Assembly (NCBI GenBank): GCA_028690445.1 | Contig: JAQVBE010000011.1 | Coordinates: forward strand, 28,143 to 92,142 | Length of the DNA: 64,000 nt | Direction of reading: 5' to 3' | Origin: Aliarcobacter sp. | GTDB taxonomy: Bacteria; Campylobacterota; Campylobacteria; Campylobacterales; Arcobacteraceae | Shown here: in pieces, positions 1 through 64,000 of the stretch | How positions within the stretch are numbered: position 1 is the stretch's first letter | Layout of the letters: each line of letters starts with the position of its first letter | Program-made: the position numbers and the translations under genes | Notes under the pieces: model-generated | The model's input: only the letters and a program-made list of their open reading frames with translations | The model's database searches: none | Told to the model about the DNA's origin: nothing

Positions 1-117
1 TCTTCATATAATATTAAAACTACTCAAGTAGTACACAAAAAAGCTGAACATAAACCAATAAAAAAAGAGACTAAAATAGTTTCAAATAAATCTGATAGTG
101 AGTGGGAAAGTTTTTAA
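1..117 (+). CDS. C-terminal fragment of a methyl-accepting chemotaxis protein (gene starts before the window)
   Basis: Frame 1 reads ...KKETKIVSNKSDSEWESF*, ending in the same EWESF tail as the MCP at 27064-29070. Confidence 0.65.
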   Translation, partial: SSYNIKTTQVVHKKAEHKPIKKETKIVSNKSDSEWESF

Positions 118-181
118 AAGTCTGAAATAAATTTCAGACTTTTAAAATAGGTATTATAAATTTTGAGAAGGTTTTAGAAGA

Positions 182-1789
182 ATGAAAAGAATATTAATAA
201 TTGATAATTCAATAGTAATAAGAAGTGTTATTAGAAATTTATTTGTAGATAATCAAAGATTAATAATTTTTGAAGCTAGCTCTATGGAAGAAACAGAAAA
301 ACTAATAAAAGAGAATGATTTTTTCGTAGTTATTTCTAACTTATTTTTAAATGATAGTCCTAATTCTCAGATTTTAGAATTATTAGAAAAAGAAAATATT
401 CCAACTATCATTTTTAGTTCAACTTTAGAAAAAGAGCTTTTATACAAGTACTCAAATATTCTTGATTATGTTTTAAAAGATTCTAATGGGTTTAGATATA
501 TTTATAATTTGGTTTCTGCAATGAAATTTTGTTGTAATGAAAGTGTTCTAATAGTTGAAGATTCAAATACAGTTTCTAATCAAATTAAACAAATTTTAGA
601 AAAACTCTTATTAAAAGTAACCATTATTGAAGATGGAGTAAAAGCCCTTGAAATATTAAACCAAGAAAAAAAATTTTCATTGATTATAAGTGATTATGAA
701 ATGCCAAATTTAGATGGTTTAGAACTTACTCGAAGAATAAGAGCTTTGAATTCTTACAAAAATTCCCCTATTATCATAATTACTAAAAGTAATGAAAATG
801 AATTAAAAACAAAATTCTATAAATATGGTGCAAATGATATTATTTTAAAACCTATTTTACAAGAAGAGCTAATTTCAAAGGTTATAAATATATTTTTGAA
901 TTTAAAACAAATTCAAGAGATAAAAGCTTTTAATAATTTGATTGATAAAAATATAATTACTTCTAGCACAAATATAAAAGGAAATATAATATCTGTTTCT
1001 GAAGCTTTTTGTAAAATATCTGGATATACAAAAGAAGAATTATTAGGAAAAAAACACAATATTCTAAAACATCCTGATATGAGTGATTCCATATATAAAG
1101 AGTTATGGGAAACTATTAGTAAAGGAAAAGTTTGGAAAGGTGAATTAAAAAATCTTAAAAAAGATAGAGATTATTATTGGGTTAAGGCAATAATTGAACC
1201 AAACTTTTCAAAAGAAGGAAAAATTATTGGTTATAGGGCAATCAGATATGATATTACCGATAAAAAATTAATTGAAATTATAAGTATTACAGATGGACTT
1301 ACAAATATCTATAACAGAAGATATTTTGATGAAATTTTTCCTAAAATCATAAATAATGCAAAAAGGAAAAATGAATTAGTATCATTTTTATTTATGGATA
1401 TTGACCATTTTAAACAATATAACGATAATTATGGACATCAAAAAGGCGATGATGTTTTAGTAAAATTTGCAACTTGTTTAAAAGAAAGTTTACATCGTTC
1501 TTCTGATTTTGCTTTTAGATTGGGTGGAGAAGAATTTGCTATTGTCTATCAAACGGATACAAAAGAAAAAGCTATTGAATTTGCAAATAATATAAAAAAC
1601 AATATAGAAAATTTAAAAATCATTCATGAGTTTAATAGTGCAAGTCCCTATATAACAGCGTCTATGGGATTAATATGTAAAAATGCAGATGATATTATTG
1701 TTGATGAAGTTTATAAAGAGGTAGATAACTTATTATATGAAGCAAAAAGAAGTGGTAGAAATCAAATAAAAGTTAATGAATTAACATGA
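182..1789 (+). CDS. Response regulator diguanylate cyclase (REC-REC-PAS-GGDEF)
   Basis: Two REC-like domains, PAS, and a GGEEF motif with an RSSD I-site five residues upstream. Confidence 0.9.
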   Translation: MKRILIIDNSIVIRSVIRNLFVDNQRLIIFEASSMEETEKLIKENDFFVVISNLFLNDSPNSQILELLEKENIPTIIFSSTLEKELLYKYSNILDYVLKDSNGFRYIYNLVSAMKFCCNESVLIVEDSNTVSNQIKQILEKLLLKVTIIEDGVKALEILNQEKKFSLIISDYEMPNLDGLELTRRIRALNSYKNSPIIIITKSNENELKTKFYKYGANDIILKPILQEELISKVINIFLNLKQIQEIKAFNNLIDKNIITSSTNIKGNIISVSEAFCKISGYTKEELLGKKHNILKHPDMSDSIYKELWETISKGKVWKGELKNLKKDRDYYWVKAIIEPNFSKEGKIIGYRAIRYDITDKKLIEIISITDGLTNIYNRRYFDEIFPKIINNAKRKNELVSFLFMDIDHFKQYNDNYGHQKGDDVLVKFATCLKESLHRSSDFAFRLGGEEFAIVYQTDTKEKAIEFANNIKNNIENLKIIHEFNSASPYITASMGLICKNADDIIVDEVYKEVDNLLYEAKRSGRNQIKVNELT

Positions 1790-2397
1790 CTTGCAAAAAT
1801 AGAGTAAAACCAAAACTTTTAAGAGATATAAAAACAGAAGCACTTTTAGTATTTATAAGAACAACATTAGAACAATCTTTTCAGCAAATAGATAATTTTG
1901 GTTATAGCTTTGAATTAGGTAATGATGAAGATAAAGAATTAGTTTATTCTTCTTTAAAAAAATTACTAGAACACCTTCAAGATACCGTAATAAACTCAAC
2001 TTATTTAAGAAGTTTAATAGAAAATGCCCATAAAAATGCGACTTTAAAATTACTTGCAAAAAAAGAAGAACCTTTGATGATTTATTATGATACTTTAGTA
2101 AAAACAATTGAAGTATGTTTGCCAAATGGGAGTTTTTGGATACCTGAATTAGTTGTTATTTCACTTTTAAGTGAATGGATAATTGAAGAAGAGAAAACTG
2201 CTTATTTTTATCCGTATTTAAAAGATATAAATTATTTAGATTTAATAAATAGATATGATAATAGTAAAAAAGATTTAAATAATGAAAAAAAAGATATTAT
2301 GATGGATATGTATAAACTTTCTTCAAAATTAATAGAGAAATTAAAAAAAGTTGAGTATAAAATAAATACTTCTAGAAAGAAATCTAAGAGAAAATAA
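1786..2397 (+). CDS. Hypothetical protein, 4-bp overlap with the diguanylate cyclase gene
   Basis: 203-aa ORF with ATGA stop/start overlap; no recognised domain. Confidence 0.7.
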   Translation: MTCKNRVKPKLLRDIKTEALLVFIRTTLEQSFQQIDNFGYSFELGNDEDKELVYSSLKKLLEHLQDTVINSTYLRSLIENAHKNATLKLLAKKEEPLMIYYDTLVKTIEVCLPNGSFWIPELVVISLLSEWIIEEEKTAYFYPYLKDINYLDLINRYDNSKKDLNNEKKDIMMDMYKLSSKLIEKLKKVEYKINTSRKKSKRK

Positions 2398-2470
2398 TTC
2401 CATAAATAATGTAAACTTTTATTCAAATAATAATATACTAAAGTTTAAAAATAATTATAAAGTACAATAA

Positions 2471-4930
2471 ATGGTATCTATAAACTTTACAAGTAAATAT
2501 ATATTAGCCTTATTGATTCTAGGGTTTTTATCAATATTTACATATATAAATATTAATACAATAATAAATTTACAAACTAATGATAGTAAAACTATTAACT
2601 TAAGTGGTAAACAAAGAATGTTAAGCCAAAGAATTTATAATTCTATAATAACTTCAAATTTAGAAGTTTTTAAAGAGAGTATTAATAATATGCATTCTTC
2701 TCATAATTATTTAATTTCTCTTCCTATGAGTAAAGAAGTTAATAATTATTATTTTAATTCTCCTATTCAATTAAATAAAAAAGTTAATGAGTATTTAGAA
2801 AAATTACAATTATTGCAAAATTTCAAAGATAATAGCAGTGATTATTTACTTAAAGAATCTGAAAGTTTATTAATGCATTTTGATAAAATTACATCACTTT
2901 ATCAAATAGAATCAGAAAATAAAATCAAAGAACTAAAAGAAGTTGAATTTTATATTTTACTTATGTCTTTATTTACACTTTTAATTATTGGGTTTTTTAT
3001 TTTTAGACCTGCGAATAGGAAGTTTATACAAAGTAATAATGAAATACTTAATGAAAAAAACTATTCTAATACCATAATTGAATCTAATACAAACGCAATT
3101 ATCGCTGTAGAAAAAAATTTAAATGTAAAAACTTTTAATAAAGCTGCTGAAATAATGTTTGGATATTCAAAAGAAGAAATGATAGGCAAAAATTCTTTAC
3201 TAAAAATTGTACCTAATATATATCAGAATGCACATGAAAATGGGATAAAAAAATATTTCACTACAAGTATTTTTAAACATAAAGGAATGAATCTAGAGTT
3301 TGAGGCAATAAAAAAAAGTGGTGAGCTATTTCCTATTAGAATTTCATTTGGGAAAAACATAAATGAAGGTGAAAATGAAAAATTAGTTATTGCAAATATT
3401 CAAGATATTACTATAGAAAAAGAAAAAGAAAAACTACTTATGGCAAATGAAAAAATATATAAAGATTTATTTGAATTAAATAAATTAATTATTATATTAG
3501 TAAATCCTACAAATGGAAATATTGTAAATGTAAATAATAGTGCAATCGATTTTTATGGATATACCTTAAGTGAATTTTTATCATTAAATCTAGTAGATAT
3601 TAATATTATTCCTATAAATGAAATTGAAGAAAAAATGAATTTTGCACGAGAAAATGAGCAATCTTTTTTTGAGTTTGTACATAAACTCAAAAATAATGAA
3701 CAAAAATATGTAAGAGTAAGTTCATCACCAACATTTTATAAAGATGAAATAGTTTTATATGTAACAATAACAGATATAACCGATGAATTAAAAGCAAAAG
3801 ATAGACTAGTATCCTTAGAAAAAGAGTTTAATAATTTTTTTGAAATATCAATAAATTTACATTTAATTACTACCTCAACCGGACTTATTCTTCAAATAAA
3901 TAATGCTTGTAAAAATATTCTAGGATATGATAAAGAAGAACTTGTTAATAAATCTTTCTTAAGTTTTATTCATCCAGATGATATTGAGAAAACAATTAAT
4001 GAAATGAAAAAGCTAGAAAATTATGAAGCAGTACATTTATTTGAAAATAGATACCAACATAAAAATGGAACATATGTCACTTTAGTATGGTCTGCAAATA
4101 TTGATATTGATAATAGATTGATTTATTCTTCAGCTCAAGATATTTCGTCCATAAAGTTAATTGAATTAGAGCAAGAAAGACAAGAAAAAATAATACAAAA
4201 ACAATCTAAAATGGCTTCGATGGGAGAAATGCTTGAGAATATTGCTCATCAATGGAGACAGCCTCTTTCAATTATTTCTACTGCATCTTCTGGACTAAAA
4301 TTAAAAAAGGCAATGAATATATTGGAAGAGGATGATATTGAATTTACTATGAATTGTATTAATAACTCTGTTCAACATTTATCTCAAACAATTAATGACT
4401 TTAGAGACTTCTTTCATAATGAAAAGAATAAAAATGAATTTAAAATTAATAATACATTTGAAAAGACTTTTAACCTAATATCTTCAGAATTTAAAAATAA
4501 AAATATAGTTATAGAACAAAATATACAAGATATTTCTATATTTTCATATGAGAATGAATTAATTCAAGTACTAATAAATATTTTAAATAATGCGAAAGAT
4601 GAATTAATAAAAAAAGACCCAAAAGAAATAAAACTCATAATAATAGATACTCTTTTAAAGGACAATATTTTGGAGATATATATAAAAGATAATGCAGGAG
4701 GAATTCCAGTAGATATCATAGATAATATATTTGAATCTCACTTTACAACAAAAGAAAGTACAAATGGAACTGGAATAGGATTATATATGTCAAAAATGAT
4801 CGTTGAGGAGCATTTATATGGAACTATTGAAGCAGAAAGTATGAGTTTTAATTATAAAGACAACTCTTATTATGGAGCTCAGTTTAAGATTTCTTTACCA
4901 TTATTACATAAAAATAAAGGAGATGAGTAA
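2471..4930 (+). CDS. PAS-domain sensor histidine kinase with PilJ/NarX-like N-terminal sensor
   Basis: N-terminal LSGKQRMLSQRI motif, TM segments, multiple PAS domains, HQWRQPL H-box and HATPase motifs. Confidence 0.9.
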   Translation: MVSINFTSKYILALLILGFLSIFTYININTIINLQTNDSKTINLSGKQRMLSQRIYNSIITSNLEVFKESINNMHSSHNYLISLPMSKEVNNYYFNSPIQLNKKVNEYLEKLQLLQNFKDNSSDYLLKESESLLMHFDKITSLYQIESENKIKELKEVEFYILLMSLFTLLIIGFFIFRPANRKFIQSNNEILNEKNYSNTIIESNTNAIIAVEKNLNVKTFNKAAEIMFGYSKEEMIGKNSLLKIVPNIYQNAHENGIKKYFTTSIFKHKGMNLEFEAIKKSGELFPIRISFGKNINEGENEKLVIANIQDITIEKEKEKLLMANEKIYKDLFELNKLIIILVNPTNGNIVNVNNSAIDFYGYTLSEFLSLNLVDINIIPINEIEEKMNFARENEQSFFEFVHKLKNNEQKYVRVSSSPTFYKDEIVLYVTITDITDELKAKDRLVSLEKEFNNFFEISINLHLITTSTGLILQINNACKNILGYDKEELVNKSFLSFIHPDDIEKTINEMKKLENYEAVHLFENRYQHKNGTYVTLVWSANIDIDNRLIYSSAQDISSIKLIELEQERQEKIIQKQSKMASMGEMLENIAHQWRQPLSIISTASSGLKLKKAMNILEEDDIEFTMNCINNSVQHLSQTINDFRDFFHNEKNKNEFKINNTFEKTFNLISSEFKNKNIVIEQNIQDISIFSYENELIQVLINILNNAKDELIKKDPKEIKLIIIDTLLKDNILEIYIKDNAGGIPVDIIDNIFESHFTTKESTNGTGIGLYMSKMIVEEHLYGTIEAESMSFNYKDNSYYGAQFKISLPLLHKNKGDE

Positions 4931-5361
4931 TGAATTCTATGATATGGAATGATAAAACAATGAGTTTAGGAATACCTTTTATAGATGAACAACATAAAGA
5001 ATTATTAAATATTATTAATCAATTAAGCACTTCAATTTATAGCAATACGCAAAAGAAAGATATTTTTATAATAATTAATAAACTAATAGATTATGCAAAT
5101 TTTCATTTTACTTGTGAAGAAGAACTATTTAATAATCTTAAATATAATAAGAAAGATGAACATAAAAATGAACATAGAGAATTTCTAAATAAATTCACAA
5201 AATATCATAATCAGATTTCAAATAGTGAATATTTAAACCAAGCAGAAATTATAATTTCACAAGAAACACTTATATATCTTGTAGATTGGTTTTTACATCA
5301 TATAGCAGGAACGGATAGGATATATGCTGAGATATTTATAGGTAAAGAGCCTGTAAAATAA
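4930..5361 (+). CDS. Bacteriohemerythrin
   Basis: IDEQHKELL, HFTCEEELF, HKNEHREF, HHIAGTDR iron-ligand motifs. Confidence 0.9.
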   Translation: MNSMIWNDKTMSLGIPFIDEQHKELLNIINQLSTSIYSNTQKKDIFIIINKLIDYANFHFTCEEELFNNLKYNKKDEHKNEHREFLNKFTKYHNQISNSEYLNQAEIIISQETLIYLVDWFLHHIAGTDRIYAEIFIGKEPVK

Positions 5362-5452
5362 ACTGTATAAAACCCGTTGCCCTTTTAATTCTTCTTTATT
5401 TAATATATGTTTGTAAATCCTTAAATAAAAGGACAATTTTATAGGCTCACCT

Positions 5453-5836
5453 TTATATCTCTAACTCAAAAAAGCTCTCTTCAACTTTTTCGTATTTTGA
5501 AACTGAACAAGTGATTTTTTTTGCATTTTCATAGTCTTTAAACTCTTCTATAAATAACTTTTGTAATTTTTCAATTTCAACTGCTCTAAAAATAAAATAA
5601 CCTAAAACTTCTGTTCCTCTTGAACCTGTTTTTTCTATTCCAAAACTATCAAATTTCCAGTCAATTCCCCTTGAAAAGAAAAAAACTTCTGATAATCTTT
5701 TTTCTAATTCATCTCTTACACCATTATTATATGCTTTTAAATGTATGAAAAAAGCTACATTTGTATTAAACTGTGATTGTACTAACTTTTCTTGTTCTGG
5801 TGTCATTGGTTTTTCTATAATATTTATATTACTCAT
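5453..5836 (-). CDS. Hypothetical protein (possibly RraB-like)
   Basis: 127-aa ORF with plausible codon usage; family not confidently recognised. Confidence 0.55.
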   Translation of the reverse strand: MSNINIIEKPMTPEQEKLVQSQFNTNVAFFIHLKAYNNGVRDELEKRLSEVFFFSRGIDWKFDSFGIEKTGSRGTEVLGYFIFRAVEIEKLQKLFIEEFKDYENAKKITCSVSKYEKVEESFFELEI

Positions 5837-5949
5837 CTTTAAATGCTTCCTGTTTTTTCGTGTATTATAGTAAACTATCTTAAAATAAAGCTTGTATTAA
5901 TAATTTAAATCTATAATAAAAGTAATATAAAAAAATATTAAAGGCTTTC

Positions 5950-6789
5950 ATGAACAGCAACTCAAATTCAATAATTTGGAAATCTGAATACAATATTCAT
6001 AATTTCAAAATTGACAAAGAACACCAAAAACTTTTTACAATTGCTAGAGAAGCCATGAATATTTCAAAACTAAAAGATGATGATAAGATTAGAATAAGAC
6101 TAAAAGATGTTATCTCAAAACTTTTTGATTATGTGGGAACACATTTTGCTAATGAACAAAAATATATGGCACAAATAGATTATCCAGAACTTAGCTCACA
6201 CAAACTTCTTCATAAAAATATGTTAGATATGCTTACTATTTTGATTTCTGAATTAAATAACTTAAAATTACAAGATATTGAAAAATCTCTTATAGATTTT
6301 ATTGAAGATTATTTTATAAGACATATTGTTTTAGAAGATAAAAAAATCCAACTTTGGAATACTTCCTTATCAGAGTTAAAAAAGAATTTTGGATGGAAAG
6401 ATATTTATAGTATTGAAGATAAAAAAATTGATGCTGAACATAAAAAACTTTTTGATATTGCAGAAGAAGCATTTACAGAAGTTGAACCAGAACAAAGAAC
6501 TGCAAAAATAAAAGAAGTTTTAACAGATTTATATTCATATATGAAATCACATTTTAAACATGAAGAACTATTTATGCAAGAAATGAAGTATCCTTTTCTT
6601 GAAGAACACAAAGCACTACATTTTAATATAATCGAAAAAATAAATACTTTTGTAAAACAACTTCCAACTATGGATGAAAGTCTTTTTGAAAAAGAATTAG
6701 CAAAAATAATAGATATTGCACTTGTTCATCATATAATTCAAGAGGACAGAAAAATAATTTCTTGGTCAAAATCAAATACACAGGCTTAA
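5950..6789 (+). CDS. Tandem (two-domain) hemerythrin protein
   Basis: Two consecutive hemerythrin domains, each with IDxEHxKLF, HFxxE and HxxxxED motifs. Confidence 0.88.
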   Translation: MNSNSNSIIWKSEYNIHNFKIDKEHQKLFTIAREAMNISKLKDDDKIRIRLKDVISKLFDYVGTHFANEQKYMAQIDYPELSSHKLLHKNMLDMLTILISELNNLKLQDIEKSLIDFIEDYFIRHIVLEDKKIQLWNTSLSELKKNFGWKDIYSIEDKKIDAEHKKLFDIAEEAFTEVEPEQRTAKIKEVLTDLYSYMKSHFKHEELFMQEMKYPFLEEHKALHFNIIEKINTFVKQLPTMDESLFEKELAKIIDIALVHHIIQEDRKIISWSKSNTQA

Positions 6790-6852
6790 TTATTAATATT
6801 TTATTAATATAGATGTTATACAATCAATTAATTTATTATCAAGGCTACCAAA

Positions 6853-7995
6853 GTGTCAAAACAATCTAAAATTTTTATTTTAATAACTGCTACATTGATA
6901 TTGTTAAGTGGTTGTGAAAATAAAGTTTCTTCAAATCCACAAATTCAAATTATAGAAGTTGGTGTTATTACACTTCAAGAACAACCAATCCTATTACAAC
7001 AAGACTTAAGTGGGAGAGTGAAAGCAAAATTGGTTTCTCAAGTTAGACCACAAATTAGTGGCATTATTACTAAACAACTTTTTACAGAAGGAAGCTTCGT
7101 AACTCAAGGTGAAATCTTGTATCAAATTGACTCAGCATCTTATCAAGCTAATTTTTTTCAAGCAAAAGCTTCACTTGAAAGTGCAAAAGTAGATGCTAAA
7201 AATGCTAAAACTAAAAGTCAAAGATATGAAGAATTATTAAAATTTGATGGTACCTCGAAACAAGAAGCAGAAGATGCAAAAGCAATTTATCTTCAAGCAG
7301 AAGCTTTGGTTGAAGAAAAAAAAGCAAATCTTGAAAGTGCAAAAATTGATTTAGAAAGAACAAATATTAAAGCCCCTATTTCTGGATATATTAGTATTTC
7401 AAGTGTAACAAAAGGAGCATTAGTAAACACAAATCAAACTGATGCATTAGCTACTATTAGAGATACCTCTAGTGTTTATGTGGATTTAAGTCAATCAAAT
7501 ACTCAACTTTTAGCTTTACGAAAACTTTTAAGCCAAGAAAATATTCAAAAAGGAAATACTGAAGTTACTTTAACATTAAGTGATGGAAGTATTTATGAAC
7601 ATAAAGGTGAACTACAACTTCAAGAAATTGCAGTTGACGAAAGTACAGGTTCCGTAACTCTTCGAGCTTTATTTCCAAATGAAAAAGGTATTTTATTACC
7701 AGGAATGTTTGTAAAAGCAACTGTTCAAGGAGCAATTAATACAAAAGCATTTTTATTGCCTCAACAAGCAGTTTCAAGGGATGCAAAAGCAAATCCTATA
7801 ATTACTCTTTTAAAAGAAGATAATTCAATTATAAAACAAATGATTACTATTGAAAGAGCTATTGGGAACAGATGGCTAGTAAGCGCAGGAATTAATAACA
7901 ATGATAAAATTATTATTGAAGGTTTAAATAAAATCAATGAAAAAAGTAAAGTAAATTCTATTGATGTAAGCAGTAAATATATTGAAAACAAATAA
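6853..7995 (+). CDS. RND efflux periplasmic adaptor (MFP) subunit
   Basis: Lipobox-like LLSGC, VRPQISGIITKQLFTEGSFVTQG hairpin/lipoyl motifs; followed by an AcrB-like gene. Confidence 0.95.
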   Translation: MSKQSKIFILITATLILLSGCENKVSSNPQIQIIEVGVITLQEQPILLQQDLSGRVKAKLVSQVRPQISGIITKQLFTEGSFVTQGEILYQIDSASYQANFFQAKASLESAKVDAKNAKTKSQRYEELLKFDGTSKQEAEDAKAIYLQAEALVEEKKANLESAKIDLERTNIKAPISGYISISSVTKGALVNTNQTDALATIRDTSSVYVDLSQSNTQLLALRKLLSQENIQKGNTEVTLTLSDGSIYEHKGELQLQEIAVDESTGSVTLRALFPNEKGILLPGMFVKATVQGAINTKAFLLPQQAVSRDAKANPIITLLKEDNSIIKQMITIERAIGNRWLVSAGINNNDKIIIEGLNKINEKSKVNSIDVSSKYIENK

Positions 7996-8019
7996 TAAAA
8001 ATAGCCAAAAAGGTTTAAT

Positions 8020-11000
8020 ATGTTAGCAAGATTTTTTGTTTTTAGACCTATATTTGCATGGGTTATCTCTTTGGTAATTATGATTGCTGGAATTGTAAGT
8101 CTATACGTACTTCCAATGGAACAATATCCAGATATTGCACCTCCCCAAATCAATATTTCTACCACTTACACAGGAGCATCTGCGCAAACTGTTGAAAATA
8201 GTGTTACTCAAATTATTGAACAACAACTAACAGGACTTGATGGAATGATTTATTTCTCTTCAAGCAGTAGTTCTTCTGGAAATTCAAGAATAAAAATAAC
8301 CTTCCAACAAGGAACCGATCCAGACATTGCTCAAGTACAAGTACAAAATAAAGTCCAACAGATTCTTTCTCGTTTGCCAGATGATGTTCAAAGACAAGGG
8401 CTAAGAGTTGTTAAATCACAATCAGATTTTTTATTATTAGCTTCATTATATGATGAAACAGAAAAGGCAGAAAAAGCTGATATTGCTGATTATTTAATAA
8501 GTAATCTTCAAGATAGTATTTCAAGACTGGAAGGTGTTGGAGATGTTCAAGTTTTTGGGGGACAATATGCAATGCGTATTTGGCTTGACCCAATAAAATT
8601 AGAATCTTACAAGCTAATGCCTTCAGACATAGAATCAGCAATAAGCGCACAAAACTCTCAAGCATCAGCCGGTAAACTTGGTGGATTACCTGTAATTAAC
8701 AATCAACAATTATCAGTAACGGTTACTACTAGATCAAAATTCAAAACTGTATCAGAATTTGAAAATATTCTTGTAAAACATAATAGTAATGGTTCATTTG
8801 TTAAATTAAAAGATGTAGCAAGGATTGAAATAGGAGCTCAAACATATAGTAATATCACGGCTTTAAATGGTAAACCATCTTCTGGTATTGCAATTCAATT
8901 AGCTTCAGGGGCAAATGCCATAAAAACAGCTAATAGTATAAAAGCACTTTTGAATAAGTATGAGGGGAATCTCCCTGTTGGATATAAAATAGATTATCCA
9001 AGAGATACAACACTTTTTATTCAAGCTTCAATTAATGAAGTAGTTAAAACACTTTTTGAAGCTATTTTATTAGTTGTTTTTGTAATGTATATTTTCTTAA
9101 AAAGCTGGCGAGCAACTTTAATACCTGCTATTGCTGTTCCTGTTGTTTTACTTGGAACTTTTGGTATTTTAAATATTCTTGGTTATTCAATTAATACTCT
9201 TACAATGTTTGGAGTAGTCTTATCCATTGGACTTTTAGTTGATGATGCTATTGTTGTTGTAGAAAATGTTGAACGAAATATGAGAGAAAAAAAACTTCCT
9301 GCAAAAGAAGCAACTATTATTTCTATGCAAGAAATTACAAGTGCTTTAGTTGGAGTGGCTACCGTGCTTTCAGTGGTTTTTTTACCAATGGCATTTTTTA
9401 GTGGTTCAACAGGAGTTATTTATAGACAATTTTCAGTTACAATTATTTCCTCTATGATTTTATCTGTTATTGTAGCTTTAACCTTAACTCCCGCATTGTG
9501 TGCGACTATATTAAAACCCCATGATGAAAATGAAAAACAAAAAGGCTTTACTCACTGGTTTGGAAACAAATTTGATTCTATTACTTCAAGATATAAAAAT
9601 GGTGTTACAAAAGTATTACAAACGCCTATTCGTTGGATGATTATTTATGTTGGTATTATTGGGTTATTAGCTTTTGTTTTTATAAAACTTCCTACTAGCT
9701 TTCTTCCAAAAGAAGACCAGGGTAGTTTAATGATTCAATACACTTTACCAGTAGGTGCAATTACTTCAAGAACTGTTGAAGTTGCAGAAAAAATTAAAGA
9801 TTATTTCTTAAAAGAAGAAGCCCATAATATAAATAGTATTTTTACCATTTCAGGATATAGCAGTAACAGCAGTGGACAAAATATTGGGACAGCTTACATT
9901 TCTCTTAAAAGCTGGGAAGAAAGACCTGATATAAGTAGCCGTTCTGATATTATTGGTCGTAGAGCAGCAGTGATATTTGCAAATCCAACTTCACCTTATT
10001 TTATTCGTGACGCAAAAGTTATTTCTATGAATCCTCCTGTTGTTCAAGGTTTAGGGCAAACAGATGGGTTTGAATTCCAACTTCAAGCAGATGCAATAAC
10101 TTCAAGAATTACTCTTGCAGAGGTAAAAGAAAAGATATTATTAGAAGCAGGACAAAATAATAAAATTAATTCAATTCGGGCAGATGGTTCAGACGAAACT
10201 CCTCAACTAAAAATTGAATATGATACGGAAAAAGCTTTATCTTTGGGTCTTTCTATGAGTGATATTGATTATACCCTTAGTGCTGCTTGGGCTGGTATTT
10301 ATGTAAATGATTTTATTGATAGATCAAGAGTAAAAAGAGTTTATATTCAAGGAGATGCTCCTTTTAGGTCAAAACCTGAAGATTTATATACATGGAAAGT
10401 TAGAAATATAAATGGAACTATGACTTCTTTTTCAGAATTTGCAACCACAAAATGGGAATATGGTCCAGAAGAATTAAGCCGTTATAATGGTTTTGCTTCA
10501 TATCAAATTCAAGGTTCAGCAAACAGTGGAATAAGCTCAGGCTCTGCCATGAATGAGATGGATAAGATTGCAGATAAGCTCTCAAATGGAACAATGCATT
10601 CATGGAGTGGACTTTCATATCAAGAAAGATTATCGACGGGACAATCAGGTTTGCTTTATGCAGTTTCTATATTAATTATCTTTTTATGTTTGGCGGCATT
10701 ATACGAAAGTTGGTCTGTTCCTTTTTCTATTTTAATGGTTGTGCCATTAGGTATCGTAGGAGCCGTTTTAGCTGTTTATTTTAGAGGATTGGATAATGAT
10801 GTATATTTTCAAGTGGCACTTCTTACAACTATTGGACTAGCCGCTAAAAATGCTATATTAATTGTTGAATTTGTGGATACCTCATACAAAAATGGTAAAC
10901 CACTTCTTGAAGCTGCTGTTGAGGGAGCAACTTTGCGATTAAGACCTATTATGATGACTTCTTTAGCATTTATAGCAGGAATCATGCCCCTTGCTTTATC

Positions 11001-11154
11001 CACTGGAGCTGGTGCAAATAGTAGAATTTCTATTGGAACAGGAATTGTTGGGGGAACTTTAACTGCAACAATTTTAGCAATATTCTTTGTTCCTTTATTT
11101 TTTGTTTTAATTAAAAAAGTTTTTTCATCAAAAAAGGCAGGACAAAATGTTTAA
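8020..11154 (+). CDS. RND efflux transporter permease (AcrB/CmeB family)
   Basis: 1044 aa; MLARFFVFRPIFAWVISLVIMIAG; GLLVDDAIVVVENVER; typical RND repeats. Confidence 0.97.
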   Translation: MLARFFVFRPIFAWVISLVIMIAGIVSLYVLPMEQYPDIAPPQINISTTYTGASAQTVENSVTQIIEQQLTGLDGMIYFSSSSSSSGNSRIKITFQQGTDPDIAQVQVQNKVQQILSRLPDDVQRQGLRVVKSQSDFLLLASLYDETEKAEKADIADYLISNLQDSISRLEGVGDVQVFGGQYAMRIWLDPIKLESYKLMPSDIESAISAQNSQASAGKLGGLPVINNQQLSVTVTTRSKFKTVSEFENILVKHNSNGSFVKLKDVARIEIGAQTYSNITALNGKPSSGIAIQLASGANAIKTANSIKALLNKYEGNLPVGYKIDYPRDTTLFIQASINEVVKTLFEAILLVVFVMYIFLKSWRATLIPAIAVPVVLLGTFGILNILGYSINTLTMFGVVLSIGLLVDDAIVVVENVERNMREKKLPAKEATIISMQEITSALVGVATVLSVVFLPMAFFSGSTGVIYRQFSVTIISSMILSVIVALTLTPALCATILKPHDENEKQKGFTHWFGNKFDSITSRYKNGVTKVLQTPIRWMIIYVGIIGLLAFVFIKLPTSFLPKEDQGSLMIQYTLPVGAITSRTVEVAEKIKDYFLKEEAHNINSIFTISGYSSNSSGQNIGTAYISLKSWEERPDISSRSDIIGRRAAVIFANPTSPYFIRDAKVISMNPPVVQGLGQTDGFEFQLQADAITSRITLAEVKEKILLEAGQNNKINSIRADGSDETPQLKIEYDTEKALSLGLSMSDIDYTLSAAWAGIYVNDFIDRSRVKRVYIQGDAPFRSKPEDLYTWKVRNINGTMTSFSEFATTKWEYGPEELSRYNGFASYQIQGSANSGISSGSAMNEMDKIADKLSNGTMHSWSGLSYQERLSTGQSGLLYAVSILIIFLCLAALYESWSVPFSILMVVPLGIVGAVLAVYFRGLDNDVYFQVALLTTIGLAAKNAILIVEFVDTSYKNGKPLLEAAVEGATLRLRPIMMTSLAFIAGIMPLALSTGAGANSRISIGTGIVGGTLTATILAIFFVPLFFVLIKKVFSSKKAGQNV

Positions 11155-12571
11155 AAAAACCATTTCAATAGCTCTTGCTTCAACTCTTTTCAGTGGTTGT
11201 TTTTCTTTAGAGCCAAAATTAGAACCATTAGATTCTAAGGTTATTCCCCTTGAATGGAACACTCCAGTTGAAGCAAAAAACCAAGAAGATTTAACTCAAA
11301 TAAAACCTTCATGGGAAGATTTTGTTCAAAATGATACTTTGAAAAAAGTTGTTGACCTAGCTATAAAAAATAACAGAGATTTAAAAATAGCTCTTTTAAA
11401 TATCCAATCAGTAAGGGCAACATATAGAATTTCAAACTCTGATAGTTTTCCAACCCTTGAAGCAAATGGTGATATGAAAAATACAAAAACCATAAACTCT
11501 TCAAATGGAACTTCGATTTCACATAATTATTCTGCAAATATATCAGCTTCTTACGAAATAGATTTATTTGGAAAAATACAAAGTCTAAATGAAAGTGCCT
11601 TACAAAGTTATCTTTCAACACAATTTGCAGCAAATACAGTAAAAGTTAGTTTGATTTCTGAGACAATTAACGCATGGCTTACATTAGCAACCCACAATGA
11701 ACAATTGAAACTTTCAATGCAAACAGTTGAAAACCTACAAAAAGCTTATGAACTAACACAAAAAAAGTTTAATGCAGGTGTGATTTCTCAAGCTGATGTA
11801 TTAGATGCAAGTGCCTCACTAAAAGAAGCTCAAATAAATGTTATTTCATATAACACAATGATAAAACAAGATAAAAATGCACTAGAACTACTTATTTCTC
11901 AACCTTTAAATGATGAGTTTTTACCAAAAGAGTTTAAAGAGTATGAAAATTGGCTAATGATTGTAAAAGCTGGAATTTCATCAAAAGTTTTATTAACACG
12001 ACCAGATATAATGGAAGCAGAACATAACCTAAAAGCAAAAAATGCAAATATTGGAGCTGCAAGAGCTGCCTTTTTCCCATCGATTTCACTAACTGCAAAT
12101 ACAGGAATTGCTAGTAAATCTCTCTCTTCACTTTTTGATGGAGGAGCGCAAAGTGTATGGTCTTTTTCACCAAATATAACTCTTCCAATATTTAATGGTG
12201 GACAAAATAGTGCAAACTTGGATTATACTTATGCACAAAGGGATATAGCTCTAAATCAATATGAAAAAACTATCCAAACAGCATTTAAAGAAGTAAATGA
12301 TGCACTGGCAACTAGAGCCACAATAAATGAGCAAATAAATAAACAAAAAGAAGTTGTAGAAGCTGTTTCTAAAAGTCATAATTTAGCACTTGGAGCTTAC
12401 AAAGTAGGAACTGGCTCATATTTAAATGTTTTAATTTCACAAAGAACTTTATATTCAGCCCAACAAAATTTGATTAATAAATACCAAGAAGATTTAACAA
12501 ATCGAGTAAGTTTGTATAGTACGCTTGGAGGAAATGAAAAAGTTGAAGAGATAAATAAAGAGAATCAATGA
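11147..12571 (+). CDS. RND efflux outer membrane lipoprotein (OprM/CmeC family)
   Basis: Lipobox LFSGC; TolC/OprM-type repeats (FPTLEANG, FPSISLTANTG). Confidence 0.95.
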   Translation: MFKKTISIALASTLFSGCFSLEPKLEPLDSKVIPLEWNTPVEAKNQEDLTQIKPSWEDFVQNDTLKKVVDLAIKNNRDLKIALLNIQSVRATYRISNSDSFPTLEANGDMKNTKTINSSNGTSISHNYSANISASYEIDLFGKIQSLNESALQSYLSTQFAANTVKVSLISETINAWLTLATHNEQLKLSMQTVENLQKAYELTQKKFNAGVISQADVLDASASLKEAQINVISYNTMIKQDKNALELLISQPLNDEFLPKEFKEYENWLMIVKAGISSKVLLTRPDIMEAEHNLKAKNANIGAARAAFFPSISLTANTGIASKSLSSLFDGGAQSVWSFSPNITLPIFNGGQNSANLDYTYAQRDIALNQYEKTIQTAFKEVNDALATRATINEQINKQKEVVEAVSKSHNLALGAYKVGTGSYLNVLISQRTLYSAQQNLINKYQEDLTNRVSLYSTLGGNEKVEEINKENQ

Positions 12572-12792
12572 ATATAGAGTTTAGATTTTTGCAAAAAGCG
12601 ATTCTTGCTAAAAACTACATTAGCTTCACTTACGGAAATCAAAGTTTTAAAAATATTAAACCTTTAAAACTTGATTCTAAAAATAGACTTTTTTGTGATA
12701 AAGGTAATAGAATCATTATTAACCTTCGTCATTTTATTTCCCCAAACTCTTCCCAACCAAATACCCACTCGCCCACGCAAATTGAAGATTAA
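12568..12792 (+). CDS. Small hypothetical protein (possible WYL-like fragment); 3' end overlaps the convergent gene
   Basis: 4-bp overlap with the upstream stop; FLQKAILAKNYISFTYGNQSFKNIKPLKL resembles the start of WYL domains. Confidence 0.5.
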   Translation: MNIEFRFLQKAILAKNYISFTYGNQSFKNIKPLKLDSKNRLFCDKGNRIIINLRHFISPNSSQPNTHSPTQIED

Positions 12793-13960
12793 AACCTCCC
12801 CTATTTCCCACTATATCCAGAACTTCTCCAGCAAAGTATAGATTTTTTACTAACTTACTCTCATAAGTTTTATTATCCACCTCAGCGGTTCTAACACCTC
12901 CACCACTTGCTTCTGCGTGTCCAAAACCTTGTGTATCTACAACTTTCATTTTCCATTGGTTTAACTGATAGGCTAATGCTTTGATTTGTTTTGCGTTTAC
13001 ATCGGCAGCTTTTGTATCTATATTAATTTTACAAATATCTAATAAAACTGGTGCTATTTTATTTGATACCATTCCTGTTAAAATATCTACTGCTTTTTGA
13101 GTTGGGATAGTTTTGAATAGTGTTTGGATTTGGTCGGCTAAGTCATTTCTATTTATTTTTGGGAAAAAGTTTATAGCTATTTTTACATCATGATAAGAAC
13201 TTAGATTTAAAACTGCTAATTGAGAAATATCAAGTATTGCAAAACCTGAAACTCCATAACTTGTAAATAACACATCGCCAAAAATCTCTTGTTCTAAATT
13301 TCCATTTATAAACAAACTTACATTACACTCTTTTTTTACGCCTTGAAGTTTTCCATTGTAAGTATTATCTGTTTGAAGTCCTACAAGTGAAGGATAAGTT
13401 GGGTTGAAACTATGTCCAAATTTTGAAGCGAAATCCAAACCACTTTCGTTTGCATTTAGTTGTGGCGCTGCTCCTAAACCATTTGAGATTAGGATTTTGT
13501 CGTAGTTTTTGTATTCTAGCTCATCGGTTTTTATTGTAAATTTCTCTTCTACTTTTTCTATATCTTTTATGAAGTGTTCTAAGTAGATATTTACTCCTAA
13601 CTCTTTTAATGCCAACTCCAAAAGATTTACTACTGATTTTGCTTCATTTGACAAAGGATATACTTTTCCACTTGGTTTTATATCAAGTAAAAGTCCAATA
13701 CTTTTGCAAAACTTCTCAAAGACTTTAAAATCAAACTCTTTTAGTGCATGGTTTACAAAATCTGGATTTTCACCTATATAGTTTTTTGAAGTGATTGTTG
13801 TATTTGAGATATTACATCTTCCATTTCCCGAAGCTAATATCTTTTTACCTATACTTTTATTTGCATCAAATATATCAATGTGTAAGTTTTTATTTAATCT
13901 TTTGGCGGTAATAGCAGCCATTATTCCTGCTGCTCCTGCGCCTATTATTGCTATTTTCAA
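12734..13960 (-). CDS. NAD(P)/FAD-dependent oxidoreductase, HI0933/YhiN family
   Basis: IAIIGAGAAGIMAAI; GNGRCNISN; FAGEVLDIVGNRGGFNLQFAWASG. Confidence 0.93.
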   Translation of the reverse strand: MKIAIIGAGAAGIMAAITAKRLNKNLHIDIFDANKSIGKKILASGNGRCNISNTTITSKNYIGENPDFVNHALKEFDFKVFEKFCKSIGLLLDIKPSGKVYPLSNEAKSVVNLLELALKELGVNIYLEHFIKDIEKVEEKFTIKTDELEYKNYDKILISNGLGAAPQLNANESGLDFASKFGHSFNPTYPSLVGLQTDNTYNGKLQGVKKECNVSLFINGNLEQEIFGDVLFTSYGVSGFAILDISQLAVLNLSSYHDVKIAINFFPKINRNDLADQIQTLFKTIPTQKAVDILTGMVSNKIAPVLLDICKINIDTKAADVNAKQIKALAYQLNQWKMKVVDTQGFGHAEASGGGVRTAEVDNKTYESKLVKNLYFAGEVLDIVGNRGGFNLQFAWASGYLVGKSLGK

Positions 13961-13969
13961 ATTTTTCCT

Positions 13970-14299
13970 TTAGTAAAACACTGCAAACCAAATAGTTGGT
14001 TCATTTAAACTTGTAAACTTAACCCTATGTTTTTCCATTGCTTCAATATTTAAACAATCACCTTTTTTTAATTCCACTTCCCTATTCTCAAACTCAAGTA
14101 TTGCAAAACCTTCTAAAAGTAAAATAAATTCACTTTTTTCTTGCTCATACCAAAAATTTTCTGGTGAAGTTTGACCATTTGAAACTATTTTTTCTATTTT
14201 TATTGTTTCATTTTTGAAAATTTCAAAAAAAAATTCTTCTGTTTTATCTACTATTATTTTCTCAAAAATGTTATACTTTTCCATATAAAAACTGTCCAA
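13970..14299 (-). CDS. Cupin-domain protein
   Basis: 109 aa; FILLLEGFAILEFENREVELKKGDCLNIEAMEKHRV. Confidence 0.8.
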   Translation of the reverse strand: MDSFYMEKYNIFEKIIVDKTEEFFFEIFKNETIKIEKIVSNGQTSPENFWYEQEKSEFILLLEGFAILEFENREVELKKGDCLNIEAMEKHRVKFTSLNEPTIWFAVFY

Positions 14300-14380
14300 G
14301 ATGTTGATTTATTGGTATTTTAACTTAAATTTACTTAATCATCTGATATAATCTTGACAGATTTAATTGAGTTATTAATC

Positions 14381-14405
14381 TACACCCTATTTAAAGGGTA
14401 TTATA
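14381..14405. promoter_or_regulatory. Candidate operator dyad upstream of metY
   Basis: TACACCCTATTTAAAGGGTATTATA: imperfect dyad ACCC-N8-GGGT, 20 bp upstream of the -35 box. Confidence 0.35.
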
Positions 14406-14424
14406 TTAATTGTGATTAAATTAC

Positions 14425-14453
14425 TTGACATTGATAAAAAAATGTTCTATAAT
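14425..14453 (+). promoter_or_regulatory. Sigma70-type promoter of metY
   Basis: TTGACA-N17-TATAAT, exact consensus at both boxes. Confidence 0.85.
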
Positions 14454-14496
14454 TTCAACATATAAAGAAAATAACAAAAAAAATGAAAGGGAAAAA

Positions 14497-15765
14497 ATGC
14501 AAAACGAAACTATAGCAATACATGCAGGTTATAACAAAAAAGAAGGTTATGGAACAATGAGCGTTCCAATTTCTCAAACAACTGCTTATGCATTTAGAGA
14601 TTCTGAACATGCGGCAAATTTATTTGCCCTAAAAGAATTAGGTCCAATCTATACTAGATTAAATAACCCAACAACTGATGTTTTAGAACAAAGATTTGCA
14701 GCCCTTGAAGGTGGAGCAGCTGCTATTTGTACATCTTCTGGACAAGCAGCATCATTTTATGCAATTGCAAATGTAGCTGAAGCGGGAGATAATATTCTTA
14801 TTTCTGATAAATTATACGGTGGAAGCGTTACTTTATTAACTTACACTATGAAAAGATTTGGAATTACAGCAAAAGTATTTAAAAGTGATGATGCTTCTGA
14901 TTTAGAAAGTTTAATTGATAATAGAACAAAAGCTATTTATTTTGAATCATTATCAAACCCTCAAATTGCAATTCCTGATGTGGAAAAAATTGCAACTATT
15001 GGGAAAAAACATGGTGTTTTAACTATTTGTGATAATACAGTTGCAAGTGCTGCTTTATTTAATCCAATTAAATGGGGAATTGATGTTGTAGTTCATTCAA
15101 CTTCAAAATACACAAATGGTCAAGGAACTGCAATTGGTGGTATTGTAGTAGAAAGAGACGGATTAGCTGAATTCTTTAAAGCTAACTCAAATAGATATTC
15201 ACACTTTACAACTCCTGATGAGTCATATCATGGATTAGTTTATACGGATGTTCCTCTTCCAAATTTTTGTTTAAGAATTAGATTATCACTTTTAAGAGAT
15301 ATTGGAGCAGTTCCAGCACCTTTTAATTCATGGTTATTAATTCAAACATTAGAAACATTAAGTTTAAGAGTTGATAAACACTCTGATAATGCTTTAGTAG
15401 TTGCAAAATTCCTAGAGTCACATCCAAAAGTAAAAGCTGTAAATTATCCAGGATTAGAGTCAAATAAATATTATGATAGAGCTCAAAAATATTTCAAAGG
15501 TGGAAAATCATCAGGACTTATCTCTTTTGATGTTGAATCATTTGAAGAAGCAAAAAGAGTAATTGATAGTGCAAAACTATTTAGTGTAGTTGTAAATATT
15601 GGAGATAGTAAATCACTTATTGTTCATCCAGCATCTACAACTCACTCACAAATGAGTCCTGAAGATTTAGTAAAAGCTGGTGTAAATCCTGTAACGATTA
15701 GACTTTCTATTGGTTTAGAAAACACAATTGATCTTATTGAAGATTTAAACCAAGCACTGAATTAA
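14497..15765 (+). CDS. metY: O-acetylhomoserine sulfhydrylase / aminocarboxypropyltransferase
   Basis: MQNETIAIHAGY; PLP motif STSKYTNGQGTAIGG. The track start at 14425 lies in the promoter; ATG at 14497 has RBS GAAAGGGA. Confidence 0.93.
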   Translation: MQNETIAIHAGYNKKEGYGTMSVPISQTTAYAFRDSEHAANLFALKELGPIYTRLNNPTTDVLEQRFAALEGGAAAICTSSGQAASFYAIANVAEAGDNILISDKLYGGSVTLLTYTMKRFGITAKVFKSDDASDLESLIDNRTKAIYFESLSNPQIAIPDVEKIATIGKKHGVLTICDNTVASAALFNPIKWGIDVVVHSTSKYTNGQGTAIGGIVVERDGLAEFFKANSNRYSHFTTPDESYHGLVYTDVPLPNFCLRIRLSLLRDIGAVPAPFNSWLLIQTLETLSLRVDKHSDNALVVAKFLESHPKVKAVNYPGLESNKYYDRAQKYFKGGKSSGLISFDVESFEEAKRVIDSAKLFSVVVNIGDSKSLIVHPASTTHSQMSPEDLVKAGVNPVTIRLSIGLENTIDLIEDLNQALN

Positions 15766-15769
15766 GAAA

Positions 15770-16183
15770 ATGCCATTAATATCAACAAAAGGTGTATACG
15801 GATTAACTGCCATGTATGAGTTAAGTAAGCATCAAGCAGATACTCCAATGCAAATCAAGGATATATCTGCAAATGCTAATATCCCTCAAAATTACTTAGA
15901 ACAACTTTTAAGTAAATTAAGAAGAGCAGACCTTGTAAAAAGTATACGAGGTGCAAGGGGAGGATATGTACTTGCTAGAAGTGCTAAGGAGATTAAGATA
16001 GTTGATATTCTAATCGCTTTAGAAGATGATATTAAGATAATTGACACAAAAGCTGAAAATCCAATCTTGAATATCTTTTTTGATGAATCAAAAAATAGTA
16101 TGAAAAAAATCTTTGATGTTTCTCTAGACAAGTTAGATGAATATCAAGAAAAATACAATAAATTTTTACATTACAACATATAA
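15770..16183 (+). CDS. Rrf2-family regulator, CymR-like (no cysteines)
   Basis: ISTKGVYGLTAMYELSK...YLEQLLSKLRRADLVKSIRGARGGYVL; no Cys residues; C-terminus HYNI. Confidence 0.9.
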   Translation: MPLISTKGVYGLTAMYELSKHQADTPMQIKDISANANIPQNYLEQLLSKLRRADLVKSIRGARGGYVLARSAKEIKIVDILIALEDDIKIIDTKAENPILNIFFDESKNSMKKIFDVSLDKLDEYQEKYNKFLHYNI

Positions 16184-16194
16184 AGGAAAACAAA

Positions 16195-17127
16195 ATGAAA
16201 TATGCAAATAACATAACAGAATTAATCGGTAACACACCTTTAGTAAAATTACAAGGTGCAAGTAATACAAGTGGAGCAACAGTTTTAGGTAAATGTGAAT
16301 TTATGAATCCATCACATTCTGTAAAAGATAGAATTGGTACAAACATGATAAATGCAGCTTTAAAAGCTGGATTAATTAAAGAAGGTACAACTGTAATTGA
16401 ACCAACAAGTGGAAATACAGGAATTGCCTTAGCTTCTGTTTGTGCAGCTTTAGGAATTAAATTAGTTCTTACAATGCCTTCATCAATGAGTATTGAAAGA
16501 AGAAGATTATTAAAAGCTTTAGGAGCTGAATTAGTATTAACTGCACCTGAAAAAGGAATGAAAGGTGCTATTGAAAAAGCTGTTGAATTACAAGAAGCAA
16601 CTCCAAATTCTTTTATTCCTCAACAATTTGCAAATGCAGCAAACCCAGAAATTCACAGACTTACAACTGCAAAAGAGATTTTAGCAGATACAGATGGAAA
16701 AATTGATATTTTTGTAGCTGCTATTGGAACAGGTGGAACAATTACAGGAACGGGTGAAGTTTTAAAAGCTCACAATCCAAATATTCAAATTATTGCAGTT
16801 GAGCCAGATGCATCACCTGTTTTAAGTGGTGGAAAACCAGGACCTCATAAAATCCAAGGAATTGGAGCTGGGTTTGTACCAGATGTTTTAAATACAAAAG
16901 TTTACAATGAAGTTATTCAAGTATCAAATGATGATGCAATTGCAACTTCAAGAAAAATCGCTCAAAAAGAAGGATTATTAGTTGGTATTTCTGCTGGTGC
17001 GAATATTTATGCTGCAGAATTAATCGCATCAAGACCTGAAAATAAAGGTAAAACTGTTGTTACAATTTTATGTGACACAGGTGAGAGATATCTAAGTTCT
17101 GGTTTATATGATTATGATGAAGAGTAA
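16195..17127 (+). CDS. cysK: Cysteine synthase A
   Basis: ITELIGNTPLVKL; PTSGNTGIALA; GTGGTITGTG. Confidence 0.96.
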   Translation: MKYANNITELIGNTPLVKLQGASNTSGATVLGKCEFMNPSHSVKDRIGTNMINAALKAGLIKEGTTVIEPTSGNTGIALASVCAALGIKLVLTMPSSMSIERRRLLKALGAELVLTAPEKGMKGAIEKAVELQEATPNSFIPQQFANAANPEIHRLTTAKEILADTDGKIDIFVAAIGTGGTITGTGEVLKAHNPNIQIIAVEPDASPVLSGGKPGPHKIQGIGAGFVPDVLNTKVYNEVIQVSNDDAIATSRKIAQKEGLLVGISAGANIYAAELIASRPENKGKTVVTILCDTGERYLSSGLYDYDEE

Positions 17128-17170
17128 GAACTCTTTATCGTAATTGCTTTAATTAATTATAGGAAAACAA

Positions 17171-17401
17171 ATGCACGAAAAACCGTATAGATCGGTTGTA
17201 AAAGCCATATCATGGCGAACAGTCGGAACAATTGACACAATGATTGTTTCTTATTTTATTACTGGAAATTTAATTATGGCAGCTTCAATTGGTTCAATTG
17301 AAGTAGTTACAAAAATGGCTTTATACTATTTTCACGAAAGAGCTTGGAATAAGTTATCTTTTGGAAAAGTAAAACCACCAGAAACTGATTATCAAATTTA
17401 G
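17171..17401 (+). CDS. DUF2061 membrane protein
   Basis: SVVKAISWRTVGTIDTMIVSYFITGN...KMALYYFHERAWNKLSFG. Confidence 0.9.
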   Translation: MHEKPYRSVVKAISWRTVGTIDTMIVSYFITGNLIMAASIGSIEVVTKMALYYFHERAWNKLSFGKVKPPETDYQI

Positions 17402-17409
17402 GTTATAAA

Positions 17410-18114
17410 ATGAGTAATAAAGAATTAATACAAAATATAAATAAGGAGTTAGAAAATAAATCTACACAGGAAGTGATAGAGTATTTTTTAACAAAATTCG
17501 GAAATGTAGCACTAAGCTCAAGCTTAGCAGCAGAAGACCAAGTTTTGACAGATGTTATTTTAAAACAAAATAAGAATGCAACAATATTTACATTGGATAC
17601 AGGAAGATTACACCCTGAAACTTATGATGTTATGGATGCAACAAATTTAAAATATGGTGTAAAAATTGATGTATTTTTCCCAAACAGTCAAGAAGTACAA
17701 GAGTTATATCAAACTCAAGGTGTAAATGGTCACTATGAAAGTATAAACAACAGAAAAAACTGCTGTAATATTAGAAAAATTGAACCTTTAAAAAGAGCTT
17801 TAAAAGATGTTGAAGTTTGGATTACAGGACTAAGAGCTGCTCAAAGTATTACAAGAGTTGATATGCCTTTAGTTGAGTGGGATGAAAACTTCAAAGTAAT
17901 AAAAGTAAATCCTTTGATTAACTGGAGTGAAGAAAATGTGTGGGATTATATAAAAGAAAATAAAGTTCCTTATAATAAACTTCACGATAAGGGCTTTCCA
18001 AGTATTGGATGCGCTCCTTGTACACGAGCTATCAAAGATGGTGAAGATATAAGAGCTGGAAGATGGTGGTGGGAAAACCCTGAACACAAAGAGTGTGGTT
18101 TACACAAGAAATAA
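17410..18114 (+). CDS. cysH: Phosphoadenylyl/adenylyl-sulfate reductase
   Basis: [14 protein letters not shown]...CxxC 4Fe-4S motif (NCCNIRK; CAPCTR); ECGLH tail. Confidence 0.94.
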
Positions 18115-18128
18115 TGGAGAATACTAAA

Positions 18129-19040
18129 ATGATAAGTACAGAAAGATTAACTCATTTAAAACAGCTTGAAGCTGAATCAATTCATATTATTAGAGAAGTT
18201 GTTGCTGAATTTGGCAATCCTGTAATGATGTATTCAGTTGGTAAAGACTCAGCGGTTATGTTACATCTTGCATTAAAAGCTTTTGCACCTGCAAAGTTAC
18301 CATTTCCACTTTTACATGTGGATACTTTATGGAAATTTAAAGAGATGATTGCATTTAGAGACCAAAGAGCAAAAGAAGAAGGTTTTGAACTTTTAGTTCA
18401 TACAAATCCAGAAGGTATTGCAAATAATGTAGGACCATTTACTCATGGGAGCGCTGTTCATACAGACATTATGAAAACACAAGGTTTAAAACAAGCATTA
18501 AACAAGTATAAATTTGATGCTGTTTTTGGTGGTGCTAGACGTGATGAAGAGAAAAGTAGAGCAAAAGAGAGAATCTACTCTTTTAGAGATAAAAATCATA
18601 GATGGGATCCAAAAAATCAAAGACCAGAACTTTGGAATGTTTACAATGGTAGAGTTCATAAAGGTGAATCTATAAGAGTTTTCCCTATTTCAAACTGGAC
18701 AGAACTAGATGTTTGGCAATATATTTATCTTGAAGGTATTCCAATCGTTCCTTTATATTTTGCTGCAAAAAGACCAGTTGTTGAAAAAGATGGTGTTAAA
18801 ATCATGGTTGATGATGAAAGAATGCCAATAGGTCCTGATGATGTTATAAAAGAAGAGATGGTAAGATTTAGAACTCTTGGATGTTATCCACTAACAGGAG
18901 CAGTTGATTCAACAGCAACAACACTACCTGAAATTATTCAAGAGATGTTATTAACAAAAACAAGCGAAAGACAAGGAAGAGTTATTGATAATGACTCAGC
19001 TGGTTCAATGGAAAAGAAAAAAATAGAGGGGTACTTTTAG
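18129..19040 (+). CDS. cysD: Sulfate adenylyltransferase subunit 2
   Basis: [33 protein letters not shown]; start chosen after GGAG rather than the track start at 18093. Confidence 0.96.
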
Positions 19041-19041
19041 G

Positions 19042-20451
19042 ATGTCAAATTTAGAAACAAAAATAGCTAACGATATAGAGGCGTACTTAAAAGAGCATGA
19101 GAATAAACAACTATTAAGATTTATTACTTGTGGAAGTGTTGATGATGGAAAATCTACGTTAATTGGAAGACTATTACACGATTCAAAAATGATTTTTGAA
19201 GACCAATTAGCTGCTATTAAAAATGATAGTAAAAAAGCTGGAACGACTGAGGGTGAGTTTGACTTAGCTTTATTAGTTGATGGTTTACAATCGGAGAGAG
19301 AACAAGGTATTACGATTGATGTTGCTTATAGATATTTTACAACTGATAAAAGAAAATTTATCATTGCAGATACTCCAGGGCATGAACAATATACTAGAAA
19401 TATGGCAACAGGAGCAAGTACTGCTGACTTAGCAATTATTTTAATTGATGCTAGATATGGTGTTCAAACACAAACAAGACGACATTCATTTATCGCAAAA
19501 TTACTTGGGATTCATCATATCGTAGTTGCTGTTAATAAGATGGATTTAGTTGATTTTAGTGAAGATAGATACAATGAAATTTGTGCTTCTTATTTGGAAT
19601 TTGCAAAAGAATTAGGAATGACAGAAGATATTACGTTAATTCCATTATCTGCACTAAATGGGGACAATGTTGTAAATGTAAGCCCTAAATCACCTTGGTA
19701 CAAAGGTGATACTTTAATGCATGTTTTAGAAACTATTAAAATTGATGAAGATAGAGATTTAGTTCACTTTAGACTTCCTGTTCAATATGTAAATAGACCA
19801 AATCTAAACTTTAGAGGGTTTTGTGGAACAATTGCAAGTGGAATTATCAAAGTTGGTGATCCAATCACTGTTTTACCATCAGGAAAAAGCTCAACTGTAA
19901 AAGAAATCGTAACTTACGATGGAAATTTAGAATATGCTTATGCACAACAAGCAATTACACTTACTTTAAATGATGAAATAGATATTTCAAGAGGTGACAC
20001 AATTGTAAAAAGTGATGAGCAACCAGATCATGCGTGTGCATTAGATGTTGATATTGTATGGATGAGTGAAGAACCTCTTATAAAAGGTAAACAATATTTT
20101 ATAAAAAGAGCAACAACTCAAACAGTTGGAACTATTGATAAATTCTATTATAAAACAGATGTAAACACTTTAGAGCAAAGTGAAGCAAATGTTTTAAATC
20201 TAAATGAGATTGCACATGCAAAATTAGATTTAGAACAAAATATCGCTTTTGATGCTTATGATAAAAATAAAGTTATGGGAAGTTTTATCATTATTGATAG
20301 AATTACAAATAACACAGTTGGTGCTGGAATGATTAGAAATAAATCAATTGACCAAAGCAAAAAGGATACTCAATATTCAGAATTTGAAATTGAATTTAAC
20401 GCTCTTGTGAGAAAACATTTCCCTCATTGGGAAGCTAAAGAAATTTTTTAA
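19042..20451 (+). CDS. cysN: Sulfate adenylyltransferase subunit 1 (GTPase)
   Basis: [33 protein letters not shown]. Confidence 0.97.
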
Positions 20452-20459
20452 GAAATTTT

Positions 20460-21548
20460 ATGTCACAAAACCTAAACTTAGAAAATATTAAAAAAGAAAA
20501 GGATGGAATAGATGTCTTAGCTGACATCTTTTTTCATGCTGTTTTTGGCGAATTAGTAACTCCTGCCGATTTAGAAAGATTCAAATGGTATGGGGTTTAT
20601 GCACAAGATGAAAAACAAGAATATTTTAAATTAAGAGTTCCTTTATCTTTAGGAGAATTAAATTTAAATCAACTAAAAACACTCAGTTTAATCTCAAAGA
20701 AATTTGGCGATGATACTTTGATTTTTTCAAATGAACAAAAAGTAGAGTTTAAAAATCTAAAAATTTATGACTTACCTAATATCTTTAATCTTCTTTTAGA
20801 AGCAAAATTAAATACACATTTTGAAGCAGGTCATACAATAAGAAGAGTTCTTACCTGTCCAGTAAATGGGATAGATGATACACAATTAGTTGATGTTGAA
20901 CCGCTTGCAAATAAATTAAATGATACTTTTATTGGAAATAAGAATTTCTCAAACTTACCAAATAAACTTCAAATTGCAATAAGTGGTTATGAAGAGGGAT
21001 GTAATGTTCAGTTTATTCCTGATATTAGTTTTAATGCAACAAAAGATGTAAAAAATAAAATTATTTTTGCTATAAAAATTTTGGATAAAACTATTGGTTA
21101 TATAACTCCTGCACAAGTTGTAAAAACAGCAATTGCCCTTGCAAATATTTACAAAGATTTTGGGGATAGAACAAATCCACAGAATAGCTCTTTTGAATTT
21201 TTAGTAAATAATTGGGGAATAAATAAATTTTTTGATATTTTAAACTCAACAGTAAATTATAAAATAGAAAAAAATAAAACTATCCAAGAACAAACCATTC
21301 CTAAAAAACCAAGAATGGGAATAAACAAAAGTAAAATTAAAAAACAAAGTTACATAGGTTGTAAAATTACTTCTTCAACCATACAAAGTTCAAATTTAGA
21401 TAATTTATCATCTTTACTTGAAAAATATAGTGCTTCAAAAATTAAAATTACCCATAAAGGAAATATCATAATTTTAGATGCACTATCAAATAGTGCAAAT
21501 GATTTAGCTATTGAACTTGAGAAAATAGACTTTAATCCTTTTGTATAA
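20460..21548 (+). CDS. Truncated nitrite/sulfite reductase-like protein lacking the C-terminal siroheme/4Fe-4S core
   Basis: First parachain, core and second parachain recognisable (TPADLERFKWYGVYAQ; ISGYEEGCN); ends at DFNPFV before any C-x5-C...C-x3-C motif. Confidence 0.75.
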   Translation: MSQNLNLENIKKEKDGIDVLADIFFHAVFGELVTPADLERFKWYGVYAQDEKQEYFKLRVPLSLGELNLNQLKTLSLISKKFGDDTLIFSNEQKVEFKNLKIYDLPNIFNLLLEAKLNTHFEAGHTIRRVLTCPVNGIDDTQLVDVEPLANKLNDTFIGNKNFSNLPNKLQIAISGYEEGCNVQFIPDISFNATKDVKNKIIFAIKILDKTIGYITPAQVVKTAIALANIYKDFGDRTNPQNSSFEFLVNNWGINKFFDILNSTVNYKIEKNKTIQEQTIPKKPRMGINKSKIKKQSYIGCKITSSTIQSSNLDNLSSLLEKYSASKIKITHKGNIIILDALSNSANDLAIELEKIDFNPFV

Positions 21549-21556
21549 AAGAGATT

Positions 21557-22894
21557 CTAATCTCCCATTCCATTTAGCTGATTTGCTACATATTTTGCGT
21601 AATTATCAGTCATTCCTACAATATAATCAATAACTCTTTGGTACATTGTATAAAGAGATTTATCTTCATTTGGTAAATCCTCTCCCATTAGTTCCAAAGC
21701 TCTTTTGTTTCTAAATGAAAGTTTTGATAACTCTTTTTTCTCATATAATTCATAAGTTGCGGGAATTAAATTATTAAGTAAAGTTTCAATTATATTATAA
21801 GCACCAAGTTCCAATTCAATTTTTCTTTTCTCATTAAAAATCTTATTTGTTGCCAAATCTTTAGCTTCTTTAAGACCTTTTTTTAACCTATCATCCGAAA
21901 ACTTCTCTATCAAATCATTTGGTTGATTATCACTAATTATTTCATCATAGTTGTTTTCAAATACCTCCATTACATGTCTTGCTAATTTATCAATTGAAAT
22001 AGCAACCAGTTTAGAGACTTTTTTTAATTTAGAGATATTTTCTTCATACACTTTTGAAACTATTTCTTCTGCACAAAATAATTCAAATATTTTTCGAACA
22101 TCATTTTCTTCTATTATATTTAATTCAAAAGCATCTTGTAAATCTAAAAGTCCATAACAAATATCATCCGCGGCTTCCATTAAAAAAGACAAGGGATGTC
22201 TTTTATATGTACCATTTTCTTTTACAAGATTAAGTTCATTAAAAACCGATTTAAAAAAATCTTTTTCACTTTGAAAATAATTAAATTTTGATTTACCACT
22301 AATTTTACAATTGGCTGAAGAATAAGGATATTTTATTAATGTTCCTAAAGTTGCAAAAGTTAAACTCATTCCTCCTAAAAACATATTATTTTCAATTTGA
22401 CTTACTATTCTAAAACTTTGAGCATTTCCATCTAAATGTAAAAAATCATTCATCTTTTTCTTTGATAATTTTTTCAAATATTTTTTTTTCTTATGATTCG
22501 CAAACCACTCTTTTATAACTTCTTCTCCAGCATGACCAAAAGGAGGATTTCCTATATCATGAGCTAAACAAGCAGTTTGAACAATATATGCAATATCATA
22601 TGGATTTATTTCAATTTCTGGAAATTTTTCATTTAAAAATTTTCCAGCTCTTAAGCCTAAACTTCTACCAACACTTGCAACTTCTAAACTATGGGTTAAT
22701 CTATTATGAACATGATCATTTTTTGATAAAGGATGAACTTGTGTTTTTTTTGATAATCTTCTAAAAGAATTAGAAAATATTATTCTGTCATAATCTTTGT
22801 GAAAACTATTTCTATAAAAATCATCATTTTTATCAGCTTTAATTTCTTCAAAACTATAAAATCTTTTTTTACATAATAAATTATTCCAATCCAC
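21557..22894 (-). CDS. dgt: Deoxyguanosinetriphosphate triphosphohydrolase-like (HD)
   Basis: [46 protein letters not shown]. Confidence 0.95.
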
Positions 22895-23044
22895 CTGAAT
22901 TCCTTTAATTAACTATTTTTTATATAATGCCATAATTTTAAAAGATAATAATATATATTTTGCTTCTTAAATATGATTCTTATCTAAAATAATATAAAAT
23001 TATAATCTTAATAACTATAACGAATTAATAATGAGTAAATAAAA

Positions 23045-24346
23045 ATGAACAAAAATATCTTTAGACCTTTTTTCAATGAAAATACAGATGTATTAAATTT
23101 TATTAGATACAACACTATTGGAAAGAATAAAAAAGAATATTTTGACTATACAGCTTCAGGACTAGCTTTTAGACAAATTGAAAATAGAATCCATGATGTC
23201 CTTGAAACTTATGCTAATACACACTCAAAAGAGGCTTCAAATGCTGATAAAACTACAAATTATTATGAATTAGCAAGAAGTAGTTTAATAAAAAATCTTG
23301 AACTCTCAAATGATTTTGCAATTCTTCCAAGTGGTTATGGAACAACTGCTGCGATTAAACATTTCCAAGAATTATTAGGGCTTTATATTCCACCTGCTAC
23401 TAAAAAGAGATTTAGCTTTAAAATAGATAAAAAAACTGCTCCCTTAGTAATAGTAGGACCATATGAACATCACTCAAATGAAGTTTCATTTAGAGAGGCT
23501 ATATGTGAAGTACAAAGAATAAATTTAGATAAACAAGGTTTGGTTGATTTAAACCATCTAAAAGAAGTATTAGAAAAAAATAAACACAGGGAAATAATAG
23601 CTTCATTTACTATAGCTTCAAATGTAACAGGAATCATCACTCCTTATGAAGAACTTTCTAAAATATTAAGAAGTTACAATGCAATAGTTTGTTTTGATGC
23701 AGCGGCTAGTAGTCCATATATGAATATTCCATCTCATCTTTATGATGCTATGTTTATGTCACCACACAAACTTCTAGGTGGTCCTGCTTCGTGTGGATTA
23801 TTGATAATTAGAAAATCTTTAGTTGATACTTCAATCGCTCCCACATTCGCAGGTGGTGGAACAGTTTTATATGTTAATAAAACTTCACAAACTTATCAAA
23901 ATGACATAGAAACAAGAGAAACAGCAGGAACTCCTCCTATTTTACAGTTCATTCGTGCATCTTTGGCATATCAACTAAGAAATGAGATAGGTTTTAAATT
24001 TATAAAAAAACAAAAAGATGAACTAAAAGAATATTTTATAAGTGAATTAAGAAAAATCCCAAATTGTGAAATTTATGGAAACCAAGAAGCTTCAAATATT
24101 GGAATTATATCGTTTAATATAAAAGGGTTAAATCCTTATGAATTATGTAACCGTTTATCTTTAAAAGATAATTTCCAAACAAGAGCTGGATGCTCATGTG
24201 CCGGACCGTATGGACATGATTTATTAGAAATCGAAGAATTTGACGTAGATAATCGACCAGGTTGGATTAGAGTTTCTATTCATTTTTCTCAAACAAAAGA
24301 AGAGATAAAAAGTTTAGTTGATGGAATTAGGAAAATAGTTGGATAG
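23045..24346 (+). CDS. Aminotransferase class V / cysteine desulfurase-like
   Basis: FDYTASG; SPHKLLGGPASCGLLIIRK (PLP Lys); RAGCSCAGPYGH. Confidence 0.9.
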   Translation: MNKNIFRPFFNENTDVLNFIRYNTIGKNKKEYFDYTASGLAFRQIENRIHDVLETYANTHSKEASNADKTTNYYELARSSLIKNLELSNDFAILPSGYGTTAAIKHFQELLGLYIPPATKKRFSFKIDKKTAPLVIVGPYEHHSNEVSFREAICEVQRINLDKQGLVDLNHLKEVLEKNKHREIIASFTIASNVTGIITPYEELSKILRSYNAIVCFDAAASSPYMNIPSHLYDAMFMSPHKLLGGPASCGLLIIRKSLVDTSIAPTFAGGGTVLYVNKTSQTYQNDIETRETAGTPPILQFIRASLAYQLRNEIGFKFIKKQKDELKEYFISELRKIPNCEIYGNQEASNIGIISFNIKGLNPYELCNRLSLKDNFQTRAGCSCAGPYGHDLLEIEEFDVDNRPGWIRVSIHFSQTKEEIKSLVDGIRKIVG

Positions 24347-24425
24347 AACACGAACTTATATAAATGATAAAATTAAAGATTTGAAAAACAATATTCTTCT
24401 AATTACATTGGTTAAAATAGTCCAT

Positions 24426-24511
24426 AAAAAAGAAGTTTATTAGGAACTTGAAACTTGTTTCAAGCTGTATTGTATAAAGGCTGACCGAAACTAAGTTTCG
24501 GTTTCCTTTTT
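24426..24511 (+). ncRNA. Candidate intergenic small RNA with two hairpins and terminator
   Basis: CTTGAAAC-TT-GTTTCAAG hairpin (24447-24464), ACCGAAACTAAGTTTCGGT hairpin (24484-24502), then T-rich tract; TAAAAT -10-like box upstream. Confidence 0.35.
24484..24511 (+). terminator. Intrinsic terminator
   Basis: ACCGAAACTAAGTTTCGGT followed by TTCCTTTTT. Confidence 0.75.
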
Positions 24512-24539
24512 GATTTTGAAATTAGGAGAATTTCAAAAA

Positions 24540-25130
24540 TTAGAATTTGTAGTTGATTCCTGCAGACATTGATGTTGAGTTTTCTAGTTCAACTTTTTCA
24601 GTATAGCTTATTCCACCAATATTCCCACTAGTTGTTTTATCAAGATTATATTTTGAATAAGCAAGACCTAATTCAAATTCAATATTTTTTGTAATATCAT
24701 AAATAGCCCCAACTTGTGCACCATATACTGCGCCAGTCATTTTAAAGTCATCATCTGTCTTATAGTTAGCATGACCTAAATGTAATCCAGCTAAAAATCT
24801 AAAATCTTCGTTTATTGGGATTAAATAATCATAGTTTCCTAGAATTATTCTAAAATCACCACCATCTTCAATGCCGTAATTTATATGAGACAATGAAACT
24901 CTATGAGTTTTATCTAAAATAATACCTAATTTTAATTTTAAATCTGAAGCATTATCATCAATTGATTCACTTCCACTATATCCATTTGAAGCATCTAGGT
25001 TATATTTACCGCTCATATCTCCTCTTTCAACACCTGCACCTAAGAAATACTGTAAATCCATCGCCATCATAGATGTACTCGCTACAACTAAACTTGCCAT
25101 TACTATTGTTTTTTTCATTCCCGACTCCAA
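24540..25130 (-). CDS. Outer membrane beta-barrel protein
   Basis: Signal peptide MKKTIVMASLVVASTSMMA; beta-barrel pattern; terminal YKF. Confidence 0.8.
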   Translation of the reverse strand: MESGMKKTIVMASLVVASTSMMAMDLQYFLGAGVERGDMSGKYNLDASNGYSGSESIDDNASDLKLKLGIILDKTHRVSLSHINYGIEDGGDFRIILGNYDYLIPINEDFRFLAGLHLGHANYKTDDDFKMTGAVYGAQVGAIYDITKNIEFELGLAYSKYNLDKTTSGNIGGISYTEKVELENSTSMSAGINYKF

Positions 25131-25140
25131 ATAATTTATA

Positions 25141-25214
25141 ATGTTCTATTGAACATTGTTAGAAAATAATAACTTTTTTTACACTTAGTTTTAAATTAAT
25201 ACCTATAGAACATT
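25141..25214. promoter_or_regulatory. Candidate operator for the adjacent HTH regulator
   Basis: ATGTTC-TATT-GAACAT (25141-25156) and ATAGAACATT (25205-25214) in the divergent intergenic region. Confidence 0.45.
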
Positions 25215-25222
25215 GGAATATA

Positions 25223-25495
25223 TTGCAAACTGACGATAAAAATACTCAAGAATTAGAACTATTTTATAAGAAAATTGGTGAAAATGTTAAAAGATTGAGA
25301 ATTCAAAGAGGATTCAGTCAATTAAAACTTGCAAATGCTATGGGATACGATTCTGTGGGGCATATTGCTAAAGCAGAAATTTATAAATACGGGAAGAAAT
25401 TTAATTTAGAACATCTTTTTAAAATTTGTTCTATTTTAGAAGTATCTATATTGGAAGTTTTTGAGGGGACAGATGAGTTTTTAGGAAAATACTAA
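25223..25495 (+). CDS. XRE-family HTH transcriptional regulator (TTG start)
   Basis: IGENVKRLRIQRGFSQLKLANAMGYDSVGHIAKAE. Confidence 0.85.
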   Translation: MQTDDKNTQELELFYKKIGENVKRLRIQRGFSQLKLANAMGYDSVGHIAKAEIYKYGKKFNLEHLFKICSILEVSILEVFEGTDEFLGKY

Positions 25496-25579
25496 GCTTT
25501 TCTATTTCAAATTTCAAAACTACACAAAATCTACATACTTCATTTAAACTTCATTAACCAACAAAGCATACAATCCTAA

Positions 25580-26698
25580 ATGAATTTCATATTGTTTTTT
25601 TCACTTTTTTTTGTTGCTTTTGCTTTTCAATCTTTGATAATAAAAAAGCGTCTTATAAATAAACTCGATTTTACTTATAAGACGAAAAAATATCTTAGCC
25701 TAATTTTATATATCACTTTTTTGGGTGTAATTTTATACCCAATGGCTAGATATTTCCCCGTAGTGCCAAACTGGCTCTATTTTGTCCTTTCCTTACCAAT
25801 TGGGGTGATTTTTTTAACATTTATTATTACAATATTTCACGAAATCATCTCTTTTGGAATTAACAAAACAACATTCAAAAAAAACCGAAGAGAATTTTTC
25901 AAAAAAGGTTTAGACATTGGAGCTATTTCTTTAGTAATTGCCACAAATGCAAAAGCTATGGATAATGCAAAAAATGTTCAACTTGAAATAGTTGATGTAA
26001 AAATAAATAATTTAGCCCAACCTTACACTATTATTCAAATAAGTGATATTCACATTGGTGGATTGATTGATAAAAAATTTATAAAATCTCTTGTAGATAA
26101 AATTAATATTTTAAATGCTGATGCTGTTGTAATTACAGGTGATTTAGTTGATACAAAATTAGAATATGCAATTCCCGCTCTTAATGAACTTAAAAATATA
26201 CAATCAAAATATGGAACTTATTTTATAGTTGGAAACCATGAATATTTTCATGGGGTTAAACCAATTATTGATTATGTAAACTCATTGGGAATTAAAACTT
26301 TAGAAAATGAAAATATCTATATTGGAGAAAAAGATAAAGGTTTTAATCTTTGTGGAGTTTATGATTGGTTTGGAAATAAATATGGTTCATACAAACCAAA
26401 TATAAATAAAGCTTTAGAAAACACAGATAATCAACCTACAATTTTATTAGCACATCAACCAAAATATATTACTCAACTTGAAACTACAAAAGGAATAGAT
26501 TTAGTCCTTTGTGGACATACTCATGGTGGACAAATTTTCCCTTTTAATTTTTTAGTAAAACTTCAACAACCTTATGTAAAAGGTCTTCATCAACACAATG
26601 AATTTACTCAAGTTTATGTAAATAAAGGCACAGGATTTTGGGGTCCACCCATGAGATTGGGCGCTAGTAGCGAAATAACTATTCTAAAACTTTCTTAA
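25580..26698 (+). CDS. Membrane-anchored metallophosphoesterase
   Basis: ISDIHIGG; VITGDLVD; GNHEYF; GHTHGGQIFP. Confidence 0.93.
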   Translation: MNFILFFSLFFVAFAFQSLIIKKRLINKLDFTYKTKKYLSLILYITFLGVILYPMARYFPVVPNWLYFVLSLPIGVIFLTFIITIFHEIISFGINKTTFKKNRREFFKKGLDIGAISLVIATNAKAMDNAKNVQLEIVDVKINNLAQPYTIIQISDIHIGGLIDKKFIKSLVDKINILNADAVVITGDLVDTKLEYAIPALNELKNIQSKYGTYFIVGNHEYFHGVKPIIDYVNSLGIKTLENENIYIGEKDKGFNLCGVYDWFGNKYGSYKPNINKALENTDNQPTILLAHQPKYITQLETTKGIDLVLCGHTHGGQIFPFNFLVKLQQPYVKGLHQHNEFTQVYVNKGTGFWGPPMRLGASSEITILKLS

Positions 26699-26780
26699 TT
26701 CAAAACCGCAATACTTACTATATAGCTATTTTATAAATTTACTCTTCTTATTCATGTATAATGATTTTAATTAAAAAATA

Positions 26781-27057
26781 ATTGTATTTCCTGAAAAAAC
26801 TAAAGAGTTTTTTGTTGATGTTGAGATTATTGCAGACATGACCAATTCAATTCCAATGCCATCAATTGAAATAAAAAAATATCTTCTAAAATCTTTTAAT
26901 GAAAATAGAAATATTATTGAAGCAACTAAATTTTGCTTGGGCTGATTTTGACCCTATAAATAATAAAATTCAAATGAAGAGTATATTATTTGTCGTTCAA
27001 AGTAGTGGAAATAGTTCTTTAGGTGTAAAAGTTAATGTTAAAATCTTAGCAGATTAG
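26781..27057 (+). pseudogene. Frameshifted remnant of a ~90-aa hypothetical protein
   Basis: IVFPEKTKEFFVDVEIIADMTNSIPMP...IIEATKF then a frame change to AWADFDPINNKIQMKSILFVVQSSGNSSLGVKVNVKILAD*; no ATG in the first frame. Confidence 0.5.
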
Positions 27058-27063
27058 AAGAGT

Positions 27064-29070
27064 TTAAAAACTCTCCCACTCTGCATCCTCTTTTGTATTA
27101 GGCTTAGAAACAACATGGTTTGATTCATGTTTTACAGTTTTTGGCGTTATTTTATTTGTATTTGGTGCTACTATTTTATTATGACTTTCAGCATTATGTA
27201 TAGCTTTTGCAGCTGATTTTACATTTTTTGCTTTTACTTCATTTTTACCTTTGAATTCTTTTTCATCAGCATTTGTTACAACTAATTTTGCTATTTGATC
27301 TGTTAATACAGCAACATCATGAGTTTGTGAGGCAACTGCTGCATTTTGTTGCGTTTGTTGGTCTAATTGATTTACTGCATCATTTATTTGTTCAATTCCA
27401 AGTAATTGCTCTTTTGAAGCATTTTGAATATCTTGTATCAAGTTTATAGTATGAGTGATATTCCCATTTAATTGTTTATATCCCTCTATCATATTTCCAG
27501 CAATTTTTTTACCATCATTTGCTTTCTTTGTTGCATTTTCAACTATAGATTTTATCTCTTTAGCTGCATCTGCACTTCTTGAAGCTAAATTTCTTACTTC
27601 TGCTGCAACTACTGCGAATCCTTTTCCAGCTTCTCCTGCCGTTGCTGCTTCTACTGCTGCATTTAAAGAAAGAATATTTGTTTGGAATGCTATTTGGTCA
27701 ATTACACTTATTGCTTCATTTATTGCATTTACTTGAGTATTTATTTCATCCATTGACACTGTTGTTTGATTTGCTAAACTTTCACCTTGAGACGCAGAAG
27801 CGGTTACCTCATTTGAAAGCAATGCCATCTTTGAAATATTCTCTGTATTATTTCTAATATTAGAAGTTATCTCTTCAATTGCGGCTGCTGTTTCTTCAAG
27901 ACTTGCTGCTGCTTCATTTGAGCTTTGGTTTAATTTATCTACATTTACAAGTAAAATATTTGAACTTTCATCCAAAGTCAATCCATTTGTTTTATTTTCA
28001 ACTAACATTTGAGTAATTGAATTTTGTAAAGTATTAATCCCAAAAACTAATCTTTCAAACAATCCACCTCTTTCATCAGTTGCTTTCATTGTTAAAGTAG
28101 GAATATAATTAAGTTTTGCATACGCTTCTAAGATTTCATCAACTTCTGCAAATCTATCTCTTGTACTTTTTATCATTTGATTTACATTATTTTTAAATTC
28201 TTCCAATGAAGTATTTGAAGTTGATTTCTCAATAAATTGTGAATACCATCCATTATTTACTCTAGTCATTACTACTTTTGCATCTTCAATTAATGCTACA
28301 TCTTGATTTAAAGTATTTTCAATTTGTTTGATATTTTCATTTACAAAAACTGCCATTTCACCAAACTCATCTTTTGCACTATCTTCTAATAATGAAATTT
28401 TTGTAGTTTTTTTATTTAAATAATCAAAGAAAGAGATTAATCCATTTTTAAAATCATTTAATGATTTTGTAACAATACTTGAAATAAATAAAGAAAACAT
28501 TATAAAAATCAAAATTGAAACTATTACTAAAATCATAAGAATATTATTTAATAAACTATGAGCTTCTTCTTTTAATTGTAGAGCATTTTTATTTATTTCA
28601 ATAATTTTACCTTCTAAAACAATTCCTGATTCTGACATTGTTTTAATAGTATTTTTTATTTGATCTGTTTCATCTTTAATACCATTTTTTTGATTTTCTA
28701 TCAACATTGAGTCAACTATATTAAAGTTATTTACATACTCTTTTGAAGAAATCAAAATTTCATCACTTAAGTCTATATTTTTTTGAAAAACTAACTCTTT
28801 CTTTAACTGTAATACTTGATTATCCAATACTTTAAAAGTATCTATTACTTTTTGCTTATTTACTTCAGTTGGAGCTCTTAAAAATTGATAAACAGAAATT
28901 CTTCCTTTTAATAATTGTTGAATAAAATTTTCTGTTTCAATAGATACTTGATTTCTTGAATTTTCTAATCCACTATAGTGAATATATACAAATCCTGATA
29001 CTGCTACTATTATTACAAACATAAAGGGAAACAATAGTAGTTTCATTTTTGTATTGATGTTTTTTATCAT
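27064..29070 (-). CDS. Methyl-accepting chemotaxis protein with C-terminal EWESF
   Basis: Two TM segments; hairpin signalling domain ([50 protein letters not shown]). Confidence 0.97.
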
Positions 29071-29240
29071 TATCTTTCCTAATTATTTAATTATAAATAA
29101 TTATATACTCTTTTTATATTAATAATTATTAAATGTGTATTCTTTTATAGACAAAATACTTTAATTAAGCCCAAAAAATACAATATATTAACTCTTAAAC
29201 TTTTAACAACTAAACTATCTATATAAAGAATATACAATAT

Positions 29241-30266
29241 TCAAATCCCTGCTCCATCTTGGAATGTTCTTAATTCTCTTGGAATTATTCCAATAATATC
29301 ACCTTTATTAAGGTTTTTATTTTTAAATTCATGATGTGATATTTCAACTAAAATCGTTTTTGTATTATCTTCTATATCTTCTAAATCAATTTTAACTTGA
29401 GAACCTGCTAATTGTATATATTTAATTTTAGCTTTTGAAATAATATCTTTATCTTCACTTGAAACTATTTCTAACTCATGTGGACGAATATGATATTTTT
29501 GTTCTGAATCATTTTTTCGTTCATGAAATAGATTTACATTTCCTAAAAAGTTGATTACAAACTCATTTGCAGGATTATGAAATACCTCTTCAGGTGTTCC
29601 TATTTGCTCTATTTTTCCCTTTGAAATTACTACAATTCTATCAGCAACTTCAAGTGCTTCTTCTTGGTCATGAGTTACTAAAATAGTTGTAATTCCTAAT
29701 TCTGCTTGAAGCTCTTTTAACCATTTTCTCAAATCTGCTCGAACCTTTGCATCTAATGCACCAAAAGGTTCATCTAAAAGTAATACTTTTGGCTCAACTG
29801 CTAAAGCCCGTGCTAATGCAACTCTTTGTCGCTGACCACCTGAGAGTTGCCAAGGAAATCTGTTTGCAAAACCATCAAGTTGAATAAGTTCTAAAAGTTT
29901 TGTAACTTTTTTATTGATTTGTTCATTTGATAATCGCTCTTTTTTGGGTTTTACTCTTAATCCAAAAGCAATATTTTCAAAAACAGTCATATGTTTAAAA
30001 AGTGCGTAATGTTGGAATACAAATCCAATATCTCTTTCACCTATATTTTTTTTTGCAACATCTATTTTATTAAATAAAATCTCACCACTATCAATATCTT
30101 CAACTGTTTCAAGACCTGCTATCATTCTTAAAAGTGTAGTTTTCCCACTTCCTGATGGTCCTAAAAGTGCCAACAGTTCACCTGGGATTATCTCTAAATT
30201 TATATTTTTAAGAGCAACAAAGTTACCAAAATTTTTTGTTAAATTTTTTACTTCAATTTTCATCAT
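29241..30266 (-). CDS. cysA: Sulfate ABC transporter ATP-binding protein
   Basis: [27 protein letters not shown]; position next to cysW/cysT/sbp. Confidence 0.95.
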
Positions 30267-30282
30267 TTTTTCCTATTGTTTA

Positions 30283-31140
30283 TTATTGCTTTTCTAATTT
30301 GTATAATTCTCTTTGTACTTTCCATTCTAAAATATATTTTAGAACCAAAGTTAAAAGAGCAAGTATTGCCAAAAGAGTTGAAACAGCAAAGGCTGCTACA
30401 AAGTTATATTCGTTATATAAAATTTCAACTTGTAAAGGTATCGTGTTTGTTACACCTTGGATATGTCCAGAAACAACTGAAACTGCCCCAAACTCTCCCA
30501 TTGCTCTTGCATTACATAAAATTACTCCATAAATGAGTCCCCATTTTATATTTGGCAAGGTTACTTTCCAAAATGTTTGAAAACCTGTTGCTCCAAGTAA
30601 AAGTGCAGCTTGTTCTTCATCATTTCCTTGTTCTTGCATAAGAGGAATTAATTCTCTAGCAACAAAAGGAAAAGTTACAAATATAGTCGCTAATACAATT
30701 CCAGGAACTGCAAAAATTATTTGTACATCATTTGCAATTAACCAATGTCCAAACCAACCTTGCGCCCCAAAAAGTAAAACATAAACAAATCCCGAAATAA
30801 CTGGACTTACAGCAAAAGGTAAATCAATCAAAGTTATCAAAAAACTTTTTCCAAAAAACGAATATTTAGCAATTGCCCAAGAAGCTGCAACTCCAAAAAC
30901 TAAATTTAAAGGAACTGCAATTGCAGCTGTTATAAATGTAAGTTTTATTGCTTGTAAAACATATTCATTTGTAAATGATTCAAAATATGCTTCGTAACCT
31001 TTTCTAAAAGCTTCTGCAAAAATTGTAATCAAAGGAGCAACTAACATAATCAACAAAAATGCAACCGCAGATCCAATTAATATATATTTAACTAATCTTG
31101 ATTCACCTTGAGATGATTTTGAATTACTAATAGTTTTCAT
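30283..31140 (-). CDS. cysW: Sulfate ABC transporter permease
   Basis: EYNFVAAFAVSTLLAILALLTLVLK; start at ATG 31140 after GGAGGCAAT. Confidence 0.93.
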   Translation of the reverse strand: MKTISNSKSSQGESRLVKYILIGSAVAFLLIMLVAPLITIFAEAFRKGYEAYFESFTNEYVLQAIKLTFITAAIAVPLNLVFGVAASWAIAKYSFFGKSFLITLIDLPFAVSPVISGFVYVLLFGAQGWFGHWLIANDVQIIFAVPGIVLATIFVTFPFVARELIPLMQEQGNDEEQAALLLGATGFQTFWKVTLPNIKWGLIYGVILCNARAMGEFGAVSVVSGHIQGVTNTIPLQVEILYNEYNFVAAFAVSTLLAILALLTLVLKYILEWKVQRELYKLEKQ

Positions 31141-31991
31141 ATTGCCTCCATACCTTTTCTTCTTGAGCTCCATCTTTGAAGCATATTAATTAATAACAAC
31201 ATTACAAATGAAATCAAAAGCATCACAACTGCAATTGTAGTTGCGCCTGCATAATCATATTGTTCAAGTTTTGTAATAATCAAAAGTATACTAATCTCTG
31301 TTTTCATTGGCATATTTCCAGCAATAAAAACAACCGAACCATATTCACCAAGAGCTCTTGCAAATGACAAAGCAAAACCTGTCAAAACAGATGGAAAAAT
31401 AGTAGGAAGAATCACTTTATAAAATATTTGCCATCGTGTAGCTCCCAAACTTGCCCCTGCTTCTTCTTGTTCTATTTGAATCTCTTCAAGAGCTGGTTGA
31501 ATTGTTCGAACTACAAAAGGAAGTCCTATAAAAATCAGAGCTATAGTAATTCCTATTGGTGTAAAAACTACTTTTATTCCAAGTGGTTCTAAGTATTGTC
31601 CAAACCAACCTTGAGTCGAATACAAAGTCGTAAGTGCAATTCCTGAAACTGCCGTGGGCAGCGCAAAAGGCAAATCAACAATCGCATCAAAAATTCTTTT
31701 TCCAAAAAATGTATATCTTACTAAACACCAAGCAACAATCAAACCAAAAACAGTATTTACAAGAGCTGCAATTAATGAAGTTAAAAAAGTAAGCTTATAA
31801 CTTGCAATTACCCTATCACTTGTTGTTGCATTTATAAATGCTTGCCATCCCATACTAAAAGCTTCAGAGAATAGCGCAATTAGAGGAATTATAACTATGA
31901 TACTTAGATAAAAAATCGTATATCCCATAGTTAATCCAAAACCTGGAATTGGTGATTTTTGCCTTTTTAATATTCCAAAATTTAGTCTCAT
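31137..31991 (-). CDS. cysT: Sulfate ABC transporter permease
   Basis: DLPFALPTAVSGIALTTLYS; ARALGEYGSVVFIAGNMP. Confidence 0.93.
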   Translation of the reverse strand: MRLNFGILKRQKSPIPGFGLTMGYTIFYLSIIVIIPLIALFSEAFSMGWQAFINATTSDRVIASYKLTFLTSLIAALVNTVFGLIVAWCLVRYTFFGKRIFDAIVDLPFALPTAVSGIALTTLYSTQGWFGQYLEPLGIKVVFTPIGITIALIFIGLPFVVRTIQPALEEIQIEQEEAGASLGATRWQIFYKVILPTIFPSVLTGFALSFARALGEYGSVVFIAGNMPMKTEISILLIITKLEQYDYAGATTIAVVMLLISFVMLLLINMLQRWSSRRKGMEAI

Positions 31992-31992
31992 T

Positions 31993-33237
31993 TTAAAATT
32001 TCTCCTTTTTTAAATCTTTTACATTTTTTGGTTCATCAAACCAATATCCTTGAAAATAATCAATTTCTAAATTTTTACAAGTTTCATAAATTTCTTTGGA
32101 AGAAACAAACTCTGCAACAGTTTTTATTCCTACTTTTTTAGCAAAAAAAACTATCGCTTCAACTACTGCTTTTGCTGATTTAGTTTTGTTTATATCTTGA
32201 ATAATAGAGCCATCAAGTTTTATAAAATCTGCTTGTAACTTAACTAAATATGAAAAATTCGAATATCCCGTTCCAAAATCATCAATGGCAATTTTTACTC
32301 CAAGATTTTTTACAACTTTGATAAATGAGATTACCTCTTCAATATTATCAATACCTTCACTCTCTGTTATCTCTATAGTTAGGAAATATCCTATGTCAAA
32401 CTCATAAACTTTTTGAATTAAAAAATCAACAACATCTTTTTCTAAAATGTCACTTATTGATAAATTAATACTAAATTCAATATTTTTATTTTCAAAAAAT
32501 TCAAAAGATTTTTGTATTATTTTTTTTGTAATTTCACTATATAAATTTATTTTTTTTGCCCTATTAATGAAAAAATATGGACTTATAATTTCATCTTTTG
32601 AGTTTTTCATACGAACTAATATTTCATATTTTTTTTCGAACTGATTGCTTATACTTTGAGCAAAAATTTCAAATTTATCCCGTTTAATTGCTTGAATAAT
32701 TTGGGCTTCCCAATATAAATCTTGCTCAATTGATAAAGAGTTTGGATGACAAAAATGTTGTTGTTCTCCATCATAAATAACTAGATTATGTTTTATAACC
32801 CTTGTTTGTTTTAAAGCAAATTCTGCACTAAATAAAAGTTCAGGATAATTTAACGCAACACCAACTCGTAAAGGAATATAAACTCTAAAACCATCTAATT
32901 CAATAGGCGAATAACCAAAATACCAAATAATCGATTTGATTGTTTGTATAAATTTATCTTTTGAAATATCTTCACTTGAAGCAGACGCAAAAATATCTGC
33001 TCCTAGATAATAAATTTTGCTATTTAAAAATTTATTCTCCAATCTTAAAGAGATAACTTTTAATACCTTTTCCCCAAAATCGTACCCATAATAATGATTT
33101 ATATTTCCAAAACCATTAATATCAAAAATAGCTACTTTATTGAATTTATTGTTTTTATTATCTTCTAAAAACTCTTTTCTATTTGGAAGATTAATTTCAT
33201 TTTCTTCATCTATTTTCATATTAAATTTAAACTCCAA
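31993..33237 (-). CDS. Degenerate GGDEF-EAL c-di-GMP phosphodiesterase-like protein
   Basis: YLGADIFA in place of GGDEF; EILVRM, INLSISD, TIEITES, IDDFGTGYSNFSYL, KLDGSII, YFQGYWF EAL motifs. Confidence 0.9.
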   Translation of the reverse strand: MEFKFNMKIDEENEINLPNRKEFLEDNKNNKFNKVAIFDINGFGNINHYYGYDFGEKVLKVISLRLENKFLNSKIYYLGADIFASASSEDISKDKFIQTIKSIIWYFGYSPIELDGFRVYIPLRVGVALNYPELLFSAEFALKQTRVIKHNLVIYDGEQQHFCHPNSLSIEQDLYWEAQIIQAIKRDKFEIFAQSISNQFEKKYEILVRMKNSKDEIISPYFFINRAKKINLYSEITKKIIQKSFEFFENKNIEFSINLSISDILEKDVVDFLIQKVYEFDIGYFLTIEITESEGIDNIEEVISFIKVVKNLGVKIAIDDFGTGYSNFSYLVKLQADFIKLDGSIIQDINKTKSAKAVVEAIVFFAKKVGIKTVAEFVSSKEIYETCKNLEIDYFQGYWFDEPKNVKDLKKEKF

Positions 33238-33247
33238 GAATTTTTAG

Positions 33248-34333
33248 CTATTTATAAATAGCGTCAAATGTTCCACCATCGTCAAAATGTGTTTTTTGTG
33301 CAACTGCCCAACCATCAAACACATCATTGATTTTTACAAGTTCAAGTTTTGGGAATCTTGCTATATCTTCTTTATCTGCAAGTTCTGGTTTATATGGTCT
33401 ATAGTAGTTTTTTGCTGCTAATTTTTGACCTGCTGGTGAATATAAATATTCTAAATATGCTTTTGATACTTCATAAGTTCCGTGTTTTTTTGCATTTTCA
33501 TCAACAACAGCAACAGGAGGTTCAGCAACTATTGATATACTAGGAACAACAATTTCAAATTCATCTTTTCCCAACTCATTAATAGCTAAAAATGCTTCAT
33601 TTTCCCAAGCAAGCAACACATCTCCAATTTTTCTTTGAACAAAAGTATTAGTAGCTCCCCTTGCACCAGAATCAAGAACTGGAACATTTTTGAATAACTT
33701 AGAGATATATTCAAGTGCTTTTTTATCAGCATCTTTATACTTTTGCGAATTTTTATCAACTTTAGTTAAATCACCCAACTCTTTTTTTAAAGCATAAGCA
33801 TAAGCTGCTAAATAGTTCCATCTTGCACCTCCCGAAGTTTTTGGATTTGGAGTAATCACAGAAACTCCATCTTTTATTAAATCATCCCAATCTTTTATGC
33901 CTTTTGGATTTCCTTTTCTAACTAAAAATACAATAGTTGAAGTATATGGCGATGAATTATTTTCTAATTTTGATTGCCAATCTTTTGGAAATAAAGCAGC
34001 TTTTTGGCTTATTACATCTACATCATAACCTAAAGCTAAAGTCACAACATCTGCTCCTAAACCATCAATTACAGCCCTTGCTTGTTTTCCTGAACCACCA
34101 TGGGATTGTTTAATAATTAATGTCTGCCCCGTTTTCTCTTTCCAATAAAATACAAAATCTTTGTTATATGAAGCATATAACTCCCTTGTTGGATCATATG
34201 AAACATTTAAAATCTCTAATGACTTTTTAGAAGCCTCTGCTTTTGAATCATAACTCTCACTTGAAATCCCTAATATTGGTATTAATAATGCGCTTAATAC
34301 AATATTTCTTAAATTTTTTACTATTTTTTTCAT
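33248..34333 (-). CDS. sbp: Periplasmic sulfate-binding protein
   Basis: [57 protein letters not shown]. Confidence 0.96.
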
Positions 34334-34490
34334 CTTGTTGTCTCTTTATAATATAATACACACTAAATGAGTGATAATTTAAAGATTTAAAAAAAATCTC
34401 ACCTTCTCTTTTTCCTAATTAATATACTTTTTTACACATACTACTCATCATTCTGGACCTTTTTTGAGTTTTCTTATAGGTTTTAATCTA

Positions 34491-34512
34491 TCACCTACTA
34501 AATTGGTGAAAT
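34491..34512. promoter_or_regulatory. Candidate Rrf2-family operator upstream of the sbp operon
   Basis: TCACCTACTAAATTGGTGAAAT; minus strand ATTTCACC-N9-GGTGA dyad, near-identical to 35071-35092. Confidence 0.5.
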
Positions 34513-34603
34513 TATAATCACTTTTTTTAACTTTGTCAACCAATTGATAAAAAGTATCTGGATTTTGAACTATTTTTTTAAAACAAAAGATATAGATTAA
34601 GTA

Positions 34604-35065
34604 TTAAATACCTAATCCACCAATAAATTCTTCTTTATAAACATCTTCTTTTGTTATTGGAGTTTGAGCCAAACAAGAGGCAATTGTTGTTCTATCAAGT
34701 ATTTGAGCTGTTAAATTTCTAATATTTAAAAAAATTCTTCTAAAGTGACATTTTTTCTCTTGGCTGCATGATTCATAACTTGAAACCGAAACACATGAAA
34801 TCATTGCTATCATTCCTTCAAAAAATCTAATAACTTCACCTAAAGTAATTTCATCAGATCCTTTTGCCAAAGTATATCCACCATATCTTCCTGGAATACT
34901 TCTAACCCAACCTGCTTTATTCATCTCAAGCATTATATTTTCTAGGAATCTTCTAGGAACATCTGTGGATTCAGAAAGTTCTCGTATAGAAATAGAATTC
35001 TCTTTTATCTCTGCAATTGCAAATAAAGCTCGAAGAGCATAATCTGTTTTTTTTGATATCTTCAT
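34604..35065 (-). CDS. Rrf2/IscR-family regulator with three candidate Fe-S cysteines
   Basis: ISKKTDYALRALFAIAE...RRFLENIMLEMNKAGWVRSIPGRYGGYTLAK; CVSVSSYESCSQEKKC; start moved to ATG 35065. Confidence 0.92.
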   Translation of the reverse strand: MKISKKTDYALRALFAIAEIKENSISIRELSESTDVPRRFLENIMLEMNKAGWVRSIPGRYGGYTLAKGSDEITLGEVIRFFEGMIAMISCVSVSSYESCSQEKKCHFRRIFLNIRNLTAQILDRTTIASCLAQTPITKEDVYKEEFIGGLGI

Positions 35066-35070
35066 AATTT

Positions 35071-35092
35071 TCACCTATTTAATTGATGAAAT
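35071..35092. promoter_or_regulatory. Candidate Rrf2-family operator upstream of the rrf2 gene
   Basis: TCACCTATTTAATTGATGAAAT; minus strand ATTTCATCAATTAAATAGGTGA. Confidence 0.45.
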
Positions 35093-35332
35093 CATATTAG
35101 ATTAATCATTTCATGTCAAGTGCGTTTAATAAAATGACTTAGAATCAGCCAATCTTCACAATTCTAAATGCAACGGCATGCTCATAAATTTTTTTCATTA
35201 CTCAAATTACACCTCCCATACTAATAAATTCTAGTCACATTTATCTAAATATAAACTAAATTATTTTATTACCCAACAATTTGGCTGTATAGCTATTATG
35301 CATAAGTAAATGATTATTTTTTATAAGCTAAA

Positions 35333-35365
35333 AAAAGGGGAAGGATAAAATATCCTTCCCCTTTT
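35333..35365 (-). terminator. Intrinsic terminator of typA
   Basis: AAAAGGGGAAGGATA-AAA-TATCCTTCCCCTTTT, 15-bp perfect stem. Confidence 0.88.
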
Positions 35366-35389
35366 ATAAAACAATTAAAAAAATATAAA

Positions 35390-37204
35390 TTAGTTATATT
35401 TCTCTTTTTTTGCAGTTCTTTTTCTTACTGTTGGATCTAATTCTCTTTTTCTAACTCTTACAGAAATAGGTGTGATTTCAACTGATTCATCTTCTTCAAT
35501 CCATTCTAATGCATTTTCTAAAGACATAGTTCTTGGTGGAACTAACTTAATAGCTTCATCAGCACCTGATGATCTAACATTCGATTGAGCTTTCCCTTTA
35601 GTTGGGTTAACATCTAAATCATTATCTTTTGCATGTTGACCAATTACCATTCCAACATATACTTTATCTTGAGGTTTAACAAACATAATTCCCCTATCTT
35701 GTAAGTTGAAGATTGAATAACCAACAGCTTCTCCAGCTTCCATAGAAACTAATGCTCCATATTTTCTTGATTCAACCATTCCTGAGTATGGTCTAAACTC
35801 TAAGAATGAGTGATTCATAACACCCTCACCTTTAGTTTCAGTTAAGAACTCAGTTCTAATACCAATTAAACCACGAGCAGGAATTTCAAACTCTAATCTT
35901 GTATAACCAGCACCCATTGGTACCATGTTTGTCATATTAGCTTTTCTTTTTCCAAGTTTTTCAATAATAGCACCTGTATGTTCATCAGGTAAATCAATAA
36001 CTAAATGCTCAAATGGTTCAGTTTTTACACCATTTTCAATTTTTGTAATAACTTCTGGTCTTCCAATACAGAACTCAAAACCTTCTCTTCTCATATTTTC
36101 AGCAAGGATACAAATTTGTAATTCCCCTCTTCCGTTAACTTTGAATTTACCTTCACCAATTTGCTCATAATTCATAGCAATATTAGTATTCATTTCAGCT
36201 GCTAATCTTTCGTTAATTTTATTTGAAGTAACAAATTTACCTTCAGTTCCAGCTAATGGAGAATCATTTACAGAAAAAGTTACAGATAAAGTAGGCTCTT
36301 CAATATGCATAGGATCCAATGGCATTGGATTTAAAGGATCACAAAGTGAATCTCCAACATCAATAGTTTCAAAACCAGCAACGGCAACAATATCACCTGT
36401 ACCTGCTGTTTTAATATCAAATCTTTCCATACCTTTAAATCCGATAAGTTTAGAAACTCTTCCTTTTACTTTTTCACCATCAGCTTTAACTAAAAGAACA
36501 GTTTCACCCATTGAAATTGTACCGTTGAAAATTCTAGCGATTCCAATTTTTCCAATGAAGTTATCATAGTCAAGTGTAAATACTTGTAATTGTAAACCAT
36601 TTTCATCATTACCTTGTGGTTTTGGAACTTCATTTAAAATTGTTTCAAATAATGGAGTTAAATTTACATTCTCATCAGCTAAAGCAAGTTTTGCATAACC
36701 ATCTCTAGCAGCTGCATAAACAACTGGGAAATCTAATTGTTCTTCAGTTGCATCCATTTGAGCAAAAAGGTCAAATACTTCATCAACAACCCTATCTGGA
36801 TCTCCACCTGGTTTATCAATTTTATTAATAACAACGATTGGTCTGTGTCCTAAAGATAAAGCTTTTTTAACAACGAATTTTGTTTGAGGCATAACACCTT
36901 CTTGCGCATCAACAAGTAATAAAACAGAGTCAACCATTTTTAAAACCCTCTCAACTTCCCCACCAAAATCGGCGTGTCCTGGAGTGTCGATAATGTTAAT
37001 TCTTACACCTTCATAATCAATTGCTGTATTTTTAGAAAGAATAGTAATCCCTCTTTCTTTTTCGATAGCATTGCTATCCATTACTCTTTCATCAACATTT
37101 TGGTGTGCTGAAAAAGTTCCTGATTGTTTTAATAACTCATCTACTAGCGTAGTTTTACCGTGGTCAACGTGCGCAATTACAGCGATATTTCTAATGTCTC
37201 TCAT
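35390..37204 (-). CDS. typA: Ribosome-associated GTPase TypA/BipA
   Basis: [47 protein letters not shown]. Confidence 0.98.
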
Positions 37205-37372
37205 TGATTCTCTTTGATATAAATTTTCGCGATTATACTAAAAAATAGCTTAAAAAAATTGCCATTTTAATACTTTTTCTTTATAAATTTTAAAATTTAC
37301 CTATTTTAAATTAACTCTTTATTAATCATATTTATATATAATCTCATTTCAACACCAATTAAAAGGTTTTTT

Positions 37373-38989
37373 TTGAAACAAATTTCTCAATATAAATTAA
37401 TATTATTTACGGCTTTTCTTTTTGCCATTTTTTATAATTTTTCATTTTTTAAAAATATATTAATTACTTATCCGAATGAGGGATTAAACATTATTTATAT
37501 TTCTTCTACTTTTATCTTATTAGTAAGTTTTATTGTATTTGTATTCACTCTTCTTTCATCTAAATATACAACTAAACCTTTACTAATACTTACTTTAGTG
37601 GTTTCGGCATTTACGGCTTATTTCATGGATACTTATCACATAGTTATTGATGATAGTATGATTAGAAATTCTTTACAAACTAACTTAAGTGAATCATCAG
37701 ATTTATTTACTCCTAAACTTATTGTTTATGTTTTAATTTTAGCAATAGTTCCTACATATTTTATATTTAAGACTAAAATTGAATACAAATCTTTTAAAGA
37801 GGAATCTTTTAAAAAACTAAAAACTTTATTTTTATCTTTAGTAATTATTTTAATAATATTATTTAGTTTTAGTAAATTTTATACTTCATTTTTTAGAGAA
37901 CATAAATCTTTAAGATTTCACATAAATCCAATTTATTGGATTTATAGTATTGGGAATTATGTAAATAAAACCCTAACAAGTGGTCCAATAATAGTTAAAG
38001 AAATAGGTAAAGATGCAATAATAAAAGTGGATATGTCTGGAAAAACTGAAAAAACTAAAATTGTTATTATGGTTGTAGGGGAAGCAGCACGAGCTGATAG
38101 ATTTTCATTAAATGGATATGGAAAAGAAACTAATCCTTTATTAAAAGAAGAAGAAGAAATTACAAATTTCTCAAATATGTACTCTTGTGGTACATCAACT
38201 GCCGAATCAGTTCCTTGTATGTTTTCTATGTTCGGCAGAGCAAATTATGATTATAAAAAAGGAATATCAACTGAAAATATTCTTGATGTTTTAAAACATA
38301 CAAATGATATAAAAATTTTATGGAGAGATAATAATTCTGATTCAAAAGGTGTTGCACTAAGAGTTGATTTTGAAGATTATAGAACTTCTAAAACTAATAC
38401 TATTTGTGATGAAGAATGTAGAGATGAGGGAATGCTAGTTGGACTTGATGAATATATTAAAAATAATCAAGGTAAAAATATTTTAATTGTACTTCATCAA
38501 ATGGGAAATCATGGTCCGGCATATTATAAAAGATACCCAAAAGAATTTGAAAAATTTACGCCTGTTTGCAAATCAAATCAGTTAGAACAATGTACACAAG
38601 AAGAAGTAAGTAATGCTTATGATAATGCTGTATTATATACTGATTATTTTTTATCAAAGGTTATTAATTTCCTAAAACCTTATTCAAATACTTATGAAAC
38701 AGCTATGCTTTATATGAGTGATCATGGTGAAAGTTTGGGTGAAAATGGAATCTATTTACATGGTCTTCCATATTTTATGGCTCCGGATGAACAAAAACAT
38801 ATAGGTTCGCTTATATGGTTTGGTGGTGAAATAAAAGATGAAATAGATGTAGAAAAACTTAATACTTATAAAAATCAACCTTTTTCTCAAGATAATTTAT
38901 TTCATACACTTTTAGGTTTATTTGAAGTAGAAACTACGGTTTATAAAAAAGAGATGGATATTTTATATAATGCTAATAAACCTCAATAA
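37373..38989 (+). CDS. eptA: Lipid A phosphoethanolamine transferase (TTG start)
   Basis: VVGEAARADRFSLNGYGKETNPLL; SCGTSTAESVPCMFS; YMSDHGESLGENGIYLHGLPY. Confidence 0.93.
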   Translation: MKQISQYKLILFTAFLFAIFYNFSFFKNILITYPNEGLNIIYISSTFILLVSFIVFVFTLLSSKYTTKPLLILTLVVSAFTAYFMDTYHIVIDDSMIRNSLQTNLSESSDLFTPKLIVYVLILAIVPTYFIFKTKIEYKSFKEESFKKLKTLFLSLVIILIILFSFSKFYTSFFREHKSLRFHINPIYWIYSIGNYVNKTLTSGPIIVKEIGKDAIIKVDMSGKTEKTKIVIMVVGEAARADRFSLNGYGKETNPLLKEEEEITNFSNMYSCGTSTAESVPCMFSMFGRANYDYKKGISTENILDVLKHTNDIKILWRDNNSDSKGVALRVDFEDYRTSKTNTICDEECRDEGMLVGLDEYIKNNQGKNILIVLHQMGNHGPAYYKRYPKEFEKFTPVCKSNQLEQCTQEEVSNAYDNAVLYTDYFLSKVINFLKPYSNTYETAMLYMSDHGESLGENGIYLHGLPYFMAPDEQKHIGSLIWFGGEIKDEIDVEKLNTYKNQPFSQDNLFHTLLGLFEVETTVYKKEMDILYNANKPQ

Positions 38990-39659
38990 ACAAATAATAA
39001 TTACAGCTATTTTATTAATATCTGTAATTGCAATTTTTCAATTTACTGACTTAGATATTTTTATCCAGAGCTTTTTTTATAATTTTGATACAAAAAATTG
39101 GCTGATTGATAAAGACGAACCTATATTAAAATTCTTTTTTTATGATGGAATTAAAAATTTATTAATTCTATTTGCAGTGGCAATTTTATTTTCTTTAATT
39201 TTTCTAAGAAAAAAAGAATTTATTCAAGAGTATAAAAAAGGCTTAATTATCGTTTTATTAGCTGCTATTTTTGTACCTGTAATTATTGGTTCATTAAAAG
39301 CAATTTCAAATACTCCATGCCCTTGTAATATTGTAAATTTTAATGGAACATATCCAGAGACTAAAGTATTTGATTCATATCCAAAAGATTTTATTCAAAC
39401 TTCAAAAGCAAAATGTTGGCCAGCAGGTCATGCAAGTGGTGGGTTTGCTTTAATGGCTCTGTTCTTTCTATTTAAAACACCTAAAAATCAAAAAAGAGCA
39501 TTAGCCGTAGCATTAGTTATTGCATGGAGCATGGGTTTATATAAAATGCTTTTAGGTGACCATTTTTTAAGTCACACAATTATTACAATGATTATGGCTT
39601 GGCTTATTATCTTAATAATAGTAAAATTAACGCAATTTAAACAAAGGCAAGAAATTTGA
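38970..39659 (+). CDS. PAP2-family phosphatase
   Basis: CWPAGHASGGFAL; GLYKMLLGDHFLSHT. Confidence 0.88.
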   Translation: MLINLNKQIIITAILLISVIAIFQFTDLDIFIQSFFYNFDTKNWLIDKDEPILKFFFYDGIKNLLILFAVAILFSLIFLRKKEFIQEYKKGLIIVLLAAIFVPVIIGSLKAISNTPCPCNIVNFNGTYPETKVFDSYPKDFIQTSKAKCWPAGHASGGFALMALFFLFKTPKNQKRALAVALVIAWSMGLYKMLLGDHFLSHTIITMIMAWLIILIIVKLTQFKQRQEI

Positions 39660-40015
39660 GAAATCAACCAAAATATAATTTTTTTAAAAACACTTCTTAC
39701 GCATTAAAAGGCTTAATTGATTTAATAAAAACAGAAACTTCTTTTAAAATAGAGTTAATTATCACTCTTATTTTACTTCCTGTAATTATTTTTATAGATG
39801 CAACTTTAACAAATAAGGCTTTATTATTTATCTCTTTAATGGGAATGCTTTTAGCAGAAGCTACAAATAGCGCCATTGAAAGAGTTGTTGACTTAGTAAC
39901 CCTTGAACATCATAATATGGCTGGACGAGCTAAAGATGTAGGAAGTACTATTGTATTTATAAGTATTTTTATATTTGTGATTACTTGGGCTATCGTTTTA
40001 ATCGATACTTTTTAA
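39656..40015 (+). CDS. dgkA: Diacylglycerol kinase (TTG start)
   Basis: FKIELIITLILLPVIIFI; LLAEATNSAIERVVDLV; AGRAKDVGSTIVF. Confidence 0.92.
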   Translation: MRNQPKYNFFKNTSYALKGLIDLIKTETSFKIELIITLILLPVIIFIDATLTNKALLFISLMGMLLAEATNSAIERVVDLVTLEHHNMAGRAKDVGSTIVFISIFIFVITWAIVLIDTF

Positions 40016-40105
40016 ATTTTGTCAAGAAAATGTCAATAAAACTAACAAAAAAAATTTAAACTATTCCTTTATACTTCGGTTATATAAAAAAACAGAGGTA
40101 TAAAA

Positions 40106-40507
40106 ATGAAAATTCTACTACTATCATCCCTACTTTTAAATCTATGCTTTGCTAGTGTTGCTGATGATTATCTTAGTTCTTTAAAACAAGAAGTTTTAAA
40201 AGAAAATCCCAACTTTACAAATTTTGATGCAAAAAGAGGTGAAGAGATTTTTGTCTCAAAACATATTGGTAAAAAAGGTAAAGAGATTTCATGTACATCT
40301 TGTCATGGAGTAGACTTAAACAAATCAAGTGAAAACTTCTTTACAGGAAAAGTAATTGAGCCGCTTTCACCAAAAGCAAATCCAAAAAGATTTACAGATT
40401 TAGCTGAAATTGAAAAATGGATAAAAAGGAACTTCAACGATGTTTACAATCGTGAAGGAACTGCCCTTGAAAAAGGCGATGTAATAACTTACATTATAAA
40501 TAAATAA
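40106..40507 (+). CDS. DUF1924/SHP-like cytochrome c
   Basis: Signal peptide; single CTSCH heme motif; ADDYLSSLKQEV...KRFTDLAEIEKWIKRN. Confidence 0.88.
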   Translation: MKILLLSSLLLNLCFASVADDYLSSLKQEVLKENPNFTNFDAKRGEEIFVSKHIGKKGKEISCTSCHGVDLNKSSENFFTGKVIEPLSPKANPKRFTDLAEIEKWIKRNFNDVYNREGTALEKGDVITYIINK

Positions 40508-40517
40508 AGGAATAACC

Positions 40518-41030
40518 ATGAAATATTTAATTTTTTTAGCACTTATTATAAACTCTTTATTGGCAAGTGATAATTATAATACAAAAACCGATGTGGCACC
40601 TGTAAATAATCAGCTTTATATTAAAGAGTGTGGTTCTTGCCATTTCCCTTATCAACCAGGGTTACTTCCATCTAATGCTTGGAATAAAATGATGACAAAT
40701 TTAGAAAATCATTTTAATAATGATGCTTCATTAAATGAAGCTAATTTACAAACTTTAACTAAATATCTAAATGATAATAGTGCAGAAAAAAATATGCAAT
40801 ATAAAAGAAGTAATAGAATTGTTTCAAGTTTGGCTAAAAACCAAATTCCTGACTCAATTTCTACAACTCCTTATATGATTAAAAAACATGAAGATATCAG
40901 AAAAAATTTAATTACACAAAATGAAGTTAAAGGATTATTTAACTGTATAGCTTGTCACAAAACAGCTGATAAAGGTATATATGGAGAAAGAGATATAAAT
41001 ATCCCAAATTTTGGAAGATGGAAAGATTAA
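40518..41030 (+). CDS. Diheme cytochrome c
   Basis: CGSCH and CIACH heme motifs; signal peptide. Confidence 0.9.
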   Translation: MKYLIFLALIINSLLASDNYNTKTDVAPVNNQLYIKECGSCHFPYQPGLLPSNAWNKMMTNLENHFNNDASLNEANLQTLTKYLNDNSAEKNMQYKRSNRIVSSLAKNQIPDSISTTPYMIKKHEDIRKNLITQNEVKGLFNCIACHKTADKGIYGERDINIPNFGRWKD

Positions 41031-41041
41031 AAGGATAAATT

Positions 41042-42160
41042 ATGCAAAAGTCATATATTTGGTCATTACCAACAAGAGTTTTTCACCTCTTGTTTGTTGT
41101 ATTTATTTTATTGGCATTTCTAAGTGATGATGAAGATAGCCTTTTAAACTACCATGCTATTGCTGGATATGCAATTCTACTTTTACTTATTTTTAGATTT
41201 TTCTGGGGATTTTGGGGTCCTAAATACTCTTTATTTAAAGATTTCCCAATTGGAATACAAAATGTAAAAGATTTCTTAGTAAATATTTTCGATTCAAATC
41301 AAAAGTATATAGGTCATAATCCACTTGCCTCTTATGTAATGTTTGGAATGTTAATAGTTACTTTTTTAACTATAATTACAGGTATTTTGGCTTTTGGAGT
41401 GCAAGAAGGAAAAGGAGTTTTATCTTTTCTAAATAGTTCTTATTTTAAAGAAATGAAACTATTTAAAGAGATTCATGAGTTCTTATCATCAGTTTTAATA
41501 GTACTTATAATTGCTCATATTTCAGGTGTTTTGTTTGATAGATTACTTCATAAAAAACATGAAACTTTAAAATCAATAGCTACTGGATTTAAAGTTACCA
41601 AAGAAAATGAAAGTATAAAATTAAATATATTTCAAAAAATATTTGCTTTTCTTATGTTTATAGCTTTTATTAGTTTTTTAATATTTAGTTTATATGAACC
41701 AAAAAATATTTTAACGGCATCTATTCATAAACCAATAGATTACAAAGTGGAAAACCCACTTTTTGCAAAAGAGTGTGCATCATGCCATATTTTATATCCA
41801 CCAAATCTTTTGCCTAGAAAATCATGGGAAACAATGATGAGCAATTTAGAAAATCACTTTGGAGATGACGCATCAATAAATGAAGAATCAAATAAAGAAA
41901 TATTGGCTTTTTTAGTAAAAAATAGTGCCGAAACTTCTACAACAAAAGCTTCTTGGAAATTTTTAAATTCAATAGAAAATAAAGATATAATTGCTCTAAC
42001 AAAAACAACTTTTTGGGAAAAAAAGCATAAAGATATTCCAAAAGAGCTTTTTTTGCATAAAGAGATAAAAAGTAAAGCAAACTGTAAAGCTTGTCATAGT
42101 GATGTGGAAAAAGGATTAATAGAAAATGAAAATATTAAAAATCTTTCTGATTTTAAGTAG
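41042..42160 (+). CDS. Cytochrome b561 fused to a diheme cytochrome c domain
   Basis: N-terminal b561 TM region (WSLPTRVFHLLFV); C-terminal CASCH and CKACH. Confidence 0.9.
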   Translation: MQKSYIWSLPTRVFHLLFVVFILLAFLSDDEDSLLNYHAIAGYAILLLLIFRFFWGFWGPKYSLFKDFPIGIQNVKDFLVNIFDSNQKYIGHNPLASYVMFGMLIVTFLTIITGILAFGVQEGKGVLSFLNSSYFKEMKLFKEIHEFLSSVLIVLIIAHISGVLFDRLLHKKHETLKSIATGFKVTKENESIKLNIFQKIFAFLMFIAFISFLIFSLYEPKNILTASIHKPIDYKVENPLFAKECASCHILYPPNLLPRKSWETMMSNLENHFGDDASINEESNKEILAFLVKNSAETSTTKASWKFLNSIENKDIIALTKTTFWEKKHKDIPKELFLHKEIKSKANCKACHSDVEKGLIENENIKNLSDFK

Positions 42161-42515
42161 TTTATATCTATGTTTAAATGCAGATGATGGACATAAAAAA
42201 TATAAACATTCATATAAAAATCTTGATTTTTTACATCTAAACTCTACTCAATTGGAAAAAATAAAAACTATCCTAATTGATTTTAAGAAAGAGTATAAAG
42301 AATTCTATGAATACAAAGAGGAACAAGAAGATTTACTTAAAGATTTAATAGAAGATAAAGAGTTTAATGAAAAGCAATATCTTAAAATTTTAACAGATAT
42401 AAAAACAAAATCAGCTATTTTAGAAGTAGCAAGATTAAAAAAAATACATACCATATTAGATGAAAAACAAAGAGAAGAATTTGCAGATTATTTGGAGGAA
42501 TGGGAAATTGAGTAA
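42126..42515 (+). CDS. CpxP/Spy-like periplasmic protein
   Basis: Signal peptide; two LTxxQ-like motifs (LNSTQ, LDEKQ). Confidence 0.65.
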   Translation: MKILKIFLILSSLYLCLNADDGHKKYKHSYKNLDFLHLNSTQLEKIKTILIDFKKEYKEFYEYKEEQEDLLKDLIEDKEFNEKQYLKILTDIKTKSAILEVARLKKIHTILDEKQREEFADYLEEWEIE

Positions 42516-43173
42516 AAAAGTTTTATTAATTGAAGATGATTTACAAATGCAAAAATTTATATCTGAATATCTCAAAGATTATGGATTTATTTGTACAGCT
42601 TTTGCTCACCCAAAAGATGCTATTGAAAATTTTAAACATGAAGAAAACTACGAAATAATAATACTTGATTTAATGCTTCCTGATATGGATGGTTTTGATT
42701 TATTTAAAAAACTAAAATCCATAAGAAATATTCCCATTATTATCTCTTCAGCACGAGGTGATATAGGAAATAAAATTCATGGTTTTGAGCTTGGGGCTGA
42801 TGATTATTTAGCAAAACCTTATGAACCACGAGAATTGATTTTAAGAATTGAGCATATTTTAAAAAAGAGTTTTAACAAAACCATTAAAATAAATGATCTT
42901 ATAATAGACAAAGAAAATAGAACCGTTTTATTGGATGATTTTCCTATTGATTTTACAAAAATTGAATTCGAGATTTTTGTTTTTTTAAGTGAAAACCTAA
43001 ATAAAATCTCATCAAGAGAACAAATCCTACATGCAACTTCATTAGATATAAATACAAAAAATAGAACCATAGATATGCATATTTCAAACATAAGATATAA
43101 AATAGGAGATGATTCAAAAAATCCTAAATACATAAAATCTGTTTGGGGTATTGGTTATAAGTTTGTAGGTTAA
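42508..43173 (+). CDS. OmpR-family response regulator (TTG start)
   Basis: LLIEDDLQMQKF; DLMLPDMDGFDL; C-terminal winged helix; GGAGGAA RBS before TTG 42508. Confidence 0.93.
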   Translation: MSKKVLLIEDDLQMQKFISEYLKDYGFICTAFAHPKDAIENFKHEENYEIIILDLMLPDMDGFDLFKKLKSIRNIPIIISSARGDIGNKIHGFELGADDYLAKPYEPRELILRIEHILKKSFNKTIKINDLIIDKENRTVLLDDFPIDFTKIEFEIFVFLSENLNKISSREQILHATSLDINTKNRTIDMHISNIRYKIGDDSKNPKYIKSVWGIGYKFVG

Positions 43174-43174
43174 A

Positions 43175-44365
43175 ATGTCAATATTTAAAAAAATCTCCCT
43201 TTTATTTCTTCTGAGCCTTATTTTAATGAGTGTTATAGGATTTTGGACAAATAGCATTAATTCAAAAAGAATGAATAAATTAGTACAAGAAAAATATCAA
43301 ACTATTATAGATGATATTTTAAGAAATATTGAAAATAAAAACTACATAAATACTATTCTTTTAAAAAATAATCTTAAAATCCTAAAAGAATTACCAAATT
43401 CTAGCAATCAAATAATTTATAGCCAAGATTATACCTTTGGAAAAATTGAAATTCTAAAAGAGATTTTTGATAATGAATTCTTAATAAAGATAAATTATTT
43501 AGATGAAGAATATATTCTAAAAACTCCAGATGAAGAAAACTTAAATGAAAAAAATATTCTAAATTTCCTAGTTTTTCTTGATATATTTGTACTTTTTTTA
43601 ATATTTTTATATATATTGACTCTTTTAAGTCCACTAAAAAAAATTACAAAACAGATTACAAACTTCGCAAATGGTGAACTTTCAAGTCGTATAAATATAA
43701 ACTCAAAAGATGAAATAGGAATTCTTGCAAATACTTTTAATAATATGGCAACTTCTTTAGAAAATTCAATTAAAACAAGAGAAGAACTCTTAAGAGATAT
43801 TGGGCATGAACTACGAACTCCAATTGCAAAAGGTAAATTTGCAATAGAAAAAATAGATGATTTTTCTCAAAAAGAGTTATTAAAAAAGATATTTATTGAT
43901 TTAGAAATATTAACAAATGAACTAATAGAACTTGAAAAACTAGACCTTACAAAATTAAATCTTACAAATTTTACAGTTGAAACTTTAATTGTAGAATCTC
44001 TTGAAAAACTCTATTTAGAAGATGAATCAAAAATAGAAATAAATATAAATGAAAACTTTAAATTAACAGCTGATTTATATTATTTATCAACTGCACTTAA
44101 AAATCTAATTGATAATGCTTTAAAATACGCTATTTCATATCCAATAATCATAGAAGCAAATAAAAATGAAATCTCTATTTCAAATAAAGGACAAAAACTT
44201 TCAAAAGAAATAGAATATTACTTAAAACCTTTTACTCAAGAGTTATCTCAAAGAGATGGTTTTGGCTTGGGGCTTAGTATTGTAAAAAAGATTATTGATA
44301 AACATAATTTTAAATTAGATTACTTTTATGAAAATGAAAATAATATTTTTAAAATATATTGGTAA
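43175..44365 (+). CDS. Sensor histidine kinase
   Basis: HAMP; RDIGHELRTPIAK; LIDNALKYA; GFGLGLSIVKKI. Confidence 0.94.
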   Translation: MSIFKKISLLFLLSLILMSVIGFWTNSINSKRMNKLVQEKYQTIIDDILRNIENKNYINTILLKNNLKILKELPNSSNQIIYSQDYTFGKIEILKEIFDNEFLIKINYLDEEYILKTPDEENLNEKNILNFLVFLDIFVLFLIFLYILTLLSPLKKITKQITNFANGELSSRININSKDEIGILANTFNNMATSLENSIKTREELLRDIGHELRTPIAKGKFAIEKIDDFSQKELLKKIFIDLEILTNELIELEKLDLTKLNLTNFTVETLIVESLEKLYLEDESKIEININENFKLTADLYYLSTALKNLIDNALKYAISYPIIIEANKNEISISNKGQKLSKEIEYYLKPFTQELSQRDGFGLGLSIVKKIIDKHNFKLDYFYENENNIFKIYW

Positions 44366-44548
44366 AAAATATTTTACTATTTTAATTACTATTAAGTTAA
44401 TTTCTATTAATATTCCATCAGATTTGTGGTACAAATAGAGATACAAAAATAAATTTTTAATCTCATCAAATAGGATATTTATGCTTTTAAACTCATAAAA
44501 GTTTTATCCAGAATTTCAAAAATAAAACATATTGTTAGGGGAACTTGA

Positions 44549-45751
44549 ATGGATTATTTCAAGCAATTTAAAAATACCTATTTGGTCGGTTTTTGGAAGC
44601 CAACACCAGCTGTTATAGCACTTGGTGTATTGGCTGCATATTATTTTGGTATAACTGGTACTTATTGGGCAGTTACGGGTGAGTTCACACGATGGGGTGG
44701 ACATATTTTACAATTTGCTGGTGTTGATATTAGCAATTGGGGATATTATAAAATCATGAAAATGGATGGAAATAGTCTTACTCGAATCGATGGTGTCATG
44801 ATTATTGGTATGTTTGCTGGTTGTATTGCTGCTGCTTTTTGGGGGAATAACGTAAAACTTAGAATGCCTGCAAGTAAAATTAGAATTGCACAAGCATTAA
44901 TTGGTGGAATCATTGCAGGATTTGGGGCACGTCTAGGAATGGGCTGCAACCTTGCTAGTTTATTTACAGGAATTCCTCAGTTTTCACTTCATGCTTGGTT
45001 TTTTACCCTTGCTATGATTATTGGTGTTTATTTAGCTGTAAAAGTAACTGCACTTTCTTTTTTTCAATCAAAAATAAAACTACAAAAAGTATCTTGTAGT
45101 AAAGATTTACAAAAAGATAAACAACAAGTAAAATCATTATTTACAATTGGTTCTTTTGTATTTATAGCTATGATTATTTGGGCTTTATATTTAATATTTA
45201 TTGCAAATAGTATGAAACTTGGAATTGCAATGCTTTTTGGAGCAGCTTTTGGTTTACTAATTGCAAAAGCTCAAATTTGTTTTACATCTGCTTTTAGAGA
45301 TATATTTACAACAGGAAGAAGCGAACTTGCAGTTGCTATTGTAATTGGAATGGCTGTTTCAACTATTGGTGTATTTTCTTATATTATGATGGGTGCACCT
45401 CCTAAAATCATGTGGGCTGGACCAAATGCAATTATTGGTGGATTATTATTTGGATTTGGTATTGTTCTTGCAGGTGGTTGTGAATGTGGTTGGATGTATC
45501 GAGCTGTTGAAGGTCAAGTTCACTTTTGGATTGTTGGAATTGGAAATGTAATTGGTGCTACTTTACTTGCATTTACATGGGATAGTTTTTCAGTATCTCT
45601 AGCTACATCTTGGCCAAAAATAAATCTACTTGAATCGTTTGGTCAGTATGGTGGTTTATTTATGAATTATATTTTCTTGTTTTTACTATTTTTATTGATT
45701 TTAAAATTAGAAAGAAACTATAGATTTAAATTACAAAATAAAGGAAATTAA
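44549..45751 (+). CDS. yedE: YedE-family sulfur/selenium-compound transporter
   Basis: GITGTYWAVTGEFTRWGG; GFGARLGMGCNLASLFTGIPQFSLHAW; IMWAGPNAIIGGLLFGFGIVLAGGCECGWMYRAVEGQVHFW. Confidence 0.9.
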   Translation: MDYFKQFKNTYLVGFWKPTPAVIALGVLAAYYFGITGTYWAVTGEFTRWGGHILQFAGVDISNWGYYKIMKMDGNSLTRIDGVMIIGMFAGCIAAAFWGNNVKLRMPASKIRIAQALIGGIIAGFGARLGMGCNLASLFTGIPQFSLHAWFFTLAMIIGVYLAVKVTALSFFQSKIKLQKVSCSKDLQKDKQQVKSLFTIGSFVFIAMIIWALYLIFIANSMKLGIAMLFGAAFGLLIAKAQICFTSAFRDIFTTGRSELAVAIVIGMAVSTIGVFSYIMMGAPPKIMWAGPNAIIGGLLFGFGIVLAGGCECGWMYRAVEGQVHFWIVGIGNVIGATLLAFTWDSFSVSLATSWPKINLLESFGQYGGLFMNYIFLFLLFLLILKLERNYRFKLQNKGN

Positions 45752-45752
45752 T

Positions 45753-45992
45753 ATGCAAAAAGAAAATATAATTCCAGATTACAGACTTGATATGCAAGGG
45801 GAGCCTTGTCCATATCCTGCTGTTAAAACACTTGAAGCAATGGAAAGTTTAAAAAAAGGCGAAATATTAGAAATCATTAGTGATTGCCCACAAAGTATAA
45901 ATAATATTCCAATTGATGCAAAAAATCATGGTTACAAAGTTTTAAGTATTGATAGTAGCGGTCCTACTATTCAGTATTTAATTCAAAAATAA
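45753..45992 (+). CDS. yedF: TusA/YedF-family sulfurtransferase-like protein
   Basis: DYRLDMQGEPCPYPAVKTLEAMESLKKGEILEIISDCPQSINNIP; strong match to recalled E. coli YedF. Confidence 0.93.
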   Translation: MQKENIIPDYRLDMQGEPCPYPAVKTLEAMESLKKGEILEIISDCPQSINNIPIDAKNHGYKVLSIDSSGPTIQYLIQK

Positions 45993-46013
45993 AAGAGGAT
46001 TTTTATCCTCTTT
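45992..46013. terminator. Bidirectional terminator between yedF and the HD-GYP gene
   Basis: AAAGAGGAT-TTTT-ATCCTCTTT with flanking A/T runs. Confidence 0.8.
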
Positions 46014-46015
46014 TT

Positions 46016-47593
46016 CTAAAATTTATCTTTAAATGCTTCTCTAATTTTTAGAAATTCATCTAAATGTTCAAAGAAAATATCTATAAGTTTTGGGTCAAAA
46101 TGTTTTGCTCTCTCTTCTTTAAAAAGATTAAATATTTTTTCATCATCCCAAGCTTGTTTGTAAACTCTATCACTTCCTAAAGCATCAAAAACATCAGCAA
46201 GAGCAGTAATTCTTCCATAAATATGAATATTTTTACCACTTAAACCATTTGGATAACCACTTCCATCCCATTTTTCATGATGTTCGTTTGCTACAATTGC
46301 AGCTGTTTTTAAAAGTGGTCTATTTGAATGTTTAAGCATTTCATATCCTAAAGCTGCGTGAGTATTCATAATTTCTCGCTCAGATTCATCAAATCGACCA
46401 GGTTTATTTAAAACAGCATCAGGAATTGCTACTTTTCCAATATCGTGCATAGGACTTGCTTGTTTTAGCATTTCAGCTTCTTTTTCATCCAAACCATAAT
46501 AAAGTGCCAAAAGTTTTGAATATTCAGCAACTCTTTTTACATGATTTCCCGTTTCTTTACTTCTACTTTCACCAATAGCACCCATAGTAAATACAACTTC
46601 TTTTTGTGTATTTTCTATTTCGTGATTTAAATTTATAATTTCAGTTAAACCATCTTCAATTTTTATTTCAATTTCATCTACAGATAAACCAACATTTTTG
46701 TAAACTTTGTAAGCTAAAATCATCAAAAAGCCTATTACACTTATTAATAGTATTAAAATACTTAAATAAGTAATATTTATAAAATCCCCTGAAAGTTGCT
46801 CTATTCTTGTTTCTATTTTTGAACTGTAATCTTTGTTTAAATTAATGATATTTAAACCTTTATTTCTTACTTCTAACTCTTGTTCTTCAATATTTTTTAT
46901 TTTAACAACATCATTACCTACTTTTTCAACTATTTCTAGATATTTTTTAGTATCTAAATTATCAAAACTATTTTTAAATAATTGAACTTTTCCTAACCAT
47001 TTATCAAAAGTCTCTTTATCTCGTTTTTGATAAAGTACCTCTTTACTATAATATTTCACATCACTAAATAATTGAGAAAGTTTGAAATTTTCTCGTTCAC
47101 TCACTTCATGTTCAAGTTTTTTTCTTATTTCATTTTCAACTGGATAATCTTTACTAAATTGTTCAGATAACTCTATTTTTTTCTCTTGTAAAATATATAT
47201 TAAATCAAAAGCTTCTTCAATCTCTTTTTCACTTTGGAATAATAAATTTAAATTAATAGCAATTATTTCATCTGCATTAATATCTGATATAAAAAAATCT
47301 ACTAAATCATTTTGCTTATCTTGCTCAAATTTTTCTCGTATTTTTTCAAAATTTAATTCATAATTGATAAAATCTTCTTTAGCTTTATCCAACTTATCGA
47401 TAGAATCCATAGTTATGGTATCTTTTAAAAGTTCATTCATTCTTTCTTGCATAAAAACTAAGTTATTAATTGATTGTTTTGTTGAATTATTCTCTTTTAT
47501 TTGATAAATTACTATTGTATTTATAATTCCTATAACTGCAATTATGAATAAAATCAATATAAAACTGATTTTAATTACTTTTTTTATACCCAT
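46016..47593 (-). CDS. HD-GYP domain phosphodiesterase with N-terminal sensor
   Basis: ETGNHVKRVAEYS; HDIGKVAIPDAVLNKPG; HEKWDGSGYPNGLSG. Confidence 0.93.
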   Translation of the reverse strand: MGIKKVIKISFILILFIIAVIGIINTIVIYQIKENNSTKQSINNLVFMQERMNELLKDTITMDSIDKLDKAKEDFINYELNFEKIREKFEQDKQNDLVDFFISDINADEIIAINLNLLFQSEKEIEEAFDLIYILQEKKIELSEQFSKDYPVENEIRKKLEHEVSERENFKLSQLFSDVKYYSKEVLYQKRDKETFDKWLGKVQLFKNSFDNLDTKKYLEIVEKVGNDVVKIKNIEEQELEVRNKGLNIINLNKDYSSKIETRIEQLSGDFINITYLSILILLISVIGFLMILAYKVYKNVGLSVDEIEIKIEDGLTEIINLNHEIENTQKEVVFTMGAIGESRSKETGNHVKRVAEYSKLLALYYGLDEKEAEMLKQASPMHDIGKVAIPDAVLNKPGRFDESEREIMNTHAALGYEMLKHSNRPLLKTAAIVANEHHEKWDGSGYPNGLSGKNIHIYGRITALADVFDALGSDRVYKQAWDDEKIFNLFKEERAKHFDPKLIDIFFEHLDEFLKIREAFKDKF

Positions 47594-47654
47594 ATCTAAC
47601 CCTAATGTTCTTTTTTGTATAATCTATTTTAATTATACTACAAGGTACTATAAA

Positions 47655-48494
47655 ATGATAAAAATGATAAATAAAAAAGAGAATATATTTGGTGATAATA
47701 TTGCTTTTGTCGAGAATTGGGATTTCTCAAAAGCTAATCTAAATGAAGAAAATAGAATATTAGCAATCACTCAAGTTGCCTCGATTTGTTATCAATCACC
47801 AAAAGCTTTGGGAAGTGAAAGTTTATACAATAGACTTATGGCAGAATCTCAAGGGTTACCATCATCATCTTTTGAATTTGTACCTGTATTACTTGATCCA
47901 ACAAATGAAAAACATAAAGAAATTTTAACTCCTGTTTATTCAAATGTAAAAAAATTTGGAGAGCAAATTTGTAATGGAAAATATCTACTTACAAATTATA
48001 GAGCTTTAGTTTATGATTTTGAAAACAATCCAAAAGCTTATAGTTTTGATATTAGAACTATTTACAATACACTTGAAGAGTGCGAAATTATAAAAGAGCA
48101 TTTCAAAGTATTTTTATTTAAAGTTGATTTTCCAACTCGTTCTCAAATGGTAAGACATAGAGTAAACTGGCAAGAGCTTAGTAGAAGATATGTAAGTGGG
48201 AAAAGAGTTCCTTTTGATTTTTATGTAAGTGAAAAAATGAAAGATGTTACTAGTGAAGCTAGAACAACAGAACAAATTTTAAATATTTGTTTAGAGCATT
48301 ATTACAAAGCTTTAGAAGATGGTGTAAAACCTCAAGAAGCAAGAAGAATAATCCCACAAGCTGGATATTCACAAATTTGGGGAGGTTTCCAACCAACTCA
48401 ACTAGAAAACTATTTTAAACTAAGACTTGATTCTCATGCTCAATGGGAAATTAGAAAAACAGCAGAGGCAATGAAAGAATTATTAGAAAATTAA
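47655..48494 (+). CDS. thyX: FAD-dependent thymidylate synthase (divergent)
   Basis: FPTRSQMVRHRVNWQELSRRYVSG; LRLDSHAQWEIRKTAEAM; start at ATG 47655. Confidence 0.9.
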   Translation: MIKMINKKENIFGDNIAFVENWDFSKANLNEENRILAITQVASICYQSPKALGSESLYNRLMAESQGLPSSSFEFVPVLLDPTNEKHKEILTPVYSNVKKFGEQICNGKYLLTNYRALVYDFENNPKAYSFDIRTIYNTLEECEIIKEHFKVFLFKVDFPTRSQMVRHRVNWQELSRRYVSGKRVPFDFYVSEKMKDVTSEARTTEQILNICLEHYYKALEDGVKPQEARRIIPQAGYSQIWGGFQPTQLENYFKLRLDSHAQWEIRKTAEAMKELLEN

Positions 48495-48909
48495 TTGGAT
48501 TATCAAAAAGTTTTAGAATAGATAGAAAAAGAGATTCAACCTTTTCTAAATGAGAGAAAATTAGCAAACTATATTCCTGTTTTAGCAAATGTTGATGACA
48601 AAAAGTTTGCCATTTTTAGCAAATCATGGAGTAAATCCACTGACAAATAAACAAATAATTACAGAATCAAAAGAAAAAAGAATAAACTCTTTAATATTAA
48701 CTTGTGGTCATTATGATGCAAGTGGAGATTTTGCTTATAAAGTTGGACTTCCTGGAAAAAGTGGAGTTGGTGGGGAAATTGTGGCAGTTGTTCCTAAAAA
48801 AATGGCAATTTGTGATTATTCTCCAAAACTAAATCTACAAGGAAATTCTCTAGTTGGCACAATTGCTTTAGAACTATTTACCACAAAAACTGGTTTATCA
48901 ATTTTTTAA
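48495..48909 (+). pseudogene. glsA: Glutaminase remnant (N- and C-terminal parts fused out of frame, middle deleted)
   Basis: LDYQKVLE*IEKEIQPFLNERKLANYIPVLANVDDKKFAI then, in another frame, LPFLANHGVNPLTNKQII...LTCGHYDASGDFAYKVGLPGKSGVGGEIVAVVP. Confidence 0.85.
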
Positions 48910-48925
48910 ATTTTAAAGGAAAAGT

Positions 48926-49540
48926 ATGAGCGCTTTAGAAATTGCTGATATTGTTGGAATAATTTGTTTTGCATTGAGTGGATTTTTAATTTCTGTTCAC
49001 TATAAACTTGATATTTTAGGTGTTTTTATCTCTTCATTCTTAACAGCTCTTGGTGGAGGAATGATTAGAGATGTTTTAGCTGATAGAACTCCTTATGTTT
49101 TTACAACAAATCTTCCTGTTATTTTAGTAGTTATAACAGTAGTAATTGCTCTTTTATTTAAACTTCATAAAATCGCTGATTTAGAAGGAAAAACTGTATT
49201 TATAATCTCTGATGCTGTTGGTTTAGTATCTTTTTCAATCACAGGTTCAATAGTTGCTATTCAAAATGATTTTAATTTTTTAGGTGTTTTAATATTGGCC
49301 TTTCTAACGGCCGTTGGCGGTGGAACAATTAGAGATATTCTAATAAACCGTGTTCCCTCTATTTTAGTATCAGAGTTTTATGCAACTGTCGCATTAATAG
49401 TAGCTTCAATTATATTTGTATTAGAACTTCTACACCTAAGAAGTTTACCTACACTTACATTAGTTTTTATTTTTGGTGTTGTATTAAGAATTCTTGCATA
49501 TTATAAAAAATGGCATTTACCAACTTTGTCAAAAGAGTAA
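48926..49540 (+). CDS. Trimeric intracellular cation channel-family (UPF0126) membrane protein
   Basis: Internally repeated GGGMIRDVLADRTP / GGGTIRDILINRVP. Confidence 0.92.
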   Translation: MSALEIADIVGIICFALSGFLISVHYKLDILGVFISSFLTALGGGMIRDVLADRTPYVFTTNLPVILVVITVVIALLFKLHKIADLEGKTVFIISDAVGLVSFSITGSIVAIQNDFNFLGVLILAFLTAVGGGTIRDILINRVPSILVSEFYATVALIVASIIFVLELLHLRSLPTLTLVFIFGVVLRILAYYKKWHLPTLSKE

Positions 49541-49611
49541 TTATTTCTTTTTAACTTTTCATTTACTTTTTGTTGGTATGATTACATAATTTTCAAAATT
49601 TAGGAGAAAAA

Positions 49612-50067
49612 ATGATAAAAAAATTACTATTTACAATTTTATTAGGTTTAAGTGCATTTGCAAATACACTTACAGTAGGAAGCAATATTCCAACACTTAC
49701 AATAAAAGATCAGTTTGAAAAAGACAACATTGTTAATGAAAATATTAAAACAATAATCTTTGCTGCAACAAAAACTGAGAATACAACTATTAAAGAATTC
49801 TTACAATCAAAAAACAAAGAACTTTTAGCAACTAATAAAGCTGTTTATATTGCTGATATTACAGGAATGCCTAGCTTAATTACAAAATTTGTTGCTATGC
49901 CTAAAATGAAAAATTATTCATTTTCTATTCTTCTAATAGATGAAGCTAATAAAACATTATTTCCAGTTAAAGAAGATATGATTTCTATTATTTCTTTAGA
50001 AAATGGGAAAGTTATTGATATAAAATATATTAAAACTGCTGCTGAATTAGGTGAATTTTTAAAATAA
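49612..50067 (+). CDS. Exported hypothetical protein
   Basis: Signal peptide MIKKLLFTILLGLSAFA; YtfJ/thioredoxin-fold-like composition. Confidence 0.7.
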   Translation: MIKKLLFTILLGLSAFANTLTVGSNIPTLTIKDQFEKDNIVNENIKTIIFAATKTENTTIKEFLQSKNKELLATNKAVYIADITGMPSLITKFVAMPKMKNYSFSILLIDEANKTLFPVKEDMISIISLENGKVIDIKYIKTAAELGEFLK

Positions 50068-50073
50068 GATTTT

Positions 50074-50097
50074 AGCTACTAGTTTAAACTAGTAGCT
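50074..50097. terminator. Bidirectional palindromic terminator overlapping the purN 3' end
   Basis: AGCTACTAGTTTAAACTAGTAGCT, 24-bp perfect palindrome flanked by TTTT/AAAA. Confidence 0.75.
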
Positions 50098-50665
50098 TTT
50101 GAAATGCTTCAATAATTGCTATACTCTCTAAATCTTTGATTTTATTTTCTAAACTATCAATCGTTTCATTTTGAGCAATTTCTAACTCTTTTATTAAAAT
50201 CTTTTCACCTTCATCATAAACTTCATTTACATAATGAATTGTAACACCAGATTTTTTTTCACCATTTTTTATAACAGCTTCATGTACAAATTTTCCATAC
50301 ATTCCTGTTCCACCATAAATAGATGGAAGAATCGCTGGATGAGTATTTATTATTTTATTTGGGAAAGCATTTAAAAGTTTTGATTCGATTTTTTTCATAT
50401 AGCCTGATAAAAATATATAATCACAACCAAACTCTAAAAGTAATCTAGCTATTTTGTCATCTATATCTTGACCTGGGTATCTTTTATCATTTATAATAAA
50501 ATAAGGAATATTGTAAGATTCGGCTTTTTCCAAAACTCCTGCATTTGTGTTATTTGTTATTACAACTACAACTTTTGCATTTAGTTTTTTTTCAATAATA
50601 GCTTTTTGTATAGTTTCAAATCCACTTCCATTATAAGAAGCTAATATTCCAATTTTTTTTATCAT
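50084..50665 (-). CDS. purN: Phosphoribosylglycinamide formyltransferase
   Basis: IGILASYNGSGFETI; NTHPAILPSIYGGTGMYG. Confidence 0.95.
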   Translation of the reverse strand: MIKKIGILASYNGSGFETIQKAIIEKKLNAKVVVVITNNTNAGVLEKAESYNIPYFIINDKRYPGQDIDDKIARLLLEFGCDYIFLSGYMKKIESKLLNAFPNKIINTHPAILPSIYGGTGMYGKFVHEAVIKNGEKKSGVTIHYVNEVYDEGEKILIKELEIAQNETIDSLENKIKDLESIAIIEAFQKLLV

Positions 50666-50716
50666 TATTTATCCTAAATTTTTAAGGGGTCGGATTATAT
50701 CTATTTTAAAATTAGT

Positions 50717-51181
50717 TTACAATCTTTGAGCATGGGTTAAAGCAATTGCAATTGCATCTGTAATATCCAATGGCTTAATCTCTTTTTTAACCCCCAAAAG
50801 TCGTTTCACCATAAAAGCAACTTGCTCTTTTGTAGCTTTTCCATTTCCCGTTACTGCTTTTTTTACTTGAAGTGGAGTGTATTCTGCAAAATTACCAAAT
50901 TTTTGTAAAACTTTTAAAGAAATCGCACCTCTAAACTGAGCTAATCTAATAACTGTTTTTGGATTAAAGGCATAAAACATATCTTCTATTGAAACTTCAT
51001 TTATTTCATGTTTTCCAAAAATTAAATCAAAACCCTCTGTCATCTCAACAATTTGTTCTTGTAAAATCTTTGTTTTTATTTTTATTAACCCAGCTTCTAT
51101 AAGTTTTATACTATTTCCATTTTTTTCAACAATGGCATATCCACAGTTTCTAGTTCCTGGGTCAATTCCTAATATTTTCAA
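50717..51181 (-). CDS. ruvC: Crossover junction endodeoxyribonuclease
   Basis: [40 protein letters not shown]. Confidence 0.96.
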
Positions 51182-51182
51182 C

Positions 51183-51303
51183 TATTCACTCTTTCTATTT
51201 AATTTCTATTCACATATATCTATAGCCGGTATAATGGTATCTTTTTAATAAAAATGAACTTAAAGGAAAAATTTTATTCACTACTTATTCACTATGTGTA
51301 TAA
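51183..51303. other. oriC-like DnaA-box cluster upstream of dnaA
   Basis: TATTCACT (51183), CTATTCACA (51206), TTATTCACT (51274), TTATTCACT (51285), TTATACACA on minus (51295-51303); AT-rich tract follows. Confidence 0.75.
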
Positions 51304-51407
51304 CTTATTTTCTTTGATAAATTTAAACCACTTACTTTTAAATGAAGCTGTTTTATAAAAATTTTAGATATAATATTTCTAATTACGATTAAAGAGTTTA
51401 CAAATAT

Positions 51408-52724
51408 ATGACAACCAAAGATTTCCAAACAATAATTCAAAAAGAAGCTTCAAAAACAGATTTTGAAAGATACTTAAAACAATTAGTTTATAAAAAAATA
51501 TCTTCTGACGAAAAAATCGCTATTTTTGAAGTAAATAATAAGTATATAGCCTCTTGGATAAAGAGTAAATTTACTGGATTAATACAACACTGTTTTGAAA
51601 TTTTTGATGGCTCAAAGCCTTCAATAGAAATAAAACTTGCAGGTGAAAAAAAGTCTAAAAAAGAGATTTTAAAAGAGCAAGTTCAAAATGAAACTGCCGA
51701 AAGTACGATACTTAATCCATCTTATACATTTGATTCATTTGTTGTTGGACCTTCAAATCAAATGGCATATAATGCCTCACTTGCTGTTTCAAATAAACCA
51801 GGTATTCAATATAATCCTTTGTTTATTTATGGGGGGACTGGACTTGGAAAAACTCACCTTTTACAAGCGGTTGGAAATTATGCAATTGAAAAGGGAAATA
51901 CTGTTATTTATGTAACTATTGAGCAGTTTATGAATGATTTTACATTCTCTTTAAAAAACAAAAGTATGGAACATTTTAGAAATAAATATAGAAAATGTGA
52001 TGTACTTTTAATTGATGATATTCAGTTTTTAAGTGGAAAAGAGCAGACTCAAGAGGAGTTTTTTCACACTTTTAACGAACTTCACAATGCAAAAAAACAA
52101 ATTGTTATGACATCTGATAGACTTCCTTCACAAATAGCGGGACTTGTTGATAGGTTAAAATCAAGATTTGAGTGGGGATTAACAGCAGATGTTCAAATTC
52201 CAGGACTTGAAACAAAAATTGCAATTATTGAAAAAAAATCTGAATTAAATGGAATTTCTCTAAGTAGAGAAATTATTAATTTTATTGCAACAACCCTTGA
52301 TAACTCTATTAGAGAAATTGAAGGTGTATTAATCAGAATAAATGCAAGTGCATCTTTATTAAATCAAGAAATCACTTTACAAATGGTTCAAGGTTTACTA
52401 AAAGATCAAATAAAAGAGACAAAGGAAAATATCAAACTTCCTGATGTTATAAATATTGTTGCAAATCAGTTAAATATTAAGCCAAGTGATATAAAATCTA
52501 AAAAAAGAACGGCAACAGTTGCAAATGCTAGAAGAATCGTTATTTATTTAACAAGAGAATTAACACATAACTCTATGCCAGATATTGCAAAATTCCTTGG
52601 AATGAAAGATCATAGCTCTATTTCGCATAATATTAAAAAAGCAAATGAGTTAATTGAAAAAGATGAAAACTTTAAATTAATTATTGAAAATTTAAAGAAT
52701 AAAATCATAAATAAGGAATGGTAA
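51408..52724 (+). CDS. dnaA: Chromosomal replication initiator protein
   Basis: NPLFIYGGTGLGKTHLLQAVGNY; LLIDDIQFLSGKEQTQEEFFHTFN; GMKDHSSISHNIKK. Confidence 0.99.
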   Translation: MTTKDFQTIIQKEASKTDFERYLKQLVYKKISSDEKIAIFEVNNKYIASWIKSKFTGLIQHCFEIFDGSKPSIEIKLAGEKKSKKEILKEQVQNETAESTILNPSYTFDSFVVGPSNQMAYNASLAVSNKPGIQYNPLFIYGGTGLGKTHLLQAVGNYAIEKGNTVIYVTIEQFMNDFTFSLKNKSMEHFRNKYRKCDVLLIDDIQFLSGKEQTQEEFFHTFNELHNAKKQIVMTSDRLPSQIAGLVDRLKSRFEWGLTADVQIPGLETKIAIIEKKSELNGISLSREIINFIATTLDNSIREIEGVLIRINASASLLNQEITLQMVQGLLKDQIKETKENIKLPDVINIVANQLNIKPSDIKSKKRTATVANARRIVIYLTRELTHNSMPDIAKFLGMKDHSSISHNIKKANELIEKDENFKLIIENLKNKIINKEW

Positions 52725-52756
52725 AACTTTAGAACAAAAATAAGTTTTAAAGACTT

Positions 52757-52848
52757 ATGTGAAAAGATGTGAATATAAAGACAATTTTAATCACTGGGGT
52801 AAAGTTCGCCTCCATAGTGTTTTAAAAGGTATTTTCATCTTTTCACAT
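52757..52848. other. Second DnaA-box cluster / inverted repeat between dnaA and dnaN
   Basis: ATGTGAAAAGATG (52757-52769) / CATCTTTTCACAT (52836-52848) inverted repeat; TTTTCACA and ATATTCACA boxes. Confidence 0.5.
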
Positions 52849-52892
52849 GAACTACTACTTCCACTAAATTAAATAAAAATATAGGAGATAAA

Positions 52893-53963
52893 ATGAGGTT
52901 TGTAATTACAAAAAATATCATTGAAAATGTCGTAGCATCGATGCAACCTTTTTTAGAAAAAAAAGATTCTAGTGCAATTACATCACATATATATTTAGAA
53001 ATAGACAATGCAAAATTAATTATAAAAGCAACAGACTATGAAATTGGTTTAGAATCATATATTGATAACATAACTGATACAGTAGATGGAAAAGCAACTG
53101 TTAATGGTTCTAATCTTTTAGGAATTATTAAAAGATTAAAAAATGAAGAAATTACTATTGAAGCTACAAATAACAATTTAGTAATAAAACAAAACAAATC
53201 AACTTTTAAATTACCTACTTATGATGCAGATGAATTTCCATCATTAAACAAATCAGAAAATTTAAAAGAGTTATCAATTTCAACTATTAACTTTATAAAT
53301 TCTATTAGAAAAATTACACCTGCTATTGATAATAATAATCCTAAATTTGAATTAAATGGTGCATTATTAGATATAAAAAGTCAAAAAATTAATTTTGTTT
53401 CAACTGATACTAGAAGATTAGCAGTTTCATATTTACAAAATATTACAAACCAAGAAACTCAATTTATCATTCCTAAAAAAGCAATTGTTGAAATTCAAAA
53501 ACTATTTTTAGATGAAGCTAAAATTTCTTATGATGATACGAATCTTGTAATTTCAAATGAAAACACTAAATTTTTTACAAAATTAATAAATGGTAAATTC
53601 CCTGATTATGAAAGAATTATTCCAAACACTTTAAAATATAATTTTCCATTACCAAAAAGTATGTTAGTGGAATCTATAAAACTTGTAACTTCATTATTTT
53701 CTAATATTAAAATTACATTTAACTCAAAATCAATTTTATTTGAATCTCTTGATGAAGATAGTGAATCTAAAACTCAAATTGATATTGATTTAAATATAGA
53801 AAAAGAGTTTTATTTAGCTGTTAATGCTAAATATTTATTAGATTTTTTAAGCATGTCACACAACGAAAAAATCAAAATTGGTTTTAATGAATCTAACTTA
53901 CCATTTTTATTAGAAGATGATAAATTCTTTACTATTGTAATGCCAATAGTTTTAGAAAAATAA
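52893..53963 (+). CDS. dnaN: DNA polymerase III subunit beta
   Basis: Beta-clamp motifs (INFVSTDTRRLAVSY; NGKFPDYERIIP); position after dnaA. Confidence 0.97.
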   Translation: MRFVITKNIIENVVASMQPFLEKKDSSAITSHIYLEIDNAKLIIKATDYEIGLESYIDNITDTVDGKATVNGSNLLGIIKRLKNEEITIEATNNNLVIKQNKSTFKLPTYDADEFPSLNKSENLKELSISTINFINSIRKITPAIDNNNPKFELNGALLDIKSQKINFVSTDTRRLAVSYLQNITNQETQFIIPKKAIVEIQKLFLDEAKISYDDTNLVISNENTKFFTKLINGKFPDYERIIPNTLKYNFPLPKSMLVESIKLVTSLFSNIKITFNSKSILFESLDEDSESKTQIDIDLNIEKEFYLAVNAKYLLDFLSMSHNEKIKIGFNESNLPFLLEDDKFFTIVMPIVLEK

Positions 53964-53973
53964 AAAAAATTAA

Positions 53974-56316
<2,343 letters not shown>

Positions 56317-56427
56317 AAATTGATTAATTAAAATATAACAATAATATATTTATTATTGTTATATTTTGTACTATTTTCCTCTATTTAAATAATAAATTAA
56401 GATATAATAATTTCATATATTATAGAT

Positions 56428-56757
56428 TTGGAGGAAAAAATGAATTTGTTAATTAAAAATATTGCTGAACTTTTAGATATTGCCTTAAAAACTACTTCTT
56501 TTGATGAAATGTTACTTCTGAAAAATCATTCATCAATGTCAATTAGAAGAAACTTAGCCAGAAATTCAAACTTAAATCAAGAAATTATTAATTCCTTATT
56601 ATATGACCCTGTTGAAAATGTTTCTTATATTGCTTCAATAAATCCAAATAACAAAAATTTTGAACGAACTTTTGCTAATTTAAGACCTTGTGTTTTATGT
56701 AATAAAAATCAAAGTGATTGTGATTTGTGTCAAGAAACAATGAGTCATAGTTTTTAA
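56428..56757 (+). CDS. Small protein with C-terminal CxxC-x6-CxxC putative zinc site
   Basis: SIRRNLARNSNLNQEIINSLLYDPVENVSYIA repeat-like helices; CVLCNKNQSDCDLC. Confidence 0.75.
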   Translation: MEEKMNLLIKNIAELLDIALKTTSFDEMLLLKNHSSMSIRRNLARNSNLNQEIINSLLYDPVENVSYIASINPNNKNFERTFANLRPCVLCNKNQSDCDLCQETMSHSF

Positions 56758-56826
56758 ATAGTAACTCTTATAAGTCTTTTTTAGGTAAAATAGGTAAAAA
56801 TTATATTTATTAAGGTTATAAAAATT

Positions 56827-57210
56827 ATGGAAATGAAATATGGTGAAAAAGAAATATTAGAATTTGATATTAATAAAGAAGAAAATTTTTGGCCAAATAT
56901 ACATGAAAAAAATTATATTATAGATATTGAATTACCTGAATTCATGGCAAAATGTCCAAGAAGTGGATACCCAGATTTTGCAACAATTAAATTGCAATAC
57001 TCACCAAATAAAAGAGTTATTGAATTAAAAGCATTAAAAATTTATATTAATTCATTTATGTTTAGAGAAGTTTCACATGAAAATTCTATAAATGAAATTT
57101 TTGATACTTTATACTCTAAATTAGAGCCTAAATGGATGAAAGTTATTGGAGATTTTAAACCAAGAGGAAATGTACATACAGTTATTGAAATAGATAGCTC
57201 AAAATTTTAG
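56827..57210 (+). CDS. queF: NADPH-dependent 7-cyano-7-deazaguanine reductase
   Basis: EFMAKCPRSGYPDFATIKLQYSPNKRVIELKALKIYINSF. Confidence 0.95.
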   Translation: MEMKYGEKEILEFDINKEENFWPNIHEKNYIIDIELPEFMAKCPRSGYPDFATIKLQYSPNKRVIELKALKIYINSFMFREVSHENSINEIFDTLYSKLEPKWMKVIGDFKPRGNVHTVIEIDSSKF

Positions 57211-57220
57211 GACTTAAACC

Positions 57221-57841
57221 TTGGAAAGATTAGTTACTACTTCTCAAGCAGCTGAAATATTGGGCTTGTCTTTACAAGGTATACATTATCGAATTAAAAA
57301 AGACCAGTTAAAATCTATTAAAAAAGATGGTAAAACTTTTGTTTATATTAGTGATGAACTAAAAAATGATGATAATCAAAATAAATCAAAAGTTGAAACT
57401 TCATCTATAAAATCATCTAGTTTTGATTCTATAAATGCTGTTATTGACGTTAAAAATGAACAAATTGAACTTTTAAAAAAATCAATGAAATGGATGAAAA
57501 AACAATATATTTCAGAAATTTTTAGATTAGAAAAAAATCAAAAAAGAATTATTGAAGTTTTTAATTCAGAAATAAAACTTTTACAAAGTGCATTTAATGA
57601 AATGCGTTCTATTTATAAACCACAAATAGAATCAAATTTAAAAAATAAAATAGATGAAAATAAAGCTGATTTTATTAGTGTAAAAGATTTTTTTGTTTTG
57701 ATGAAAAGATATAATAAAACAGAACAAGATATAAAATCAATGATTTTTAATGGAATAAAAATTGGTGATAAAAGATTTATTTATAATAAAGTAGAAAAAA
57801 AGTTGTTGATTTTGAATTCAGATTTTTTGGATTTGATATAA
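57221..57841 (+). CDS. HTH (excisionase/MerR-like) coiled-coil DNA-binding protein
   Basis: LVTTSQAAEILGLSLQGIHYRIKKDQLKSIKKDGKTFVYIS. Confidence 0.75.
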   Translation: MERLVTTSQAAEILGLSLQGIHYRIKKDQLKSIKKDGKTFVYISDELKNDDNQNKSKVETSSIKSSSFDSINAVIDVKNEQIELLKKSMKWMKKQYISEIFRLEKNQKRIIEVFNSEIKLLQSAFNEMRSIYKPQIESNLKNKIDENKADFISVKDFFVLMKRYNKTEQDIKSMIFNGIKIGDKRFIYNKVEKKLLILNSDFLDLI

Positions 57842-57862
57842 AAAAAGAGTACAAAAGTACTC
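57841..57862 (-). terminator. Intrinsic terminator of the SRP RNA gene
   Basis: Minus strand GAGTAC-TTTT-GTACTC-TTTTTT. Confidence 0.88.
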
Positions 57863-57962
57863 TTCTCCAGATACCCAAACACACCATTAAATAAAGTGCC
57901 TTGCTATGTTCCCATCCTGGGGCTTTGCCTTAGATAATAATTGTAAGGGTCTAAAGAAGAGC
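57861..57962 (-). ncRNA. ffs: Small signal recognition particle RNA (4.5S type)
   Basis: Minus strand CCCCAGGAUGGGAACAUAGCAAGG matches SRP helix 8 (CAGG/GGAA/AGCA); UCUUCU...CCC pairs with GGG...AGAAGA; 3' GUGUGUUUGGGUAUCUGG resembles E. coli GUGUGCCGGGAUGUAGCUGG. Confidence 0.92.
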
Positions 57963-58010
57963 ATTCAAAATATTTAAAATATTCTCAATGCTTTTCTTTT
58001 AAAGATGGGA

Positions 58011-58016
58011 ATTATA
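58011..58016 (-). promoter_or_regulatory. Putative -10 box for ffs
   Basis: TATAAT on the minus strand, about 50 nt upstream of the folded RNA start. Confidence 0.45.
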
Positions 58017-58052
58017 TCTTAAATATCTTTATATTTGCTTTGAAAGAGAAAA

Positions 58053-58460
58053 ATGGTTTATTTAATACTTTTTATTACTTCACTTATTTCGGCGACTTTA
58101 TTTCCTCTTGGGAGTGAAGCTTTACTTATTTATGATATTAAAGAAGGATATAATTTATCTTTATTGCTTTTATTCTCAACTATTGGGAATAGTTTGGGCT
58201 CAGTTATAAACTATTTTTTAGGTTTAAAAGGCGAAGAGTATCTTTTAAAAAAATCTTTAATAAAAGAAAATTATATAACAAAATGCAAAAAGTATTTTGA
58301 TAAATATGGCTTATATACAATTCTTTTTTCTTGGTTACCAATAATTGGAGACCCTATTACTTTTGTGGCCGGAATTTTAAAATATGATTTTAAGAAATTT
58401 TTGATTTTTGTAATTATTGCTAAGTTTTCTAGATATTTATTTTTAGTAATTATTATATAA
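58053..58460 (+). CDS. YqaA/DedA-family membrane protein
   Basis: LISATLFPLGSEALLI; NSLGSVINYFLG; WLPIIGDPITFVAGI. Confidence 0.88.
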   Translation: MVYLILFITSLISATLFPLGSEALLIYDIKEGYNLSLLLLFSTIGNSLGSVINYFLGLKGEEYLLKKSLIKENYITKCKKYFDKYGLYTILFSWLPIIGDPITFVAGILKYDFKKFLIFVIIAKFSRYLFLVIII

Positions 58461-58463
58461 ATT

Positions 58464-58490
58464 ATCGTTGTATATTAAGTTATATAATGG
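58464..58490. promoter_or_regulatory. ModE operator-like site 1
   Basis: ATCGTTGTATATTAAGTTATATAATGG. Confidence 0.6.
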
Positions 58491-58506
58491 TAAAATTTTT
58501 TTATTT

Positions 58507-58531
58507 ATCGTTGTATAAGTTTATATATAAC
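58507..58531. promoter_or_regulatory. ModE operator-like site 2
   Basis: ATCGTTGTATAAGTTTATATATAAC; starts exactly 43 bp after site 1. Confidence 0.6.
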
Positions 58532-58544
58532 AAAAAGGATTTAA

Positions 58545-59327
58545 ATGGAGATTTTATCAAATTTAACTTTAGAAATTTTTAATCAACCTTTTTTATTAGA
58601 AAAAAGAATTGAGTTATTAATTGCAGTTAAAAGAACAGGCTCAATTAGCAAAGCTGCGAAAGAAGTTCCTATGAGTTATAAAGCTGCATGGGAAGCTATT
58701 GAAGCTATGAATAATCTATCAACTATACCAATTGTACAAAGAGAAACAGGTGGAGTTGGAGGTGGAGGAACGACACTTACACCTTATGGGGAAAATCTTA
58801 TAGAAACCTTTGAAATTTTAAGAAATGAACAAAAAAAGTTTCTTAAGAATTTAAGCCAAATAACTGATATAAATACAGGGACATTAAAAACTATAAGGAA
58901 ATTATCAATGCAAATCAGTGCTAGAAATCAGATTAGTGGTATTGTTGAATTAATTGAACATGGGAAAATAAATGCACAAGTGTTTATTAAGTTAAAAAGT
59001 GGAAATACTCTTGTTTCGGTTATTACAAATACAGCAGCAAATAATCTAAATTTAGAAATTGGTGATGATGTGGTAGCTATTTTTAAATCAAGCACCGTAT
59101 TAATTACAACAGATATGGTATTAAATATTAGTGCAAGAAATAAATTTGATGGAATAGTTGATTCTATTAATCAAGATGAAATTAATACAGAATTAGTAAT
59201 TGATATTGGAAATAATGAAAAAATTGCTTCTATAATAACTTCAAGTTCAGCTGAAAGGTTAAAAATAAAAAAAGGGTCACAGGTGAGTGCTATTATAAAA
59301 GCCTCAGATGTAATAATTGGAAAATAA
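58545..59327 (+). CDS. modE: Molybdate-responsive regulator ModE (LysR-type HTH + two TOBE/Mop)
   Basis: AVKRTGSISKAAKEVPMSYKAAWEAIEAMNNL; SARNQISGIVELI and SARNKFDGIVDSI Mop repeats. Confidence 0.92.
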   Translation: MEILSNLTLEIFNQPFLLEKRIELLIAVKRTGSISKAAKEVPMSYKAAWEAIEAMNNLSTIPIVQRETGGVGGGGTTLTPYGENLIETFEILRNEQKKFLKNLSQITDINTGTLKTIRKLSMQISARNQISGIVELIEHGKINAQVFIKLKSGNTLVSVITNTAANNLNLEIGDDVVAIFKSSTVLITTDMVLNISARNKFDGIVDSINQDEINTELVIDIGNNEKIASIITSSSAERLKIKKGSQVSAIIKASDVIIGK

Positions 59328-59336
59328 GGAGAAAAA

Positions 59337-60113
59337 ATGAAAAAGATAATCTTAGGTTTTATGGTTTTATGTTCAAGTATATTTGCTGGTGAAATAACTG
59401 TTGCAGCTGCTGCAAATGTTACTTACGCTATGGATAAATTAGTAAAAAAATTTAATGTTACAAACCCTGATACAAAAGTAGTTGTTACATTAAGTAGTAG
59501 TGGAAAATTAGTTTCACAAATCGAAAATGGTGCACCATTTGATATTTTTATGTCAGCTGATATGAAATTCCCTCAAGCATTATTTGATAAAAAATTAACT
59601 AAAACAGCACCTGTAATTTATGCTCAAGGTGCATTAGCAATGTTAAGTTCAAAAGAGCTTGATTATTCAAAAGGTATAAATGTATTAAATGATAGTTCAA
59701 TATCAAAAATTGCAGTTGCAAATCCAAAAACTGCACCTTATGGAGCAGCGGCTGTTGAAGCAATTAAAAATGCAAAAATAGGAAATGGTGTTGAAAGTAA
59801 ATTTGTATTCGCAGAATCAATTTCACAAGCTGTAACTTATGCAATTACTGCTGCTGATGTTGGTTTTATCGCAAAAACATCTTTATATGAGGGTAATATG
59901 ACTAAATATAAAGAGAACAAAAATTGGATAACTGTTGATCCAAAACTTTATACTTCAATTGACCAAGGAATCGTAATAATTGACCATTCAAATAGCCTTG
60001 TTGGATTAATTAAAGATAACAATAAAAAAGAAGAAGTAAAAGCTTTTTATGATTTTATCTTAAGTAAAGAAGCTAAAAAAATATTTGAAGATTATGGTTA
60101 TATAACAAAATGA
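59337..60113 (+). CDS. modA: Molybdate-binding periplasmic protein
   Basis: ITVAAAANVTYAMDKLVKKF; SSSGKLVSQIENGAPFDIFMSAD. Confidence 0.95.
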   Translation: MKKIILGFMVLCSSIFAGEITVAAAANVTYAMDKLVKKFNVTNPDTKVVVTLSSSGKLVSQIENGAPFDIFMSADMKFPQALFDKKLTKTAPVIYAQGALAMLSSKELDYSKGINVLNDSSISKIAVANPKTAPYGAAAVEAIKNAKIGNGVESKFVFAESISQAVTYAITAADVGFIAKTSLYEGNMTKYKENKNWITVDPKLYTSIDQGIVIIDHSNSLVGLIKDNNKKEEVKAFYDFILSKEAKKIFEDYGYITK

Positions 60114-60511
60114 GCCAATTAGTTGCAACAATAAAAAAAATAAATTCTATTGATAATCTAAATATTGTAGAGTTTGATTTTCATGGATTAACTTTAAAAA
60201 TGATGAGTTTAGATTTAAATACTGATGTACAAGTAGGTAAAAAAGTAAAACTTTCTGTTAAACCCACAAACATCTCTATTGCTAAAAATCTAATAGGTGA
60301 AATAAGTTTATCAAATCAAATTGTTGTAACTATTGAAAATATAGAAAATGGGCAATTACTCTCTAGTGTTAGCCTAAAAGTTCATAATACACTACTTGAA
60401 AGTATTATAACCGTAGATTCATCAAAAAGAATGAATCTACAAATTGGTGAAGTTGTTACAATTTTGATAAAAGCAAGTAATTTATCTATTGGTGAAGTGT
60501 TAAATGATTGA
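60110..60511 (+). CDS. TOBE/Mop-domain protein
   Basis: Two TOBE-like segments; overlaps modA and modB by a few bp. Confidence 0.8.
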   Translation: MSQLVATIKKINSIDNLNIVEFDFHGLTLKMMSLDLNTDVQVGKKVKLSVKPTNISIAKNLIGEISLSNQIVVTIENIENGQLLSSVSLKVHNTLLESIITVDSSKRMNLQIGEVVTILIKASNLSIGEVLND

Positions 60512-61205
60512 AATATTAAGAAATATTGAATTTGGACCGTTTATACTCTCTTTTAAATTAGCAGGAATTACTACATTAATTTTGTTTCTTATTAGTCTAC
60601 CAATTGCTTGGTATTTATCTCAAACTAAATCAAAAATTAAACCTATATTAGAAGCAGTTACTGCTTTACCTATTGTTTTACCTCCTTCTGTTTTAGGATT
60701 TTATATACTTGTTTCTTTGTCTCATAATTCACCAATAGGTCAGTTTTTTCAAGAATATTTTGGTATAAAATTGGTTTTTAATTTTACAGGTTTAATAATT
60801 GCTAGTTGTTTTTATAGTTTACCTTTTATGGTTCAGCCTTTACAAGGTGGATTAGAAAGTATAAATAAAAACATGCTTGAAGCTAGTTATATAAGTGGCA
60901 AAAGTAAACTAGAAACTCTTTTTAGAGTTGCACTACCAAATATTAAACCTGCTTTATTAACAGCAATCATTATTACATTTTCTCATACTGTTGGAGAATT
61001 CGGTGTTGTTTTAATGATTGGAGGAAGTATCCCCAGTGAAACAAAAGTAGCATCAATTGCTATTTATGAATTCACAGAAACTATGGATTATACAAATGCT
61101 CATATTTATAGTGCAATTATGATAACTCTTAGTTTTCTTACACTTTTAGGTGTTTATATTTTTAATGGAAAACAAAAAAAAGTATTTGCAGGACTTAGTA
61201 AATGA
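60504..61205 (+). CDS. modB: Molybdate ABC transporter permease
   Basis: EAVTALPIVLPPSVLGFYIL; FSHTVGEFGVVLMIGGSIP. Confidence 0.95.
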   Translation: MIEILRNIEFGPFILSFKLAGITTLILFLISLPIAWYLSQTKSKIKPILEAVTALPIVLPPSVLGFYILVSLSHNSPIGQFFQEYFGIKLVFNFTGLIIASCFYSLPFMVQPLQGGLESINKNMLEASYISGKSKLETLFRVALPNIKPALLTAIIITFSHTVGEFGVVLMIGGSIPSETKVASIAIYEFTETMDYTNAHIYSAIMITLSFLTLLGVYIFNGKQKKVFAGLSK

Positions 61206-62056
61206 TAAAAATTGATATAAATAAAAAACTTTATGGTGCAAATGGAGAGATGGATTTAAATATAAATCTTGAAATAAAACAAGGTGAATTTTTAGCACTT
61301 ACAGGATTTAGTGGAAGCGGGAAAACAACACTTTTACGAATTTTAGCAGGACTTGAAGAGGCAAAAGGAACAATAAATATTGATAATGATATTTGGTTAA
61401 ATAATAAATTTTCTTTGGCCCCTCAAAAAAGAAATATAGGTTTTGTATTTCAAGATTATGCTTTATTTCCTAATTTTTCAGTGCTTGACAATCTTTTATA
61501 TGTAAATAAAGATAAAGAATTAGCTCATTATTTATTAAAAATGACAGAATTAGAAGAATTAAAAAATAGATTCCCTCAAACATTAAGTGGTGGACAAAAA
61601 CAAAGAATTAGTTTATGCCGAGCTTTAATGAATAGACCAAAAATATTATTATTAGATGAACCTTTATCTGCACTTGATCCAGATATGAGAACAAAACTTC
61701 AAAATGAAATCCTAACTTTACATAAAGAATTTGGAACAACAACAATCATGGTAAGTCATGATTCAAGTGAAATTTATCGTTTAGCAAATCGTATAGTAGT
61801 TTTAAATTATGGACAAATAATAAATGATGGAATACCTAAACATATACTTTTGAAAACAAAAGGTAGCCAAAAATTTTCATTTGAAGGTGAGCTTTTAGAT
61901 ATAGTAAAAGTTGATGTAATTTATGTGGCAATAGTCTCCATTGGGCAACAATTAGTTGAAGTTGTTGTTAGTAAAGATGAAGTAATAAATTTAGAAATAG
62001 GACAACGAGTAACTCTTTCTACAAAAGCATTTTCACCAACAATTCAAGGTCAATAA
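61202..62056 (+). CDS. modC: Molybdate ABC transporter ATP-binding protein
   Basis: [33 protein letters not shown]-terminal TOBE. Confidence 0.94.
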   Translation: MIKIDINKKLYGANGEMDLNINLEIKQGEFLALTGFSGSGKTTLLRILAGLEEAKGTINIDNDIWLNNKFSLAPQKRNIGFVFQDYALFPNFSVLDNLLYVNKDKELAHYLLKMTELEELKNRFPQTLSGGQKQRISLCRALMNRPKILLLDEPLSALDPDMRTKLQNEILTLHKEFGTTTIMVSHDSSEIYRLANRIVVLNYGQIINDGIPKHILLKTKGSQKFSFEGELLDIVKVDVIYVAIVSIGQQLVEVVVSKDEVINLEIGQRVTLSTKAFSPTIQGQ

Positions 62057-62075
62057 GTCAATCTAAAGGAAAACT

Positions 62076-62888
62076 ATGGGATTAATTCAAACAAATTTGG
62101 ACATTTTAGATTTTGCAAAACTTTATAAAGAACAAATGAAAAGCTCAACTTTTAAAGGTAAAAATAGTCAAGATTGGGATAAAAGAGCAAGTGGCATGAA
62201 TTTAAATGTTCATAAAAGCATCTATACAAAAACTTTTATTGATAAAATTAATACTACAAATACCTCTTCTCTTTTAGATGTTGGATGTGGTCCAGGAACA
62301 ATTTGTCTAGGAATTGCTTCTAAAATGAAAAAAGTTTACGCTCTTGATTATTCAGAGGGAATGTTAGATTGTGTAAAAAACAATTGTAAAGAAAAAAATC
62401 TTTCAAATGTAACTACTATTCATAAATCTTGGGATGATAATTGGGATGATGTACCAAAAGCAGATATTGTCGTAGCTTCAAGGTCAATGGAAGTAAAAGA
62501 TATAAAAGATGCACTTATAAAACTAAATTCAAAAGCAAATAAAAGAGTTTACCTAACTACAAAAGTTGGTGGAAGTTTTATAGATACACAGATTTTAAAT
62601 CAACTAGAAAGAGAAGTTTATCCAAGACCTGATTATATTTATTTAGTAAATGTTTTACATAGTATGGGAATATTTGCACGAGTAGATTTTATTTTAAGTG
62701 AAAATACAAAATTTGAAAGCTCTACAGATGAGGAGTTTGTTGAAAAAGTTGGTTGGAGTTTAGGTGAACTTTCAGCTGAAGAAAAAGTTATATTAAAAAA
62801 CTATTTTAATACAACATATAAATATAAAAAAGATAGTCATTATTTAAATTGGGCTTTAATTTCGTGGGAAATAGAAGAAAATATATAA
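62076..62888 (+). CDS. Class I SAM-dependent methyltransferase
   Basis: SLLDVGCGPGTICLGIASKMKKVYALDYSEGML. Confidence 0.92.
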   Translation: MGLIQTNLDILDFAKLYKEQMKSSTFKGKNSQDWDKRASGMNLNVHKSIYTKTFIDKINTTNTSSLLDVGCGPGTICLGIASKMKKVYALDYSEGMLDCVKNNCKEKNLSNVTTIHKSWDDNWDDVPKADIVVASRSMEVKDIKDALIKLNSKANKRVYLTTKVGGSFIDTQILNQLEREVYPRPDYIYLVNVLHSMGIFARVDFILSENTKFESSTDEEFVEKVGWSLGELSAEEKVILKNYFNTTYKYKKDSHYLNWALISWEIEENI

Positions 62889-62970
62889 AAGATTACAATA
62901 CAAGATTCTGAAAAAGTAATCTATTGATTTCCCTCCTATTTTTTTTTATTTTTTGTAGCACTAAATTTTT

Positions 62971-63831
62971 TTGAAAAGAGAAAAAATGTTTAATTTATCA
63001 ATAAGCGAATTAGAAAAATATATACAAGATGATTTACCATATTTTGATTTAACCACCAGTTTGCAAAATTGTAATAATGCAAAAGCACAAATTGAAGTTT
63101 TTACAAGGGAAGAGATTATTGTTTCATGCAGTGAAGAAGCTGCAAAAATAGCTGAACTTTTGGATTGTAAAGTTGAATTTTTTATACAAAGTAAAAATAA
63201 AGTTGAAAAGGGAAATACTATTTTGAAATTTTCTGGTCTTTATGAAGATGTTCATAAAGCTTGGAGATTAACACAAATACTTTTAGAATATAGTTGCAAA
63301 ATAAGTACCTATGCTTACCAAATGAAAGAGAAAATAGAAAAAATCAATCCCTCTTGTGAACTTTTAACAACCAGAAAAACTTTTCCTTTTTCAAAAAGAT
63401 TTTGTATAAAAGCCACAATTTGTGGTGGAGCAACAATTCATAGATTAAATTTATCTGAAACTATTTTATTTTTTGATGGACATAGAATTTTATTTAAGAA
63501 TAATGAAGAATTTTACAAAGATTTAGAAAGAATAAAAATAAAAATTCCAGAAAAAAAACTAAATGTGGAAAGTTACACTTTTGAAGATAGTATAAATCTA
63601 ATGAAATATAGTGTAGATGTAATTCAACTTGATAAGATAAATTTAGATGAGTTAGAGAAAATTGTGATTTATAGAAATAAAAACTTCCCGAATATAAAAA
63701 TAACAGTGGCTGGTGGAATAAACCTTTCAAATGTTGAAGAATATGTAAAAAAAGGTGTAGATGGAATTGTTACAAGTTCTGTATATAATTGTGGAATGGC
63801 AGATATTAGTAGTAAATTAAAAATTATTTAA
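62971..63831 (+). CDS. modD: ModD, quinolinate-phosphoribosyltransferase-like protein
   Basis: LPYFDLTTSLQNC; TRKTFPFSKRFCIKATICGGATIHRLNLSETILFF; ITVAGGINLSNVEEYVKKGVDGIVTSS. Confidence 0.88.
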   Translation: MKREKMFNLSISELEKYIQDDLPYFDLTTSLQNCNNAKAQIEVFTREEIIVSCSEEAAKIAELLDCKVEFFIQSKNKVEKGNTILKFSGLYEDVHKAWRLTQILLEYSCKISTYAYQMKEKIEKINPSCELLTTRKTFPFSKRFCIKATICGGATIHRLNLSETILFFDGHRILFKNNEEFYKDLERIKIKIPEKKLNVESYTFEDSINLMKYSVDVIQLDKINLDELEKIVIYRNKNFPNIKITVAGGINLSNVEEYVKKGVDGIVTSSVYNCGMADISSKLKII

Positions 63832-63857
63832 ATATAAGGAGTTTCCCTATATTTAAA
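63827..63857 (+). terminator. Hairpin at the 3' end of the mod operon
   Basis: TTTAAATATA-A-GGA-GTT-TCC-C-TATATTTAAA, overlapping the modD stop. Confidence 0.55.
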
Positions 63858-63935
63858 CTATTTTAGTTTATAAGAGACCGTTAAATATTCCGTGTCAAAG
63901 TAATTCTGATAGGAGAAATCCTATCACACCTGAAC

Positions 63936-64000
63936 TTAAATTTTAAGCTCACTATCTAATCTACCTTCGAAAAATATTGCCAATTGTGAAAGTGTTAAGT
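63936..64000 (-). CDS. Possible C-terminus of a minus-strand gene extending beyond the window
   Basis: Minus strand LTLSQLAIFFEGRLDSELKI*, followed by the hairpin GATAGGATTTCTCCTATC. Confidence 0.3.
   Translation of the reverse strand, partial: LTLSQLAIFFEGRLDSELKI

Follow-up and report, generated by a model that had tools for sequence, protein, structure and literature searches.

An EAL-family gene of Aliarcobacter, predicted to encode a cyclic di-GMP (c-di-GMP) phosphodiesterase, lies within a sulfate-transport operon behind a consensus promoter and a putative palindromic operator which recurs ahead of the gene for an Rrf2-family regulator. We consider it probable that the enzyme belongs to an Rrf2-repressed sulfur-acquisition regulon and is induced together with sulfate uptake under sulfur or cysteine shortage, thereby lowering c-di-GMP. 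Gene order, the shared promoter and operator, the catalytic residues and purifying selection, all read from sequence, support this explanation. The strongest evidence is the presence of rrf2 upstream together with the shared promoter and operator, which played no part in an earlier, sequence-only reading of this DNA.

Operon structure and the shared putative operator

The window, the whole stretch analysed, comprises 64,000 nt of Aliarcobacter sp. (assembly GCA_028690445.1, contig JAQVBE010000011.1, positions 28,143-92,142 of the forward strand). From upstream to downstream, its minus strand carries rrf2-sbp-EAL-cysT-cysW-cysA (Table 1), and the order of the genes from sbp onwards, on one strand, is as the sequence-only reading had it. 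The listed EAL reading frame extends to TTG 33237. This start is doubtful and ATG 33219 is probably the true one, because a close ortholog (in G004) has as its sole available start an ATG corresponding to that lying six codons into the window frame, and because GGAG is found 12 nt upstream of ATG 33219. The gap after sbp, previously put at 10 bp, consequently becomes one of about 28 bp, whilst the 1-bp gap claimed between EAL and cysT was confirmed at the junction. The 3'-terminal part of the EAL gene contains the Shine-Dalgarno GGAG of cysT (32002-32005), and G004 and G011 show a 4-bp overlap between these genes. A search of the window for terminator-like hairpins gave none at the sbp-EAL or EAL-cysT junction, and its two weak matches fall within cysT and cysW. 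The proposed co-transcription of EAL with the transporter is a well-supported prediction from the junctions, from the conservation of the operator and from gene order compared across genomes.

Table 1. Features of the locus (window coordinates)
Feature	Position	Strand	Evidence
EAL gene, 408 aa (414-aa ORF)	31993..33219 from ATG; listed ORF to TTG 33237	-	Pfam, alignment, AF2 model, dN/dS
sbp, sulfate-binding protein, first gene of operon	33248..34333	-	NCBIfam PRK10752, 472 bits (cut-off 288)
cysT, sulfate permease subunit, starts 1 bp past EAL	31137..31991	-	TIGR02139 above cut-off; junction
cysW, sulfate permease subunit, overlaps cysT	30283..31173	-	TIGR02140 above cut-off
cysA, sulfate ABC transporter ATPase, last gene of operon	29241..30266	-	TIGR00968 above cut-off
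rrf2, Rrf2-family regulator	34604..35074	-	PF02082, E 8e-35; TIGR00738
Putative operator TTTCACCAATTTAGTAGGTGATA of sbp-EAL-cysTWA operon	34489..34511	-	Palindrome; comparison and matrix scan
Predicted sbp promoter TTGACA-17-TATAAT, 12/12 consensus	34511..34539	-	Operator begins at last -10 base
Putative operator TTTCATCAATTAAATAGGTGAAA of rrf2 (autoregulation)	35069..35091	-	Palindrome; comparison and matrix scan
Predicted rrf2 promoter TTGACA-17-TATGAT, 11/12 consensus	35091..35119	-	Consensus match

The Rrf2 protein has three cysteines spaced C-x8-C-x5-C. Its best specific NCBIfam match is CymR, at 76.4 bits, far below the equivalog cut-off of 195. The gene probably starts at ATG 35065, the GTG at 35074 overlapping the operator. 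Between typA and rrf2, a strong hairpin of 15 pairs with a T-rich tail (35333-35365) is likely to be the typA terminator; its Rfam matches are weak and under the cut-off.

Comparison of the regions before rrf2 and sbp yielded a 23-bp palindrome with a consensus of about TATCACCWATTWAGTAGGTGATA, which begins at, or at most two bases from, the end of a TTGACA-17-TATAAT promoter, a spacing conserved in relatives. This predicted operator, conserved and placed directly after a consensus promoter ahead of both rrf2 and the sbp operon, is the new element of the analysis. As in an Rrf2 regulon, an rrf2 gene is accompanied by a common palindrome at its own and its predicted target promoters. A matrix built from the two window sites alone was scanned over the other loci, the near-identical G008 being excluded along with the window. 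With a threshold of 14 bits, it located 20 sites ahead of rrf2, 14 ahead of sbp, 15 ahead of cysT, four ahead of ssuA-like genes, two ahead of an amino-acid-type ABC operon, one ahead of EAL itself and three elsewhere (one intragenic), against 1-4 sites in controls. Raising the threshold to 16 bits left 42 sites, and five Markov controls of equal length yielded none; these counts are not independent events, since the species are related. Nearly all of the sites at this higher threshold lie directly upstream of rrf2, sbp, cysT, EAL, ssuA-like (sulfonate-uptake) or amino-acid-uptake genes. In the window's own genome, a pattern search returned the exact consensus at two sites only, the rrf2 and sbp promoters, and the more degenerate matches belonged to a group of 30, compared with 16 for a reversed-pattern control.

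The predicted sbp transcript would begin with a leader of some 155-165 nt (34334-34489) ahead of the start codon, the distance from operator to sbp in relatives being 100-178 nt. A riboswitch in this leader was considered and rejected, as the Rfam search gave no match there.

Distribution and gene order across the genus

EAL orthologs were found in 20 of the 32 genomes of the genus, at 76-98% identity, and a strain-specific insertion can therefore be rejected. Conservation across Arcobacteraceae, which the sequence-only reading had put forward as a check, extends to the genus and stops short of the family: among 400 genomes of the order only two genera possess an ortholog, and one genus of Arcobacteraceae does so. 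The other genus (g25) has it in 14 of 24 genomes, at about 50% identity to the window protein and mostly amid unrelated genes, although at two of its loci (L050, L172) cysH-, cysN-, ThiF- and JAB-like genes, the first two recognised by eye, lie a few genes away on the opposite strand. A scan of genome contigs recovered mostly paralogs of 32-42% identity, the sole ortholog being that of Aliarcobacter vitoriensis.

Five arrangements can be distinguished within Aliarcobacter. In the first, rrf2-sbp-EAL-cysTWA, the window is joined by G004 (where the contig stops at cysT), G008, G011, G018, G021 and G014; the last four of these, G008 apart, have a strong box ahead of rrf2 and a weaker one or none ahead of sbp. 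The second places ThiS and/or a ThiF-rhodanese gene between sbp and EAL-cysTWA, sometimes with extra genes between (G016, G025, G023, G020, G006). The third runs sbp-cysM-JAB-ThiS-ThiF-encapsulin 2A-encapsulin cargo cysteine desulfurase-EAL-cysE (G001, G007, G027), long gene chains separating operator and EAL, and in G007 a flavocytochrome-c-sulfide-dehydrogenase-like gene precedes EAL. In G003, EAL stands behind the encapsulin set and directly upstream of cysTWA, the head of the operon, with a box before sbp, being found in L060; G029 looks similar but is cut by a contig end. The fourth, operator-EAL-cysTWA without an intact sbp, has the operator immediately upstream of EAL (G002). In the fifth, typA-ThiF-EAL, rrf2, cysTWA and an operator at the locus are all lacking (G009, G024). 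Taken together, at least 16 of the 20 genomes have a strong operator upstream of EAL and on its strand.

At four loci (L037, L038, L041, L048) the family 2A encapsulin and its cysteine-desulfurase cargo belong to an operator-led sbp-cysM-JAB-ThiS-ThiF operon; in L041, shell and cargo both exceed the NCBIfam cut-offs. The G004 locus (L031) is 98.8% identical to the window in EAL and 95.8% in cysT, compared with 80.6% in sbp and 84% in rrf2, a contrast suggestive of a recombination event whose breakpoint fell between sbp and EAL.

Six genomes (G005, G012, G013, G019, G030, G031) have rrf2-sbp-cysTWA without EAL, the sbp-cysT spacing being 11-69 bp in three of them, and EAL is thus dispensable for uptake. 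Neither rrf2 nor cysT is present in G010, G015, G022 and G028, where the flanking genes adjoin; these genomes (L065-L068) are close relatives by TypA (96-97%) from which the whole rrf2-cysA island is missing. The orders and absences across the genus identify the island as an accessory unit and EAL as an optional but recurrent member of it. Since the species share one island by descent, the arrangements are not fully independent.

It might be supposed that EAL is a gene caught in a mobile sulfur island, co-transcribed by virtue of position alone and with no function related to sulfur. Its presence or absence in otherwise intact sbp-cysTWA operons would fit, as would the unrelated surroundings of the g25 ortholog, the retention of EAL in G009 and G024, which have neither transporter nor rrf2, and the G004 block whose identity differs from that of its flanks. 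We regard this as unlikely, albeit deserving of consideration, since EAL stays in sulfur operons across several arrangements, has its own operator in G002 and adjoins the ThiF-rhodanese gene even where the transporter is gone. Furthermore, dN/dS values against the window gene are 0.05-0.11 for EAL, comparable with the 0.06-0.10 of cysT and below the 0.11-0.23 of sbp, and by half are 0.05-0.09 (EAL) and 0.04-0.18 (GGDEF), indicative of strong purifying selection on both.

A chemoreceptor gene was considered as a fixed member of the island and rejected for the window's group: G022 and G028 have the same MCP (86-90% identity over the first 330 residues) beside the flanking genes, but no sulfate island. 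In other species, a chemoreceptor of 753 aa, with a sensor part unrelated to that of the window's MCP, does lie inside the island (L040, L043, L049 and L052), between EAL and cysT and just before cysT.

Domains and catalytic residues of the EAL protein

The protein matches the Pfam EAL domain (PF00563) with an E value of 2.2e-51 over profile positions 4-236 of 236. In the numbering of the 414-aa frame, a degenerate GGDEF half (residues 20-160 approximately) precedes a complete EAL half (180-403), and Pfam detected no sensor or membrane domain. The GGDEF half scores 23.2 bits, just below the Pfam gathering score of 23.8. Its degeneracy had been recognised from the sequence: YLGADIF replaces GGDEF, and the GG(D/E)EF active site of diguanylate cyclases is absent, orthologs having GADIF, GGDIF or GADNF, so that cyclase activity is not expected. 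In an alignment of 19 orthologs, Asn47 and Asp81 of this half are invariant and Asp39 and Glu56 nearly so; we take these to be probable equivalents of some of the GTP-binding (guanine- and metal-binding) residues of allosteric GGDEF domains such as that of PA0575.

The EIL, TES, DDFGTGYS and KLDG motifs attributed earlier to the EAL half were all found. Residues Glu205, Asn258, Glu289, Asp319, Asp320, Lys340, Glu376 and Gln396 are invariant among 19 orthologs from two genera, and alignment with PA0861 and MorA shows a complete catalytic set, ExLxR, N, E, DD(FGTGYS), K, E and Q. The second Glu of AExVE is a serine (Ser379) in all orthologs. An AlphaFold2 model (pLDDT 82.7) finds its top structural match in PA0575 (TM 0.74), with PA0861, likewise a GGDEF-EAL structure, also matched, whilst sequence searches return PA0861, MorA and DosP. 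With PA0575 (RmcA), PA0861 (RbdA), MorA and DosP the protein shares its fold, the placing of GGDEF before EAL and conserved catalytic residues; it differs from them in having no N-terminal sensor or membrane part and in being encoded in a nutrient-uptake operon. The product is thus predicted to be a soluble, catalytically competent c-di-GMP phosphodiesterase.

A degenerate GGDEF half joined to an EAL half is also the layout of the c-di-GMP receptors LapD and FimX, both of which are among the structural matches. A protein of this kind would bind c-di-GMP and act locally on the transporter or on sulfur enzymes, for instance by coupling c-di-GMP state to sulfate uptake, and the tight coupling of the EAL and cysT genes and the replaced AExVE glutamate could be read in this way. 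Such a role seems improbable, as the core catalytic residues are all invariant, unlike those of LapD and FimX, and the protein is most similar, in structure and sequence, to PA0575, PA0861 and MorA, which are of GGDEF-EAL type. The window's genome has 11 further EAL-domain matches, and these other proteins could mask any effect of the EAL gene.

Proposed regulation and relation to known systems

In the regulation we propose for the phosphodiesterase, Rrf2 would occupy the palindrome just past the -10 box when sulfur or cysteine is sufficient, blocking a strong promoter and repressing its own gene as well as the sulfate operon. Sulfur shortage would release it, allowing sbp-EAL-cysTWA to be expressed as a single message and the level of the enzyme to climb together with that of the transporter. 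Hydrolysis of c-di-GMP would then be expected to shift cells from attached to motile, searching behaviour, lower c-di-GMP favouring motility, and activity may be adjusted by the degenerate GGDEF half, for instance through GTP binding. A sulfur signal is inferred because the target genes are those of sulfate and sulfonate uptake, cysteine synthesis and an encapsulated cysteine desulfurase. The direct link between sulfate availability and c-di-GMP turnover suggested by the sequence-only reading is well supported as regards sulfur, given the junctions, operator and gene order, and less so as regards sulfate; the signal is more likely to be intracellular sulfur or cysteine status, sensed through Rrf2, than sulfate as such. 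In many Aliarcobacter species, sulfur shortage probably changes c-di-GMP levels too. More tentatively, and at somewhat less than even odds, c-di-GMP breakdown may form part of the sulfur-starvation regulon of the genus, a dedicated phosphodiesterase being co-repressed by Rrf2 among operons for sulfate uptake, sulfur carriers and the encapsulated desulfurase, with biofilm being left, or not formed, when sulfur is short.

The earlier suggestion that a link between sulfate and c-di-GMP was undescribed holds for the wiring at operon level, of which no description was found, and not for the link itself, which is known elsewhere. The Shewanella oneidensis EAL phosphodiesterase PdeB (SO0437), which has a PAS sensor, is said to have been connected by Chao et al. 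in 2013 with sulfate uptake and assimilation, motility and biofilm, reportedly on the basis of expression and phenotype. Aliarcobacter would share with it an EAL phosphodiesterase connected with sulfur; here, by contrast, the connection consists in co-transcription behind an Rrf2-type operator. Lowered c-di-GMP in PdeB's host reportedly raises sulfur-gene expression. In Vibrio vulnificus, according to the available part of the report, the sulfate assimilation intermediate PAPS raises c-di-GMP, tying assimilation status to c-di-GMP and biofilm as proposed here, and c-di-GMP alters the expression of sulfate assimilation genes; that part reports no phosphodiesterase in a sulfate operon, whereas in Aliarcobacter a predicted one would be co-induced (PMC6113621). 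With these two precedents, the Aliarcobacter enzyme might be thought to lower c-di-GMP so as to raise sulfur-gene expression, motility being secondary; this is very improbable, as the operon has no c-di-GMP-binding regulator and its visible regulator is Rrf2 with an operator of its own.

The literature searched yielded no account of an EAL gene placed in an operon for sulfate transport or an encapsulin. In four relatives EAL lies in, or right behind, a cysteine-desulfurase operon of the family 2A encapsulin (SrpI) type (PMC8049743, PMC8346489). In Synechococcus, starvation for sulfate induces SrpI (PMC8049743); neither paper uses the terms EAL or Arcobacter in its main text, and cyclic di-GMP is likewise absent from that of PMC8049743. 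The grouping of ThiS, ThiF, JAB, cysteine synthase and sulfate transporter genes recalls the ThiS/MoaD-JAB-E1-like sulfur operons, for which the available part of the account names no EAL gene (Iyer et al. 2006, PMC1779556). In the available part of the A. butzleri genome paper, CysATW-Sbp and a complement of 25 GGDEF/EAL proteins are described independently of each other and are not connected (PMC2147049).

The input signals of most c-di-GMP enzymes are not known. In this case the genome points to one, since production of a phosphodiesterase would be linked to sulfur shortage by a single promoter and a single operator, and it becomes possible to test directly, in culturable species, which nutrient governs which of these enzymes. 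The Rrf2 protein of the genus meanwhile gains a defined, albeit predicted, set of targets. The same operator precedes sulfonate-uptake (ssuA-like) operons at L059, L060, L061 and L064 and an amino-acid-type ABC transporter operon at L060 and L064, so that some species appear to have a wider regulon than the window's genome does.
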